Position numbers and translations under genes: made by a program
NCBI RefSeq assembly: GCF_007744075.1
Contig: NZ_CP036266.1
Location: 6,685,248-6,749,247 of the forward strand
Length of the DNA: 64,000 nucleotides
Source: Gimesia chilikensis
GTDB lineage: Bacteria; Planctomycetota; Planctomycetia; Planctomycetales; Planctomycetaceae
Direction of reading: 5' to 3'
Part shown: positions 1 to 64,000 of the stretch, piece after piece
Layout of the letters: each line of letters opens with the position of its first letter
Numbering within the stretch: position 1 is the stretch's first letter
The notes under the pieces: model-generated
Told to the model about the DNA's origin: nothing
Databases searched by the model: none
Seen by the model: only the letters and a program-made list of their open reading frames with translations

Positions 1-460
1 TGAGCTTTTTCAATATGTCTCCGGATGGCGAGATGATTTTTGAAGGTTCTCCACCGGCTGGCCTGTGAAAGACAAGGGTGATCTGGTTCTGTGCCAAGAT
101 GTCTGGCCAGCTGTGCCGGGGCAGGGAGGACCATTGAAATTCCGCAGGTTGATGTTTTTCACTGAGGATGAAATCGATGCCTTGAGTGAACTTCGATTCG
201 GCAAAGCGCAAAAAATCAGCAGCGGGAATTGAGACATCGAATTCCAGCCGATGAATGGCACTTTTTAAGTCGATCGCGTCTGTCTGAAAAAGTGCCTGGG
301 AGAGGATGGAATCCAATTTTCCTGCGATTTCGAGACCAGGGTTACTGATCCAGACGTATCCCTGTTCCGGCACAATATCTGGCCAGGCTGTGTGATCGAA
401 GGGTGGTAACACCGTTTCGAAAACGCCGTCAACTTCTTCGATGTGATAAAATCGATGCAT
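1..460 (-). CDS. Hypothetical protein, truncated by the left window edge
   Basis: On the minus strand a frame stays open from the ATG at 460 through 153 codons to the window edge, so the C-terminus lies outside. The start (MHRFYHIEEVDGVF) is preceded by GAAGAG six bases upstream, a usable ribosome binding site. The protein is rich in Trp, Pro and acidic residues, with no signal peptide or membrane segment, so it is probably cytoplasmic. It begins 67 bases after the stop of the DUF3916-like gene on the same strand and may share its transcript. I do not recognise the family. The 83-residue frame that overlaps it on the same strand is a shadow. Confidence 0.65.
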   Translation of the reverse strand, partial: MHRFYHIEEVDGVFETVLPPFDHTAWPDIVPEQGYVWISNPGLEIAGKLDSILSQALFQTDAIDLKSAIHRLEFDVSIPAADFLRFAESKFTQGIDFILSEKHQPAEFQWSSLPRHSWPDILAQNQITLVFHRPAGGEPSKIISPSGDILKKL

Positions 461-527
461 CACGGGCTCTTCGATACTTTCTCTACTACTGGATGAACAG
501 CCTGGTCAACTACTGGCAAAAAAGAAT

Positions 528-1052
528 TCAGATCTGATGTGGGGTTGAAGCAGTAATCGTCCAATGATGGCTGCGATAGACATACTCGTCATCCGTGTAT
601 GAGACCAGGCAGCCACACTCGATATCAAATATCTCCGGAATCTTGACTGCATAGAGCTGACTGGGGCGTTGCAAGTCGGGCAAACTGTTCTCGTAAAGGA
701 ATCCGTGGAAATAGTCTTCATCAAAAAACAGAGTGACTTCACTTGCAAACAGGTCAGGCAAAGTCAACAGGACTGCCACCCGGTAGAATTGGCTATTCTC
801 AGGTGGTTGTTGCCTGGCCAGTTTCTCGGCTGCCCGCAGTAACTGTGAAATCACGTCTGCCTGTAGACGATGTCGCGACCGCGGCCCTTCGACCAGTGCA
901 GCGGGGAGTGGGACTTTGAAGTTAACATACTTCTCCCCCGGTCGAAGATCATTTTCAAAATGAATCAGATCTGCCCACTTCGTCAGGCTTCGTAAATGAC
1001 GCCGCACCCCTCTCAGTTTCCTGTTGGGGCGATTCAGAGTAATCCGTCTCAC
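528..1052 (-). CDS. DUF3916-like protein
   Basis: A 174-residue soluble protein of unknown function. Its layout fits DUF3916 as I know it: a basic N-terminus with an RKLRGVRRHLRSL stretch, a middle helix rich in Arg and Gln, a hydrophobic strand ending in LTLPDLFASEVTLFF, the conserved-looking FFDEDYFHGF motif, and a C-terminal acidic segment (YTDDEYVY). The start is GTG at 1052 with AAGGTG nine bases upstream; an ATG slightly upstream runs into a stop after six codons. It lies 34 bases after the dienelactone hydrolase gene on the same strand, so the two could be co-transcribed, but no functional link is visible. Family assignment is from memory of the motif and only moderately sure. Confidence 0.7.
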   Translation of the reverse strand: MRRITLNRPNRKLRGVRRHLRSLTKWADLIHFENDLRPGEKYVNFKVPLPAALVEGPRSRHRLQADVISQLLRAAEKLARQQPPENSQFYRVAVLLTLPDLFASEVTLFFDEDYFHGFLYENSLPDLQRPSQLYAVKIPEIFDIECGCLVSYTDDEYVYRSHHWTITASTPHQI

Positions 1053-1086
1053 GAACGCTGCACCTTCATTAGTCGCCGAGTTTTAC

Positions 1087-1983
1087 TTAGCTCTGTTCCC
1101 CGAGTTGTTTCTTGAAAAAGTCGATCGTTCGTTTCCAGGCGAGTTCTGCGGACTTCTCGTCGTAGCGGGGAGTGGTATCGTTATGGAAGCCGTGATTCGC
1201 GCCTTCGTAGACATAGGCCTCGAACGGTTTGTCGTTCTTTTTCAGAGCCGCTTCCAGTTCGGGAGCGCCTGCCATGATGCGGCGATCCAGTGATGCATTG
1301 TGAATCTGCAGGGGTGTCTTGAGTTTGGGAACCTCGGCAGCATCGGGCTGACGACCATAGTAGGGGACGCCGGCATCGATGACGTCGGGGAGTTCGAGCG
1401 CCACCTGATAGACCATGCCCCCACCGAAGCAGAAGCCCACCACGCCTACTTTGCCGGTGGACTTGTCATGTTTGTCGAGCAGTTTCGCAGCTGCGACGAA
1501 ATCCTCTTTCATTTTTTCAGGTTCCCGTTTCCGCTGCATGGTACGGCCTTCGTCATCGTTACCGGGATAACCACCCAGGGGCGTTAAAGCGTCGGGAGCC
1601 AGTGCCAGAAACCCCTGTGCAGCGAGGCGGCGGGCCACATCTTCGATGTAGGGATTCAGGCCCCGGTTTTCATGAATCACGAGAACCGCGGGAAATTTAT
1701 CTCCCTTTGCGGGCCAGGCCAGCAGGCCCTTCATTTTGCCAGCTCCGTCGGGGGAGTCGTAGGTGATGCGTTCGGTTTTAATGCGTGGGTCATCAGGTTT
1801 AACCTGTTCGGCCCAGCTGTAGTTGGGAGAGAGACTGGCCAGCAGGCCCTCGACTGTCAAGCCACCAACAGCGAAGGCACCGAGTTGTTTAATATAATCC
1901 CGCCGATTGAGTCGGCCGTGGGCATAGTCGTCGTAGAGGTCCAGAACTTTCTGATCGAATTCAGATGCGGATTTGCGTTCCAT
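1087..1983 (-). CDS. Exported dienelactone hydrolase family protein
   Basis: An alpha/beta hydrolase of the dienelactone hydrolase family, which cleaves lactone or ester bonds with a Cys-Asp-His triad. The nucleophile sits in VGFCFGGG (Cys in place of Ser), the Asp is probably in NASLDRRI, and the His is in GANHGFHN near the C-terminus. The N-terminus carries a twin-arginine element ([16 protein letters not shown]) followed by a hydrophobic stretch and SWA, which suggests Tat export although the leader is unusually long. I take the ATG at 1983 (298 residues); a TTG at 2001 would add six residues but has no better ribosome site. Natural substrate unknown. Confidence 0.85.
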
Positions 1984-2291
1984 GGGAGAATTCACTTTCA
2001 ATTAAAATAAGCCGGAAGTCATCGATATCCACAACCGGCGGGAACTCAGAGTAAACACCGTCTTTTATGATAAGTTTTCTGCCGCAGAACTGAAAATAGA
2101 ATTTCAGAAAATTCATTTCCGGTCCCCGAATGACGGGGCATGAAGATTCAGTAAAATCTCTGGAATGTTGTAGGATGTTGAAAATGATTTGTTTAGAATC
2201 TGAAGACCTTTCAATTCCAGCTGGCATCCGGATCTCATCAGGGACCTGTACCAGCAATTCCAGTGCCGGTAGATATTTTCAGGTCCAAATC

Positions 2292-3929
2292 ATGAATAAA
2301 ACATTGTGCCTTTTCCGCTCAGCATGCCTCTCTTTGTCAGTAACGGTACTGATTCTATTCGTCACAATTCAGGCCCACTCACAGGAATATACACCACCAC
2401 CGGCTGAACTTGTGACTCCGGACGAACTGAACTCTTCGATTGGTACCCTGGAATTTCAAAATGGTGTCCCGACAGAGAACACCGCTGGCAGAACTTCCAG
2501 CATGCTGGATCTTGTCAGGGGTGTTAATGTTTATAATAACAGCTACCGGGGGGCATCGGCGTATGCGCTCGGTAAGGGATTCCAGAGTATCGGAGCTGAA
2601 GATAATACGATCGTTATTTTTTCAAAGCTGATGGATGCTCATTCTCTGTTTCTGACGGCAAACGCTGATACCGTCTACTACATGGGCGTTATCAATCTGT
2701 CTCAAGGCCCCATGGTAATCGAACAGCCTCCCCTCGGACTGGGAACCATCAACGATATGTGGTTCAGCTGGATTATTGATATCGGGCGTCCCGGCCCGGA
2801 CCGCGGTGCAGGAGGCAGGTATCTGCTTGTGCCTCCCGGCTACCAGGGTCCGTTACCTGAGGGAGGTTATTTCATCGCGCATTCCAAAACAAACCGCGTT
2901 CTGTATGCAGCGCGTTCCTTTCTGGTCGATAATGATCCGAAACCGGCGGTAGACAATATCAAGCAGAACCTGAAAATTTATCCTTACACCCCCGGCGGCT
3001 TTGGGACGAGTATTGCCTCAGCGCTGGAGGGGAAGGTCCGCCTCGCGCAAAATCCTCCTGTTCCCCCAACCCGGTTTATTGAAGCCAGCGGTAAAAGCTT
3101 CAATACGGTGCCTCCAAGCGATTACAGATTTTTCGAACTGATTAACGAAAACGTTCAGCAGGAGCCGGCTACCAGTTATGATGTAGAACTCGCAGGACAG
3201 CTGGCAGCGATCGGGATTGTCAAAGGGAAACCGTTTGAGCCGGATGCACGTATGAAGAAAATCCTGACCGATGCCGCTAACATCGGCAATGCCAGTGGAA
3301 GGATGCTGAACTGGCGTTTTGCACAACGCCATCCCGAGTGGGCCTACTATAAAGGATCCCAGTGGATGAACATGCTGTTTGAGGGTGGGGCTTTCTTCGA
3401 GACTCCGCCACCCGCATACAAAGAGGGCATTTTCAAACCATATCCTCCCACCGGCGCACGCACACTCGACTCACGAACTGCATTCTACTTCGCGTATACG
3501 CTTGACTCCCCCGGGATGATCATGCGGATTCCTGGTGTTGGTTCGCAGTACCTGATCGCCTTTTCTGATGACAGTGGTGAGCCCTTCGATGGTTCAGCCA
3601 CTTATCGAGTCACTTTACCCAAAGGAATCCCCGCGCGGGCATTCTGGTCGTTGACAGTCTACGATAACCAGACCCGTTCGATGTTACAAACTCCTCAAAA
3701 ATACCCGCGTGCAGGGAGCCAGAGTTATCCTTCGCCGGCAGCGGAATCGGATGCAGCGGGAAGTACTACGGTCTATTTCAGTCCTCAGAAACCAGACGAT
3801 GTCCCGCGTGGAAACTGGATTCAAACCACCCCCGGAAAAGGCTGGTTTACCATTCTGCGGCTCTATAGTCCGCTACCTTCATTCTTTGACAGGACCTGGC
3901 AGCCGAGTGAGATCCAGCCGGTTCCATAA
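2292..3929 (+). CDS. Secreted DUF1254/DUF1214 domain protein
   Basis: A 545-residue exported protein with the tandem DUF1254 and DUF1214 domains often found together in bacteria; their biochemical role is not established. The N-terminus MNKTLCLFRSACLSLSV continues into a hydrophobic core and ends at AHSQ, a standard Sec signal peptide. DUF1254 covers roughly residues 60-240 with the typical NDMWFSWIIDIGRPGPDRG and LLVPPGYQGPLP segments; DUF1214 lies at about 420-540 with RAFWSLTVYDNQTRSML and GNWIQTTPGKGWF. I start at the ATG at 2292 rather than an upstream in-frame ATG at 2130, because only this one places the signal peptide at the N-terminus and it has CAGGT upstream. Monocistronic by position. 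Confidence 0.88.
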   Translation: MNKTLCLFRSACLSLSVTVLILFVTIQAHSQEYTPPPAELVTPDELNSSIGTLEFQNGVPTENTAGRTSSMLDLVRGVNVYNNSYRGASAYALGKGFQSIGAEDNTIVIFSKLMDAHSLFLTANADTVYYMGVINLSQGPMVIEQPPLGLGTINDMWFSWIIDIGRPGPDRGAGGRYLLVPPGYQGPLPEGGYFIAHSKTNRVLYAARSFLVDNDPKPAVDNIKQNLKIYPYTPGGFGTSIASALEGKVRLAQNPPVPPTRFIEASGKSFNTVPPSDYRFFELINENVQQEPATSYDVELAGQLAAIGIVKGKPFEPDARMKKILTDAANIGNASGRMLNWRFAQRHPEWAYYKGSQWMNMLFEGGAFFETPPPAYKEGIFKPYPPTGARTLDSRTAFYFAYTLDSPGMIMRIPGVGSQYLIAFSDDSGEPFDGSATYRVTLPKGIPARAFWSLTVYDNQTRSMLQTPQKYPRAGSQSYPSPAAESDAAGSTTVYFSPQKPDDVPRGNWIQTTPGKGWFTILRLYSPLPSFFDRTWQPSEIQPVP

Positions 3930-4147
3930 AGCGGCTCGATATTCGAGGTCTGATGAATCGATTCCCGCCACAAGAAACCAGCCGAACCCGTATTTGACAT
4001 GAGACATTTGCGGTGTACTCGGCTCGTATCATCAGCTACAATTTATGGTCCCGATGGACTTCGCTTTTCGAATTGAAATGTTCGGCAAAGTATGAGTCTG
4101 ATTACATCTGCAGAATTTCATTTATTTCTCCAAGAGGATTTCACTGA

Positions 4148-5518
4148 ATGTCAACTTCTCAAAAAATGTCGCGCCGCAATTTTATCCAGGGAGTCGCCTT
4201 CGCGGGTGCTGCCGGTATCCTGAGCCCTTCACTTAATCGGGCCATGGGATATGAGTCCCCCAACGAACGTCCGGTGTTTGCGACCATTGGTCTGCGAAAC
4301 CAGGGTTGGGCGATTACCAACAAATCAACCAAGTTCGCCGACTTTGCGGCACTGGCCGATGTGGATGAAAACGTACTGGGTGCCAACGTTGAGAAGCTGG
4401 TCAAGAAGCAGGATAAAAAACCGGACGCTTATAAAGATTACCGCAAGGTGCTCGATCGTCAGGATATCGATGCTGTCATGATTGCGACTCCCGATCACTG
4501 GCACACCAAAATCGCCGTCGAAGCGATGCTGGCGGGCAAAGACGTTTACTGTGAAAAACCATTGACGCTGACCATCGACGAAGGCAAGCTGATCGAAAAG
4601 ATGGTCAAGCAGACCGGTCGCGTGTTCCAGGTGGGAACCATGCAGCGATCTGAATCGGGACAGCGGTTCCTGCAGGCGATTGCCCTGATCCGCGATGGTC
4701 GGATTGGTAAGGTTCAGAAAGTGACCTGTGGCATCAATGGCATGGAAGGGTCTCCTAAAATTCCCGAAGCGGAAGTTCCGGAAGGCCTGGATTATGAATT
4801 CTGGCTGGGACCCGCTCCGAAGGTCGCTTATCGGGCTCTGCCTGAAATGCGTGAAGGTTATGGCGGGGGAGTGCCGCTCTACAGCAACTGCCACTATTCA
4901 TTCCGTAACTGGCACGAGTATTCCGGCGGTAAGCTGACCGACTGGGGTGCTCATCACGTCGACATCGCCTGCTGGGCACTGGGTGCCACCGATACCGGCC
5001 CCAGCAAAATTTCCCCCGTCAGTTACGAACTGCCTGTGGAATACAAAGATGGTTTCCCGGTCGTCAACGATCAGTACAATGCCGCCACGAGCTTCCGTAT
5101 CAAGGTCGACATGCCTGAAGACGTGGAAATGATTATCACCAGCGAAGGAGATAACGGCATTCTGTTCGAAGGGACCAAAGGCCGGTTCTTCGTCAACCGG
5201 GGCAAAATTGTGGGTGCCCCCGTTGAAGCACTGAAAGACAATCCGCTGCCAGACGGTGCGATTGAAGCTGTGTATGGCGGCAAAGTGAGTGAAAACCACA
5301 CCGCTAACTTCATTGAGGGAATGAAATCCCGCAAGCAGCCGATCTCGGATGTCTGGTCGCATAACCGGATGCTGGAAATCTGCCATCTCTCGAATATCTC
5401 CATGCGTCTTGGTCGCGATCTCAACTGGGATCCGAAGAAACGCGAGATCGTCGGCGATGATCAGGCGAACTCATTCCTCTCCCGCGAAAACCGCAAGGGG
5501 TATGAGATCAACATGTAA
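4148..5518 (+). CDS. Tat-exported Gfo/Idh/MocA family oxidoreductase
   Basis: An NAD(P)-dependent sugar-type dehydrogenase family protein of 456 residues. The Tat signal is MSRRNFIQGVAFAGAAG, so it is probably exported folded with its cofactor. The Rossmann half follows, with the family lysine motif EKPLT at about residues 136-140 and the preceding ATPDHWH helix start; the C-terminal half contains WHEYSGGKLTDWGAHHVDIA, the active-site region seen in planctomycetal members. AAGAGGA precedes the ATG. The glycine-rich dinucleotide loop is less obvious than usual (FATIGLRNQGW), a known variation in Tat-exported members. It is followed by a sulfatase, a frequent planctomycete pairing around polysaccharide use, but the substrate cannot be told. 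Confidence 0.92.
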   Translation: MSTSQKMSRRNFIQGVAFAGAAGILSPSLNRAMGYESPNERPVFATIGLRNQGWAITNKSTKFADFAALADVDENVLGANVEKLVKKQDKKPDAYKDYRKVLDRQDIDAVMIATPDHWHTKIAVEAMLAGKDVYCEKPLTLTIDEGKLIEKMVKQTGRVFQVGTMQRSESGQRFLQAIALIRDGRIGKVQKVTCGINGMEGSPKIPEAEVPEGLDYEFWLGPAPKVAYRALPEMREGYGGGVPLYSNCHYSFRNWHEYSGGKLTDWGAHHVDIACWALGATDTGPSKISPVSYELPVEYKDGFPVVNDQYNAATSFRIKVDMPEDVEMIITSEGDNGILFEGTKGRFFVNRGKIVGAPVEALKDNPLPDGAIEAVYGGKVSENHTANFIEGMKSRKQPISDVWSHNRMLEICHLSNISMRLGRDLNWDPKKREIVGDDQANSFLSRENRKGYEINM

Positions 5519-5541
5519 TCCCGTTGGATTCAGGGAACAGA

Positions 5542-5588
5542 CTCGACCGGGTTGTGCGTCGCTGCGCGATCCGGTCGAGCGTCTTTCC
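5542..5588 (+). terminator. Possible terminator after the oxidoreductase
   Basis: CTCGACCGG and CCGGTCGAG form perfect 9-base arms around a 20-base loop 24 bases after the stop of the oxidoreductase, followed by a short T-containing run. The T-run is weak, so efficiency is doubtful. Confidence 0.4.
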
Positions 5589-5652
5589 GTGGATACTTTG
5601 TGGATTACGGTGATCTTTCTCCAGATGTTCTCAAGCCATGGGTGGTTCGATG

Positions 5653-7083
5653 ATGCGCGTTCCTGTTGTGAGTGGAATTCTGGTACTGCTGCTGTTCTGT
5701 GCCTGGTCTGCAGAAACGGACGTTGAAGCAGCACCGCCGAATATTCTGATCCTGCTGGGCGATGACATCGATCGCGATTCACTGGGCCCGTGGGGTGGTC
5801 AGGCGCAGACGCCGCACCTCGATCAACTCGCGCGGGACGGCATGCGACTGGACAACGTGTACTGCAACGTCGCGATGTGTGCTCCCTTCCGTCAGGAACT
5901 CTACAGTGGTCGCACTGTCTGGCGGACGCGGGCGATGCCCAATCATTCCAAGTCAGTCAAAGGGACACGGAGTCTGCCGCACTATCTGAAACCGCTGGGT
6001 TATCGCGTGGGCCTGTTGGGAAAGCGTCACATCGGACCGAACGAGTGCTATCCCTTCGACAATGTCGGCAGTCTGTCCAAGCAGGAAAATGCGAACCCCC
6101 AAGCAGTCAAGCTGGCACGCGAGTACATGACGACCGCCCGCGAGGCGGGTCAGCCTTTCTGCCTGGTCGTTGCCTCGCATGATGCGCACGGACCTTATAC
6201 AACTGGTGACCCCAGCCGATATGATCAGCAGGGATTATCACTCAACGCCGACACCATTGATACGCGGGCCTATCGCAGAGAACTGGTCCAACATTACGCG
6301 GAGATCACCAATCTGGATGATCTGCTGGGACAGCTGCGGACCGTACTGAAGGAAGAACAACTTGCGAACAACACGCTGGTCCTGTTCTGTTCCGAGCAGG
6401 GGAATGCGTTTCCTTTTTCCAAGTGGACCTGTTTCGATGATGGGCTGGCTACCGGCGTTGTGGTCTCGCTGCCTGGAGTCATCCCAGAGGGGAAACGCAA
6501 CTCCCAACTGATGTGGCTGGCCGACATCGCCCCCACGCTGCTCACCGCTGCGGGAAGCCAGCCTGACGATCAGGATTTTGATGGACGCAGTCAGTGGGTC
6601 AACCTGACGGGGGGCAACCAGAGGGTGCATGAATACGCCTACGGTGCCTTCACCAACTGCAACATCATTGATAACCGGGAACGGATTTTTCCGATCCGTT
6701 CCATCCGCGACCAGCGCTATACGCTGATCTGGTCGCCGCGTGCAGACCAGGAGATCACATCCAATACCACACTGACCCAGGCACTTAAGTGGCTTGAAGC
6801 CGGTAACTCACAGGGACGTGCAGACACCGCGGGTTCGTGGGTCCGCAGAGCTCAAAAGACGAAACGTCAGACCCAGGACAGACTGGTGAAGCGACTGCAT
6901 CATCGTCCGGAGTGGGCGTTGTATGACCGTCAGGCGGATCCGGAAGAGCTGGAGAATCTCATCGATAAGCCGGAAATGGCACCGGTGTTGAAGCGGCTGA
7001 AAGGGGAACTGCAAACCTGGCTGCAGCGTTGGGATGATGCGGACCCGGTTGCGACGGAGCGGAGCTTTCTCAAGCAGAAATGA
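5653..7083 (+). CDS. Secreted sulfatase
   Basis: A type I sulfatase that hydrolyses sulfate esters, probably outside the cytoplasm. After a Sec signal peptide (RVPVVSGILVLLLFCAWS, cleavage near VEAA) come the metal-binding ILLGDDIDRDS and the catalytic CAPFR motif at about residue 76, whose Cys is converted to formylglycine by a separate enzyme; LYSG replaces the usual LLTG. GKRHIGP and VASHDAHGPY give further active-site residues, and FCSEQGN stands where most sulfatases have TSDHG, which is atypical. The start is taken at 5653 because GGGTGG lies eight bases before it; ATGs at 5638 and 5650 are in frame. Length (about 476 residues) is normal. Confidence 0.9.
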   Translation: MRVPVVSGILVLLLFCAWSAETDVEAAPPNILILLGDDIDRDSLGPWGGQAQTPHLDQLARDGMRLDNVYCNVAMCAPFRQELYSGRTVWRTRAMPNHSKSVKGTRSLPHYLKPLGYRVGLLGKRHIGPNECYPFDNVGSLSKQENANPQAVKLAREYMTTAREAGQPFCLVVASHDAHGPYTTGDPSRYDQQGLSLNADTIDTRAYRRELVQHYAEITNLDDLLGQLRTVLKEEQLANNTLVLFCSEQGNAFPFSKWTCFDDGLATGVVVSLPGVIPEGKRNSQLMWLADIAPTLLTAAGSQPDDQDFDGRSQWVNLTGGNQRVHEYAYGAFTNCNIIDNRERIFPIRSIRDQRYTLIWSPRADQEITSNTTLTQALKWLEAGNSQGRADTAGSWVRRAQKTKRQTQDRLVKRLHHRPEWALYDRQADPEELENLIDKPEMAPVLKRLKGELQTWLQRWDDADPVATERSFLKQK

Positions 7084-7099
7084 GACGCGGACAGTAATC

Positions 7100-7134
7100 A
7101 AAAAAGGGGAGCAGGCCGTTTGGCCCACTCCCCC
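7100..7134 (-). terminator. Rho-independent terminator of katG
   Basis: Read on the minus strand, a GC-rich hairpin (GGGGAG...CTCCCC outer arms, GGCC...GGCC inner arms, two mismatches) is followed by six Ts. It stands 36 bases beyond the katG stop, between two convergent genes. Confidence 0.75.
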
Positions 7135-7169
7135 GTTCGCGTCAACGTTTCAGGCGTTGATCGTCAGAT

Positions 7170-9599
<2,430 letters not shown>

Positions 9600-9697
9600 T
9601 TAGAGTGAAATGGAGTGTCCTCGACCGGGACTGTTCCTGCGACACTTTCATTCTAGACGGAGACTGCGATATGTCTAATACATTACCAGCATACATA

Positions 9698-9716
9698 CCA
9701 TGCACCTCATGCATGG
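9698..9716. promoter_or_regulatory. Inverted repeat upstream of katG
   Basis: CCATGCA, five bases, TGCATGG: perfect 7-base arms, 19 bases in all, about 120 bases upstream of the katG start. The size suits a dimeric repressor or activator site. It does not match a PerR or Fur consensus that I know. Confidence 0.4.
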
Positions 9717-9730
9717 AATTAAATTTTCAC

Positions 9731-9753
9731 AAGTATTTTATATTTAAATACTT
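9731..9753. promoter_or_regulatory. AT-rich inverted repeat upstream of katG
   Basis: AAGTATTT, seven bases, AAATACTT: perfect 8-base arms, 15 bases further from katG than the CATGCA repeat. It may be a second operator or only an AT-rich promoter element. Confidence 0.35.
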
Positions 9754-10109
9754 ATAAACTTTACATCCATATCCTTTTCAGAAATCTGGACCAAAACATG
9801 ACATCGACATCCAGTGTGAGTGCCCGGTGAGACCGCTTCTGATTCTAGAGTTAATGAGAAATGTCACCGCTGAAAACATAGGCATTATATGGAGTATGGG
9901 AGTCCGGCATCGTCTTTGTTGGCTGCCCCCTGACAAACCGGCACAAACGTTATAACTGATCAGATGAGATCAAGCGGAATAAGTTCGGCAGACGATATCA
10001 ACATTGGTTATGTCCCCTGAACCGGGGCGCACACAAAGCTCTATCCTGATGGAAATTCAATCCCTCAGGAAATGGTTTGCTGATACTTTACGCTGGATCT
10101 GACAGACAG

Positions 10110-10502
10110 ATGAAACTGCTTCGCCTTTTAATGATCGCACTGTTGCTGCAACCGTGCCCCGTCTGCTGGGGACATGGTCTGGCCGGCTGCGATGAAGCTG
10201 TTTCCACCGCAGGCGAAGTCTGTCTCGCTCCCGCTTCGAATTGCAGTTGTTGCGTACATACCTCGAAGTCGGCAGAGATCCGCAGTGAATCCTCGCATGA
10301 TGATCACCATGACTGCCCCTGTATCTGTCACATGGCCGATCAGGTTTTTGCACCGAATGCACCAGTAGTGCCACTCATCAGTGTGACACCACTTCCCGGA
10401 ATTGTGGTCAATCATGATCAGGACGGGGCGCGTTTCACCGTCCTGGATTCTTTCTCCAGGGACACATCACAGACGCCGCTGACGCTCCCCTTGCGTTTAT
10501 AA
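10110..10502 (+). CDS. Small exported Cys/His-rich protein
   Basis: A 130-residue protein with a signal peptide (MKLLRLLMIALLLQPCPVC). The mature part has many possible metal ligands in a short span: ASNCSCCVH, then SSHDDHHDCPCICH, which could bind copper, zinc or another soft metal; this is an inference from composition. The family is not recognised. The ATG at 10110 is chosen because it puts the hydrophobic leader at the N-terminus; the ribosome site is weak. It is the first gene of a run that continues with a thioredoxin-like protein and an ABC exporter, which suggests a role in metal or thiol stress outside the cytoplasm. Confidence 0.6.
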   Translation: MKLLRLLMIALLLQPCPVCWGHGLAGCDEAVSTAGEVCLAPASNCSCCVHTSKSAEIRSESSHDDHHDCPCICHMADQVFAPNAPVVPLISVTPLPGIVVNHDQDGARFTVLDSFSRDTSQTPLTLPLRL

Positions 10503-10708
10503 ATTCTCGTGGCCTGCTCTGCGCAGGCGATCGCTCTGGATGCTGAACCAGAGTTGTCTTTCCGTTGATATACCGAGGAGAACAGCGCTGCGCTCAATCC
10601 AGCAGAAGATCTTAGATCTTCACACGGATAACGCATTACGTCCATCGCTGGCTCCTCTCACCAATATAGATTTAATCATTCCCACTACTGACAAGGAAAA
10701 TGATCGCT

Positions 10709-11500
10709 ATGATGACTCCTTCGATTCTCAGACTGTTCAAAGTTAACGGTATCCGCCTGCTGGCCGCCGGAACTCTGCTGAGTTCTCTGACCACGGTATC
10801 GATGGCTGAAGAGGTACCCCGCGTCGCTGCCCTGAGTCGAGCCGAAAGCTCGCGGGCTACAGCTTCGCAACAGAACAAATACACGTTCATCATGTTCTAC
10901 AAAGACCAGGATGAAACGACGAAAAGCATGTGGAATACGCTGTCGCAGAACCTGAACGGCAAGAAAGAGACGACCTCTTTTGTCGCCGTGAACACCAACG
11001 ATCCTAAAGAGCAGAAAATCATTGAAGAGTACGGTGTCTCCCGGGCACCGATGCCGCTGACGCTGGCGGTTGCTCCCAATGGTGCCATCACCGGATCGTT
11101 CGTGAAACAGATCAACGATGATTACATTCAGCAGGCCTTCGTGTCTGCCACTAAGGCCCGCTGCATGCTGAACCTGCAGAGCCGCAAAATGGTTCTGCTC
11201 TGTGTCAATCCCGGTGGCAACACAGGCGTACCTGCGGGCGTAGAGGCATTCAAAGCGATTCCCTGTTACAAGGACGTGGTGGAAGTCGTGACCGTCGACC
11301 GTAGTGCACCGGGTGAAGGTGACTTCCTGAAAGAGCTGGAAGTGCCGGCTTCGCAGGAATCTTCAATCGTATTCATGGCGCCTCCAGGTGTGATGATTGG
11401 TCAATACAGCGGCAAGGTTACCAGCCAGCAGTTGATCGCCGAGCTTAAAAAAGCGGGCAAAAGCTGTGGCGTGGAAGGCTGTAAGCACTGTAAAGAATAG
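10709..11500 (+). CDS. Exported thioredoxin-like protein without CxxC
   Basis: About 263 residues with a signal peptide (hydrophobic stretch GIRLLAAGTLLSSLTTVSMA). The next 110 residues read like a thioredoxin fold (YTFIMFYKDQDE, FVAVNTNDPKEQKIIEEYGV, RAPMPLTLAVAPNG with the cis-Pro), but the usual CxxC is missing, so it is unlikely to be a disulfide oxidoreductase. A second domain follows (MVLLCVNPGG to the end) and the tail is CGVEGCKHCKE, a possible metal or redox site. The start at 10709 has AAGGA eleven bases upstream; the ATG at 10700 is too close to it. It lies 29 bases before the ABC permease, whose GGAGG site sits between them, so the genes are probably one operon. Confidence 0.75.
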   Translation: MMTPSILRLFKVNGIRLLAAGTLLSSLTTVSMAEEVPRVAALSRAESSRATASQQNKYTFIMFYKDQDETTKSMWNTLSQNLNGKKETTSFVAVNTNDPKEQKIIEEYGVSRAPMPLTLAVAPNGAITGSFVKQINDDYIQQAFVSATKARCMLNLQSRKMVLLCVNPGGNTGVPAGVEAFKAIPCYKDVVEVVTVDRSAPGEGDFLKELEVPASQESSIVFMAPPGVMIGQYSGKVTSQQLIAELKKAGKSCGVEGCKHCKE

Positions 11501-11529
11501 ACCGTCTCACTCACTGAAGGAGGTTTCTC

Positions 11530-12750
11530 ATGACAATGAGCACCATGATCTGGAAAGAACTGAAGGAGCGTCCCACGGCGTTGATTGCCAGTCTGCTGGC
11601 GATCATCCTGAGTGTGACAGCGCTGGTGGCGATCCGCAACGTCACGATCTTTTCTGAACAGGAAGTCGCCGGCAAACTCGACGAACTGGGGGCCAACGTG
11701 TTGATTCTCCCCCAGGGAGTCACTTTGCAGGACTACTACGCAGCGGACATGCACCAGGAAACGATTCCTGAAGAACACGTGGCCGAACTGGCACTGGCAG
11801 GACTTACCGGAGTAGAAGCGATTACGCCGAAACTGTGTGTCCCGACCAAGGTCGACGACCAGGATGTGATTCTGACGGGGATTCTGCCTCAATCAGAAAT
11901 TCAGAAGATGAATGCCTGGTCGGGGGGCGGAATGCTCTTCAAAAAGCACGAAGGCTGTAAAGCGAAGATCAACGTTGCCGACGAAAACCAGGATTCCCCC
12001 GAGGCCCTGGCCGAGCGACGCTCGCTGCAGCATCTGAATAAATCGGAAGTCATTCTGGGATCGGACTTCGCTGCCGCCAACAACCTCAAAGCCGGTGATT
12101 CACTGGACCTGCTGGGAGAGTCGTTCAACGTCCTGACTGTACTCCCTGCGACCGGTACTGTGGATGACAGCCGGGTGTTTGCTCACCTGCATACCGTCCA
12201 GCGGCTGTCCTCTGCGGGTCCGGTTGTGAACATCATCGAAGTGATGGGCTGCTGCGAGGATGTGGCCAATGGACTGGTAGGCGATCTGTCAGAGCTGTTA
12301 CCCGGTACCAAGGTGGTCACCATCGCCAACGTGGTCGAGACGCAGGTTTCGATCAACCGGATGATGACGAATCTGTCATACCTGTTCCTGGCAATTCTGA
12401 TTGCCGTGGGTGGTGCGAGTATGGCCAGCGCGAGTTTCGCAAATGTCATCGAACGCCGCCGGGAAATCGGTACGCTGATGGCACTGGGAGCGACGCCGCG
12501 TTTCGTCACGCGGCTCTTCCTGGCGAAAGCAGCGTTGCTGGGTCTGGCCGGTGGGATCTGCGGGTATATCCTGGGCAGCGTGATTGCTGTCTTCCTGGGT
12601 CCTGCCTTTGCGGATGTTACCGTCGTTCCGGTCCCTGGTCTGGCACTGGTCGCTGCGACTGTCGCGGTACTGGTTACACTGGCAGCCAGTTACTTTCCGG
12701 CACGCCAGGCATCCCGCCTCGATCCCTGTCTCTGTTTCAAGGAGGTCTAA
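11530..12750 (+). CDS. ABC transporter permease, MacB/FtsX type
   Basis: A 406-residue permease of the MacB/LolE/FtsX group, which couples ATP use to periplasmic movement rather than to a classical channel. One membrane helix near residues 17-35 is followed by a large extracytoplasmic domain (about 36-280) and three C-terminal helices (about 282-304, 331-356, 370-392), with the family signature NVIERRREIGTLMALGAT after the second helix. The extracytoplasmic domain contains several Cys (KLCVP, HEGCK, MGCCEDV), unusual for this family and in line with the Cys-rich neighbours. A strong GGAGGT stands before the ATG. Its stop overlaps the ribosome site of the ATPase gene. Confidence 0.9.
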   Translation: MTMSTMIWKELKERPTALIASLLAIILSVTALVAIRNVTIFSEQEVAGKLDELGANVLILPQGVTLQDYYAADMHQETIPEEHVAELALAGLTGVEAITPKLCVPTKVDDQDVILTGILPQSEIQKMNAWSGGGMLFKKHEGCKAKINVADENQDSPEALAERRSLQHLNKSEVILGSDFAAANNLKAGDSLDLLGESFNVLTVLPATGTVDDSRVFAHLHTVQRLSSAGPVVNIIEVMGCCEDVANGLVGDLSELLPGTKVVTIANVVETQVSINRMMTNLSYLFLAILIAVGGASMASASFANVIERRREIGTLMALGATPRFVTRLFLAKAALLGLAGGICGYILGSVIAVFLGPAFADVTVVPVPGLALVAATVAVLVTLAASYFPARQASRLDPCLCFKEV

Positions 12751-12754
12751 CCGC

Positions 12755-13447
12755 ATGTTGAAGTTAGAAAATGTCAAAAAAGTCTACCGCAAGAAACAGG
12801 ACGAAGTCGTGGCCCTGGATTCCACCAGTGTCGAGATTCCGCGAGGAGATTTTGTTTCGATCATCGGCCCCAGTGGCAGTGGCAAAACGACGCTGCTGTC
12901 CATGCTGGGAGCGATGTCCGCCCCTTCCGAGGGACGGATTCTGCTGGACGGGGAATCGATCTACGATCTCCCTGTCGAACAACGGGCCGAAGTCCGTCAG
13001 AATAAGCTCGGGTTTGTGTTTCAGACATTCAACCTGATCCCCTATCTGACGGCGATAGAGAATGTGCAGGTCCCCATGATGCTGTCGCAGAAATATAAAA
13101 CGGAGCGACAGCAGCGGGCCGAGGAACTGCTGGCCACCGTCGGCCTGCAGGATCGTCTGCAGCATAAACCAAGTGAGCTGAGTATCGGCCAGCAGCAGCG
13201 CGTGGCGCTGGCCCGGATGCTCGCGAACGACCCTTCGATCATCTTGGCCGATGAACCGACGGGAAACCTTGATCCCGATACCCGGGATCAGGTCCTGTCG
13301 TTTTTGCGGCAGTTCAACGAAGAAGGTCGGACGATCATCATGGTTACGCATGACCTCTCCGCTGCGGGATGCGCCCGCAGGACTCTGAAGCTTTCCGAGG
13401 GTCGAATTCAATCAGGCACTGAAGAGGATCTGAAGAAATCGGCTTGA
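12755..13447 (+). CDS. ABC transporter ATP-binding protein, LolD/MacB type
   Basis: A 230-residue ATPase partner of the preceding permease. Walker A is GPSGSGKTTL, the Q-loop region is GFVFQTFNLIPYL, the ABC signature is LSIGQQQRVALARM and Walker B is IILADEPTGNLD, followed by the switch His in VTHD. All catalytic residues are present. The ATG at 12755 has GGAGGT overlapping the end of the permease gene, so the two are translationally linked. The QTFNLIP and GNLD segments are typical of the LolD/MacB/FtsE subgroup. The operon is closed by a strong terminator. Substrate unknown; the neighbours point to an exported metal- or thiol-related function. Confidence 0.95.
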   Translation: MLKLENVKKVYRKKQDEVVALDSTSVEIPRGDFVSIIGPSGSGKTTLLSMLGAMSAPSEGRILLDGESIYDLPVEQRAEVRQNKLGFVFQTFNLIPYLTAIENVQVPMMLSQKYKTERQQRAEELLATVGLQDRLQHKPSELSIGQQQRVALARMLANDPSIILADEPTGNLDPDTRDQVLSFLRQFNEEGRTIIMVTHDLSAAGCARRTLKLSEGRIQSGTEEDLKKSA

Positions 13448-13475
13448 AGTTAATCACGATCTGGTAGAAGTGATG

Positions 13476-13511
13476 CGGGCCCCCTTACAAGACGAGGGGG
13501 CCCGTTTTTTT
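13476..13511 (+). terminator. Rho-independent terminator of the ABC operon
   Basis: CGGGCCCCC and GGGGGCCCG form perfect 9-base arms around an 11-base loop and are followed by seven Ts. It lies 28 bases after the ATPase stop. Confidence 0.9.
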
Positions 13512-13538
13512 ACGTCTACTTCAAGGACGGTCTGTGCA

Positions 13539-15116
13539 TTACTTCGAAGCTTTGAGACCGACCGGTTTGCCGTCGAGCTGCCATTTGGGATCGACTTCGC
13601 CCAACAGATGCTGCAGTGCGGTCGCGGTGACGTCCACCAGATAGGCCTGCTGCGAGATTTTACCAGGTGCCACGGAGGGGCCGTGGGCAATCAGAAAGAC
13701 GCGGCGGATCTCCGGTACATTCAGGCCGTCGCTGTGACTGCGTTTCAAACCGCCATGATCGGTGCAGACGATTGTCAGCCAGTCCTCATGCTTGAAGTTC
13801 GGTCGTGACTGTACGGCCTGCATCAGGGAGTTAACGCGACTGTCGATATTCTCAATCGCGGTGATGTACTCGGGCACTTCAGGGCTGAAGCCGATCGCAT
13901 GGCCGGTGGCGTCGGTCTGATGAAAGTAGACGAACATCGCGGTGGGATCTTCTTCCCGGAGTATGCGGACGGCGGTCTCGGCAATAGTTTTGTCCCGCTC
14001 TCCTTCCCGTGCGAGGGCATCGGTGTTGCGGGGATCGGGTGGTTGAACGTAAACGCGGACGCTGTTCTTTTCATGCAGTTCCAGGTTCAGGGCACCCGCT
14101 TTGCCGTTATAATTGCCGAAGAGGATATTGCGTCCTTTGTCGGTTGTGCGAAAGCGAGCTTCGATGGTGAAATCAGCATGTGGCAACTGTTTGAGGGATT
14201 CGGTTAATGGAATCTGCAGACCGTGGTCTTTCCCGCCATTATGGGGCAGATCGAGGACCTGTGCACCAGAGTCGGCAGCGTCTTCAAAGCGATATTCGGC
14301 AACCAGGCCCTGGCGATCGGGAGTCGCACCGCTGGCGGCCTGTGCGATCTGTGTATCGGTTAACGACCGGTTCCAGAGTCGGATGTCGTCGAGTTGACCG
14401 TGAAAGCAGGTCGGACCGGTGCGGGAATCCCGGCCGAGAAAATAGAAGTCGCCGCCGAGCGTATAATCGAGGTCGACGCCTGAGAGCGAACCGATTTCTT
14501 TGCCGTCCAGATAGAGTTTCAGAGTGTCTTTCTGACGGGTGGCGAGCAGGTGATGCCATTTGCCGTCGCGGGTGTCGATGTTGAGTTTATCACCAGAGAC
14601 GCGGAGGTCTGCGATCTGCTGTTTACTGCGGGGAAGCGGGAAGACCTGAGCGACATCGGCCTCGGAGAGAATGTGTTCGTGAATGGGATCCCAGGAGACA
14701 AGCGAGACGGTTTTCGCATCGGGCCGCTGGCGTTTAAGGCGTTTGAAAAAGTGGGGGAAGAGTTCGTAGTTTTTCCCTTTGAAGCTGTTGTCGTGCACGC
14801 CGTGCTTGTCCGCCCAGACGCCGGTGAGGATGCTCGACCAGCCGGGACCGCTGATGGTATCGTTCTTCTGATAGCGCGTGCCCAGAATATTGGCATCGTC
14901 GGTGAAGGCGCCTTCTTTAATCAGTCTGTCGAAGGTGGGGGTCTTTGCTTTCAGCAGGGCGTCGGGGCGGGTGCCGTCCATACCGATAATGAGGACATGC
15001 CTGTTGGATTGATCGGCGGGTTCTTTCGCCTGAACTGTCTGCAGAAATAGAGATGCCAACAGGCAGCAGAGCAGACCGGCACAGAAATTTGAGCGGTTCA
15101 TCACATTCACTTTCAT
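13539..15116 (-). CDS. Secreted phosphodiesterase-type alkaline phosphatase superfamily protein with inserted LamG domain
   Basis: A 525-residue exported protein (signal peptide ending TVQA). Alkaline-phosphatase-superfamily metal and nucleophile positions are intact: Asp47 in IIGMDGTRP, Thr87 in NDTISGPG, Asp402 and His406 in TDATGHAIG, and Asp453-His454 in CTDHGG, a pattern of nucleotide pyrophosphatase/phosphodiesterase-like enzymes. Between residues about 164 and 361 a LamG/concanavalin-like domain is inserted. Its halves are in the reverse of the usual order: the DGKWHHLLATR...DDIRLWNRSL part comes first and the GLVAEYRFED...ALNLELHEKNSVRVYV part second. The ATG at 15116 is used; one at 15101 is also in frame. 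Substrate unknown; the LamG may hold it to a glycan. Confidence 0.85.
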   Translation of the reverse strand: MKVNVMNRSNFCAGLLCCLLASLFLQTVQAKEPADQSNRHVLIIGMDGTRPDALLKAKTPTFDRLIKEGAFTDDANILGTRYQKNDTISGPGWSSILTGVWADKHGVHDNSFKGKNYELFPHFFKRLKRQRPDAKTVSLVSWDPIHEHILSEADVAQVFPLPRSKQQIADLRVSGDKLNIDTRDGKWHHLLATRQKDTLKLYLDGKEIGSLSGVDLDYTLGGDFYFLGRDSRTGPTCFHGQLDDIRLWNRSLTDTQIAQAASGATPDRQGLVAEYRFEDAADSGAQVLDLPHNGGKDHGLQIPLTESLKQLPHADFTIEARFRTTDKGRNILFGNYNGKAGALNLELHEKNSVRVYVQPPDPRNTDALAREGERDKTIAETAVRILREEDPTAMFVYFHQTDATGHAIGFSPEVPEYITAIENIDSRVNSLMQAVQSRPNFKHEDWLTIVCTDHGGLKRSHSDGLNVPEIRRVFLIAHGPSVAPGKISQQAYLVDVTATALQHLLGEVDPKWQLDGKPVGLKASK

Positions 15117-15282
15117 CAGAAGACAGAGAAGGACTGACGGTCAGCGCACTGCTGTACCTCCAGAGCATTCCTCAGTATAGAGAGAGTGCCCGGCGGAATT
15201 CAATTAAGAGGAGATGAAGCTATGGTTAACCCGGCCCCTCAATGATATGGGAATTGATTCTTGCAGTAAGCAGATTCAGACA

Positions 15283-16608
15283 TTATTGGTCTGTGGGTTT
15301 AAGCGTGACGCCGGCTCCGATTACGGCGACCCAGGGATTGGCTTTGGTCGGTTCCGTCGCGATCACCCAGATTTGTGCCTCTCCCTTTTTCAGAGCACAT
15401 GTGGTAAAGACCGGGGATTTCTTCGGCAGGGTGCCGCTCCAGCCAGCGGCCATCAGTGCGTCGACTACGGCCTTGCCCACCGCGAATGCGGAACCCGATT
15501 TGACCTGCATCCGCAGAGCGTACGGTTTTTCCTGCTGCACTTTAAGACTGTCTTTCGTCAGAACTGCGACTTCCGGTTTTTCGCCTTTACGATACGTGGC
15601 TTTGCGCCCCTCTTCTTCGTAAGCGAGAACTTCATCTTCCGCCACTTCAACGGCGGTCTGATGTTTGATTCGTACGCGGGTACGGCCTTCAAAATCGTGA
15701 GTGGTGATTGTAATCATCTGCTGTCCCGGTTTACGGAAGATGGTGAACTTCTTCCATTTGATGGCAACCGGCGCATCGGTTGTGGCCTTCCAGTCCTCGG
15801 TCGCCAGGGCCTTGCGATAAAAGTCGGTCACGGCCTCAAGAGTGGCATTTGTATCGAAGGACAACTCGGAGGTCATATCGGTGTAACGAAAATCGATGGC
15901 ATCCGGGAAGGCCGGCAGAGCGAGTGAGAGCAGCGAACTGGTATAAGTAATTGCGGTTTTGCCTCCCTGGCCTTGTGCACTCATGACATTAACCATCACC
16001 AGTACCGCATTCTGACGATAATAGGCCGTAGTACTGGCACTGCCGTAGGGGGTCCAGCCTGCTTTCAGCATCAGATCGTGGCACTGCTCGGCCGTCTCTT
16101 TCACGGGGGCTTCGGTTGTGTACATGATGGTCGCTGGAAACGCATAGACCTGCTTCGCTCCCTTGGGGACCGGCAGGGCAGTCAGCGGAATATTGCCATA
16201 GCGTGAGAAGTTTACGTTCACAGGACTGGTAGGAGCAGGCTGCATGACCGAGAGGTTGAGGTGGAAATCACCATGTGTGAACTCAGCGCCGGCGAACGGT
16301 CCTTCGCGACGGCTGCCTGCTACTTCTTTCCATCCCCGCCCGGTCAGTTCTTTGACGTTGAAGTCGAAGATTTCTTTGAGAGGCTTTTGGACTGTGTAGC
16401 TCAATGTTGCCATTCTGCGGGGGCCCTGCGTCGTGGCATCGGCGGGTAAGGGGAATGTGGCCAGGTCGAGAACGGCTTCTGCTTCAGCGGGGGTTGCCGC
16501 TTTGCCCGGGGTTTTCGCGGGTGCTGCTGTCAAGCAGCTGGCTCCAGCTATGAAGAGAGTTGAGAGCAAACCAGATACAACAACCAGAATGAGACGGGGG
16601 ACGCGCAT
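15283..16608 (-). CDS. Secreted protein with four related repeats
   Basis: A 441-residue exported protein of unknown function. The signal peptide runs from MRVPRLILVVVSGLLS to about TAAPA. The rest seems to be four copies of a domain of about 95 residues, each with a phrase of the type tyT-t.pv.e..dfy...l...GW. The aligned tryptophans are in TGRGWKEVAG, KAGWTPYGS, TEDWKATTD and AAGWSGTLP. Repeats 1 and 2 also share FPLPADA / LPVPKGA openings. No catalytic motif is apparent, so a binding or structural role is more likely. It follows the phosphodiesterase gene on the same strand, but with 166 bases between them. The family is not recognised. Confidence 0.75.
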   Translation of the reverse strand: MRVPRLILVVVSGLLSTLFIAGASCLTAAPAKTPGKAATPAEAEAVLDLATFPLPADATTQGPRRMATLSYTVQKPLKEIFDFNVKELTGRGWKEVAGSRREGPFAGAEFTHGDFHLNLSVMQPAPTSPVNVNFSRYGNIPLTALPVPKGAKQVYAFPATIMYTTEAPVKETAEQCHDLMLKAGWTPYGSASTTAYYRQNAVLVMVNVMSAQGQGGKTAITYTSSLLSLALPAFPDAIDFRYTDMTSELSFDTNATLEAVTDFYRKALATEDWKATTDAPVAIKWKKFTIFRKPGQQMITITTHDFEGRTRVRIKHQTAVEVAEDEVLAYEEEGRKATYRKGEKPEVAVLTKDSLKVQQEKPYALRMQVKSGSAFAVGKAVVDALMAAGWSGTLPKKSPVFTTCALKKGEAQIWVIATEPTKANPWVAVIGAGVTLKPTDQ

Positions 16609-16889
16609 TTCACAGGTACTCCAACGGGTGATTCCTGACCTGAAATCCTTCGCGACTGCGTTTTCGGTTGTTGTCTCAGCGAGCTGTTCTCTGGAAAACG
16701 GAGGGAAAGAGACGCCTGTATTTTACCGATTCTCATCTGAAAAACGCCAGACTGAAATCATGAGGATATAAAAAGCCGACCATCCCAGGCGGTTGAGTTT
16801 AAGGAAAGCCGTATTTAGTTGATCATGGGTTTGAACTAGTTGAAACTCGTAATAAGCGTGCTAAACCGTTTTAGACCTTCAGATCATGA

Positions 16890-17144
16890 TCACAAATAGT
16901 AACTCTCATCCAAACTCAGCTTTTGACAGAGATCTACGAATTCCTGTTGATGATCCAGATCAATATCGATATTTTCATCAGCGATACGACTGGAAATAAA
17001 CTCCATGCAGACTTTCATTTCCCCCACACGAAGCAGATCTCTCAATGTATCTTGTCTCCATTGAGTTTTAAATTCGATATAATCGATTAATGCTGCGATT
17101 CTCACCTGAAGACGCTCAATGTCAACCGGTCCGATAAAACTCAA
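16890..17144 (-). CDS. MafI-like immunity protein
   Basis: An 84-residue acidic cytoplasmic protein resembling the MafI family, small immunity proteins that neutralise secreted polymorphic toxins in Neisseria and others. The resemblance is in the order of a helical N-terminus, the RVGEMKVCMEFI helix, and a C-terminal helix with HQQEFVDLCQKLSL. The start is TTG at 17144, supported by AGGGGA six to seven bases upstream. No toxin gene is visible next to it, so it would be an orphan immunity gene, a common situation. The region is more AT-rich than its neighbours. The assignment is by eye and only moderately sure. Confidence 0.6.
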   Translation of the reverse strand: MSFIGPVDIERLQVRIAALIDYIEFKTQWRQDTLRDLLRVGEMKVCMEFISSRIADENIDIDLDHQQEFVDLCQKLSLDESYYL

Positions 17145-17240
17145 TTTGGATCCCCTTTATTTTGAAACTTCAATATCCTGTTAGTAGCATTATCGATTCA
17201 AATAATTAAAAGAGCTGGACACATCCGGCACTTAACAGGT

Positions 17241-18731
17241 TCACTCAAACGTCAGCGTGACCTTATCAATCATTGGTTTTGACTTGTTGGCGGTCGTGTC
17301 TTTCAGTTTCAGCTCAAAGCCGAATCCATAACCGGCGGGTAAACTGGTCAGATCGAGTTGAGCCGGTGTTTTTTTGACGTGTTTGGAGAGGCCGGGCGTG
17401 TAGTCGTAGGTTTCTTTGACTTCCTGCCAGTCGGTCCAGGTATCGAGTTTACCGTCGTTGTCGGTATCAACGCCGACACGAGCCTCGACCTGTTCCACCC
17501 AGGGGCCGGGGCTGGTAAAATCGGTTTTCTGCTGGGTGAAGAGATAGAAGCGACCTTCGGCAAAGCCGATATCGGGGTCGGGGTGTCCTTCGCCGATCTT
17601 GTCGCACCAGGCGAAAGGTCCGTCAATACTGGGACTCGTGAACCAGGCGACGCTCATGTGTCCGCCGCCAGCGGGATCGTAATCGCCGAAGAGGTAGTAT
17701 TGTGAACCGACGCAGATGGGGGCCCAGTCACCATAGGCTTCCTGTTCGGGCTCGTGAACGTGGTATTTGCCGATGTTGGTGTTCCAGTCGGGATGCTGCA
17801 GCCAGTGCGGGTGTTTGTATTCGGCGATTTTGCCGGTGTCCTTCGTGCGATTGTCGACAGGCGGGGCGAGGAACTTCCAGTCTGTGACGCCATCTTCGCT
17901 GACCGCGTGGGCAGCCAACGGGGAGTCCCAGGAGCGTTTGCTGGCGTTGATGGGGCTCCAGTCTTCGAGGATCACGTGGAAGCGTCCCTGCTTATCGCGA
18001 ATGAAGCCGGCGTCGGAACCGTGCGAGGGATCCTTGACGGCCAGGCCCATGTCTTTACCGGGTTTCCCGTCGGTGAGATCTTCGTCAATGTAGACGTGCG
18101 GGTCCTGGTCGTTGGGGTAGTCGTAATAGATGTAGACTTTGCCGTCTTTATACTCGGCGCTGGTCACCCAGCGGGAGAAGGCTTCGGTGACGGGACCGTG
18201 GTGTACCCAATTGACCATGTCGCGGCTCTGCCAGGCGTGATAGCCGCCAAGCCCCTTGTTGAGTCCCCCCGGTGCATCAAACTGATGTTTCCAGGGAGTG
18301 GTCTGCAGCTTGACGTCGAACCCGTCGAGTTGAGCGGGTTCGGGTTGGAAGCCCTGCTTTTTCTTCACGCCGCCGTAACGTCCGAAGACCCAGTAATTAT
18401 CAGGACCGATGGGCAGAAAGACGGGGGCATCCTGCAGATTGACGGGGCCGAGGTTCGCCACGGGGTCCCAGTTCTGCCAGAGGGGAGACTGCTGGACAAC
18501 CAGCGATTTCGCTTTGTGTTGCTTGTCAAAGCGTTTGACTTCACTGACAAAGGTGGCTTTGCTGTCTGTGGGAACCGCGGTGCCGTCTTTGAATTCCAGG
18601 TGCGTCTGATAGTTGGCTGCATCCGTCCATTGCTGTTGTGTGTCGATCACCCAGTCTTCAGCGACGGCAATTGTCGTAAGTGAAAGAGAGAGCAGGGAAC
18701 TGAGTATGAAGCAGGCTGGATGTTGTGGCAT
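17241..18731 (-). CDS. Secreted beta-propeller protein, glycoside hydrolase-like
   Basis: A 496-residue exported protein (signal peptide CFILSSLLSLSLTTIAVA) that reads like a five-bladed propeller glycosidase of the GH32/43/68/117 type. Typical phrases are YHAWQSRDMVNWVHHGP, which matches the substrate-binding blade motif of these families, FGDYDPAGGGHMSVAWFTS, and SAEYKDGKVYIYYDYPND with carboxylates that could be catalytic. A C-terminal beta domain (about 400-496) includes a DTDNDGKLDTW loop that looks calcium-binding. I cannot fix the GH family or confirm the catalytic acids from sequence alone. Role: probably attack on sulfated or other marine polysaccharide, consistent with nearby sulfatases. 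Confidence 0.8.
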   Translation of the reverse strand: MPQHPACFILSSLLSLSLTTIAVAEDWVIDTQQQWTDAANYQTHLEFKDGTAVPTDSKATFVSEVKRFDKQHKAKSLVVQQSPLWQNWDPVANLGPVNLQDAPVFLPIGPDNYWVFGRYGGVKKKQGFQPEPAQLDGFDVKLQTTPWKHQFDAPGGLNKGLGGYHAWQSRDMVNWVHHGPVTEAFSRWVTSAEYKDGKVYIYYDYPNDQDPHVYIDEDLTDGKPGKDMGLAVKDPSHGSDAGFIRDKQGRFHVILEDWSPINASKRSWDSPLAAHAVSEDGVTDWKFLAPPVDNRTKDTGKIAEYKHPHWLQHPDWNTNIGKYHVHEPEQEAYGDWAPICVGSQYYLFGDYDPAGGGHMSVAWFTSPSIDGPFAWCDKIGEGHPDPDIGFAEGRFYLFTQQKTDFTSPGPWVEQVEARVGVDTDNDGKLDTWTDWQEVKETYDYTPGLSKHVKKTPAQLDLTSLPAGYGFGFELKLKDTTANKSKPMIDKVTLTFE

Positions 18732-18921
18732 GGTTCTGGTTTCCGATGAAGTTGCGCGATTTGTTATTCAGCGAATCGTCGACATAAAACGATCGACACG
18801 ATGCAGACCAGGGAGACTTTTTACAGTAGCTTCCCAGTGAAGCGATTGCAACCTGGTATTTATGTGATTCCCTGAGCTCGCTCGGTCAACGATGTAGTTT
18901 CAGAACGCATCACAGGAACGC

Positions 18922-18958
18922 AACAGGCCATCCTCCCTGAATGTGAGAATGGCCTGTT
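18922..18958 (-). terminator. Hairpin after the B12-riboswitch DUF1559 gene
   Basis: AACAGGCCAT and ATGGCCTGTT form perfect 10-base arms around a 17-base loop, 60 bases beyond the DUF1559 stop. No T-run follows on the minus strand, so it may act through structure or Rho; the T-run on the plus side is only three bases. Confidence 0.45.
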
Positions 18959-19017
18959 TCTGCTGTTACGAAATCAACCTCATCTCAATGCGGCGATTCA
19001 TACTGAATTTCAAAATA

Positions 19018-20019
19018 TTAGAATTCTCCGATTACTTCGCCTCCCTTTCGAGAAAGCAGAGCCGCGAACGTCACGACGTTGATGTTTTCAGAAACGAATC
19101 GGACAGATCCGTCTACCAGTAAGAATTGCGCACCGCCGGTGTGGAAACTGTGAAATTCCTGTCCAAAATCGCAACCGAGCTTTCCAGGCGGATTGGCTGT
19201 ACCACCGAATGTGATGCAGGATTGCCATTGCGTATCACCCACAGACGCATAGCGACCGTTAACCGGCGCACTCTGGTCGAAAACATTCTTGTGGCCTATC
19301 CAGATGGCATGCAGGGCATTGGGTGCTTCGCCAACCAGAATCGTGTTCGTTGTGCCATCGGTGACATCTCTCATACGGACGCTGGGTGCTCCCAGTAACG
19401 GAAACATGCCCCGGTATGCATCCGCGCCCGTACCTCCATAGTTATTTTGACAGTTAGTTGCTGGGAAGCAGCGCAGCCCCCGTTCCCCCCAGTTTCCGCC
19501 GTAGTCAGTGCGGGCGAACCTTTCGGGCGCTGAAGTCTGGTCGCCGTTAGGCTTAAGAAGCTCAGGCGAAGGCACAGATGGGCAGAGGTAAACCGACAGA
19601 ACTGTCTGGCCGACGGGGACGTTGTCGGGATGCACGTACCATTCATTCTGATTGATCTGATGAAACAGGTTGGCCTGATCCAGGCCGGGAAGAATGGCCG
19701 CCCCCCAACTGAGCGTCAATGCAGTATCTTTCAGCGCCGGATTACTGGCATTGGCTGCCGACATAAAGCCACCGTAGCCTCCCTTGGGAAAGACCTGGTG
19801 CGTATCGTGGTAGTTATGCAGTGCGATTCCGATCTGTTTCAGATTATTTTTGCACTGCAGACGGCGTGCCGCTTCACGAGCCTGCTGTACCGCAGGCAGC
19901 AGGAGAGCAATCAAAATCGCGATAATGGCGATAACGACCAGCAGTTCGATCAACGTAAAGCCGGTCGTCTGCGCAGGGGGAGCGTGGCGCCAGAGATGGC
20001 GCGACTTAAAACGGAACAT
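19018..20019 (-). CDS. DUF1559 pseudopilin-like protein under a cobalamin riboswitch
   Basis: A 333-residue planctomycete-type DUF1559 protein. The N-terminus has a prepilin cleavage and assembly motif ([10 protein letters not shown] at residues 20-28, with Glu at +5) followed by a single membrane helix, then [20 protein letters not shown], which is highly conserved in the family, and a C-terminal [13 protein letters not shown]. Such proteins are exported and may assemble like type II or IV pseudopilins; their function is not established. The ATG at 20019 has AAAGG about ten bases upstream; a TTG at 20040 is an alternative. A cobalamin riboswitch lies about 117 bases upstream on the same strand, so expression is probably repressed by B12. 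Confidence 0.92.
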
Positions 20020-20135
20020 GGAATATACCTTTCGGCGCAAGGCTTCAGGTCTTCGAGGCTCTCATGGAGACCGACACCGGATCTCAGGAACATGACGCCT
20101 GCTGATGAATAAGACTGAAGCAGTGCCAGCGTATT

Positions 20136-20313
20136 CCTGCCGGGCCGTATTCTGACTAACGAGTCAAACAATCTAACCAGCGCCTTCCCATGAAACGGAT
20201 TCACAGTGGCATCAATGCTGGTGATCTCCTCGCATACAGCGGCGGTCCCGTGCCGGATTCTCACCGGCTTCCTGTTCGATTCTGAGATCGAACGCCCGAC
20301 AGAACATCGCAGG
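20136..20313 (-). promoter_or_regulatory. Cobalamin riboswitch
   Basis: Read on the minus strand, all landmark elements of the AdoCbl-class riboswitch occur in order: a P1 strand CCTGC, a hairpin GTTCGAT/ATCGAAC, GGAAGCCGGTGAGAATCCGG, the GGGACCGCCGCTGTA segment, the B12 box with GATGCCACTGTGAATC, GGGAAGGCGC, and the closing AGTCAGAATAC followed by GCAGG, which pairs with the first strand. It lies directly upstream of the DUF1559 gene on the same strand. The type of expression platform cannot be told with certainty. The same stretch contains no plausible protein gene. Confidence 0.95.
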
Positions 20314-20550
20314 CGACAACTGTAGTTACTACCAGTGGGAAACACAATGTTGCAGATCTTGTTTCCATGAAGGACTTAATGCGTTCAATCAAAGACAACG
20401 ACATTGAACAACTTCGCTTACAGCTCTAATTTATGTAAGCACACTCGCGATCTATACCAGGATGCTTTGTTGTTGAGCTGGTGTCTGCGTAGAGTTAGAA
20501 TCGAAGGTTGAGTGATCATTAATCAACTTTGCCTTCTCGAGAGGTTTATC

Positions 20551-21996
20551 ATGTATCGCAGCCTGCTGTGTCTGACCATGTTACTGTTACTGATTCAGCC
20601 CGCGATGGCGGAAGAGCGCCGTCAGCCGAACATCCTGTTCATCCTGGTGGATGACCTGGGCAAGGAGTGGATCAGCAGTTACGGAGGTGAGGGAGTCTGG
20701 ACGCCGGCCATCGATCAGCTGGCGACGACCGGGATGAAGTTCAACAACGCGTGGTGTATGCCGCAGTGCACGCCGACGCGAGTGACGCTGCTCACAGGTC
20801 AGTATCCATTTCGGCATGGCTGGACCAATCACTGGGATGTGCCCCGCTGGGGCGCGGGTGCGCATTTTGATCCGAGTTTGAATACGACGTTCGCCAATGT
20901 GCTCCGCGACGCCGGTTACAAAACGTGTGCAGTGGGGAAGTGGCAGATCGACGATTTTCGTGTGGAACCGAAGGCGATGGAGGAAGCGGGCTTTGATGAC
21001 TGGTGCATGTGGACGGGGTATGAAGCAGATAACCCGCCGAGTGCCGAGCGGTACTGGAATCCCTATATCAATATCAAGGGGAAAGGGAGCAAGACCTTTG
21101 AAGGTGAATTCGGCCCCGATATTTTCTGTAATTACCTCGCGGACTTCATTCAGAAACACAAAGACGAGCCGATGCTGCTCTATTATCCGATGGTGCTGAC
21201 ACACAGTCCGCTGACGACGACGCCCGACAATAAACAGGATTTCGAAAACGACAACGACCTGGATCAAAGTGAGCGAAAGCAAAAGATGTTCGCCGGTATG
21301 GTGCGTTACACCAACAAGCTGGTCGGACGGTTGCTCATTGCGCTGGACGCTGCCGGGGTGCGTGAGAATACGATTATCGTCTTTACCACCGATAACGGTA
21401 CCGGCGGCCAGAGCAACAAACGCCATGGTCGTATGGTGCGGGGTGGTAAGACGAAGATGACCGAACAGAACGGGACTGCGATGCCGTTCATCGTCAACTG
21501 CCTGGGTACAGTACCCGCGGGTGTGGAGACGGACGCCCTGATCGACTTCACCGATATTCTGCCCACGTTTGCCGAACTGGCGGGAGCCAAGTTGCCGGCG
21601 GATCGCGTGGTGGATGGGAAATCGTTCGCGCCGTTGATTCTGGGTAAGACGCAGACAGGGCCGCGCAACTGGATTCTCTCGATGGGTGGCGGACCGGCGG
21701 CGCTGCGTGACGGACGCGTTCAGCCCGCGCTGGATTACGACGACCGTGTGATTCGCGACAAAGATTATAAGCTGTGGATCAATGCGAAGGGGAAACCGGT
21801 CAAGCTGTATCAGATCAGCGGCGACGCGTGGGAAGAGAAGAACCTGATCGACTCTGATGATCCAGAAGACCAGGCTGCTTTGAAACGGCTGACCGAGATC
21901 GCAGACCAGTTCCCGGAAAAAGATGCTGCTCCGCGGTACGAAAAGAATCCACCACAGAAGTGGGATCAGAAACCGGGAATTCCGGGCGGGGGGTAA
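20551..21996 (+). CDS. Secreted sulfatase
   Basis: A type I sulfatase of about 481 residues with a Sec signal peptide (MYRSLLCLTMLLLLIQPAMA). The catalytic motif is CTPTRVTLLTG (Cys to formylglycine), with the metal site LVDDLGKEW, the active-site Lys in GKWQID and the second metal site in FTTDNGTGG, all canonical. The ATG at 20551 has GAGAGG at a good distance; upstream in-frame starts would disrupt the signal peptide. The C-terminal region carries INAKGKPVKLYQISGDAWEE, the usual closing segment of this subfamily. Natural substrate cannot be told. It stands alone, opposite in direction to the riboswitch-controlled DUF1559 gene. Confidence 0.93.
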   Translation: MYRSLLCLTMLLLLIQPAMAEERRQPNILFILVDDLGKEWISSYGGEGVWTPAIDQLATTGMKFNNAWCMPQCTPTRVTLLTGQYPFRHGWTNHWDVPRWGAGAHFDPSLNTTFANVLRDAGYKTCAVGKWQIDDFRVEPKAMEEAGFDDWCMWTGYEADNPPSAERYWNPYINIKGKGSKTFEGEFGPDIFCNYLADFIQKHKDEPMLLYYPMVLTHSPLTTTPDNKQDFENDNDLDQSERKQKMFAGMVRYTNKLVGRLLIALDAAGVRENTIIVFTTDNGTGGQSNKRHGRMVRGGKTKMTEQNGTAMPFIVNCLGTVPAGVETDALIDFTDILPTFAELAGAKLPADRVVDGKSFAPLILGKTQTGPRNWILSMGGGPAALRDGRVQPALDYDDRVIRDKDYKLWINAKGKPVKLYQISGDAWEEKNLIDSDDPEDQAALKRLTEIADQFPEKDAAPRYEKNPPQKWDQKPGIPGGG

Positions 21997-22065
21997 AAGG
22001 AAAAAGGGGAAGGCGGAAACAAAGAGGTAAATGGTTCAGACAGTCTATTTTATTCAGAGTGCAGA

Positions 22066-22677
22066 ATGATAAATTATGATAAAGAAACACTGACGTTTCT
22101 CTGTGAAGATCAATTCAGTTTTCCGATTGTGTTTGAGAAACTGAAAGCTCTCTTTATAGATTTTCCAAAAACAATTTTTGGAGTTGTATATGCATCATGC
22201 GTTATATGCTTTATTTCCCTCAGATATTTCCCTAATAACATCATAGCGTTTATAGTCGTTGCTTTGCTGCTTTTCGGTGTCATCTCACTCCCCAGCAGTT
22301 TTAGCGAAATTCGGACTATCGTAGAAATATTTCTTATTGCCATTGCCGGCATTGCTGCACTCTTATTTGTAGCGATCATTCTCTTGATCTTTATCCCCCC
22401 GGAAGTCTCTTTTGAAAAGGAGAGAATTAAAATTGGGGGAAAATCCATCAAATCAAAAGAAATTATCCGGATTCAGATTACTGAGACCCCAAAGTCATAT
22501 CACATCATTCTTCATTACAGGGATTCAGACGCCAAATCTGATTCTCAAGACACTTTATACCTTGTAATTAATGAATCCACCAAAGAAAAGTTGAGTAAAA
22601 TGAGTGCCTGGTGTGAGCAAAGATCGACCCAGGTTGAGATAGCTTCAAACAGAATGGATTCCCTTAATACTGATTAA
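22066..22677 (+). CDS. Hypothetical membrane protein
   Basis: A 203-residue protein with two or three membrane helices (about 37-60, 62-80, 88-115), then a soluble C-terminal beta-rich domain (VSFEKERIKIGGKSIKSKEII and YHIILHYRD) that resembles a small PH-like domain of bacterial membrane proteins; this likeness is weak. The gene is clearly more AT-rich than its surroundings and has few of the Arg and Gly codons common here, a possible sign of acquisition. The ribosome site is poor. It begins the accessory run that continues to 25139. Function unknown. Confidence 0.65.
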   Translation: MINYDKETLTFLCEDQFSFPIVFEKLKALFIDFPKTIFGVVYASCVICFISLRYFPNNIIAFIVVALLLFGVISLPSSFSEIRTIVEIFLIAIAGIAALLFVAIILLIFIPPEVSFEKERIKIGGKSIKSKEIIRIQITETPKSYHIILHYRDSDAKSDSQDTLYLVINESTKEKLSKMSAWCEQRSTQVEIASNRMDSLNTD

Positions 22678-22693
22678 AAGAGATTAAAACTAC

Positions 22694-23107
22694 ATGACGA
22701 GTACGGAATTCTGGTTAACGCCGCTGATCCTGTTGCCGGGGGTGGCGTTGCTGATTGGTTCGACTTCGGCCCGCTTTGGTCAGATCCATACCGAGTTTCA
22801 CCATCTGCTGGATCACCCCGATGCGGGGGCGCAGATTCTGTCACGCAATCTGCAGCAGCGGGCGCGGCTGTTCCGCGATGCGCTGGCGAGCCTGTATGTC
22901 AGCGTGGGACTGTTTTCGCTGGGAAGTCTGCTGGGGGGTGTTGTGAATCTCTGGCGGCCGCAATCGCTCTGGTTTGTGGGCGGGCTGATCATCGTCGGCA
23001 TCGGCTGCGTGGTGTTCGCCTCGGTGCAGCTCGTGCGTGAATCGCTGTTGAGTCTGAATGTGATCGACGAACATCTAGAGCGAATCGAGCGTGATTGTAA
23101 GCGGTGA
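22694..23107 (+). CDS. DUF2721-like membrane protein
   Basis: A 137-residue inner membrane protein with a helix at the N-terminus (FWLTPLILLPGVALLIGS), a central soluble helical part (RFGQIHTEFHHLLDHP), and two further helices (YVSVGLFSLGSLLGGVV and WFVGGLIIVGIGCVVFA). This plan and the SARFGQIHTE phrase resemble DUF2721, a family of unknown function. The gene has normal base composition, unlike the gene before it, and starts 16 bases after that gene's stop. No catalytic motif is visible. A role cannot be proposed. Confidence 0.6.
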   Translation: MTSTEFWLTPLILLPGVALLIGSTSARFGQIHTEFHHLLDHPDAGAQILSRNLQQRARLFRDALASLYVSVGLFSLGSLLGGVVNLWRPQSLWFVGGLIIVGIGCVVFASVQLVRESLLSLNVIDEHLERIERDCKR

Positions 23108-23164
23108 ATGGTGCTAAGTTAGAACGGCGACGCCTGAACCAGGAATCATCCAGAAAGATATCGA

Positions 23165-24592
23165 ATGAAAAAGAGTGAGGCTCAATCACTAAATAACTTT
23201 AGTGAAATGCACGCAATCAAAGAGGCAATTGCAACTAAATATCCTCCCACGAGATCTCTGACTGAGACGAGACGCATTCGCTGGGGATTTTCCGGAGCCT
23301 TCGTTGAATTATATCAAGAATGGCTCGCAGACGAGGCGTTTGTTCCAATTGGGTTGTTTAAAACAACTCCAGTCAGGCCCCGGGTAAATAACATTCCTGA
23401 TTTTTATTGCTCTGCTTATTATCATCCCCAGGAACAAATTGAGGCCCTGATCTACAAAGGGGGAGGTCCAGCAGGAATTGAATTCGTACGTTATAACGCG
23501 GATTCAACCATAACCATTACAACAATGGATATGCAGATGTTGACACCGGCTACTACGCCTGATTTTTATCACCGCATCGGACCTGAACCAGACCCTGAGT
23601 CACTACAAGAGGTGGAAGACTATCTTACCGTTTTTCGAGAAATGCTGGAGGCGATTCGTACGGAACCCCTGCCTGAATGTGGATGTCTCGAACTCAACTC
23701 AGAGGAGTTTCTGCAACGTTTTGAGAACCGTTATGCACGTCTGATGGAAGAAGTCGATCAGAAAATTGACTCCCTTCTTGAATCATCGAAACCAGTTGGA
23801 AAACGATTTTGTTTATTCATTTTTGTTCTTAAAGAACCTATGGAAAAAGTTTTAAAGCACAATATTCACGAATTTAAAGGCTTTGAATTTCATAATATAT
23901 CTGCAGAGCAGCTTATTCAAAAAATCGGTATTTCATTCGATATCATGTGTTACAAGCACCTGGAATTTGCGAAAGCGATTACCCCCGTATCATACATGCA
24001 GCAGGGTGTGGATGCCGCATTGGAATATTTTTTCGGGAACTGGTGGCAAGAGGGAACAGGTTATGAAGGGCTGAGTGAGTCTGAGAAAAACAGGGAATTA
24101 CACTGGATTGAACCCTTCGTACATGGAATGCTGTTCATATTGCTTTTGCAGAGGTGGGATGATCTTTCGAAGCTCTGTTCCTGGTTACATGCGGATATTG
24201 AAATTGAGGATACGACAGACTTTGAAAAAGAAGTTCTCCTGTTCTTCAAGCTGGTAGCATCGAGCCTGCTTCCGGAACCATTGGCCGGGCTGGATGAAAT
24301 CAGATCAAGCATCGAGCGTTGCAGACTGAAGCGGCCAAAGCTGTTATTGAAAATCTGGGACGCCATTGAAGCGATGGATCAAAGTGCGTATGAACAATCG
24401 ATGGATGAGTCTCTGACTCTCTATTTAGAGTCGGTTGAATCTTACATCAAAAAAGGGCTGTTCCAATTCTGTGTCGCAGAATTTCAGTCGGTCTTATGCC
24501 TGATCGCTTTGAAGAAAGGTCTCGCATTTCCAAAGTTACCCGAAAAATCAGCGGCTGCTCTGGTGACCAGAGAAACGCTCGGTCTTTCATAG
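23165..24592 (+). CDS. Hypothetical protein, possible Imm49-type immunity domain
   Basis: A 475-residue cytoplasmic protein. The first 130 residues form an alpha/beta region (FVRYNADSTITITTMDMQML), the middle is acidic and helical, and the last 200 residues are helical with FGNWWQEGTGYE, LHWIEPFVHGMLFILLL, RWDDLSKLCSWL and KRPKLLLKIWDAIEAMD. The C-terminal pattern recalls Imm49-type immunity proteins, where a Trp-rich helical repeat is followed by a Leu-rich segment, but this is a weak match by memory. The ATG at 23165 begins MKKSEAQS. It is 10 bases before the next gene, whose AAGGA site lies between them, so they are probably co-expressed. More AT-rich than the core genes nearby. Confidence 0.6.
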   Translation: MKKSEAQSLNNFSEMHAIKEAIATKYPPTRSLTETRRIRWGFSGAFVELYQEWLADEAFVPIGLFKTTPVRPRVNNIPDFYCSAYYHPQEQIEALIYKGGGPAGIEFVRYNADSTITITTMDMQMLTPATTPDFYHRIGPEPDPESLQEVEDYLTVFREMLEAIRTEPLPECGCLELNSEEFLQRFENRYARLMEEVDQKIDSLLESSKPVGKRFCLFIFVLKEPMEKVLKHNIHEFKGFEFHNISAEQLIQKIGISFDIMCYKHLEFAKAITPVSYMQQGVDAALEYFFGNWWQEGTGYEGLSESEKNRELHWIEPFVHGMLFILLLQRWDDLSKLCSWLHADIEIEDTTDFEKEVLLFFKLVASSLLPEPLAGLDEIRSSIERCRLKRPKLLLKIWDAIEAMDQSAYEQSMDESLTLYLESVESYIKKGLFQFCVAEFQSVLCLIALKKGLAFPKLPEKSAAALVTRETLGLS

Positions 24593-24602
24593 AAGGAATC
24601 TT

Positions 24603-25139
24603 ATGAGTTACAGCCTTGTGGTTTATCTTGTGGACCAGGATCAAATCAGCCCCCTCATTAATTCAAAAGACTCTGACTTATTCCAGCGCCTGAAGGAACA
24701 TGTTCTGGATGACCTTGATGAGGATGAATGGGAGGACGAAGATTTTAACCTCAAAGCAGGTTTAGAGCATCTGGTGTTCGGTGTGCCCATCAGTGAAGAT
24801 GATCTGCATATGGCAGGTTATGGTCTGGAAAAGCTCTGTCATTTTGCTGGTGGCGAAATGCTGGACACCGACCGGTTCGACTCAATTCATTATGGCTTTC
24901 TGGAGAACGTAAAGTGCGTTTTACCGCTCGTTGACCGTGGTGCTCCCTTTGCAATAACCGCCTGGGATGATTTCCCCTATGTGGGCTATCTCACCCGCGA
25001 TGAATGCAGGAAACTCAGCGCCGAGACAGAAGAGCTGGATCATCCTGACCAGCAAATACTGCTGGCTCAAAATGACTTTTTTAAATGGGTCGATGCAGCG
25101 GCAGATAAAAATAAAGACCTGATTGGATTTTATTATTGA
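24603..25139 (+). CDS. DUF7691-like protein
   Basis: A 178-residue acidic soluble protein beginning MSYSLVVYLVDQDQI, with an acidic stretch DDLDEDEWEDEDF, then AGLEHLVFGVPI and AGYGLEKLCHFAGGEML, and a C-terminal YVGYLTRDEC. The YG-L-LC-GE pattern recalls DUF7691, small proteins of unknown function that occur in toxin-immunity neighbourhoods. AAGGA precedes the ATG at a good distance. Together with the gene before it, it forms a two-gene unit. No toxin is visible. Both the family and any immunity role are tentative. Confidence 0.6.
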   Translation: MSYSLVVYLVDQDQISPLINSKDSDLFQRLKEHVLDDLDEDEWEDEDFNLKAGLEHLVFGVPISEDDLHMAGYGLEKLCHFAGGEMLDTDRFDSIHYGFLENVKCVLPLVDRGAPFAITAWDDFPYVGYLTRDECRKLSAETEELDHPDQQILLAQNDFFKWVDAAADKNKDLIGFYY

Positions 25140-25250
25140 TCGATCATAACGGTGTCAGCAAATGTATGGCGTGAGACCTGCCGTGTTTTGATTGAACCAC
25201 GAAAGGCACGAAACGGTCAGCGACAGAAAGCGGACTTCAACGTCATTGCG

Positions 25251-26153
25251 TTACTTCTCCGCCGGAAACTGTTTCATTAATTCTGTGGCGGCTTGCTGTG
25301 TGGCTTTCCAGTCGCCGGTTTCCTGGGGGATGGCTTTGACGATGACGGTGAAGTCGAGCTTGTCTCCCTGTTTGAAAGCCTGGCCGTCGTTGTGGCGGAG
25401 GTAGTACTTGTGGTAGCGGTCGAGGTCCCAGATCATGCTGGCACTTTTGTTGCCGGTGATGACACGGGGGGTGTAACAGAGCACGCTGAGCTGTTCGGCC
25501 GGATTGAACTGGGCGACCCAGGATGTGTCCTGACTGACGGCCATTTTCTTTGAGTGCGAGAGCGGGCCGGTTTCGATGGTGCCGTCGGGGAGGCGGGCCA
25601 TCCATTTCGTGGAGCTTGGCGGGAAGCAGTGCATGAAGTAATAGAGCAGGTCGAGCTCGCAGTCTGCGAGGGCTTCCAGCTGTGTGCGTTCGAAGACTTC
25701 GGAATTGGTGACCGTGGTTTCGGCGCGGACTTTGAATTTCCAGATCGTGGATTCCTTGATGAACTCAATTCGCTGGCCTTTGATTGTCTCGCCGGTCTTC
25801 GTGATGGGAACTTCTTTGCCGTCGACAATGAGCTGTAATTTGTGAACGACCTCGCGGCCTCCTTCTTTGTGGCCGGTGCCCCACCACTGTTGTCCCTTGG
25901 GACGCATGACAGTGCCGTACTGTCCGTTGTTGAGACCGAACTCGTGCCCTTTATAAAACATCTTATCGATGGTCCAGCCACTGGCGGCGTCCATGGGGAT
26001 AGTGTAGTTGTCTGTCTCGAGCGTGAGGAAGCCGGTTTCGGGAACGCCGGGATCGTAAAGACGGTCCGGGCCCTGATCGGCGGCCGGTAACGGGCTGACA
26101 GAGAGGAACAGAAGGGAGAGACAGCAGGCGAGCAACGGTCGGGCGAGCATCAT
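25251..26153 (-). CDS. Secreted protein of unknown function
   Basis: A 300-residue exported protein (signal peptide LARPLLACCLSLLFLSVSPLPA). The mature part is beta-rich, with YTIPMDAASGWTIDKMFYKG, FGLNNGQYGTVMRPKG and HCFPPSSTKWMARLPDG, the general look of a galactose-mutarotase-like or carbohydrate-binding sandwich as seen in several planctomycete secreted proteins. No catalytic residues can be assigned. ATG codons at 26153 and 26150 are both possible. It is convergent with the gene at 24603 and divergent from the amidohydrolase gene. I do not recognise a named family. Confidence 0.7.
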   Translation of the reverse strand: MMLARPLLACCLSLLFLSVSPLPAADQGPDRLYDPGVPETGFLTLETDNYTIPMDAASGWTIDKMFYKGHEFGLNNGQYGTVMRPKGQQWWGTGHKEGGREVVHKLQLIVDGKEVPITKTGETIKGQRIEFIKESTIWKFKVRAETTVTNSEVFERTQLEALADCELDLLYYFMHCFPPSSTKWMARLPDGTIETGPLSHSKKMAVSQDTSWVAQFNPAEQLSVLCYTPRVITGNKSASMIWDLDRYHKYYLRHNDGQAFKQGDKLDFTVIVKAIPQETGDWKATQQAATELMKQFPAEK

Positions 26154-26322
26154 TTCAAACTCTTTTCAACAGGCGGTTGACAGGTGTTTCGCCCGTGAAT
26201 GCACCGGCGAAAATTCAGATTCATGCGTGATAACTTAACGTTGTTTATGATATATTGAAAGTGATTCATAAAGGTACGATTTTAATCCAGCGCTGCATAA
26301 ATTTGAATGAAACGAGGTAGAT

Positions 26323-27276
26323 ATGTGGAATCCGCCCCTCTCGCGACGTGGTTTTCTATATGCAACAGGCGCGGCCTGCTGCAGTGCGTTTTTGCCTGTG
26401 AGTGCAGCCGCTGATCCGGCGCAACAGGCGAAGAAATATAAGAAGCTGGACTGCCATCTGCATATCAACCATAAGGGACGCACGATTGAAGATACGATCA
26501 AGCATATGGATAACACCGGAACGGAGAAGGCGTTCATCCTGCCTTTAGAGACGGGAGAAGGGGGCGTGACGCTAAGGACCGAAACCGTGCTGCATGCGTT
26601 TCACCAGTACCCGGAGCGTCTGATTCCTTTCTGCCAGACCGATATTCGTCAGCCGGATGTGATCGAGCGGATTCGTGCTTACCACCTGCTCGGCTGCCGG
26701 GGGATCGGCGAACAGAAGGAGCATCTGCCTTTAAATGACAAACGGGTGGAAGCAGTCATCGCGGAGTGCGACGAACTCAACTGGCCGATCACTATTCATT
26801 TCCAGGATGACAAAAAAGGATTCAACCAGGGGATCGAACAATACCTGGAACCGTATCTGAAGAAATACCAGCGGGTGCGGATCATCGGGCATGCTCAGTC
26901 CTTCTGGTCACATATCAGTGCCGATGTTCCATCGCCGGATAAGACACTCTATCCACGGGGACCAGTCAAGCCGGGTGGTCTGCTGGATCATCTGCTGAGC
27001 AATTATCCGAACCTGTATGCGGACATGTCCGCCGGCAGCGGGTTTAATGCGCTGGCGCGGGATGAAGAATTCACCGCCGGTTTCCTGGAACGGCATCCGA
27101 AACAGATGCTGTTCGGCAGCGACTGTCCCTGTAGCGATGGTCGCGGTGGCGAGTTCAATGGTGTCTGTTACAGCACGCGTCTGCAGGAGTTCCTCGTGCG
27201 GATGGTGAAAGATGAAGCCACGCTGCAGGATATCTTCTACAACAACGCCGAACGCGCCTTGAACGGGAATGCGTGA
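26323..27276 (+). CDS. Tat-exported amidohydrolase family protein
   Basis: A metal-dependent hydrolase of the amidohydrolase (TIM-barrel, Amidohydro_2) family, 317 residues. The Tat signal is SRRGFLYATGAACCSAF. Metal ligands are visible: HxH in DCHLHINH (His45, His47), the His in WPITIHFQ, the His in RIIGHAQSFW, and the final Asp in LFGSDCPCSD. This set fits a one- or two-metal site. A good ribosome site (CGAGGT) precedes the ATG. The stop overlaps the next gene's region, which begins immediately after, so the two are probably one operon. The substrate is unknown; the family includes decarboxylases and lactonases. Confidence 0.88.
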   Translation: MWNPPLSRRGFLYATGAACCSAFLPVSAAADPAQQAKKYKKLDCHLHINHKGRTIEDTIKHMDNTGTEKAFILPLETGEGGVTLRTETVLHAFHQYPERLIPFCQTDIRQPDVIERIRAYHLLGCRGIGEQKEHLPLNDKRVEAVIAECDELNWPITIHFQDDKKGFNQGIEQYLEPYLKKYQRVRIIGHAQSFWSHISADVPSPDKTLYPRGPVKPGGLLDHLLSNYPNLYADMSAGSGFNALARDEEFTAGFLERHPKQMLFGSDCPCSDGRGGEFNGVCYSTRLQEFLVRMVKDEATLQDIFYNNAERALNGNA

Positions 27277-27293
27277 GTGGGAAGGGAAAGCTG

Positions 27294-30248
27294 ATGCGAA
27301 GTTTATGCCTGTCATTGCTGACGGGGGTGATGCTGTTACAGACTGCGATGGTGGATGAGAAAGCGGCGGACGCACTCTCATCGTTTCAGGTCAAGCCGGG
27401 ATTTCGTGTTGAACTGGTGGCAGCGGAGCCCTTGCTGCGGGATCCGGTGGCGCTGGCTTTTGATGAAAACGGTCGGATGTTCGTGGTGGAGTATCCGGAA
27501 TACAACCAGCAGTTCGCGAAAGACAAACAGCCGGTAACGGGCAGCGTGCGGATGCTGGAAGATACCGACGGGGACGGGCAGTATGACAAGAGCACGGTGT
27601 ACGTCTCGGACCTGGCGGCGCCGTCTGCGGTCGCCTGTTACAACGGGGGGCTGTTCGTGGCAGCCGCTCCCGACCTGCTGTTCTGTAAGGATACGGACGG
27701 GGACGGAACAGCCAATACGCGGGAGGTAGTCTTCACCGGCTTTCGTCGCCTGGAAAACAGAACCGATCCGTCATTGAATACGCTGCTCTGGGGACTCGAC
27801 AACCGGTTTCATGCCTGCACCAGTTATTCCGGTTCGGAAGTCCGAGCGGTGAAACATCCGGAGGAGCCGGCCCGCTCGATCAGAAATCGCGGGTTTCTGT
27901 TTGATCCGCGCACGCTGCGGTTCGATCTCTCCAGCGGCGGCGGACAGCATGGTCTGGCGATCGACGACTGGGGGCAGGAGTTTCTGTGCAACAACAGTTC
28001 GCCCGTGAAGATGCTGATGTACGATGATCGCTACCTGGCGCGGAATCCCTATCTCAAGGCGCCGGCTCCCGCGGTAGAAATCACCGAAGGGGGGAAGCAT
28101 ACGCAGCTGTTTCGCATCAGCCCGGAGGAAAACTGGCGGCAGGAGCGGACCCGCCTGCGAAACGAAGGCAAATTCCGGGGAAGCAATGAAGGGGGCAAAT
28201 CGTCCGGCTTCTTTACCTCTGCGACGGGCGTGACGATTTACCGGGGCGATGCCTGGCCGGCCGAATATCGGGGAAGCGTGTTTGTGGGTGAGCCCGCGAA
28301 TAACCTCGTATTTCGGGGACAACTGGAGCCAGACGGCGTGGGTCTGGTGGCCCGACGGGCGGATGCAGGTCGTGAATTTCTGGCCTCCACAGATACCCGG
28401 TTTCGACCGGTGCAGTTCGCTAACGGGCCAGATGGTAATCTGTATGTGATCGACATGAACCGCGACCTGATTGAAGGAGCAATGTTCCTGCCGCCCGAGT
28501 TACTCAAAAAAGTGAATGTCAACGGCGGTGATCAGCGGGGACGGATCTATCGGATCGTGCGGGAAGACTTTGAACATTCGTCGTTACCGCAATTGGGTAA
28601 GGCGACGACGACGGAACTGGTGCGACTGCTGGCCCATCGGAACGGCTGGCACCACGATACCGCGGCCCGGCTGATCTACGAACGACAGGATCAGGCGGCG
28701 GTTCCCCTGTTGAAACAACTGGCTGCTGAGTCCGATTATCCTGTGGCCCGGATGACGGCCCTGTATGCACTGGAGGGACTTGAGGCACTCGACGAAGCGA
28801 GTCTGCTGCGGGCCCTGAAAGATGATGTACCTGAAGTGCAGGTGCATGCGCTTCGGCTGGCTGAGCAGCGGGTACGGGAATCAAAAGCCGTGCGCGATCA
28901 ACTGCTGGCGATGGGTGAAGCCCCTGCCCTCAAGGTTCGCTATCAGCTCGCGTTTTCGCTGGGAGAACTGAAATCAACGACGGAGCGGAACGCAGTGTTA
29001 GCGTCGCTGGCGATGCGGGATGGTCAGAACCAGTGGATGGAACTGGCGATCTTGAGCTCCTTAGCAGAGGGGGCGGGGACCGTGTTTCAGCGGCTGGCCC
29101 GCGAGGAGGCGTATCGTCAATCCAAGATGGGCACACGAATGCTGACCGCACTGGCGCGACAGACGGGGGCTGCGGGTCGTCCGCAGGAAACAGAGGTTGT
29201 GCTTAACAGTCTGATGAAATGGAGCGCTGCTGAAGAGCAACAGGCAGCGGTGCTGCTGACGTTAATGGAAGCACAGCCGGAAAAGATGCGACGGACGTTT
29301 CTGAATCGGCACCAGGCTTCACTGAAACCGATTATGGGACGAGTGCTGGATGAGGCCCGGGCAGCGGCACTCGACACGCGAATGCCAGTCAAACAGCGAC
29401 TGACGGCGATTGAGCGGCTGGGGTTCGCTCCCTACGCGGAAGTACGGGATGTGTTCAGCGAGTTACTCGAACCTCAGCAGGTGAACCCGGTGCAGGTCGC
29501 TGCGATTGTTCAACTGGGACAGTTTCCGGATCAGGAGATCGCTGCGTTGCTCATCAGTGGCTGGCCGAAGATGACACCGGAGTTGAGAACCAAAGCCGCA
29601 GAGACGCTGCTGTCGCGTGCTGCCTGGAGCGAGGCACTGATCGATGCGATTGAAGCCGGAAGCATCGGTCGCGGGGACCTGAGCCCGGCACGGGTGGATC
29701 TGTTGAAACAGCATCCGGACAAACGGCTGGCCGATCGGGTCAAGCAACTGTATGCAGATCGTTCGCTGGCACGACGGGACGAGGTGGTTCAACAATACCA
29801 GTCCGCTCTGAAAACGGACGGTGATGTCGCCTCGGGTAAGGCGGTGTTTAAAAAGGTGTGTTCGGCCTGTCATCGTCTGGAAGGTGTGGGGACTGCGGTG
29901 GGCGCGGATCTGAAGGCGATTCGCGATCGTGGAAAGGCGGGAGTGCTGTTGCATATTCTGGATCCGAACCGCGAAGTGAAGCCGCAGTACATGAGTTATA
30001 CGCTGGTGCTGGAGAGCGGTCAGGTGCTGTCGGGAATGATTGCCGACGAAAGCGTGAACAGCATCACGGTCCGCAAACCGGACGGTACGAGTACGACGGT
30101 GCTGCGGATCAATATCGAAGAGATCCGCAGTTCAGGACTCTCCTTCATGCCCGAAGGTCTGGAGAAACAGATCGACCAGCGTGCGATGGCTGACCTGCTG
30201 GCGTACCTGATGAGCCTGCAGGCTGATGCTGCGGACGCGGGGAATTGA
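27294..30248 (+). CDS. PVC-type membrane-bound dehydrogenase with HEAT repeats and cytochrome c
   Basis: A 984-residue exported protein of the large planctomycete/verrucomicrobial family with an N-terminal six-bladed propeller dehydrogenase-like domain (about 20-430; EYPEYNQQFAKDKQPV, VRMLEDTDGDGQYD, GQHGLAIDDWGQEF, FANGPDGNLYVIDMNRD), a middle stretch of HEAT-type helical repeats (about 440-800), and a C-terminal c-type heme site CSACH at residues 856-860 with HILDPNREVKPQYM and a final beta segment. It probably oxidises a sugar or alcohol outside the cytoplasm and passes electrons through the heme. AAGGGAAAG precedes the ATG at 27294; a GTG at 27273 overlaps the amidohydrolase stop but has no better site. 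Confidence 0.9.
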   Translation: MRSLCLSLLTGVMLLQTAMVDEKAADALSSFQVKPGFRVELVAAEPLLRDPVALAFDENGRMFVVEYPEYNQQFAKDKQPVTGSVRMLEDTDGDGQYDKSTVYVSDLAAPSAVACYNGGLFVAAAPDLLFCKDTDGDGTANTREVVFTGFRRLENRTDPSLNTLLWGLDNRFHACTSYSGSEVRAVKHPEEPARSIRNRGFLFDPRTLRFDLSSGGGQHGLAIDDWGQEFLCNNSSPVKMLMYDDRYLARNPYLKAPAPAVEITEGGKHTQLFRISPEENWRQERTRLRNEGKFRGSNEGGKSSGFFTSATGVTIYRGDAWPAEYRGSVFVGEPANNLVFRGQLEPDGVGLVARRADAGREFLASTDTRFRPVQFANGPDGNLYVIDMNRDLIEGAMFLPPELLKKVNVNGGDQRGRIYRIVREDFEHSSLPQLGKATTTELVRLLAHRNGWHHDTAARLIYERQDQAAVPLLKQLAAESDYPVARMTALYALEGLEALDEASLLRALKDDVPEVQVHALRLAEQRVRESKAVRDQLLAMGEAPALKVRYQLAFSLGELKSTTERNAVLASLAMRDGQNQWMELAILSSLAEGAGTVFQRLAREEAYRQSKMGTRMLTALARQTGAAGRPQETEVVLNSLMKWSAAEEQQAAVLLTLMEAQPEKMRRTFLNRHQASLKPIMGRVLDEARAAALDTRMPVKQRLTAIERLGFAPYAEVRDVFSELLEPQQVNPVQVAAIVQLGQFPDQEIAALLISGWPKMTPELRTKAAETLLSRAAWSEALIDAIEAGSIGRGDLSPARVDLLKQHPDKRLADRVKQLYADRSLARRDEVVQQYQSALKTDGDVASGKAVFKKVCSACHRLEGVGTAVGADLKAIRDRGKAGVLLHILDPNREVKPQYMSYTLVLESGQVLSGMIADESVNSITVRKPDGTSTTVLRINIEEIRSSGLSFMPEGLEKQIDQRAMADLLAYLMSLQADAADAGN

Positions 30249-30284
30249 ATTCGCAGTGCTTCCGTACTCCCATCAGGGGGGCCA

Positions 30285-32315
30285 CTATTTCGGATAGGTG
30301 GAAGGGAGCTGTGCGGGGGGTGTGGCGATCAGGTCATCCAGAGCGGGAATTTTCTGTGCAGCCCAGCTTTCTTTGCCGAGCTGCATCACGGCTTGCACCT
30401 GTTCTGCGGGAATCCTTGTCTGATCGCCGACTTCCAGAGGGTCATAATGAAACAGGTAAAGACGCGATGCGAATTCTGCGATCGGCAATGAAGATTCGCC
30501 GTAGACTTCACCGGCTCCATTGGTCGAGACGACGACACCATTCCCCAGATCCTGACCGCTGTCGTTGTTGGGATTGAAAAAGTAGACACGGGTGACGCCG
30601 GTCTGATCGATGGCGACCCGTAAGAGCGTAATCGCATGCCAGCCGACAAAGCGGGCCAGTGAATCGGTCATCGCGAGTCCGACGGGTTGCGGATGAATGA
30701 CCGGATTGCCGCCATTGTAGACGGGGTGATAACAGGCGTAGAACAGGCGAACAAAGGTTTCATACTCGTGCAGTTTTCCGTGCGCGACATCGACGGCGAT
30801 AGCAAAGCCGCCCCCCACCTGCCAGCCATGAAACTCTGGATTGACGTGCAGATGCGGATCCTCGCCTGCCTTGTGTGCCAGTCGACACATCTCTGCATAG
30901 ACGCGATCGAGGTGGGGCACCAGGACCATTGATACGGGATCGAGATCGCTGCCGACGACGCCGGCGCCGCCAGCGGGGAGGAACGCCGATGAGATGCGTT
31001 GCCCGCGAAAGGTCATGAGCACGCCGTCATCGCGTCCGGCCCAGGCGAGGAGTTGCAGCAGGTAATCCGGATCGGAATAGGCCCACCAGGAGAGGGCCCG
31101 CGCTGACTGACAGGTCGGGTTGTCTCCCTGGCCTACCCCCAGTGGTTGTCCGAGCATGCTCAGCAGTCCTGCGAGCAGATAGACGTCCGGCGGTTGTTCG
31201 CTGCCACAGGAGGCGATCAGGCGATTCTGCGTCTCAAGCGTCAGTGGAAGCGTGAGTTGTCGCCAGAGGGACGAAGCGACCCCGGGGAAATGCAGGACAG
31301 CACGTTCGAGCATACCTGAGAGGCCGAGAATCGATTGACTGGTTTCCGGATGAACGGCTTTATCGATAATGGCGTGAACCAGTTCGCGGTAGGTCAACAG
31401 GCCATCGACGCCGGTACTGCTCAGTCCGAGGGCCGTCACCAGCAGCTCGGGATTTTCTTTGACCAGGTACCGAACCAGAACCGCGTGATAGGGAGATACG
31501 AGCCCGGTGTCGTACATGGAGCGGGCACAGGCGCCGGCTTCTTCTCCCAGTGCCTGACTGTCGAGCGTGGTGAGCCGCTCCGCATAGACCGACGTTCCCG
31601 GATCTCCCAGCGAGTTGGGACTGGGGCTGAACAGGGAGCTGATGAGTCGCTCGGCCCCGGCGGGAATCATGATGTTTTCGTGTTGCGGGTCGTAACAGTA
31701 GATGGCCAGCTTCGTGATCATCAGTTTGACAGGTTCGATACGAATCGGGCGCTGCCGCAACAATCGCCAGATTTCTTCGACGAGCTGTTCCAGCAGATTA
31801 TCGTATCCGATGTTTTCGGCTACGAACCGCAGAACGTTGCGCGGCAGTTGAAAGGCAGCCGCGTTGACGCGAGCCGCTTCGGTCTGATGATGATCGAAGA
31901 CATACTCCAGAGTAAGTGCGAGCAGTTCTTTGAGGAAATGGCTGGCTTGCTCAGAGGAGAACCCGGGGCGAGAGACCTTTCGCTCGGAGATCGCCAGAAT
32001 CCGCAACTGACTGAGACATTCGAGGGTCACCGTCCAGCGGTCTGCTTCTGCCAGCGTGCGCGGTACGAGGCCCGGCTGCAGGCGCGAGGGGAATGCCCAG
32101 TCGCTCCCCTCAAACAAACCGGCGGCATCAAAACGCTCCGCAGACTGGTAGACCGCTTCGACGCCTCCTGGTTTGCGCAGGAGGCGCTCAGCCGTGTCCA
32201 GCAGTCTGCTGCGATGATTCTTTTTGGCAAACAGCGGTGCCTGTTCGAGTCGCTCCAGGGCGGTTGAAAACCGCTCCAGAGCCGGCGTCAGTTCGTCGGT
32301 ATTGATATTCGTCAT
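30285..32315 (-). CDS. Large protein with papain-like cysteine peptidase pattern
   Basis: A 676-residue cytoplasmic protein that I do not recognise as a named family. Residues 1-370 are helical, with possible HEAT-like repeats. The C-terminal 300 residues show a candidate papain-like catalytic order: Cys402 in GDNPTCQSARAL, His560 in FVGWHAITLLRV, and Asn581/Asn583 in VYFFNPNNDSG. The H-A-I-x-L strand followed by a strand ending in NP is typical of cysteine peptidases and transglutaminase-like enzymes. It lies 60 bases after the ATP-grasp gene on the same strand, so the two are probably co-transcribed. The peptidase role is an inference; a peptide-modifying or ligating function with the ATP-grasp partner is possible. 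Confidence 0.75.
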   Translation of the reverse strand: MTNINTDELTPALERFSTALERLEQAPLFAKKNHRSRLLDTAERLLRKPGGVEAVYQSAERFDAAGLFEGSDWAFPSRLQPGLVPRTLAEADRWTVTLECLSQLRILAISERKVSRPGFSSEQASHFLKELLALTLEYVFDHHQTEAARVNAAAFQLPRNVLRFVAENIGYDNLLEQLVEEIWRLLRQRPIRIEPVKLMITKLAIYCYDPQHENIMIPAGAERLISSLFSPSPNSLGDPGTSVYAERLTTLDSQALGEEAGACARSMYDTGLVSPYHAVLVRYLVKENPELLVTALGLSSTGVDGLLTYRELVHAIIDKAVHPETSQSILGLSGMLERAVLHFPGVASSLWRQLTLPLTLETQNRLIASCGSEQPPDVYLLAGLLSMLGQPLGVGQGDNPTCQSARALSWWAYSDPDYLLQLLAWAGRDDGVLMTFRGQRISSAFLPAGGAGVVGSDLDPVSMVLVPHLDRVYAEMCRLAHKAGEDPHLHVNPEFHGWQVGGGFAIAVDVAHGKLHEYETFVRLFYACYHPVYNGGNPVIHPQPVGLAMTDSLARFVGWHAITLLRVAIDQTGVTRVYFFNPNNDSGQDLGNGVVVSTNGAGEVYGESSLPIAEFASRLYLFHYDPLEVGDQTRIPAEQVQAVMQLGKESWAAQKIPALDDLIATPPAQLPSTYPK

Positions 32316-32375
32316 AGGTCAGTTTTCGCCAGGGTATGGTTTCCGCATCGTGAAAATACCTGGTGAGAGGCGAAG

Positions 32376-33605
32376 TTATACGTAAAAGTCCAGCTCTTCC
32401 TGATGTTCCAGAAGTTCCTTCAATTGAACAGGATCTTCTCCGAAAAAGAATAAGAGCCCCCAGTGCGTGCCGAATGCAGATCGTTTGGAGACCTTGGATT
32501 CGAGCGGTTCGGGGAGTTCATGAAATTCAAAATACTCGTGATCCAGGATTTCATCCGGAATTTCCAGACGATTGACGACCCAGCGCCGCGGATAAACGGC
32601 GAAACAGCCGGCGTGTCCTTTGGCTTTCTGTACGTCCTCGGAAAAGAATTCCTGGATTTCCTCTTCCGTGGTTTTGGGATCGAAGACCAGCATCGAGGCC
32701 TGATAGGGATTAAAGCCGTAAGCCCGTTCGATGAGCTCAAAGGCTTTGAACCCCGGCGGACGATAGGCGACTTCGCCGAAATACATGGTTCCGTCACTGG
32801 TGAGGAAGTATTCCGGGTGAATCTGGCCGAACTGAATATCGAACGTGTGAATCAGTTTTTCGACTTCTTCGATGATGCGGGGTCGCCATTTCTCCAGTTC
32901 GGGAGACGGAGGTACGAAGACGGAGTAGCCCAGGCGGACATATTCCGAGATGTTGAGAAAGCGGATTTTCCCATCGTGGATCCAGGCTTCGACGGCAAAC
33001 TCGTGTCCGTCGAGATGGCTTTCCATCAGCAGGGGAAATTCCTCATCGGGAATCCGATAGACTTCCTCCGGCGTGCTGATCATACGATGGCCCAGGCAGC
33101 CTGCTTTATCGAAGGCTTTCACGTGGATCGGGTCATCCGGATCGCCGTCGAGTTTGAGCAGGGTCTGGTTGACCCGGCGGATGAAGCGAATCACGTCGTC
33201 ACGATCGTGGGCTTCTTCAAAGATCCCGACGCGAATCCCGCCAAGCTGGGCCCGGCGTTTCATGAGTGCTTTATCGCGAAACAGAACCGCCTGGCCGTGG
33301 AGGCGTGGGTTCTGACGCAGTACAGAGTTGATGGCGCCTGCCCATTCTACAGTCTCTTCGAACAGGGGTATCGCGATGTCGACCCCTTTTTCCTGCAACT
33401 GTTCAGCGATTTCCAGCGAACGTTCATTGAGACGTTCAAAGTTCCAGGGAAGATAGGGGATTCCGTGCTCGCGGGCGTAGTCTTCGGCCCACTCGGGGGC
33501 GATGACGATGTAACGCCGGTCAAAATTCTCTGCGGCTTCAATGGCGCCTAAAGACCAGCCTAGTAGTGCGATGTAACCTTTATCAGGATTTTTTTCAGCC
33601 ATCAT
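32376..33605 (-). CDS. ATP-grasp domain protein
   Basis: A 409-residue ATP-grasp superfamily ligase, which joins a carboxylate to an amine or thiol through an acyl-phosphate. After an N-terminal pre-ATP-grasp domain (GYIALLGWSLGAIEAAENF) come HVKAFDKAGCLGHRMI, FPLLMESHLDGHEFAVEAWI with the ATP-binding Glu pair, and QIHPEYFLTSDGTMYFGEVAYRP with the metal-binding Glu. The order is that of the carboxylate-amine ligase group with CarB-like folds. The C-terminus is a substrate-specific extension. ATGs at 33605 and 33602 are both possible. It leads a two-gene unit with the 676-residue protein. Substrate unknown. Confidence 0.85.
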   Translation of the reverse strand: MMAEKNPDKGYIALLGWSLGAIEAAENFDRRYIVIAPEWAEDYAREHGIPYLPWNFERLNERSLEIAEQLQEKGVDIAIPLFEETVEWAGAINSVLRQNPRLHGQAVLFRDKALMKRRAQLGGIRVGIFEEAHDRDDVIRFIRRVNQTLLKLDGDPDDPIHVKAFDKAGCLGHRMISTPEEVYRIPDEEFPLLMESHLDGHEFAVEAWIHDGKIRFLNISEYVRLGYSVFVPPSPELEKWRPRIIEEVEKLIHTFDIQFGQIHPEYFLTSDGTMYFGEVAYRPPGFKAFELIERAYGFNPYQASMLVFDPKTTEEEIQEFFSEDVQKAKGHAGCFAVYPRRWVVNRLEIPDEILDHEYFEFHELPEPLESKVSKRSAFGTHWGLLFFFGEDPVQLKELLEHQEELDFYV

Positions 33606-34014
33606 AAACTTTCGTTGAGGTTCTCATTGCAAGTTTATTGCCGGCCACGCTGCGTGATGACAACGAATGATACGATCAGAATGGTGTTGGATTGCTGAAA
33701 GGGACCGACTCACAAATTTTTTTCGCTTCTTGATTCTCTCTTTTCACCTTAACGGCTGGAGGCTTTAATTCCAAGGGCACTCTTTCGTGCCCTGAACATC
33801 GATTCCAGACAGACAGGATTATGGTTCGTTAACAAAGCACTCATTTCTCCGGCTAATGAGAACTCCGTAAGTTCACTAGACGCTTAGAGAAAGGTAGTGC
33901 TATAATCCCGCCCCACAGGGCCAGGAGCACTTTTATCTCGTTCCAGACAACACGCTGATCACTCTTCTCGGAATTGAGTGATCTACTACTGCGATCATCT
34001 ATACAACTTCGAAA
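33606..34014. other. Divergent intergenic region between ATP-grasp and PIG-L-like genes
   Basis: About 410 bases that must hold promoters for both directions. A hairpin AGGGCAC-TCTTTC-GTGCCCT lies at 33774-33793. I see no RNA gene or protein gene in it; the antisense frame across the start of the PIG-L-like gene looks random. Confidence 0.5.
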
Positions 34015-34809
34015 ATGCGCCCAACTTCTAATACTCCCTCTACCGCTCTGATTCTGAGCCATCCCGGTCATGAACTGCGCGTACTCGGCTGGCTGAAAAC
34101 AGCTCGACCGCTCGTATTGATTCTGACTGATGGTTCTGGTCATACTACTCAGCCTCGGATCGAACTTTCCTGTGAATTGATCGAAGGGGCCGGTGGCCGC
34201 CTGGGATCGTTGTGCGGCAACTTTACCGATCAGCAGTTTTACCAGGCGATACTCGATCAGGATCTGGATTTCTTTACGCAACTGCGAACTCGGATCTGCG
34301 ATATACTCGCGGAACAACAGATCGATCTCGTGGTGGGCGACTCGATCGAGGGCTATAACCCTTCACATGATCTGTGTCGCAGCCTGATTGACAGTGCCGT
34401 GTATGATCTGCAGCAGACATCCGGTCGCACACTGCAGAACTATGAATTCCCGCTCGTGGATTCTCCCAGTGCCTGGTCGGATCGGGAGGGAGCGTGGTGC
34501 CATGCACTCAGTCAGACCGAACAGGCATGGAAGCTAGCCCAGATTCGAGATTACGCCCAGAAAGTGGGAGGTACCCTGCTGGTAGAGGTCGAAGAGATGC
34601 TCGCGCAATTTGGGGACGGGATCCTGGGGGAGGAATGGTTTTCGCCATCCATCTCGGGTCATGAACTGAATCATTTCGAGGAGACACCTCCGTTCTATGA
34701 GCGGCACGGGGCCCGTCAGGTCTCAGCGGGATACTATGATCGCGCGATCGAGTTTCGTCAGCATATGCTTCCCCTGATCTCCGCACTGGGGAGGGACGAC
34801 CGCGCATGA
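34015..34809 (+). CDS. PIG-L-like (LmbE) protein with altered HPDDE motif
   Basis: A 264-residue protein with the plan of the PIG-L/LmbE zinc-dependent N-acetylglucosaminyl deacetylases. The N-terminus [16 protein letters not shown] corresponds to the AHPDDE metal motif, but reads HPGHE (His16-Glu20): the second Asp, a zinc ligand, is His, and the first, the general base in MshB-like enzymes, is Gly. LILTDGSGH and the second motif [14 protein letters not shown] follow as expected. The altered motif means that normal deacetylation is doubtful; His could still bind metal. Its stop overlaps the start of the glycosyltransferase gene by four bases (ATGA), so the two are translationally coupled. 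Confidence 0.75.
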
Positions 34810-36053
34810 CGTCCCCCCTGCGGATCCTGTTGACGAATAATACGCTCGCGTTGCGAGCCGGTTCGGAACTGTTTCTGTCCGACGTGGCGCAGGGACTGTT
34901 GCGACGCGGGCATCTGCCGGTGGCGTATTCCACGACACTGGGAGACCTGGGAGAAGAGTTACAGTCGAAGACGATCCCCGTGATCGATGATCTGAACGCA
35001 CTGCAGGAGCCGCCCGATGTGATTCACGCGCAGCATCATCTGGAAGCGATGTCGGCGATGCTGCATTTTCCTGAGACGCCTGTCGTGTATTACTGTCATG
35101 GCTGGCTTCCCTGGCAGGAACGTCCGGTCGTGTTTCCTAATATTTTAACGTATGTCGCCGTCGATGATTTGTGTCGCGAGCGGCTGTTGACGACGCCGGG
35201 CATTGCATCTGAGCAGATCAGAACTTTGTATAACTTCGTCGATCTGAAACGTTATCAGCCACGAGCGCCACTGCCGGAACAACCGCAGTCTGCGCTCATC
35301 TTCAGTAACCAGGCGTCGGATCAGAACTATGCGGGGCTGATTCGTGCGGCCTGTCGTGCGAGGGGCATCGAACGGGTGGATCTCATTGGACAGAGCTCCG
35401 GAAATGTGCAGCCTCGGCCTGAAGAGTTGCTGCCTCAATACGACATTGTGTTCGCGAAAGCCCGCTGTGCGCTCGAAGCGATGGCCGTGGGTTGTGCTGT
35501 GGTCGTCACCGAACATTACGGGGTTGGAGGGCTGGTGACCTCACAAAACATGCAGCAGCTCCGCCGATTGAATTTTGGGGTGAGGACGATGCAGGCGGCT
35601 CCCTTAGCGGAAGCCAGTCTTGTGGATGCCCTATCCGGATATAACGCGGCGGATGCATCAAAAGTCTCAGAGTGGATTCGCCAGGAGGCTGACCTGGAGC
35701 AGTACCTGGATCAGCTGGAGTTGCTTTATCACGGTGCTGTGCAGCAGAGACAGGGAGAGATTGTTTCTCCTGACAGCAAATTCAGAGCAGCGGCGAATTA
35801 CCTGCAGGAACTGGCTCCGCTGGTGAAACGACAGGCAGAAGTTGAACAGCGGGCCGCCGGGTTCGAGCAACGCGTTCAACTGCTGGAACAACAGCTGCAG
35901 CAGTTGCAGTCCCAATTGCAGGAACGGCAGACAGAACAGGAACAGACCGCACAGGAATACGCGGAATTTCGCGGCTCGATTGCCGGTCGGCTGGCGTTGA
36001 AACTGCAGCGGATGAGACTCTGGCTGACCGGACCTCGTAACAAAGGGCGCTAG
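34806..36053 (+). CDS. GT4-like glycosyltransferase with C-terminal coiled coil
   Basis: A 415-residue protein with the GT-B architecture. N-terminal domain: [18 protein letters not shown], typical of GT4 openings with LAL.GSE. C-terminal donor-binding domain: [27 protein letters not shown], in which the usual ExxGxxxxEAMAxGxPVV motif becomes [18 protein letters not shown]. The last 80 residues (about 330-395) are a Gln/Glu-rich coiled coil with [12 protein letters not shown], unusual for a glycosyltransferase and suggesting a binding partner or oligomer. It overlaps the PIG-L-like gene by four bases and is convergent with the CobN-like gene, with 16 bases between stops. Sugar donor and acceptor unknown. 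Confidence 0.85.
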
Positions 36054-36069
36054 GATACTACTGTTGACA

Positions 36070-39000
36070 TTATTGAATCGACCTGGAGCGTCTGTAGAAA
36101 CCAGCTCCAAAGATGAACAGGCAACAGACGGCGATGACCAGAGGTGCTACGGGCAGACTCCATTTGGCTCCCGTTCCTGAAGCGGGTGTTCCTGAAGCGG
36201 GTGTTTCGGCTGCGGGTCGTGATTGCTCTTCCTGTTGCAGTCGTGCTTGTGCAGTCTGTGACTGTGGTGCAGCAGGTGAGTTCGCTGGGGGCTGGATCAC
36301 TTCCGGGGGAGACAGAACCTGCCCGGTAACCGGTTGAGGAGCGGTCGCCAGTTCAGTGGAAGCTCCTCCCTGTGATTTTGCTGCTTTGGCCAGAGATGGA
36401 TTCCCGGTCTGTTGTAATTGCTGGCGGTATTTTTGAATGGTCTGTGTTGAGACCTGGCCGGAGGCGCGGGCCTGGTGTTCGGCGAAAGACGCCAGATCCG
36501 GGTTTGCACAGATATGAGAGGCACAGGCGGCACCATGTTGCGCGATTGTTTCTACATACATTCTGCCTGCTGACTGCAGAGTGGCTTCGTCCAGTTCCTG
36601 CAGTCCTTTGCGATCGACTTCCAGAATGCGCGAGGCGATGTTCTGCAGGGCATGGGGATTGTGCTCGTTGAAGAATTTCTGCAGACCAAGATCGTACTTA
36701 TCATCCAGGTAAATCTGGGAGTATTTATTCCAGTCATCCGCGGTGATGGCATCGCTGACCACGTCCCAGCCAAACTGGTTATCGGCAATACGACTGAAAT
36801 AGCGGGCCCCGTCGAAGCCTTCTTTCTGCATTTCAGTGATGAATTCGGGATTGTGATAACGACTCAATAATTCGAGCACAATTGCTTCGCGTCCACTCAT
36901 GACGCGTTCGCCCCGAATGAGATCATTGATATAGAGATCCGGTTGCTGGCCATCGATTTCCGCAACGCTGAGGGCCAGGGCGCCCTGGTATTCGAAGTTT
37001 TCCGTGAGATCCATGACGCCATATAAATTACTGCTGCGACCATGTATCACCCCCTGCACACCGCTTAACTGCTGACGGAAGATTTTCTCACCCGGTTGGG
37101 ACCAGCCGCCGTTTGAAAAAGAATTGGACATCCGCTGGAGATACTGGCCGGCGACTTCGCTCTGATCCGACCATTGCTGCGAGGCGTTCACAAAATGATG
37201 GACTCCGGTACCATACTGGCCGGTGGGAGCACCGAAGATGCGCAGCAGGGCGGTTTTGCGACTGGTCTCGTCGTTGCCCCCCTGACCGATCAGTGCCTGG
37301 ATGAGTTTGTCTGTATTCTGACGAACGAAGTTGGGAGCCGCTTCCTCCTCCGGTGCGTTGTAGGCCAGTTGAATCGCGCGGTCCAGGAGCAGGATTTTTT
37401 CCGGGAAGGAATCGCGGTACATTCCGGTCACGGTCATCACGACATCGATCCGCGGACGTCCCAGCGGGGTCACAAGTTTGACGTCGGTCAGATCTCCCCT
37501 GCGGTTCCAGACCGGTTCGAGTCCCAGCAGGTGCAGGACCTCTGCTTCAAGGGCACCGTCAGTACGGATCATCGTGTTGGCCCAGAGCGTGATACTTAAC
37601 TTGCGGGGATATGCGTTGTATTTCTTGCGATGCAGGGCGATTGTCTGCTCGGCCATTCGTTTGCCGACTTCCCAGGCTTCTTTCGTAGGAAGTTTATCCG
37701 GATTGTACTGATACTGATTCCGGCCTGTGGGAAAGATCGCGGGGTTCGAGAGGGGATCTCCCGGGGGGCCCACTTCGATAAATTCGCCATTCAGAGCCCG
37801 TGTCAGATAATTGAGCTCCTGATTATTGCGCATCTGATCTGCAATGGTTGCGATCATGATCTGTTCTTTTGAAGAGCCGCTAGAAGACTTCGACAAGGGA
37901 CTTTCTGACTGGCTGATCTGTTCCAGCCAGTGTGTTGTCTGTTCGGGCGATTTCTGAGCAGCGCGGATTGCTTTGAATTCGTCCTGGAACATCCGGGGCA
38001 GCATGTCCTGAGTATTGGCTGAAGTGTAACCCCGACCGAATGTATGCAGGCCGCGGGGACCGGTCTGGGCTTCGATCTCTTCCAGCCAGTGTTCGATCTG
38101 ATGCACATACTCGTCACGGCGTGAGGTTTCCAGCCTGGAGAGATCTTCCGGGGCCTCGATTTCCAGAAGGTGTGGACAGGAGAGCTGTCTGGCCTGCTGG
38201 TAAATGCTCTGGAAGTACTCCGTCTGTAAACCGGACTGTTTCTGATCGCGGGCATGGGCATAGCGATTGATCAGATCCTGGAGCTTCGTCAGGTCTTCAT
38301 ACAGTTTCGTGCCGGTCAAAGGAGGTGTGGCGTGGGTGAGCAGGACTGCCTGTCCTCGCCGTTTGGCGGCCACTCCTTCGCCGATACCATCGACAATGTA
38401 AGGGTAGATGTTTGGCAGATCCCCCAGTGCGAGTCCGGGTGGATCGTTGACGGAAAGACCGTTGCTCTTGCCGGGTAGAAATTCCATTGTGCCGTGTCGT
38501 CCCAGGTGGACCAGGGCCTGTGCTTTCCAGTCGTGTCTCAGCCAGAAATAGTAAGCCAGATACTGGTGCGTGGGCCAGGAGCGGGAGTCGTGATAAACGG
38601 CCTGATGCTGATCACTGGCTGCCCGGGAAGGCTGGGGCCCGACCAGGACATTTCCCAATTGAAAGGCAGGCAGGACAAAAAACTGGCTCCCATCGCGGGT
38701 GACCGTCATCACATCGCCGGGAGGTTGTCCCCATTGTTTGACGATCTGCTGTTTGACCTCGCCGGGCAGTCGATCGAAGTAGGCCAGATATTCTTCAACC
38801 GGCCAGAGCACGGCGCCCCGTTCGACGAGTTGATCAATTTCTTGAGGCGCCCAGTTCCCCACATTCCGCCCGACGGACTGCATCGAATCCAGGATGGCCT
38901 GACGCGTGATGGTGCCGGAACCTTGAATGTGGTATCCCTGTTCGGCGAGTGTCGCCAGAATCTGCTCGAGGCTGGCGGTGACATTCAGATAGCTGGCACC

Positions 39001-40281
39001 GATGTTCTGCTTGCCTGTTCCATGGTTGTAATACAGGATCGCCACCCGCCGATCCGCGGGCTGTGCTTTCCGCAGGCGGGACCAGGCCAGTGCCCGGCGG
39101 AGTTGCCACTGATAGTTTTCCGGGATGACGACCGTGCGATAATATTCCTGTCCGGTGGCTTGATTTTTAACAGGCTGTCGGGCTGCGATCACCGTGGGTT
39201 CAATCAGGCCCGCCAGTTCCGGAGTGACGATTCCCGGCAGCAGGTAAGAAGCGGAGATGCCCTGCCGGCTCGCGCGCCATTCCGCGGCGGTTTCATTCAG
39301 AATGATGCTGTTCAGAATCGGAACGTTTAATTGCTTAAGTGCATCGTAGTGGGCTGTTTTTTCCATCATCAGACGAAAGCTGGAGGAGAGCAGAACGTCC
39401 ACCCCTTGAAAGTAATCGAGCAGGGGGGAATCTTTGTCTTTTCCGCGACCGACCGAAACAAACCAGAAGCCGAGCACAGGATTAGCGCCCGCCTGTTCGA
39501 CACCCCGGATGAGTTCTGTCAGGTAGTCGGTCTCTTCATTGAGGTACATGGTGTTGTAAACCAGGATGCCGATCTTCGGGGCCCCCGGTTTGAAAGCAGG
39601 AGTTGATGCATACCACTTCCAGTAATCCGCACTGCTGCTGAAGACCTGTTTTGCCGCCGGATGATAAATCCCCTGGATGGGCAGTTGCTCGAGGGGGCGG
39701 GGGTTGATATCGGGAATGCTGTAAATCGCACAGACCCGTTCCAGCAGCCCCTGCATGTTCGAGACACCCCGCTGTCGGTAATAAGGGCCCAGTTGCGGAA
39801 GGTCATCGATCAGAGTCGCCGATTTTTTATTGCGGAGGCTGGAGTCGCTGATGATCCACGTTCCCGCTTGAGCCGCTGTTGCCAGGGCCTGCTCCAGATC
39901 GGGAATGGAGCAGCGGAGCGCGAGGACCAGATCGTAGTCATCGAATTTGAGCGGACGCGGGTTCTCAGCCCATTCCTGCTCCACCCAGAGGTCCAGTTCG
40001 AGTTTATCGGAACCGTATTGCTGGATGAAACGGTCGTAGGCCTGGACGAAAATGGGCGTATGCACGGCGACGGTGGTGACGGCCATCCGCAGGGGCTTCC
40101 CCGGATGCCGGGGCTTTCGCTGCAGGGGCGCTGGTTTAGAAGCTGAGGGGACTGTTTTTTGAGCAGCTGATTTTTTCGCGTCTGATTTTTCCTGAGCAGA
40201 CAGGGAGGGAGTGATCAGCAGGCTGCCCAGTAGCATGACAGCGAGTTTCCCCAGCAGCGACGGTTTATTTGTCGGGAACAT
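36070..40281 (-). CDS. Exported, membrane-anchored CobN-like chelatase (HmuS-like)
   Basis: A 1403-residue CobN/BchH/HmuS superfamily protein. Family landmarks: HLGRHGTMEFLPGK, GIGEGVAAKRRGQAV, GRPRIDVVMTVTG, GAPTGQYGTGV and the GRSSNLYGVMDLTENFEYQG segment. Unlike cytoplasmic cobalt or magnesium chelatase subunits it has a signal peptide (LGKLAVMLLGSLLITPSLSA) and, after a Pro/Gln-rich linker with a PASGT repeat, a C-terminal membrane helix (PLVIAVCCLFIFGAGF) with a basic tail, so the body should face the periplasm. It is the last gene of an operon with ExbB-like and DUF2149 proteins. HmuS of Bacteroidetes heme loci has similar partners. A role in metal insertion into or removal from porphyrins or corrinoids is an inference. 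Confidence 0.9.
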   Translation of the reverse strand: MFPTNKPSLLGKLAVMLLGSLLITPSLSAQEKSDAKKSAAQKTVPSASKPAPLQRKPRHPGKPLRMAVTTVAVHTPIFVQAYDRFIQQYGSDKLELDLWVEQEWAENPRPLKFDDYDLVLALRCSIPDLEQALATAAQAGTWIISDSSLRNKKSATLIDDLPQLGPYYRQRGVSNMQGLLERVCAIYSIPDINPRPLEQLPIQGIYHPAAKQVFSSSADYWKWYASTPAFKPGAPKIGILVYNTMYLNEETDYLTELIRGVEQAGANPVLGFWFVSVGRGKDKDSPLLDYFQGVDVLLSSSFRLMMEKTAHYDALKQLNVPILNSIILNETAAEWRASRQGISASYLLPGIVTPELAGLIEPTVIAARQPVKNQATGQEYYRTVVIPENYQWQLRRALAWSRLRKAQPADRRVAILYYNHGTGKQNIGASYLNVTASLEQILATLAEQGYHIQGSGTITRQAILDSMQSVGRNVGNWAPQEIDQLVERGAVLWPVEEYLAYFDRLPGEVKQQIVKQWGQPPGDVMTVTRDGSQFFVLPAFQLGNVLVGPQPSRAASDQHQAVYHDSRSWPTHQYLAYYFWLRHDWKAQALVHLGRHGTMEFLPGKSNGLSVNDPPGLALGDLPNIYPYIVDGIGEGVAAKRRGQAVLLTHATPPLTGTKLYEDLTKLQDLINRYAHARDQKQSGLQTEYFQSIYQQARQLSCPHLLEIEAPEDLSRLETSRRDEYVHQIEHWLEEIEAQTGPRGLHTFGRGYTSANTQDMLPRMFQDEFKAIRAAQKSPEQTTHWLEQISQSESPLSKSSSGSSKEQIMIATIADQMRNNQELNYLTRALNGEFIEVGPPGDPLSNPAIFPTGRNQYQYNPDKLPTKEAWEVGKRMAEQTIALHRKKYNAYPRKLSITLWANTMIRTDGALEAEVLHLLGLEPVWNRRGDLTDVKLVTPLGRPRIDVVMTVTGMYRDSFPEKILLLDRAIQLAYNAPEEEAAPNFVRQNTDKLIQALIGQGGNDETSRKTALLRIFGAPTGQYGTGVHHFVNASQQWSDQSEVAGQYLQRMSNSFSNGGWSQPGEKIFRQQLSGVQGVIHGRSSNLYGVMDLTENFEYQGALALSVAEIDGQQPDLYINDLIRGERVMSGREAIVLELLSRYHNPEFITEMQKEGFDGARYFSRIADNQFGWDVVSDAITADDWNKYSQIYLDDKYDLGLQKFFNEHNPHALQNIASRILEVDRKGLQELDEATLQSAGRMYVETIAQHGAACASHICANPDLASFAEHQARASGQVSTQTIQKYRQQLQQTGNPSLAKAAKSQGGASTELATAPQPVTGQVLSPPEVIQPPANSPAAPQSQTAQARLQQEEQSRPAAETPASGTPASGTGAKWSLPVAPLVIAVCCLFIFGAGFYRRSRSIQ

Positions 40282-40591
40282 AGATCACTTCTCCATTATC
40301 CAGTTCGTAGGCGACTCCGAGTCGCACGCCCTGGCCGCCCGCTTTGCGCGGGCTTAATTTCTGTAGTTGTAAGCTTTCTCCCTTCCGGGAGAGGACTTCG
40401 GTCTGCCCCGATTCGTTTTTGCGGATGAGTGTCCATTCCGTACTGGATTTGACCAGATCGGAAACGCTCATCGATCCCAGTGCGGTCAATAGAAAGGCGA
40501 TGGCCAGCACGATGGAGAGATCGAAGAGGTTGGGGACCAGGCTGAGGGGATCGTCGTCGGCGAGGTGGTCAGAAAAACGCTTGCGTCTCAT
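40265..40591 (-). CDS. DUF2149 protein, ExbD-like
   Basis: A 108-residue inner membrane protein of the DUF2149 family: a basic N-terminus, DDPLSLVPNLFDLSIVLAIA with an Asp at the start of the single membrane helix as in ExbD/TolR, and a small extracytoplasmic domain (GVRLGVAYELDNGEVIYVP). It overlaps the ExbB-like gene by four bases upstream and the CobN-like gene by 17 bases downstream, which implies tight co-translation. With the ExbB-like protein it probably forms a proton-driven complex that energises the CobN-like partner; this is an inference from the family context. Confidence 0.9.
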   Translation of the reverse strand: MRRKRFSDHLADDDPLSLVPNLFDLSIVLAIAFLLTALGSMSVSDLVKSSTEWTLIRKNESGQTEVLSRKGESLQLQKLSPRKAGGQGVRLGVAYELDNGEVIYVPDK

Positions 40592-41361
40592 GGCTGGACT
40601 CCACTCGGTTCCGCTTCAAACTCGTGGTTGAGTTGGATTTGTTCAGAGTCTGTCTGCAGCAGTTCTCTTACTGATTTGCCAACCAGTTCCAGGTCACCGG
40701 CGATGCGATCTGCCATCTGGGCCCGCGACAGAGCAACCACATAACAGACGCCCCCCACGAGCAATCCGATGACGGTAGTGGAGAACGCCAGTACCAGTTG
40801 TGCGGACAGGCGGCTCAGATCGCCCTGGCTCAATGCCAGCAGACCGGGGCCCAGGGGAATCAGTGTGCCCGCCAGTCCCAGACAGGGGCCGAGTCGGACC
40901 AGCATGCGAACCTGGTTCACATCGCGCAGGAGATCGGTTTCCTGTTCATGAATCAGATGTTCGATGCGGGCGGTGAGGGTCAACCGGTTCTGGTGAGTCA
41001 GTTCCTGTTGCACCGATTCTGCAAACTGACGAATGCGGAAATGCTGTGCGGGATTTAGAGTGATCTGCTGGAGTGAATTCTGCAGAGCGTTATTTTCGTC
41101 TGATTCAATGTTGCGCAGTTGCTGGGTCTGTTCGGGCCGCTGGTGACGTCGCATGATCTGAAAATCGAGTAACAACTCACCCGACTGCCAGAGCATGCGA
41201 ACAAAGCAGAAGCCCAGTAGTGCCAGAACGGGGTAGAGCAACAGCAGGCTGGTTTCATATATCAACTGGTTTAAATGTGTCATGGGTGTTACCAGCCCAA
41301 GTGTCGGGTCGGGCAGAATCAGAGGGAGTGCTGAGGCAGGAAAAATTGGAAACCAACACAT
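40588..41361 (-). CDS. MotA/TolQ/ExbB-type proton channel protein
   Basis: A 257-residue inner membrane protein with three helices: about 35-60 (LLLLYPVLALLGFCFVRML), about 165-190 and 195-220. The conserved segment VRLGPCLGLAGTLIPLGPGL and the following AFSTTVIGLLVGGVCYVV mark it as a MotA/TolQ/ExbB family member, which uses proton flow to drive a partner. The ATG at 41361 has AGGGTGAG upstream; an internal ATG at 41283 would remove a short extra leader and is the alternative. It is the first gene of the operon that continues with DUF2149 and CobN-like genes. Confidence 0.88.
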   Translation of the reverse strand: MCWFPIFPASALPLILPDPTLGLVTPMTHLNQLIYETSLLLLYPVLALLGFCFVRMLWQSGELLLDFQIMRRHQRPEQTQQLRNIESDENNALQNSLQQITLNPAQHFRIRQFAESVQQELTHQNRLTLTARIEHLIHEQETDLLRDVNQVRMLVRLGPCLGLAGTLIPLGPGLLALSQGDLSRLSAQLVLAFSTTVIGLLVGGVCYVVALSRAQMADRIAGDLELVGKSVRELLQTDSEQIQLNHEFEAEPSGVQP

Positions 41362-41533
41362 TCATTCTCACCCTGATAGGGGGGAAATCAAGGCTGTAAT
41401 AATGAAAGTTTGGTAAAGACAATCACAAAATTATATAGCTGGACTTGAAGATCCCTTAACTCTCGCGTCTAATCAATCTATTACTTTGCATGATGCCTAC
41501 CCGATACTTTTTCCGCCTATCAAGTCCCTCACC

Positions 41534-41555
41534 TGTAAGACAATGATGTCTTACA
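41534..41555. promoter_or_regulatory. Palindrome TGTAAGACA-N4-TGTCTTACA
   Basis: Perfect 9-base arms separated by four bases, midway between the chelatase operon and the DUF1559 gene. The size fits an operator for a dimeric regulator; a small hairpin is the alternative. Confidence 0.45.
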
Positions 41556-41615
41556 CCTCACCGAGAGATTCTTTCCCAGTGACAACTTTGCAGCGGCTGT
41601 TTAGCAAACATTGCA

Positions 41616-41631
41616 ATATTCGTACGAATAT
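41616..41631. promoter_or_regulatory. 16-base perfect palindrome
   Basis: ATATTCGTACGAATAT is an uninterrupted palindrome 56 bases upstream of the DUF1559 start, in the position of an operator or activator site. Confidence 0.4.
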
Positions 41632-41687
41632 CATGTTAATAGTCGCAGCACGGCATGTCAAAGCTATAAACATCGAGGAACACATCA

Positions 41688-42674
41688 ATGAACGCCAGAT
41701 TGACCCGCCGCTCTCTGCGTGGATTCACGCTGATTGAATTACTGGTTGTGATCGCGATCATCGCGATTCTGATTGCCTTGTTGCTTCCCGCGGTGCAGCA
41801 GGCCCGCGAAGCAGCACGACGCTCGCAGTGTAAGAACAACCTGCACCAGTTAGGCATTGCACTCCATAATTATGCTGATGCCCACCGGTGTTTCCCCATG
41901 AATCGAACCGGCAGAACCTATTACAACTGGTCGGGCCTGGCGATGCTGGCCCCGTTTATTGAAGAAGCGAACCTGTATAACGCGCTTGATTTCAATCAGG
42001 CACCTTATACGGTCTCATTCGGGGGATCGGTTCGGGCGGATGGGAGTGCCAACCTGGCGGCAGCACAGACCCTGGTCAATGTTTTTATGTGTCCCTCTGA
42101 TCCTGCGGGAAAAATCTCACCCGAAGGCTTTGGTCCCACCAACTACATGTTCAATGTCGGCAGCGGGCGGGTTGACAATGGTTCGATCACCCTGACGAGT
42201 GCTGGGCAACAGCCGGACGGAATCTCGTTTGAATCATCGAGTATTAAATTCCGAGATATTATCGACGGAACTACGAATACCATCGCCCTGGGGGAAAGTA
42301 CGATTGGACTGGGAGACGGTAAGCAACCCTTTCAGAGTGTGTTGCGACAGCATATCCGCGATTCATCACTCTTTCCGGCCTGCAACGCTGGTCCTTCGGA
42401 TAATGTCTGGTACAGCGACCGGGGTGATGCCTGGATCAAGGGAAGTTTTCCTTCTTCAGCCATGACGTTCCATTACAATCCGAACTGGCATGGGGGTGAC
42501 TGTCTGACGGGCAACTCGGTTCAGGCGCTGATGGGACCACGGAGCTATCATACCGGTGGTGCGCACATCCTGTTGTGTGATGGTCACGTGCGGTTTATTT
42601 CAGATAACATCAACACCGAACTGATGCAGAACCTGGCAACGCGATCCGGCGGAGAGGTCATTGGTGAATTCTAA
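41688..42674 (+). CDS. DUF1559 pseudopilin-like protein
   Basis: A 328-residue DUF1559 protein with the prepilin-like leader [15 protein letters not shown], Glu at +5, and the conserved [20 protein letters not shown]; the C-terminus holds [15 protein letters not shown] and ends in GGEVIGEF. Apart from the cysteine-containing middle loops it is a typical member. GAGGA precedes the ATG at a good distance. It is divergent from the chelatase operon and may share control with it through the two palindromes between them. Function of the family is not established; exported, probably assembled or surface-exposed. Confidence 0.93.
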
Positions 42675-42748
42675 ACTGGAGACGCTGTTGATTTCGCGTT
42701 AGTCGCTAATGTCGGGCTCGGAAGTTTGGCAACCGGCTGCTGTCCCTG

Positions 42749-42880
42749 TCATGCGGTCGATTCGACACTCAGTGCGGCGATGTCCTGTCGCGGGGGTGCG
42801 CCGAAGGGGCGGCGGTATTCTCTGCTGAACTGGGAGGAGCTTTGGTAGCCGACGCGGAATGCGGCCTCGGCTGCTCTCTT
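42749..42880 (-). pseudogene. Remnant of an AraC-family regulator
   Basis: A frame of about 40 codons ending at 42749 encodes the C-terminal helix-turn-helix of an AraC regulator: [19 protein letters not shown] followed by [13 protein letters not shown]. Upstream of it a TAG interrupts the frame and the rest of the domain cannot be recovered in any frame. An 85-codon frame over the same bases is a shadow. The N-terminal part of the original gene is lost. Confidence 0.75.
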
Positions 42881-43043
42881 CGGGAGCGGTGACTATTGTG
42901 CTGACTGTCCGCCGGATGGAACGGAGCACCGCTCTAGCCGAGAGAATCAACGGCAAGGGAAGCCAGGCACGGACGGTCGACGGTGGGATGACCGTTGGTT
43001 AGCTGACCGCCCGACTGATATTCCAATCTCATTGTGATTCGTT

Positions 43044-43083
43044 ACAGGGGCAGGACTCTCAAAGCCGAGAGTCCTGCCCCTGT
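43044..43083. other. Perfect 17-base hairpin
   Basis: ACAGGGGCAGGACTCTC and its exact complement enclose a six-base loop (AAAGCC). It is not followed by a proper T-run and lies between the AraC remnant and the GYF gene, 178 bases before that gene. It may be a terminator for an older gene or part of a repeat. Confidence 0.55.
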
Positions 43084-43260
43084 TCTATTTCTGGCTTTGG
43101 ACTGGCATAGTCTTACGATGCAAATCCTGTTTTTGAGTGTTTCGCTCTGGAACTCGCCCGCGCACTATGTACTATGGAACAGTAATCCTATGTACCTGCA
43201 TGCAGCTGTAACCACTTCCAACGAGACGAAATATTTTAACAGACGGAATCCCTCCCGATT

Positions 43261-44112
43261 ATGAGTGACTGGTACTTCAAACAGGACGAACAGATTCAGG
43301 GACCGTATCCGTTTCAGGAACTGTTGGAACTGATGCGCGAAGCAAAGCTGGGCCCCGAAACCCTGGTCCGCAACTGTGCCGAGGGGGACTGGCAACGTGC
43401 CGACTCCGTCAGTGGATTATTTGATCGGGCAGAAGAGGCCCCCACCGGGGAGATGTCATCGGAAGCTGATCCGGATGTTGACGACGAAGCCGAGACAGGC
43501 GCCTATTCGGACGAGACCTGGTCAACCACGGTAAAAGCGGCCGTGGATAAGATTGATTCACGTAACCCGAAACCGACAGAGGAAGAGCAGGAGGAAGCGG
43601 AGCCCCTGCAGATCGTTCCCGAGATCAGCCTCTCCATTCTGCAGCGTCCTGCGGTGCGTATGGTGATTCTAGCCTGCATTCTGGTGGTGTGTGCAAGTGC
43701 CGGGGTGTATGGCTTTATTCAGTGGATGGGGGAAGAGCAGGTCTATTTCCCGTTGGTCGGTGAGACTTCTCCGCTACTGTTTCTGGTTTATGCGACCTGT
43801 GCGTTTCTGGTCGTGGTGTTGATAGTCCCGCTGTTGTCCTATGTGTCGACCACATATCTGCGGACGGGATACAAACTGGGAGCGTCCCTGGTCACGGCTG
43901 GGCTGGCAGCGCTGTATCTGCTGCACTGGTCCGAACGGCAGAACCTGTCTTTTCCCGCGCGAAATCAAGCGGAAGCGAAACTCTTTTTCCCGTTGATGGG
44001 CGAGTGTTCGACTTTTTCCTATTGGATGTACTTCACGGACGTTTTGATTTTCGTGGCGGTGCTGACATTCTTTACCGCCCGCTGGCTGGAGTCGCATGCA
44101 GATGAAGTGTAA
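43261..44112 (+). CDS. GYF-domain membrane protein
   Basis: A 283-residue protein with an N-terminal GYF_2 domain (MSDWYFKQDEQIQGPYPFQE, then LVRNCAEGDWQRADSV), which usually binds proline-rich peptides, an acidic linker (about 60-120) and four membrane helices (about 135-155, 168-190, 198-220, 250-275). The role is unknown; in planctomycetes GYF proteins commonly neighbour DUF1559 genes. It is the first gene of a likely operon: the next gene overlaps its 3' end by 17 bases. Confidence 0.85.
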   Translation: MSDWYFKQDEQIQGPYPFQELLELMREAKLGPETLVRNCAEGDWQRADSVSGLFDRAEEAPTGEMSSEADPDVDDEAETGAYSDETWSTTVKAAVDKIDSRNPKPTEEEQEEAEPLQIVPEISLSILQRPAVRMVILACILVVCASAGVYGFIQWMGEEQVYFPLVGETSPLLFLVYATCAFLVVVLIVPLLSYVSTTYLRTGYKLGASLVTAGLAALYLLHWSERQNLSFPARNQAEAKLFFPLMGECSTFSYWMYFTDVLIFVAVLTFFTARWLESHADEV

Positions 44113-45190
44113 TTATCGAAGTACTCGAACTGTTGTCGCCCCCCGGCAGGTGAAGTCATTTCGCGCCCGGAGAGGCTATACCATCATTGAACTCCTGACG
44201 GTCACTGCAGTAATCAGTATGCTGATTGCCCTGTTATTTCCTGCCCTGCAGTCGGCCCGGAGTTCGGCGCGGCGGGTCCAGTGTTTAAATAACATGCGGA
44301 ATGTAAGCCTGGGCCTGTTACAGGCGACAGACAGTGCCAATCGGTTTCCGGCCTGTGGCTACTATGGGGACGGGACTCCGGGCACCGTGGGTTCTTTCCG
44401 CAGCTGGGTAGTGGATATTCTGCCTTACATCGATCAGGCAAGTCTGTATAACGAGTGGGACTTTGATGAACATTACCTGAAGACCACCAATGGTCCTCTG
44501 GGAGATAAGCATATTGCGGTACTGATCTGCCCTGATGACATCAGTGAAGTCCCCGGACAGGGGAACCTGACCTATGTCGTGAACAGCGGCGTGGGATTTT
44601 CGGCCCTGATCGGTGGCGTGCATGATTGTCCGATTGGCCCGCTGAGCGGAAAGCTGGATCTGAACGGGAACGGGATCACCTGTAATTCCTCGACGAAAGG
44701 GGACGGCACGCCCTCCGACCGAGAACTGTTCTTTCAGATGGGACTGTTTTTCAATGAAACGTGGAAGGGTACAATTCGCGCGCAGCGGCATCACACCATG
44801 GCCAGCATCACCGATGGGACATCCAACACGCTGTTGATCTCGGAAAATATTCGTACGGGTTACAATCCGCAAGACCCCTTGTCCAACTGGGCTTCTCCGA
44901 ACCCTTACCTGACGAGCTTTTATATTGGAACTCCCTGCAAGGGGGGAAACTGCGCTGCAGGCAACGTCGATTACAATCTGGCAAACTCCGGAGAGAGTGC
45001 GATCAACGCGGGGATTAAGAAGTCGGAGGGGCATTCTCCGTTTCCCAGCTCACTGCATCAAGGAGGCGTGCATGCTGGTTTTTGTGACGGACATATCCAG
45101 TTTCTCTCCGAGAAGATTGACGGGAAAGTTTACGCTGCCATGGCCAGCCCCCAGGGGCAGGCGCTTGAGAACACACTGCTGGCCCAATAG
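44096..45190 (+). CDS. DUF1559 pseudopilin-like protein
   Basis: A 364-residue DUF1559 protein with leader RARRG/YTIIELLTV, the typical Glu at +5, then LQSARSSARRVQCLNNMRNVS, and a closing VHAGFCDGHIQFLSEKID. It diverges from the two other DUF1559 copies in this window (YTIIELL rather than FTLIELL, SARSSARR rather than AREAARR). The ATG at 44096 with GGAG four bases upstream, or the one at 44102, starts inside the GYF gene, so the two are translationally coupled. Cys-rich middle (TPCKGGNCAAG). Confidence 0.9.
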   Translation: MQMKCNYRSTRTVVAPRQVKSFRARRGYTIIELLTVTAVISMLIALLFPALQSARSSARRVQCLNNMRNVSLGLLQATDSANRFPACGYYGDGTPGTVGSFRSWVVDILPYIDQASLYNEWDFDEHYLKTTNGPLGDKHIAVLICPDDISEVPGQGNLTYVVNSGVGFSALIGGVHDCPIGPLSGKLDLNGNGITCNSSTKGDGTPSDRELFFQMGLFFNETWKGTIRAQRHHTMASITDGTSNTLLISENIRTGYNPQDPLSNWASPNPYLTSFYIGTPCKGGNCAAGNVDYNLANSGESAINAGIKKSEGHSPFPSSLHQGGVHAGFCDGHIQFLSEKIDGKVYAAMASPQGQALENTLLAQ

Positions 45191-45253
45191 AGACCGTATT
45201 CAGATACGGGTCAGACGAAACATGCAGACGACTTGTTGATAGAAACAGAAATC

Positions 45254-47884
45254 ATGCCTATGTCCTACTTCAGTCGGTTCTTGACAACCAAAGCAGCGAT
45301 ATTGAGCGGCTTACTGCTGTTGCTGGCAGGCGGACTCCTCACCCCGATATTGGCGGCTGAGGAAGAACAGCGAGAGGCTTCTTTTCTGAAAGACATTCCC
45401 CAGGCAACCGAGCTCAAAATCCGCAGTCAGTTTGACAAAGCAGATACGAATGGAGACAAAGTGCTGGACCAGGCGGAGTATCTGGCGCGGCTCAAACCCG
45501 AGCATCAGAAGGTGGGCCGACTGGAGTTCCTGATCAGCGATCACAACGATGACCAGCAGATGACGTTTGAGGAATTCTTCAGAACGCCGGCTGTCCCGGC
45601 GGATTTACGGCGGATTCCTGATCCTGTCCGAGACCGGGTCAAAGAACTGGTGAGTTCTCTGAATTCGCAATTTGCGAAATGGGACATCGACGGCGATGGG
45701 GGGCTCAGCAAAGAGGAATTCCAGGCCTCACGGTTGAAAGAGAGTGTTCCCGGAATGGAACGGACATTCTTTCCGGAATGGGACCCGGACAAAGATGGAC
45801 AGATCACCCGGGACGAAATCACCCGTTTGCTGGAAATCGCTTATGCGCTACGTACGCCCGAGGGGGAATTGCTGCGCGAACCGACGGGGCGGGTGGTCAA
45901 CTGGATGCTGTTTCGCCATCTGGATGCGGATCACAACGGTCAGTTGAACGCCGCGGAGCTCAAGATCCAGTTGAAAAGCGATCCTAAAGTTCAGGACCTG
46001 CTCAAGCAGGCAGATCAGAACCAGGATCAGCAGCTGAGCCTGAAAGAATGGAAGTCCACACGCGATTGCTGGATCGATCCATATTACTATTTCAAACGGA
46101 TCGATAAAAATTTCGACGCGCGGCTCAATCCCGAGGAACTGGCCGGTGATCGTGGTTTTCACCGCGATCTGGCCCCTTACCTGATTCCTGCTTTTGACTC
46201 GAATGCCGACGGGGTGCTCTCGCTTTATGAGTACCGCAACACGCCGATCACCAATCCGGTAGTGAAATGGCATGTGGGGCGGAAAGATACGAACAATAAC
46301 GGGATGCTCTCGGAGGCGGAATTTGACTGGAACCTGGGCCTGTCTGCCCGTTCGCTGGTGCGTGAATCATTTCACTTGCTCGACCTGGATCACAATCGAC
46401 AATTGGATGAGGGCGAGTTCTTATTCACTACGAATGCCCAGACGCCCCGCAAAACGTTTGCCAAAGCAGACACGAATGGCGACAAGGTGCTGGACCAGGC
46501 AGAGTACCTGGCGCGGCTCAAGCCCGAGCACCAGAAAGTTGGTCGACTGGAATTCCTGCTCGGCGATTTTGATCAGGATCAGAAGATGTCATTTCAAGAA
46601 TACTTCAGCACACCTGCGGTCCCTCTGGGGCAGCGGCGGATACCGGATCCAGTGATAGACCGAGTCCAACAACTGCTGGCTATGCAGGAAAAACGGTTCC
46701 GTGCACAGAAGGACGATATCGAGAAGCAGTCCGCTTCAGAAGCCCCCGAAACACCAGAGAAAGACGGTTCATCCGAGACGAAAAAGCATTTGAATCGAGT
46801 GACGCAGCTCCCTCCCGGGTCTGTTTTTGAATGGAATGGGAATCGTAATTTTTCACAAGAGAAGAGTAAACTGTTCCTGGAAATTGCTTATGCGGTGCGT
46901 ACGCCCCAAGGCGTGCTGTTGCGTGAGCCTTCGGGGCGGGTGGTGAACCTGAGGCTGTTCCGACATCTGGACACGGATCGCAACGGTCGACTGAGTGCCG
47001 GGGAACTTTTGCCCCAGTTGCAAGCAGAAAACAAGGTCGAGGAACTGATCAGACAGGCGGATGCCAACCAGGATCAGGAATTAGATCTGGAAGAATGGAA
47101 GACGACGAGTGAATGCTGGATCGATCCGGTTTATTACTTCAAGCGAATCGATAAAAATTTCGATGCGCGTCTCGATCCTGCGGAGCTGGCCGGTGACAGT
47201 GGTTTTCATCGTGATCTGGCTCCCTACCTGATTCCAGCATTTGACGAAGACAAGGATGGAGTGCTATCGCTGTATGAATACATGAATACTCCCATTACCA
47301 ATCCCGTGGTGAAATGGCACGTGGAACGAAAGGACAGAAACAACGATGGAAAACTGTCGCGCCACGAGTTTAACTGGAGTACCGGACAATTAGGGATGAG
47401 CCTGATTAAGGATTACTTTGACAAGCTGGACCTCAATCAGGACCAGCATCTTGATCAGCGGGAGTTTATTGTGAAATTCGACCTGGCCCGGGCACCGCGG
47501 GAACTTGTGTTTCAAAGCCTGGATCAAAATGACGATGGTCGGCTCTCGATCGATGAGGTCTTCGCTGCGACCCAGGAGATTGTACGTTTCAAAAACGACA
47601 TCCACTACCAGCGGGTGCGGACCAAGTTCGAAAAAGAATTTAAAGCACTGGACCTGGATCACGACGAGTCATTGAACCTGGCTGAATTTCAGGAAAAGAC
47701 GGCAGTGGTCATGCTGCCGCCATACAGTTACAGCCCGCGGATGATCGACCACTTCAAACGACACATTCCCACACCGAAAAAAAAGTACGTACCGGGAATG
47801 GTGCTCACAATCAATGTACTGCTCTTCATTCTAGTGGTCATCTATTTCGTGCGAGTGAAACTGAAGAAGCGTTCTGAATCGTAA
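45254..47884 (+). CDS. Exported EF-hand repeat protein with internal duplication
   Basis: An 876-residue protein with signal peptide (AAILSGLLLLLAGGLL, cleavage near ILAA), many EF-hand calcium loops (DKADTNGDKVLDQAEY, DIDGDGGLSKEEF, DPDKDGQITRDEI, DADHNGQLNAAEL, DQNDDGRLSIDEV) and a C-terminal membrane helix (MVLTINVLLFILVVIYFV) with a basic tail. Residues about 60-390 and 405-780 are two copies of one block; the phrase TNGDKVLDQAEYLARLKPEH and the following ten residues are identical in both. Two starts (45254, 45260) are possible. It follows the DUF1559 gene by 63 bases on the same strand and is probably part of the same operon. Role: calcium-dependent surface or envelope structure is an inference. 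Confidence 0.88.
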   Translation: MPMSYFSRFLTTKAAILSGLLLLLAGGLLTPILAAEEEQREASFLKDIPQATELKIRSQFDKADTNGDKVLDQAEYLARLKPEHQKVGRLEFLISDHNDDQQMTFEEFFRTPAVPADLRRIPDPVRDRVKELVSSLNSQFAKWDIDGDGGLSKEEFQASRLKESVPGMERTFFPEWDPDKDGQITRDEITRLLEIAYALRTPEGELLREPTGRVVNWMLFRHLDADHNGQLNAAELKIQLKSDPKVQDLLKQADQNQDQQLSLKEWKSTRDCWIDPYYYFKRIDKNFDARLNPEELAGDRGFHRDLAPYLIPAFDSNADGVLSLYEYRNTPITNPVVKWHVGRKDTNNNGMLSEAEFDWNLGLSARSLVRESFHLLDLDHNRQLDEGEFLFTTNAQTPRKTFAKADTNGDKVLDQAEYLARLKPEHQKVGRLEFLLGDFDQDQKMSFQEYFSTPAVPLGQRRIPDPVIDRVQQLLAMQEKRFRAQKDDIEKQSASEAPETPEKDGSSETKKHLNRVTQLPPGSVFEWNGNRNFSQEKSKLFLEIAYAVRTPQGVLLREPSGRVVNLRLFRHLDTDRNGRLSAGELLPQLQAENKVEELIRQADANQDQELDLEEWKTTSECWIDPVYYFKRIDKNFDARLDPAELAGDSGFHRDLAPYLIPAFDEDKDGVLSLYEYMNTPITNPVVKWHVERKDRNNDGKLSRHEFNWSTGQLGMSLIKDYFDKLDLNQDQHLDQREFIVKFDLARAPRELVFQSLDQNDDGRLSIDEVFAATQEIVRFKNDIHYQRVRTKFEKEFKALDLDHDESLNLAEFQEKTAVVMLPPYSYSPRMIDHFKRHIPTPKKKYVPGMVLTINVLLFILVVIYFVRVKLKKRSES

Positions 47885-48341
47885 GCGATCCTTTTCTTGC
47901 CAGGTGGTTCAGAGTCAGAAGCGTGACACGCTTCCAGTGCACAAGTTCAGGGGAACAATTCGTTATATCTGGATCACTTGAACGAATCTGCTTAACCCAA
48001 CTTCGACAAATCCTGGTGTTGCTTAAAAACAACATTTTCTTCCGCTTCCATTTGACTGCGTTCTATTGTTAAGCGAGCGAGGAAGAAAACTGCTGACGCT
48101 CGTTATTCCGACGGTGCCGAATGGTCCGGGTTTAACGATTGCCTGTTATTTCACTTCTGGTGAACCGGTCTTCTTGATTCGCTCGGAACAGTCAACCAGT
48201 CTCGCTGCCGCTCGCAGAGACTGTCTGAAACCATCCATCAGCCCACTATAGTGCTGAGCGTGATACCAAACCCAAGAAGAATCAGGAAGGGGCGTTTTCA
48301 AGTTTGCCTTGAATCAACGCAGCCTGCGACCCGTTTATCAA
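47885..48341. other. Intergenic region before the hybrid kinase
   Basis: About 455 bases without a credible gene, RNA or strong hairpin. It should hold the kinase promoter. Confidence 0.4.
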
Positions 48342-51300
48342 ATGATGTCCGCCAGAAATTTCTACATAGCTGTTTTGATCACACTTGTGATGTGCGCGCC
48401 ACTTGCGGCTGAAGAAGCCTGCCCAGCGTGTGCTTCCGGACATTGTGCAACTTCCCTGGATGAGAACGCGTTCCAGGCTGAGGGGCCCTTCGTCTTTTTC
48501 TCGAAGCTGTTCGATACCAGTGATTTCCCACAGCGCTGGTATTGCGGAACGTGGTCATCGGATAACGGCTGGTTACACATCATCTCAGATATCGGAATTT
48601 TCGGGGCCTATTTCGCGATTCCCGTGATTCTGCTGTACTACATGTTACAGCGGAAGGACCTGCCTTTTCCCAAAGTAATCTGGTTGTTTGCCGCATTCAT
48701 TCTGTTTTGCGGCCTGGGACACCTGATTGAAGCCGGTATCTTCTGGTGGCCCGTCTATCGCTTCTCAGGTCTGATCAAAGCGTGCACGGCGGTCGTCTCC
48801 TGGATTACCGTGGTGGCGTTGATCAGTCTGGTTCCGGCAGCATTGAACCTGCCTTCTGCTGCGCTGCTGGCCAAAGAACTGCAGAAGAATAAAGACCGTC
48901 TGGAATTTGCATTGGATTCAGGACAGATTGGCATCTGGGAATGGGACCTGAAGCAGAATACCTTTTATGGTGATCAACGCACGCAGGATATCTTCGAGGT
49001 CTATGGGGGAGAGCAGGAGTTTCGCTTCCAGGATTTTCTGAACCTGTTGCATCCTGATGATCGCAGGGGGATCGATGATCAGATCGAAGACTGCATCACC
49101 TCCGGGTGTCCGTTCAATTCGAAGTTTCGGATCATTCATGCTGACGGTAGCATGCACTACATACACGCGGAAGGGAGAGTGACTTACGGAGACGATGGCG
49201 CCCCCGAGCAATTCATCGGAGTCTGCCACGATTTCACGGAGAGTAAACTTCAGGAGAATGCGCTCCTGGAAAGCGAACAGAATTTCCGCAGTACGTTCGA
49301 GCAGATTGCCATCGGCATTGCGCTGGTCGCCCCTGATGGCAGCTGGTTGCGAGTCAATAACGGGCTGTGTGAGATTGTTGGTTACGACAGTGATGAACTG
49401 ATGAAGCTGACGTTCCAGGAGATTACGCACCCGGACGATCTGGCAGCCGACCTGTATAATGTCGAACAACTGTTAGCAGGTAAAATCGACTCCTACTCAA
49501 TGGAAAAGCGGTATCTCCGCAAAGACGGCTCCGAGGTCTGGATTAACCTGACGGTCTGCCTGGTACGACATCCTACGGGAGAACCCAAGCACTTCATCTC
49601 TGTCGTCGAAAACATTCAGGAACGCAAAGACGCGGCTGAGGAACTGAAACAGTACCACGATCAGGTCGAAAAACTGTCACTGGTAGCCAGCAAGACACAG
49701 CACTCGGTGATTATTTCCGACGCCCAGGGGCGGATTGAGTGGGTGAACAGCGCATTCAGCGAGTTGACCGGATATGAACTGGCAGAAATCGAAGGCAAAA
49801 AACCGGGGGAGATCTTACAGGGCCCAAATACAGACCCGGAAACGACGGCTGTAATGCATGACCATCTGCAACAGCAGAAAAGTGTGGCGGTTGAGATCAT
49901 TAACTATGATCGGCAGCAGCGAGAATACTGGGTGGAAGTCAAAATCGATCCCGTATTCGATGAGGCGGGGACTTTGGTCAATTTCATCGCGACACAGGTT
50001 GATATCACCGCGCGTAAGCAATCGGAGCTGGCATTACGCAAGGCCACCGGTCAGTTCGAGCGGTTACTGACTGCCGACATTTTAGGAATCATGACCTGCC
50101 GGCTGGATGGCAGAATCGAACAGATCAACGATGAACTGCTGCGAATTCTGGGCTACAGCTATGAAGATGCCATCGACAACCAACTCAACTGGCAAGAGTT
50201 AACGCCGCCCGAGTGGGCACCAATGGACCTGGCCGCGATTGAAGAATTGAGCCAGACGGGACATGCCAAACCGTTCGAGAAAGAGTATCTCCGCAAGGAC
50301 GGAACACGAATTCCAGTGGTGATTGGCGTGACCATGCTGGACGAAGCGGATGACCTCTGCCTCTGTTTCGTGCTGGATGTGACATCGCAGAAGGCGACCG
50401 AAGAAAGTCTCAAAATTGCCAAGCAGACTGCCGAGGAGGCGAGTCGGGCGAAGAGTGAATTTCTGGCCAACATGAGCCATGAACTGCGCACGCCTTTGAA
50501 TGGCATTATTGGCATGACTGAGCTGCTGGGCCTGACGAAACTCGATCAAAGACAACACCAGTTTGTGGATGCCTGTCGGACCAGTGGGGAATCACTGCTG
50601 TATCTGATCAACGATATTCTCGACTTTTCCAAGATTGAAGCCGGGAAGCTGGAACTGGACCAGCAGGCCTTTGACCTCGAAAAGCTGATGATCGATACCG
50701 TATCGACCATGGCCTGGCGAGCCGCAGAAAAAGGGCTTGAATTCCCCTATTATGTCGATCCCGCTTCACGGCGTATGCTAAACGGAGACAGCAACCGCCT
50801 GCGTCAGGTTCTGGTGAACCTGATTGGAAATGCGGTCAAGTTTACCGAAGCGGGTGAAGTTGTGGTACGTGTTGAATCGGTACGTACCACTCAGGATCAG
50901 CTCAGGGCGCGATTCTCGATTTCTGATACCGGTATCGGCATTTCGGAAGAGAAAATCGGCCGCCTGTTTCAGTCGTTTTCACAGGCAGATGCCTCGACGA
51001 CGCGAAACTATGGGGGCACCGGACTGGGGCTGGCGATCTCGAAGGAAATAGTAGAGCTGATGGGTGGGACCATCGGTATCGAAAGCGAACCGGGTACCGG
51101 CTCGACATTCTGGTTTGAGATTCCTTTCCAGGTTATCTCAGATAAGACAGAGACATCACCCCAGACTTCCAGTCTGGAGGGTAAACGGGCTCTGATTGCA
51201 GAAGAGAATCAGACCTGGAGACAGATTCTGTGTGAGTACGCGTTGGAGTTAAAGCTGGATGCAGTGGCAGTCAGTACGTTCGCTGAAGTGCAAGAAGCGA

Positions 51301-52418
51301 TCGAAGCCGGTACACAGAACAACGTTGCCTATGATCTGGTGCTGGTGAACTCCGAGCTGGCCGGACCTGATGAGCTGAAGTTATGGAACAGTTCCCGGGA
51401 GGGTCTGCCTCACACCGTGCTGCTGCTCAATTCTCTGGAGGACCAGCTGGATTCAGAGCACAAGCGTGAGGTTGACGCGACGATCTGCAAACCACTGCAT
51501 CGTCGTCAGTTGTTGAGCGTGATCGACGGTGTATTGAACGGCCGAGAGCACGGTGGCCTGAAAACAACGGAGTCTGCAGAGGAATCTCCAAGAAAGGACC
51601 AACCGGTACTCCCGGCGGTCCATGTACTGATTGCAGAAGATCAGAGTATCAACCAGATGTATATGGAAGAGCTGTTCAAAGAACTGGGCTGCACCTGTGA
51701 AACGGCTCTGAACGGACTCGAAACAATTGAAGCGGTCAAACGAAGTCAATTTGACCTGATTCTGATGGATTGTCAGATGCCGGAGATGGATGGTTTTGAA
51801 GCCACGCGACAAATCCGTCAACTGGAGGCAGACGGTATTTTGAGCGGTCACATCCCCATTGTGGCGTTGACCGCGAATGCGGTGAAAGGGGATCGCGAAG
51901 TCTGTCTGCAGGCCGGGATGGATGATTATCTCAGTAAGCCGGTTCAGGTGAATCAGATTCGAGAAGTGTTCGCACGACTGCTAGAACAGAAGCCGGATTC
52001 TTCTGATTCGTCCCGCGCGGATTGTGATCAGAGCAAGCAGAGCCGTGCCGAGTCGCCGATTAACAGTCAGCAGCTCTGGGAACGCTGTTTTAAAAACCTG
52101 GATTTTGCCAACTCATTACTGAACGAACTTGAGGCCGTCGGCCCCGACCGCATCACTGAGATTCAAGAGAATGCCAATCAGAGGAATCTGACAGGAATCG
52201 CGGATGCGGCACATGCGTTAAAGGGGACGGCAGGAATTCTGTGTGCCTCTCCGTTATATGACCTTTCTCTCCAGGTCGAGAAGGCCAGTCAGAATGAGTC
52301 ATACACAGATGATATTAACGAACTGATCAAGCAGGTGGTTGCAGAAATGCAGGAGTGCCTGGACAGCCTGCCTAAACTACGAGAAGAATTTCAATCAATC
52401 AACGAGAACGCGAAATGA
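48342..52418 (+). CDS. Hybrid histidine kinase with ethylene-receptor-like membrane domain
   Basis: A 1358-residue sensor kinase. After a signal-like segment ([14 protein letters not shown]) and a Cys cluster ([10 protein letters not shown]) come three membrane helices that match the ethylene-binding domain of plant ETR1: [31 protein letters not shown] with Cys and His in the CxxxH spacing that binds copper in ETR1 (residues 123 and 127 here), and [18 protein letters not shown]. Four PAS domains follow (about 185-690), then HisKA with phosphoacceptor His713 in [12 protein letters not shown], HATPase, a receiver whose Asp position reads Asn (VLVNSELAG), an intact receiver ([13 protein letters not shown]), and an HPt domain ([10 protein letters not shown]). 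ATG at 48342 is used; a TTG at 48309 adds 11 residues. It overlaps the next gene by four bases. Confidence 0.92.
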
Positions 52419-53497
52419 AGCAAGCATTAGTAATCGACGACGATTCCCTGGCCCGCCTGGCCATTCAAAACACGCTGCTGGAAGGTGGCTACGAGGTGCT
52501 TACAGCCGGTAACGGCCAGGAAGGGCTGGAGCTGTTAAGTCAGAACCAGGTCCAACTGGTGATTTGCGACTGGGAAATGCCGGTCATGAACGGAATCGAG
52601 TTCTGTAAGGCAGTCCGGAACAGCAACCTCAACCGTTACATTTACGTGATCATGCTGACTTCCAACAACCAGTCGGAAGATATCATCAGCGGGTTACACG
52701 CAGGCGCCGATGACTACGTGACGAAGCCGTTTCATCCGGGAGAGCTCCTGATGCGGGCGAATGTGGGGCAGCGGATTATTGGCCTGGAAAGTCGTGAAAT
52801 GACGATCTTCGCCCTGGCCAAACTGGCAGAGTCGCGCGATCCGGAAACTGGTGCGCACCTGGAGCGGGTACGTTCCTACTGTCGGGTACTGGCTCTGCAG
52901 TTGCAGAAACAGCCCCGGTATCAGAACCAGGTGGATGACAACTTCATCAACCTGGTCTATGAGACCAGCCCGCTACACGACATCGGCAAAGTTGCGATCC
53001 CCGACAGTGTGCTGTTAAAACCGGGACGCTTGACGGACAGTGAGTACGAACTGATGAAGACACATACGCTGAAAGGCGCGGAAACGTTAGCGGCTGCAGT
53101 GAAGCAGTTCCCGAATGCCCGTTTCCTGCAGATGGCGCATGACATTGCCCTGCATCACCATGAGAGGTTTGACGGTGATGGTTATCCGTATGGACTGGCC
53201 GGGGAAGCGATTCCGCTGGAAAGCCGGATTGTCGCCGTGGCGGATGTGTATGACGCGCTGACTTCCAAGCGGGTCTACAAAGAGTCTTATTCCCATGAAA
53301 TGGCCGCAGAAATCATTCAGAACGAATCCGGAAGTCATTTCGATCCGGAGATCGTCGCCGCATTTCTGGAAGTGGAAGACGAGTTCATCGAGATCCGAAA
53401 AAATAATGCCGACTGCGAGAACGAGGAAGAAGAAGCCCGCAAACGTTGCGTCACCGCCGAAAAACGGTTGTTACTCTCGCACGGTGCCCTGGCATAG
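52415..53497 (+). CDS. Response regulator with HD-GYP domain
   Basis: A 360-residue response regulator: receiver domain with Asp52 (VICDWEMPVMNG) and Lys in KPFHPGE, then an HD-GYP phosphodiesterase domain that degrades cyclic di-GMP. Metal-binding residues are intact: SPLHDIGKVAIPD (HD) and HHHERFDGDGYPYGL (GYP). A Cys- and Glu-rich tail follows. The ATG overlaps the kinase stop (ATGA), so the kinase and regulator are co-translated and surely a cognate pair. The predicted output is a fall in cyclic di-GMP in response to whatever the kinase senses. Confidence 0.95.
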   Translation: MKQALVIDDDSLARLAIQNTLLEGGYEVLTAGNGQEGLELLSQNQVQLVICDWEMPVMNGIEFCKAVRNSNLNRYIYVIMLTSNNQSEDIISGLHAGADDYVTKPFHPGELLMRANVGQRIIGLESREMTIFALAKLAESRDPETGAHLERVRSYCRVLALQLQKQPRYQNQVDDNFINLVYETSPLHDIGKVAIPDSVLLKPGRLTDSEYELMKTHTLKGAETLAAAVKQFPNARFLQMAHDIALHHHERFDGDGYPYGLAGEAIPLESRIVAVADVYDALTSKRVYKESYSHEMAAEIIQNESGSHFDPEIVAAFLEVEDEFIEIRKNNADCENEEEEARKRCVTAEKRLLLSHGALA

Positions 53498-54103
53498 TCA
53501 TTTCATCGAATCATTCCTGTCAATGACAGACTCCGCTGCCAGAAATTGAGGCGGCATCAGGGGAACAGTGCTGCGCGAACGACTGCGCGATGTTCAGATT
53601 GGCGCGGTGGTGCGGTTGCTTAGAATCGGTATGGTCTTTCTGCAGACAGATGGACTGTTACGACGATCTCCCGTGTGCTTTCTATCCTGTCTTCAAGTCA
53701 GCTTCTCCCATGATGACTCGATTTTGTGAATCGGCGTGAGGGGGTCAAGCGGAATTGGAGATTGAGAGCAGCACGAAATGCTCTCAATGTGCAGTGACTT
53801 CCGGGTGAGTGTGCTGCGAAGTGCGTTGAAAGTGCTCCGAAATGATTTGAAATGTTACGAGACAGAGGGAACCGGTGATGAATGTCCCGGTGAAAAACTG
53901 GAAAAATCGACGGCAATTCAGGTGGTTCTGAGTCACTTGTTCGGCAGATTCCAGTGCACACATCATCCGCCTCGCGCGCGAAGCACAATTGCACCACTTT
54001 ATGATTCGGGAAGAGCTGATCAAGAGGAGTCTGTTCAGTTTTTGAGACAGAAGTTCGCTGGAAATCGGGATGTGTCGTTGTTCGAAGCCGGGACCTGGGT
54101 ATA
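53498..54103. other. Intergenic region between regulator and sulfatase genes
   Basis: About 600 bases. Several overlapping frames of 80-145 codons occur on both strands (53698-54197), but none has a convincing composition, ribosome site or recognisable motif. I see nothing else in it. Confidence 0.4.
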
Positions 54104-55501
54104 TCACATCGGGGCAATCCGCCTGGAGCCCACATCGGTTGTTAAGACGACATGGCTGTTAAAGCTCGCTAAGATTAACTCGTGTTTAGCAGCCTGATGT
54201 GCCGGGTCGTCCCAGAGGTTGTGGTGTTCCCAGGGGTCCGTTTGTAAATCGTAAAGCTCGCCCAGATTCTTATCGTGATACAGAGATAATTTATAGCGGT
54301 CGTCGCGATACATGGTCGCAAAACTGCCTTCTCCGCCCGTGAAAAACGGATCGAGTGCGTCAAAATATTCACAGCGAACACTCTCGCGAATGTGTGCGCC
54401 TGTCTGTTCGCCCGTGAGTACAGGGAGCAGGCTCTGCCCCTGATGATAGTCTGGGATGGGAACCTCGGTTAGATCGAGTAAGGTGGCAGAAAGATCGAGT
54501 AATTCCACAAGCCCGGTGGCCCGCTGGTTGGCCACAAAGTGTCCCGGCCAGGAGAAAATCAATGGGACCCGGATCAATCCTTCATAAAATCGACATCCCT
54601 TCTGTACCAGCCCGTGATCTCCTAACGTCTCACCATGATCTGAAGTGAAAATGATGACCGTATTGTCTCGCTGTCCTGTTGATTCCAATGCGCTCAGGAT
54701 CCGCGCAAACTGATCGTCGATTTGAGCAATCATGGCGTAATACAGTGCCTGAACTTTTTTCAGCTCACTGATTTCCGTAGACATCGTGACTGGCTGAAAA
54801 TCAACGCGGGAAAGCAGTTCCTGGGTCGCCTTGTCAGACTGCTCAAAATGGGGGCCGGGCATCGCGGTCGGGTCGAACAGCTGCGCATATTTTTCAGGAG
54901 GTGTAAATGGAGGGTGCGGGTCATAGACATTGATATTCAGCAACCAGGGTTGTTGATGATCCTGTTCGATAAATTCGATCGCCCGATCAGAGGCCCACTT
55001 TGTCTGATGGTATTCGGGGTCCACATTCTCTTTTCTGTTCCGCATGTCATCCAGGCTTTTACCTTGTGCACGCACCCAGTCGGCATAATCGTGTGTGCCT
55101 GCAGGCCAGTCATCACGCGGAGCATGGCTGTGCTGCCAGACTGTGAAACCATCATCCAGCCGAGGTTCCGCGCGATGGCCGGCGCTCACTAAATGAAATT
55201 TTCCAATCAACCCGCACAGGTAACCACTCTCGGCGATGAGCTTGCTGATCAGGGGAGGCCAGTCAGGAAAGGTATCGTTGCCATTTCTGGTATTGTGTAA
55301 GCGCGAGGGATACAAGCCGCTCATGAAACTTGCCCTGCTGGGCGTACAGATGGGACTTTGACAATAAGCGTGTGTAAAGGCGACACCCTCTGCCACGAGT
55401 GAATCAACCACGGGCGTTTTCACATACGCGTTCCCCAGTGCACCAATCGTGTCAAACCGTTGCTGGTCGGTGCAATACCATAAAATATTAGGGCGCGTCA
55501 T
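54104..55501 (-). CDS. Sulfatase without signal peptide
   Basis: A 465-residue type I sulfatase. It begins directly with MTRPNILWYCTDQQRFDTIG, so it is probably cytoplasmic. Motifs: ICTPSRASFMSG with the Cys that becomes formylglycine, LIGKFHL, VYDPHPPF, and FTSDHGETLGDHGL. AAGG precedes the ATG. It lies 80 bases downstream of the TctA-TctC-TctB fusion gene on the same strand, which suggests that the transporter imports a sulfated compound that this enzyme then cleaves. Closest in plan to choline-sulfatase- and N-sulfoglucosamine-like enzymes, but the substrate is unknown. Confidence 0.92.
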   Translation of the reverse strand: MTRPNILWYCTDQQRFDTIGALGNAYVKTPVVDSLVAEGVAFTHAYCQSPICTPSRASFMSGLYPSRLHNTRNGNDTFPDWPPLISKLIAESGYLCGLIGKFHLVSAGHRAEPRLDDGFTVWQHSHAPRDDWPAGTHDYADWVRAQGKSLDDMRNRKENVDPEYHQTKWASDRAIEFIEQDHQQPWLLNINVYDPHPPFTPPEKYAQLFDPTAMPGPHFEQSDKATQELLSRVDFQPVTMSTEISELKKVQALYYAMIAQIDDQFARILSALESTGQRDNTVIIFTSDHGETLGDHGLVQKGCRFYEGLIRVPLIFSWPGHFVANQRATGLVELLDLSATLLDLTEVPIPDYHQGQSLLPVLTGEQTGAHIRESVRCEYFDALDPFFTGGEGSFATMYRDDRYKLSLYHDKNLGELYDLQTDPWEHHNLWDDPAHQAAKHELILASFNSHVVLTTDVGSRRIAPM

Positions 55502-55581
55502 GAAACAGCCTTCGTATTAAGAGACTTCGTGGTTGAAAATACTCTGCGTGAGTTCTATTTTTCTGCGCTGGGATGGACCAG

Positions 55582-58503
55582 TTAGGGGAGTACAACAGAA
55601 AAGACTGATGTGAACACTATTTCTGTCCCCAGACCAGTCAACAAAGCGAGTTCGATAAGAACTGGCAGATAGCTCGGTTTCCATTTTGCCATAGTTCCTC
55701 CCGTGACTGCAATCATCAATGCCGTCGCCAACCAGTAATTGAGCCAGCTCTGCTCTAACACCAGTACATAACAGCAAAGCAGTACAAAACAACAAACGGC
55801 CAGCCAGATGCGCGGCTTGCTGCTTGAGGGACTATTTACTGACGGTGTTGGGCTGAGAAAGATTCCCTGTACAACGATGATGCTCATCAAAAACAGCGTC
55901 GCCAGAATAATGTAGAAAGGAAAATCAGGCAGTCGAACTGTTGAGCCGGAAACCAGTTCGCTGAATTTCTTCTCACTCTGGCTGATGTGCTCATCTAGTT
56001 TCTCGCCCCGATAAAACACCGGTTCAATCGATAACGCCTGCAAACTTTTCTGCACCGAATCAGATTGCATCGCCTGTTCCAGTACATCTGCCAGCAGATC
56101 AATTCGCTCCTGTGGAGTCCCTTCAGGTGCCCACCAGTAAAACGAGTTACCCACTACGGCATCGATCTGCTGTTCGCGCGCCGTCGCAACCTCCGGCAGA
56201 GCGGATTGCCTCTTGTCAGACAAGACTGCCAAAGCGCGAATCTGCCCGTCTCCCTGATAGGACAGAAATTCTGCCAGCGAAAATATGGTAGCATCGATAT
56301 GGCCACCAATGAGCATGGTGTATCGCTTTTGCCCATCTCCCGATTGCACATAATTAAAATATTCGCCCCCCGATGCCTGTTCTATCTTTTTGGCAGCGAA
56401 ATGGGCGAGGGCCCCGAAATTGGTTCCGAATTGAACTTCACCCGGATGCCTCTCAGAATCATGCAATAGCTCAGCCAGATTTTTGTATGGGGCATTTTTC
56501 TGCACGGCAACCACCAGATTGATCTCTCCCGTCTGCGCAATCGGCTCGAAAGCCTCCGGACCAAAGTTCACTTTTCCGGAGTATTTCGAGGTAATAATCC
56601 CTTCATGATTACAGAGTATTCTGTATCCATTAGGCCGCGCCTGTTTGACATAGCGGCTCCCAATCGTACCACTGCCCCCCGGCTGATTGATGATGACGAC
56701 TGGTTGTTTCAGCAGCTGGTCCTCGGTGATTGACTTTTGAATGATTCTGGCAAACAGGTCCGTGCCACCTCCTGCAGAAAACGGCACGACAGCCTGAATA
56801 GGGCGTTGCGGAAACGGTGTCAGTCCCTGTTGATTCGTAAAGAAGCCGGAATACAAAAAGACGAGCATGCCCATAATCGCCAGCACCGCAGTCGTATGCC
56901 AGACAGGTAAACCGAATCGACTCCAGACTGAGTGAGAAGTATGCTCCCCAGTCTCATTCTCTGTTTCTGACGCAGGGATGCTGCTCGCCTCTTCAGCAGT
57001 ATTGTCTTTTAAGGTTGCTTGTTTGCCGTTCCGTTTTTTTCGAAACTGACGCACGAGCGGCACAAACAGCAATAAGGCTGAGATGACGACAAAGAGTAAA
57101 GAAATGGGGCGGGTGACGATTGGTAGCCAGTTCCCCTGTGATGACATCAGCCCGGCGGACAGATTTTCTTCCGCAATCGGTCCTAAGACGAAACCAATGA
57201 CAAAGGGGGCCAATGGGATGCGGTTTCGCTCTAATACCAGTCCCAACAGCCCGAAACCGAGCATCACCCAGACATCGAACATGCGGTTCGACAGTGCAAA
57301 TGCTCCGGCAATGCAAAAGGTGAGAATAATGGGCAACAAATAAGGGCGTGGGAACCGCACCAGTTTTGCCAGAAAACCGACGGATGCTATCATCACCGCA
57401 AACATGACCAGGTTTGCCAGAAAATAGGTTCCCATAATCGTATGCACGAGTTCGGGATGTTCGCTGAATAATCGCGGCCCCGGTTGCAATCCATGTAGAA
57501 CTAATGCACCGAGCAGAATCGCATCGATCACACTGCCGGGGATACCCATTGCCACGAGTGGAATCAAAGCGCCGCCGACCGTCGCATTATTGGCGGCTTC
57601 GGAAGCAATAATTCCCTCAGCAGAACCGGAACCGAATTGTTCCGGAGTCTTAGAACTGTTTCTGGCGGCGGAATAAGCGGCGATCGAGCCGATGTTGGCA
57701 CCAATGCCGGGAAGAATTCCAATAAATGTTCCAATCAGAGAAGACCGCAACATATTCACCCATTGATTTTTCCAATCTGCGAATGTCAGCCACAGCCCCC
57801 TGTGTGTTACTGAGACGCGCGGAACGTTTTGATCAATATTCGCAATGTCGCGCAGCACCTGATTGATCGCAAACAATCCAATTAAAACGGGCAACAACTT
57901 GAAACCAGCATTGAGCGGAGTGAACCCGAAAGTGAGTCGTACCTCACCAGTGGCTGCGGAAATCCCCGGCATGGCTGCCAATATTCCCAATGTTCCCGAA
58001 AAGAGTGAGCGCGAGAGCGATGCGCCATCAATGGTCGCGATCAACACCAGAGCCATCATTACCAGCGAGAAATATTCGAAAGGCCCCAGCTGTGTTGACC
58101 AGCGGGCAATCGGTGCAGATAAGGAGATTAAAAACACACAGGAAATTAAACCACCCACCAGGGAGGCATAAATCCCCAGCCCCAGCGCACGGCCGGGCTG
58201 CCCCTGTTGCGTCATGGGGTAACCATCAAGCGTTGTCATCACAGAGGCAGGCGTGCCGGGCATTCGCAGGAGTGTGCCGGTAATCAATCCACCACTGATG
58301 GATCCCACATACATACTCACTAACAAAGTCATCGCCAGTTGAGGATCGAGCGTAAACGTCAACGGCAACGTGAGTGCGATCAACATGGCACCGGTTAACC
58401 CGGGAATCGCCCCCACGAAAATACCAAGCGATGTTCCCACTACAATCAGCGTCAGGCTGAGAGGTGAAGATAATTGAACAATTGTGTTTTGAATCGCATC
58501 CAT
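55582..58503 (-). CDS. Tripartite tricarboxylate transporter fusion: TctA-TctC-TctB
   Basis: A 973-residue polypeptide that joins all three parts of a TTT transporter. Residues 1-500 are TctA, the large membrane subunit, with duplicated motifs FVGAIPGLTGAMLIALTLPL and IGILPGIGANIGS and GIPGSVIDAILLGAL. After an acidic linker and a membrane helix (about 533-556), residues about 562-855 are a TctC/BUG periplasmic solute-binding domain with VVPFSAGGGTDLFARII, VVIINQPGGSGTIGS and YWWAPEGTPQERI. The last 120 residues are a TctB-like small membrane subunit (FYIILATLFLMSIIVVQG; AVCCFVLLCCYVLV). The usual arrangement is three genes. The binding domain would be tethered on both sides. Start ATG 58503; no clear ribosome site. 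Confidence 0.92.
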   Translation of the reverse strand: MDAIQNTIVQLSSPLSLTLIVVGTSLGIFVGAIPGLTGAMLIALTLPLTFTLDPQLAMTLLVSMYVGSISGGLITGTLLRMPGTPASVMTTLDGYPMTQQGQPGRALGLGIYASLVGGLISCVFLISLSAPIARWSTQLGPFEYFSLVMMALVLIATIDGASLSRSLFSGTLGILAAMPGISAATGEVRLTFGFTPLNAGFKLLPVLIGLFAINQVLRDIANIDQNVPRVSVTHRGLWLTFADWKNQWVNMLRSSLIGTFIGILPGIGANIGSIAAYSAARNSSKTPEQFGSGSAEGIIASEAANNATVGGALIPLVAMGIPGSVIDAILLGALVLHGLQPGPRLFSEHPELVHTIMGTYFLANLVMFAVMIASVGFLAKLVRFPRPYLLPIILTFCIAGAFALSNRMFDVWVMLGFGLLGLVLERNRIPLAPFVIGFVLGPIAEENLSAGLMSSQGNWLPIVTRPISLLFVVISALLLFVPLVRQFRKKRNGKQATLKDNTAEEASSIPASETENETGEHTSHSVWSRFGLPVWHTTAVLAIMGMLVFLYSGFFTNQQGLTPFPQRPIQAVVPFSAGGGTDLFARIIQKSITEDQLLKQPVVIINQPGGSGTIGSRYVKQARPNGYRILCNHEGIITSKYSGKVNFGPEAFEPIAQTGEINLVVAVQKNAPYKNLAELLHDSERHPGEVQFGTNFGALAHFAAKKIEQASGGEYFNYVQSGDGQKRYTMLIGGHIDATIFSLAEFLSYQGDGQIRALAVLSDKRQSALPEVATAREQQIDAVVGNSFYWWAPEGTPQERIDLLADVLEQAMQSDSVQKSLQALSIEPVFYRGEKLDEHISQSEKKFSELVSGSTVRLPDFPFYIILATLFLMSIIVVQGIFLSPTPSVNSPSSSKPRIWLAVCCFVLLCCYVLVLEQSWLNYWLATALMIAVTGGTMAKWKPSYLPVLIELALLTGLGTEIVFTSVFSVVLP

Positions 58504-59334
58504 ATTTTGTACTGGTGCAGAAGTCTGCTTAACCCTTTACTCAACGGAGACAGTCAGAGTTTGAACAAGTAAATACATTCACCGACAATACGCGAGACTA
58601 CGAAGGAGGACTAAGATGAGTTAGTCTTCCCTCGATTTCACCTGACGTTCCATCCTTGTTTTCTGCTATTCAGCCCAGATGGTCCCATAGCATTTTCCTG
58701 ACTCATCATATCTTGAAACCGATAATGAATATCGTGACGTATCAAACCCTTTTCGTAAAGACTTCAACATCAACTGATGCTGGGCGGCGTGTGATACCTG
58801 GAGCTTTATAAGATTCGAACTTCTACATTAACTTGTCGGTAACCCACAGCTTTCGAACTTTTCACTGACAGGTTCACACTGCTGTTTGTCTTATATTTCT
58901 GACAAGATCGCGCGAGTTCTATCTACCCTCGTACAGTGATCTGTTGATTGTCTCTTTTCTTAATCACGTTGACCAGGCCCTTACGATCACGGCAGTAGCC
59001 AACAGTGCAGGATTCCAGGCATGCGATGTTTTTTGTTGCTGGATTGGATGGCACAGCGGCAGTAATGTTGACTCGAGCTTTCCAGATAGTGCGCTGCGAC
59101 CTGCCCCATGGAAAATAACCTTTACCGGGATGGTCTATTTCTATATCCTGCTGGCCTCTCCTCTCCTACTCTAATAACCATCTCTCTGTCTTCTTTAAAT
59201 CTAACCCCACTGTCCGTTTTCGCTCAATCCAGCCAAACATTGTGGTGGAAGATCTATACATCGAACTTCATATCTCGACCGCCTCATGCTCCATTTCCAG
59301 GGCGGTCAAATGGTCTAATTCAACAGGTTTACTA
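58504..59334. other. Divergent intergenic region between TTT fusion and MscS genes
   Basis: About 830 bases. It contains a GGAGG followed by ATG AGT TAG at 58602-58624 (a two-codon frame) and a short inverted repeat GACTAA/TTAGTC around it, but no credible gene. The frame at 58944-59174 looks random. Promoters in both directions are expected here. Confidence 0.4.
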
Positions 59335-62300
59335 ATGAGACAACTTAGTCTTGTATTGCTGACTGCTGTGTTCTTTTGTCTTAGCAACGAATCACATGCT
59401 CAAACGTGGGAACCGCTGACTCGGCAAACGAAGGGGAATGCTCAGCATTCATCCGGTACGGCACAGCAGACCAGGAAAGAAAAACCTCTGGTTGAGGTTG
59501 ATGATATTTTTCGCAGTCCTCGGACCAATCAAGGCATTGCATCACAGACCAGGGACAAGTGGGACAATCGAATCAAACCCGCGCGTTCAAGTGCAAAAAC
59601 ACTAGATCCATTCGGAGCCACACCCACTCTGAAGAGTGAAGTTCCCAAGGCGCATTTTAAAACAACCGATCATGCTCCCAAATCAATCCTGCAAATGAGT
59701 CACACCCAGTCTACCAAAGATAACAAGGCTGAGGGACCCCCGCAGGGAGAGAAAGGGACTGAAGAAGCGCCGGCACAGCAGAATTCCATCCTGCAGGATG
59801 AGTTGACTGTCAACAAGGTCAACGAGATCATCAAAAATCTTGAAAGTTCGGAATCTGTAGACAGCCAGAAAAAGACTGAATATCTCGCCTACTTAAACCA
59901 GGCAATCAAATGGCTTGAAAATGCCAAAGAGTATCAGGCTAAGACAGTTCAGTTTGAAGCCGAGATCAAGCAGGCTCCGGAATTGCTCAAGCAGTTAAAA
60001 GAAAAGCTCGAGACAGAGGTTGAAGTCACCAAGATTGAGCTTAAGGCAGATGCCACACTCGCTCAGCTTGAACAGCAGTTAGGACAAGCCAAAGACGCTT
60101 TAAAAGCGGCTCAGGCCAAACTGGTTCAGGCAGAAAAAGATTTGAATTCGAAGGACCGAACAAATCGCAAAACAGAACTGACTAAATTAAAAGAAGGCAC
60201 TAAAAGTCAGCTGGAGAAAATAACTACCGAATTAACTCCTGCCAGCAGCGAATCATCTTCTGAACAGCAAGCGTATGTGATTGGCATTGAGAATAAGGCC
60301 CGTCAAGCGGCGTTAAAGCAACAGCTTTTAATGATTGATGCCGAGATCAATCGATCTGATGCCTTAGTCGAATTGTTCCCTGTTAAACGTGATCTCGCTA
60401 AACGTGAGGTTTCGCAAGCAGAAAAACTGGTTGAGAAGCACCAGGTTATTGTGAACGACTTCCGTTCTTCTGAATCAAAAAGACAGGCAGCAGAAGCGAG
60501 AACAGCAGCCAGCAATGCCCATCCGGCAGTTCGGGAATATGCAGAAAAAAATGTTCTGCTGGCTGAAAGCCGAACGAAACTGACTAAGAGTATTGAACTC
60601 GTCTCAGGTCCTGCAGGCTATCTTTTGAGCGTTCAGGAAAAGTTGACGAAATTAAAAGAGGACTTCGAGTCAGTCAAACAGAAGATCGAAGTGTATGGGA
60701 TGACCCCAACCATTGGTTTGCTGCTCAGAAACCGTCGAGACCATTTACCCGCCATTGAAATTCATAAACAGAGAATTGTTTTCAGTGAACAGGAAATGCA
60801 AGCTGCACAAGTAGCACTTCTTGAATTAGAAAATGATCGATCACAGTTAGGCGATTATGAAAAGACCATTGAGCAGACACTGGTTGACCTCGATGTCGAC
60901 TCAGACCAGGTGCATCCTCAGCAACTTGAAAAAATTGTCCGGGAACTGATTAAAGATCGCCGTCAATATCTGGACAGCCTGATTCTGGACTATCATACCT
61001 ACCACGACAATCTCAGTAATCTCGAATTAGTGTCGCGCGAATTGATTGAGGAAACAACATCGTATCGAAGTTATATTGACGAACAGATCTTATGGATTCC
61101 CAGTGCAAATCAACTTGGGAAAGCAGAGTTTACCAAAAGCTATGATGCACTAGCATCTTTTTTAAAGCCTCAAAGCTGGTATGACGTCTATAAAAGCACG
61201 ACTCGCAATGCGCAAGATTATCCTGTTGCCAGTTTATTTCTGATACTGACCTGCATCCTGTTAATTGTAAGTCGAAAACGTCTGCAAGGATGGCTGGAAG
61301 AGTCAGGGCAGCGCGTTCAGGATGAAAATCATCTCTCGTTTATCCCCACGTTCCGGGCATTTATCATCACAGTATTCCTGGCCGCAGTAGGGCCGTTGAT
61401 GTTCTGGTGCGTAGGCTGGTGGATGTCACTCAATCAAAACGCCACGGACCTGGTGCTTGGTCTGGCAGATGCATTCACTTCGGTTGCCATATTTTATTTT
61501 GTGATCGAATTATTTCGAATGATTTGTCGCGAAGGTGGTCTGGCAGACAAGCATTTTGGCTGGCCTCAAGCCAGTCTGGCTCCATTATCCCGAAACTTAA
61601 ATCGCTTCAGTTTCTTAGCACTCCCGACATTGTTCATCGTCAGTATGCTGACCCGTCATCATAGTGGAGAGTGGCAGAATTCATTGGGACGTATTTCCTT
61701 TTTAGCCGGCCTGGGAATTCTTGGGTTTTACCTGCACATTTCGTTGAGACCAGGCAAGGGTGCTATTCCTCAAGCATTTGCAAGCTCAGGCAATTTATGG
61801 GGACATCGCTTTCGGTTTGTAACTTATCTATTTGGGGTTGGCTTCACCATCACATTAGCATCACTGCTTTATATGGGATACGTTTACACCGCGAATCAGC
61901 TGTTGCAGCGCATGTGGCTGGTTGTCTGTTTCCTGCTGGCACTGTTGTTGATTCAGGAACTTTTGACGAGACTCTTGCTGGTTGTCTGGAATCGAATGCG
62001 ACAGCAGAAACTTCTCAGACTCAGAATTAAGAAGTCAAAATTAAAATCAGATATGCCTGATAATGTAGCCGTTGATGATTCAGCACATGAACTGGAGAAT
62101 GTTGGCAAACAATTGAGTCAACTGGTGAGAGGGGCAGCGTTTCTGACGTTTCTCTGTTGTAACTGGTTTGTCTGGTCTGATGTCTTACCCGCATTACAGA
62201 TATTCGATCGCGTTGAGCTCTGGAATATTACTGAAATGTCAAATCAGCAGATGCAGACTGCCGATGGCAAAACCATTACTGAGCAGGTCCCGCAGATTGT

Positions 62301-63186
62301 CCCCATTACTTTGGCCGATTTATTTTTGAGCATCATTGCCATACTCGGCACTTATGTTGCGACAAAAACACTCCCGGGCTTATTGGAAATATCTATCCTG
62401 GGGCGATTGCCTATCGATACTGCGATGCGGCATGTCATCATCATGGTAAGTCGTTATATCGTAAGTTTGGCAGGGTTTATTCTGGCCTGCCATTTAGTCG
62501 GAATCAAATGGTCCAGTGTGCAATGGCTGGCTGCAGCGATGACGGTCGGACTTGGCTTTGGATTACAGGAGATCTTCGCGAATCTGGTTTCGGGTTTAAT
62601 CATTCTCTTTGAGCAACCGATTCGAATTGGAGATACAGTGACCGTTAACGGAGTCACCGGCACAGTGACGCGGATGCAAATCCGGGCTACAACCGTTACC
62701 GATTATGATCGTAAAGAATCAATTATCCCCAATAAACGATTCATTACCGAAGACGTAGTCAACTGGACTCTATCTGATCCGATTACGCGTTTTGTGATTC
62801 CTGTTGGCATCTCATACGACTGTGACCCATCGACTGCGAGGGAGCTGTTGTTGAAAGTCGCCAGAAACCATCCACTCGTTTTGAATGAACCTCGCACGTC
62901 TGCACTTTTCAAGGGATTCGGTGACAGCACCCTTGATCTGGAATTGCGTGTTTTCATTGGAAAGAGAGACGACTATTCAATCGTATTGCACGATTTGAAT
63001 GTTGCTATCAAACAGGTATTCCAAGAGGCTGGTATCGAAATTGCATTTCCCCAACAGGATTTGCACATTCGCACATTTACAGATTCCGTTTCTTTTGAAG
63101 CAGCCGAGCAAGGTTCGCAGCATAAGAAAAATGCTGCACCAGACATGACAGCACATAGAGAAGACGGCCTGGCAGATGCGGCATAA
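59335..63186 (+). CDS. Large MscS-family mechanosensitive channel (MscK/MscM type)
   Basis: A 1283-residue channel protein. Signal peptide MRQLSLVLLTAVFFCLSNESHA, then a long periplasmic region (about 30-610) that is mostly coiled coil (KQLKEKLETEVEVTKIELK, QQLGQAKDALKAAQAKLVQ), several membrane helices (about 630-1010) and the C-terminal MscS domain: pore helix AAAMTVGLGFGLQEIFANLV, followed by GLIILFEQPIRIGDTVTVNG, VTRMQIRATTVTDYDRKE and IPNKRFITEDVVNWTLSD. It opens under membrane tension to release solutes on osmotic downshock. The ATG at 59335 is used because CAGG precedes it and it begins a signal peptide; an upstream GTG at 59242 does not. Confidence 0.92.
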   Translation: MRQLSLVLLTAVFFCLSNESHAQTWEPLTRQTKGNAQHSSGTAQQTRKEKPLVEVDDIFRSPRTNQGIASQTRDKWDNRIKPARSSAKTLDPFGATPTLKSEVPKAHFKTTDHAPKSILQMSHTQSTKDNKAEGPPQGEKGTEEAPAQQNSILQDELTVNKVNEIIKNLESSESVDSQKKTEYLAYLNQAIKWLENAKEYQAKTVQFEAEIKQAPELLKQLKEKLETEVEVTKIELKADATLAQLEQQLGQAKDALKAAQAKLVQAEKDLNSKDRTNRKTELTKLKEGTKSQLEKITTELTPASSESSSEQQAYVIGIENKARQAALKQQLLMIDAEINRSDALVELFPVKRDLAKREVSQAEKLVEKHQVIVNDFRSSESKRQAAEARTAASNAHPAVREYAEKNVLLAESRTKLTKSIELVSGPAGYLLSVQEKLTKLKEDFESVKQKIEVYGMTPTIGLLLRNRRDHLPAIEIHKQRIVFSEQEMQAAQVALLELENDRSQLGDYEKTIEQTLVDLDVDSDQVHPQQLEKIVRELIKDRRQYLDSLILDYHTYHDNLSNLELVSRELIEETTSYRSYIDEQILWIPSANQLGKAEFTKSYDALASFLKPQSWYDVYKSTTRNAQDYPVASLFLILTCILLIVSRKRLQGWLEESGQRVQDENHLSFIPTFRAFIITVFLAAVGPLMFWCVGWWMSLNQNATDLVLGLADAFTSVAIFYFVIELFRMICREGGLADKHFGWPQASLAPLSRNLNRFSFLALPTLFIVSMLTRHHSGEWQNSLGRISFLAGLGILGFYLHISLRPGKGAIPQAFASSGNLWGHRFRFVTYLFGVGFTITLASLLYMGYVYTANQLLQRMWLVVCFLLALLLIQELLTRLLLVVWNRMRQQKLLRLRIKKSKLKSDMPDNVAVDDSAHELENVGKQLSQLVRGAAFLTFLCCNWFVWSDVLPALQIFDRVELWNITEMSNQQMQTADGKTITEQVPQIVPITLADLFLSIIAILGTYVATKTLPGLLEISILGRLPIDTAMRHVIIMVSRYIVSLAGFILACHLVGIKWSSVQWLAAAMTVGLGFGLQEIFANLVSGLIILFEQPIRIGDTVTVNGVTGTVTRMQIRATTVTDYDRKESIIPNKRFITEDVVNWTLSDPITRFVIPVGISYDCDPSTARELLLKVARNHPLVLNEPRTSALFKGFGDSTLDLELRVFIGKRDDYSIVLHDLNVAIKQVFQEAGIEIAFPQQDLHIRTFTDSVSFEAAEQGSQHKKNAAPDMTAHREDGLADAA

Positions 63187-64000
63187 TATTGACCTTCCAC
63201 CGCGAATGTCGACAGTCTTATCACTCAATGATTATGTCAATCATGAGTGATAGCAGATTACACTATTCCAGCAATCATCCGTGACAAAAATGACCAAGCC
63301 GGGACATCTGGATTCCCAGATGTCCCAGCTTGTATTTGATGGTGGCCAGTTGCATCTGGCTCACGTGTACGAGAGTAGCTTTGAATCTTTTTGCGGAGCT
63401 ATTTCCGTCAAACCGGTTCTCTGATCAGCATCAATCTAGCACAAAATCAGAATCTTCAATTCCGGATGATCTCCTGGTCCTACGAAAAAAGGGTCAAAAG
63501 CGGTCTTGTACAATAAAAAGCGGAGAGAGGGGGATTCTCTGACCGCTGAATTGTTGCCGGGTTTCCCATGTGTTTGAGACTATAATAATAGACTTATTCT
63601 ATCAAACGTCAAGAACTTTTATCAGGAATTAATTCATTTAAGGCAAAAACGAATGCCACAAAACTGCCACAAATATTATGAGCAACTTGATAGTATAGTA
63701 GAACCACTCTCTCGCCAGCTATGACCGGTTGGCCGTGCGCAGTTCGTTATCTCCAACAGTGAATTCATCCCGAAATCAATTTCCCAATATGGAAGAGTCA
63801 TTTCAGACGGTGATGATTCACTGTGTTTCGTTGCCGAACGGACTGCATTTTTCTCAGGCGTGAGAACTCGCGCAACAATATCAGGATTTCATAATAAACA
63901 GCACAGTCGGTTCATTATTAATTGCTATTTACTTTAGTTGTTTGTTGAATTATGCAGAGTCCCCAGTACTGCAACAATGCAAACATCAAAACAATATCTG
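63187..64000. other. Non-coding right end of the window
   Basis: About 810 bases with stop codons in all frames and an AT-rich second half. A frame of 70 codons at 63330-63542 has no support. Only the hairpin at its start is notable. Confidence 0.5.
63296..63331 (+). terminator. Probable terminator of the MscS gene
   Basis: GGGACATCTGG and CCAGATGTCCC are perfect 11-base arms around a four-base loop, extended by AAGC/GCTT with one mismatch, and followed by TTGTATTTG. It stands about 110 bases after the MscS stop. Confidence 0.55.

What the first reader, a model, noticed from the sequence alone, without database searches (positions are those of the whole stretch)
55582..58503. Single-polypeptide tripartite tricarboxylate transporter (TctA-TctC-TctB)
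TTT systems normally use three proteins with a free periplasmic binding protein. Here one open frame of 973 codons contains all three in the order A-C-B, with a membrane helix on each side of the binding domain. A doubly tethered binding protein changes how capture and delivery can work. I know of no described case, though I cannot search.
Basis: partly seen in the sequence, partly recalled or inferred. Interest (0 to 1): 0.85.

Follow-up and report, generated by a model that had tools for sequence, protein, structure and literature searches.

The report
One-chain nutrient importer in Gimesia
A bacterium encodes, as one long protein, a nutrient importer that its relatives build from two or three separate proteins, with the part that catches the nutrient joined to the membrane on both sides.

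Summary
It is not an artefact: the full frame is in 12 of 17 genomes of the genus (Gimesia by named relatives), and all three parts are under purifying selection. The genome has no free-standing tctB or tctC. The TctB part lacks the family's first helix, as in all 31 TctC-TctB frames over the cut-off; a helix in front of TctC stands in its place, so TctC in effect sits inside TctB. Relatives show the likely steps: three genes; a TctC-TctB fusion beside TctA; the same pair with TctA first and mostly overlapping genes (Verrucomicrobiota); one gene (Gimesia). The last two are sister groups (support 100/100). Anchoring of TctC at both ends is thus older than the full fusion. A sulfatase without a visible signal peptide is a frequent neighbour, which hints at sulfated substrates. 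TctAB and TRAP Q-P fusions are in print; my searches found no paper on a TctC-TctB or three-part TTT fusion. New variant of a known kind. Transport, substrate, topology and absence of processing are untested.

The parts
55582..58503 (-). single frame TctA-TctC-TctB, 973 aa plus stop
   Evidence: orthologous full frames in 12 of 17 genomes of the genus
57052..58503 (-). TctA part, residues 1-484 (Pfam match 17-436)
   Evidence: pN/pS 0.10
56902..57051 (-). linker, residues 485-534, basic start, then rich in Ser and Glu; inferred cytoplasmic
   Evidence: fast-changing: pN/pS 0.59 for 485-528; pLDDT under 50 from 495
56839..56901 (-). internal hydrophobic helix, residues 535-555, in the place of TctB helix 1
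   Evidence: hydropathy 532-550; modelled helix, low confidence; pN/pS 0.27 for 529-556
55930..56814 (-). TctC binding domain, residues 564-858 (Pfam match 585-851)
55585..55923 (-). TctB-like part without the first helix, residues 861-973
   Evidence: TctB profile positions 32-137; four modelled helices
54104..55501 (-). neighbouring sulfatase, 465 aa, CTPSR motif, no visible signal peptide, 80 bases downstream
   Evidence: neighbour in relatives

Best explanation
It is a binding-protein-dependent secondary importer of the TTT family in one chain. SHOWN by sequence: TctA, a linker, a hydrophobic helix, TctC, and a TctB-like part without the first TctB helix. INFERRED topology: the basic TctA tail and the linker are in the cytoplasm, the helix at about 535-555 crosses outward, TctC is in the periplasm, and the TctB helices follow, their basic loops (883-898, 940-942) inside. 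TctC thus fills the place of the loop between TctB helices 1 and 2, and a helix that was once its signal sequence serves as helix 1. INFERRED mechanism: TctC closes on an organic anion, docks on the TctA/TctB face beside it and hands the anion over for ion-driven uptake, as proposed for TTT and TRAP systems, but in cis: one binding domain per translocator, always in reach and never in excess. INFERRED origin: fusion of a tctA-tctCB gene pair with overlapping or abutting ends. The frequent sulfatase neighbour suggests that the anion is a small sulfate ester desulfated in the cell; this is the weakest step.
Against: No expression, topology, transport or ligand data. The TctB match only just reaches the cut-off, and one orthologue, G106, shows none. 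The internal helix is modelled with low confidence. 10 of the 12 orthologous frames have some start codon at residues 485-539, 8 of them at 498, so separate translation is not excluded in those strains; neither these sites nor the gene's own start has a ribosome-binding site by my simple pattern. The 2018 review counts four TctB membrane segments (PMC5812351, passage), whereas here four helices remain after loss of the first, so the pair 899-939 may be a hairpin and the side of the C-terminus is unsure. The sulfatase is absent beside many relatives.
Confidence: 0.68

Rival explanations
1. Two chains in the cell: the protein is cut at the internal signal-like helix, or in some strains TctC-TctB is also translated from an internal start, so that the working importer is TctA plus a separate TctC-TctB.
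For: The internal helix corresponds to the signal sequence of two-gene relatives, many of which have a lipobox. 10 of 12 orthologous frames have a start codon at residues 485-539, 8 of them at 498.
Against: No lipobox and no conserved small residues at -3/-1 after the helix in the 9 fused rows (judged by eye). The window frame and L033 have no start codon in that stretch. The sister TctA-first group also has a signal-like helix without a lipobox.
Confidence: 0.15
2. The chain is mainly a sensor or regulator: the tethered TctC reports ligand binding through the membrane part and transport is secondary or lost.
For: Sensor-kinase and response-regulator genes (48309-53497, plus strand) lie beyond the sulfatase.
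Against: TctA, the translocator, is the most constrained part, pN/pS 0.10. The frequent neighbour in relatives is an enzyme, not a regulator.
Confidence: 0.06
3. Frameshift, misassembly or decaying gene fusion.
For: A merged TctC-TctA frame of another organism (P0025) looks like a sequencing error, judged by eye, so such errors do occur in this family.
Against: 12 of 12 orthologous frames are open, purifying selection on all parts; 9 of the 12 genomes are single contigs.
Confidence: 0.01

Closest known systems
Canonical TTT system TctA, TctB, TctC (TC 2.A.80)
   Same: All three homologous parts are present.
   Different: One chain in the order A-C-B; no separate binding protein; TctB without its first helix.
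TctAB fusions (rare, PMC5812351 passage; example P0041)
   Same: TctA followed by TctB in one chain.
   Different: No TctC; TctB matched from profile position 2, so with the first helix.
TctC-TctB fusion beside TctA in Planctomycetota and Verrucomicrobiota (found here)
   Same: TctC joined to a TctB without the first helix; same family of proteins; often the same sulfatase neighbour.
   Different: TctA is a separate protein; gene order mostly tctCB-tctA; many have a lipobox.
TRAP Q-P fusions (PMC8276074, passage)
   Same: Binding protein fused to the small membrane subunit.
   Different: Different, unrelated family; large subunit separate; not examined here.
TAXI-GltS fusions (PMC12344293, passages)
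   Same: Binding protein tied in one chain to a secondary carrier.
   Different: Other binding-protein and carrier families; binding domain N-terminal, no small membrane subunit.
ABC importers with fused binding domains (GlnPQ, OpuA; PMC8025302, PMC11065425 and PMC2861598, listings with the start of the abstracts)
   Same: Works like: binding domain covalently tied to the translocator.
   Different: ATP-driven and not homologous in the membrane part (recalled).

Membership tests
Tripartite tricarboxylate transporter (TTT) | TctA homology (PF01970) | tested here: met
   471.5 bits, cut-off 28.9
Tripartite tricarboxylate transporter (TTT) | TctC homology (PF03401) | tested here: met
Tripartite tricarboxylate transporter (TTT) | TctB homology (PF07331) | tested here: met
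   Just met: 28.8 bits, 29.1 with neighbours, cut-off 29.1; positions 32-137 of 137; over the cut-off in 8 of 9 genomes with the gene
Tripartite tricarboxylate transporter (TTT) | Binding protein as a separate soluble or lipid-anchored protein (usual, but not defining: TctAB fusions are counted as TTT in PMC5812351) | tested here: not met
   TctC lies inside the frame and the genome has no free TctC
Tripartite tricarboxylate transporter (TTT) | Ion-driven uptake of organic acids | not testable with these tools
   needs an assay
TRAP transporter | DctM/DctQ and DctP or TAXI homology | tested here: inconclusive
   The Pfam scan at E<=1 lists only TctA and TctC; the fold search was filled by TctC-like matches, so the membrane part was barely compared
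Ordinary TctAB fusion | TctA followed by whole TctB, without TctC | tested here: not met
   TctC lies between, and TctB lacks its first 31 profile positions

The most novel reading that the evidence does not exclude
An SBP-dependent secondary importer whose translocator, accessory subunit and binding protein are one chain, with the binding domain nested inside the accessory subunit: delivery is obligately in cis, one binding domain per translocator, and TctB is in essence the docking anchor of the binding protein. The Verrucomicrobiota group in which only one helix is left behind TctC would be the same idea taken further.
Probability: 0.5. Interest if true: 0.75.

Novelty: new variant of a known kind. 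Interest (0 to 1): 0.6.

Why it matters
The function of TctB is given as unknown in the 2018 review (PMC5812351, passage), and no TctA or TctB chain in the PDB matched this protein by sequence. A natural single chain with a fixed 1:1 ratio is a ready construct for structure and reconstitution, and it lets one ask whether such an importer needs an excess of free binding protein. The series three genes, two genes, swapped and mostly overlapping genes, one gene, with the first TctB helix gone once TctC is fused, ties TctB to TctC and gives intermediates to test.

Tried and rejected
Frameshift or misassembly: rejected. Separate translation of TctC-TctB: excluded only for the window frame and L033, which have no ATG, GTG or TTG in frame at residues 485-539; 10 of 12 frames have one, 8 of them at residue 498, so I keep it as part of a rival. 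A free partner elsewhere in the genome: none found. Other three-part frames: the region search returned only the 12 known clusters from 8000 candidates of allowed length, and none of 80 named loci has TctA and TctC in one frame; both searches depend on short words or patterns, so far relatives could be missed. Plasmids: 1008 records match; the 10 listed name separate genes, the other 998 were not read. First AlphaFold2 job: poor model, mean pLDDT 58.6; second 75.1. Alignments A1 and A3, and A8 and A10 in part, put TctC-TctB residues on TctA columns (placements of A3, A8 and A10 counted; for A1 judged from the identities); A9 had one bad row; A6 and A7 were not used. Fold search says nothing on TctA or TctB, as TctC matches fill the list. 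A decayed lipobox in the internal helix was considered and dropped: the alignment there is loose and the sister group has none. The P0025 TctC-TctA frame was set aside as a likely sequencing error, by eye. Before the 62-row tree I left out loci without a TctA match over 400 and a TctC match over 220 positions; before the 49-row tree I dropped 13 more rows, long branches or near-copies. TctB matches under the cut-off were left out of the helix count.

Full report

NOT AN ARTEFACT. 12 of 17 genomes of the genus hold the full frame; in a thirteenth (G108) it is cut by a contig end; the other 4 hold only the paralogue. The protein database gives 12 clusters of 972-973 aa at 81-99% identity; those with an organism name are Gimesia. 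In 101 genomes of the family and 392 of the phylum the full frame occurs only in the genus (4 and 9 genomes). Re-read by script, 12 of 12 frames are open; mean pN/pS is 0.10 (TctA), 0.59 (linker 485-528), 0.27 (helix 529-556), 0.23 (TctC) and 0.33 (TctB). The window frame has no ATG, GTG or TTG in frame at residues 485-539, nor has L033; the other 10 of 12 have at least one, 8 of them at residue 498. No such site has a ribosome-binding site by my simple pattern, but neither has the gene's own start, so this does not decide. The genome holds two TctA, two TctC and two TctB places in all: this gene and a paralogous pair, a lipobox TctC-TctB fusion of 459 aa followed by TctA.

TctC SITS INSIDE TctB. 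In the phylum survey 67 TctB matches pass the cut-off. Of the 36 in shorter frames, 35 start at 2-8 and one, near a contig start, at 28. Eight of the 31 are the three-part gene itself and ten are the genus's own paralogue or are close to it, so these are not independent events. In the alignment three of the four stand-alone TctB rows and the TctA-TctB fusion P0041 show a first hydrophobic stretch that the fusions lack (the fourth is aligned with a gap there), while the stretch before helix 2 (GP..FP or GP..IP in stand-alone TctB, LPDFP here) is kept. The helix in front of TctC thus takes the place of TctB helix 1, in two-gene relatives as in the window gene.

HOW IT AROSE. In the family the usual state is tctCB followed by tctA; some genomes also have three separate genes with a lipobox TctC (L129, L131). 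A scan of named genomes with the TctC-TctB alignment gave 80 loci: by my count of the table 41 have TctC with a tail of TctB length, 8 have TctC with one C-terminal helix, and 31 have plain TctC or are cut; the tails were sorted by length, not each by profile. None has TctA and TctC in one frame. By record titles the 41 are Planctomycetota and Verrucomicrobiota, with one Lentisphaerales, two Epulopiscium and one unnamed bacterium; a further fusion is named Vicinamibacterales. In four Verrucomicrobiota loci tctA comes first: the genes overlap by 4 bases in L133, L134 and L142 and lie 4 bases apart in L136; L213, from a genome reached through L165, is a fifth, overlapping by 4. Their TctC-TctB proteins begin with a signal-like helix without a lipobox, judged by eye. 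In a tree of TctA plus TctC, 62 rows, the 5 fused rows are sister to the first four of these (SH-aLRT 100); in a careful tree of 49 rows the same branch has bootstrap 100 and SH-aLRT 100. So the gene order probably changed first and the fusion followed in Gimesia. Transfer of the genes between the two phyla is possible and was not tested.

PARTNER AND SUBSTRATE. 80 bases downstream lies a 465-aa sulfatase with a CTPSR motif and no visible signal peptide (the meaning of the motif, a formylglycine site, is recalled). It follows the fused gene, 92-94% identical, in 3 of 3 Gimesia stretches read, and a relative of 67-70% lies beside 7 of 12 unfused systems of the family (L036-L046 and L051). In the named set 15 of 49 fused or one-helix loci show one of 66-78%, many loci having short flanks and two of the 15 being the same loci as in the family set. 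Before the TctA-first pairs there are sulfatase relatives of 26-35% identity in 4 of 5, two of them with a signal-like start; L136 has none. This suggests import of a small sulfate ester, as a hypothesis only: several of the solved relatives are titled with bound malate, oxoadipate or terephthalate, and no ligand was predicted here.

TOPOLOGY AND MECHANISM. The stretch after the last TctA helix is basic (RQFRKKRNGK), and the loops after 882 and after 939 hold lysine or arginine; by the positive-inside rule (recalled) these lie in the cytoplasm, which puts TctC outside and, if all four TctB helices cross, the C-terminus outside. The review counts four membrane segments in whole TctB (PMC5812351, passage), so 899-939 may be a hairpin instead. 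No lipobox and no conserved small residues at -3/-1 follow the internal helix in the 9 fused rows, judged by eye. Uptake would then run as proposed for TTT and TRAP systems, with the binding domain delivering in cis. The review calls TctAB fusions rare and TctB function unknown. TRAP Q-P fusions are called rarer still than Q-M fusions (PMC8276074, passage). TAXI-GltS fusions are a recent case of a binding protein tied to a secondary carrier (PMC12344293, passages).

NOVELTY. Library searches on TTT and fusions, on TTT and cryo-EM, on TTT in Planctomycetes or Gimesia and on anchored binding proteins gave no paper whose listing or read passages describe a TctC-TctB or three-part TTT fusion. I looked into five papers by passages and read none whole; subscription papers are mostly missing from that library. 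Databases name these proteins by one of their parts. I rate it a new variant of a known kind: known parts, an arrangement not described in what I searched, and a clear path of origin.

Noticed in passing
L156, L157, L159, L160, L164, L165, L171, L173: Verrucomicrobiota loci in which TctC ends in a single hydrophobic helix and TctA follows at once, with no TctB between. Of the 8 genomes 5 have no TctB match, 2 only one below the cut-off, and 1 (that of L165) one over it, in its other, TctA-first system; the genomes' completeness is not given.
   Followed up: partly
L002 40-3015 (G000:C1 about 847600-850600): Paralogous system of the same genome: lipobox TctC-TctB fusion (459 aa) followed by TctA (512 aa), matched in 16 of 17 genomes of the genus at the TctA part and in the other (G108) at the TctC part.
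   Followed up: partly
L208 3411-4778, L209 2581-4116: TctC with a TctB-length tail in Epulopiscium (Bacillota), with a lipobox-like start in L208: perhaps an independent fusion.
   Followed up: no
L043 4850-6727 (G040): The TctA frame there has an in-frame TAG in the match, and the long frame ends in repeats of the kind RQEAGDRKQETGSR.
   Followed up: no
P0027-P0030: TctA proteins of about 620 aa that also carry PF01814 (hemerythrin, name recalled).
   Followed up: no
window 58504-58523: The 20 bases before the ATG are nearly the same in the 12 orthologues (about CATCTGCACCAGTACAAAAT) and show no ribosome-binding site by my simple pattern.
   Followed up: no
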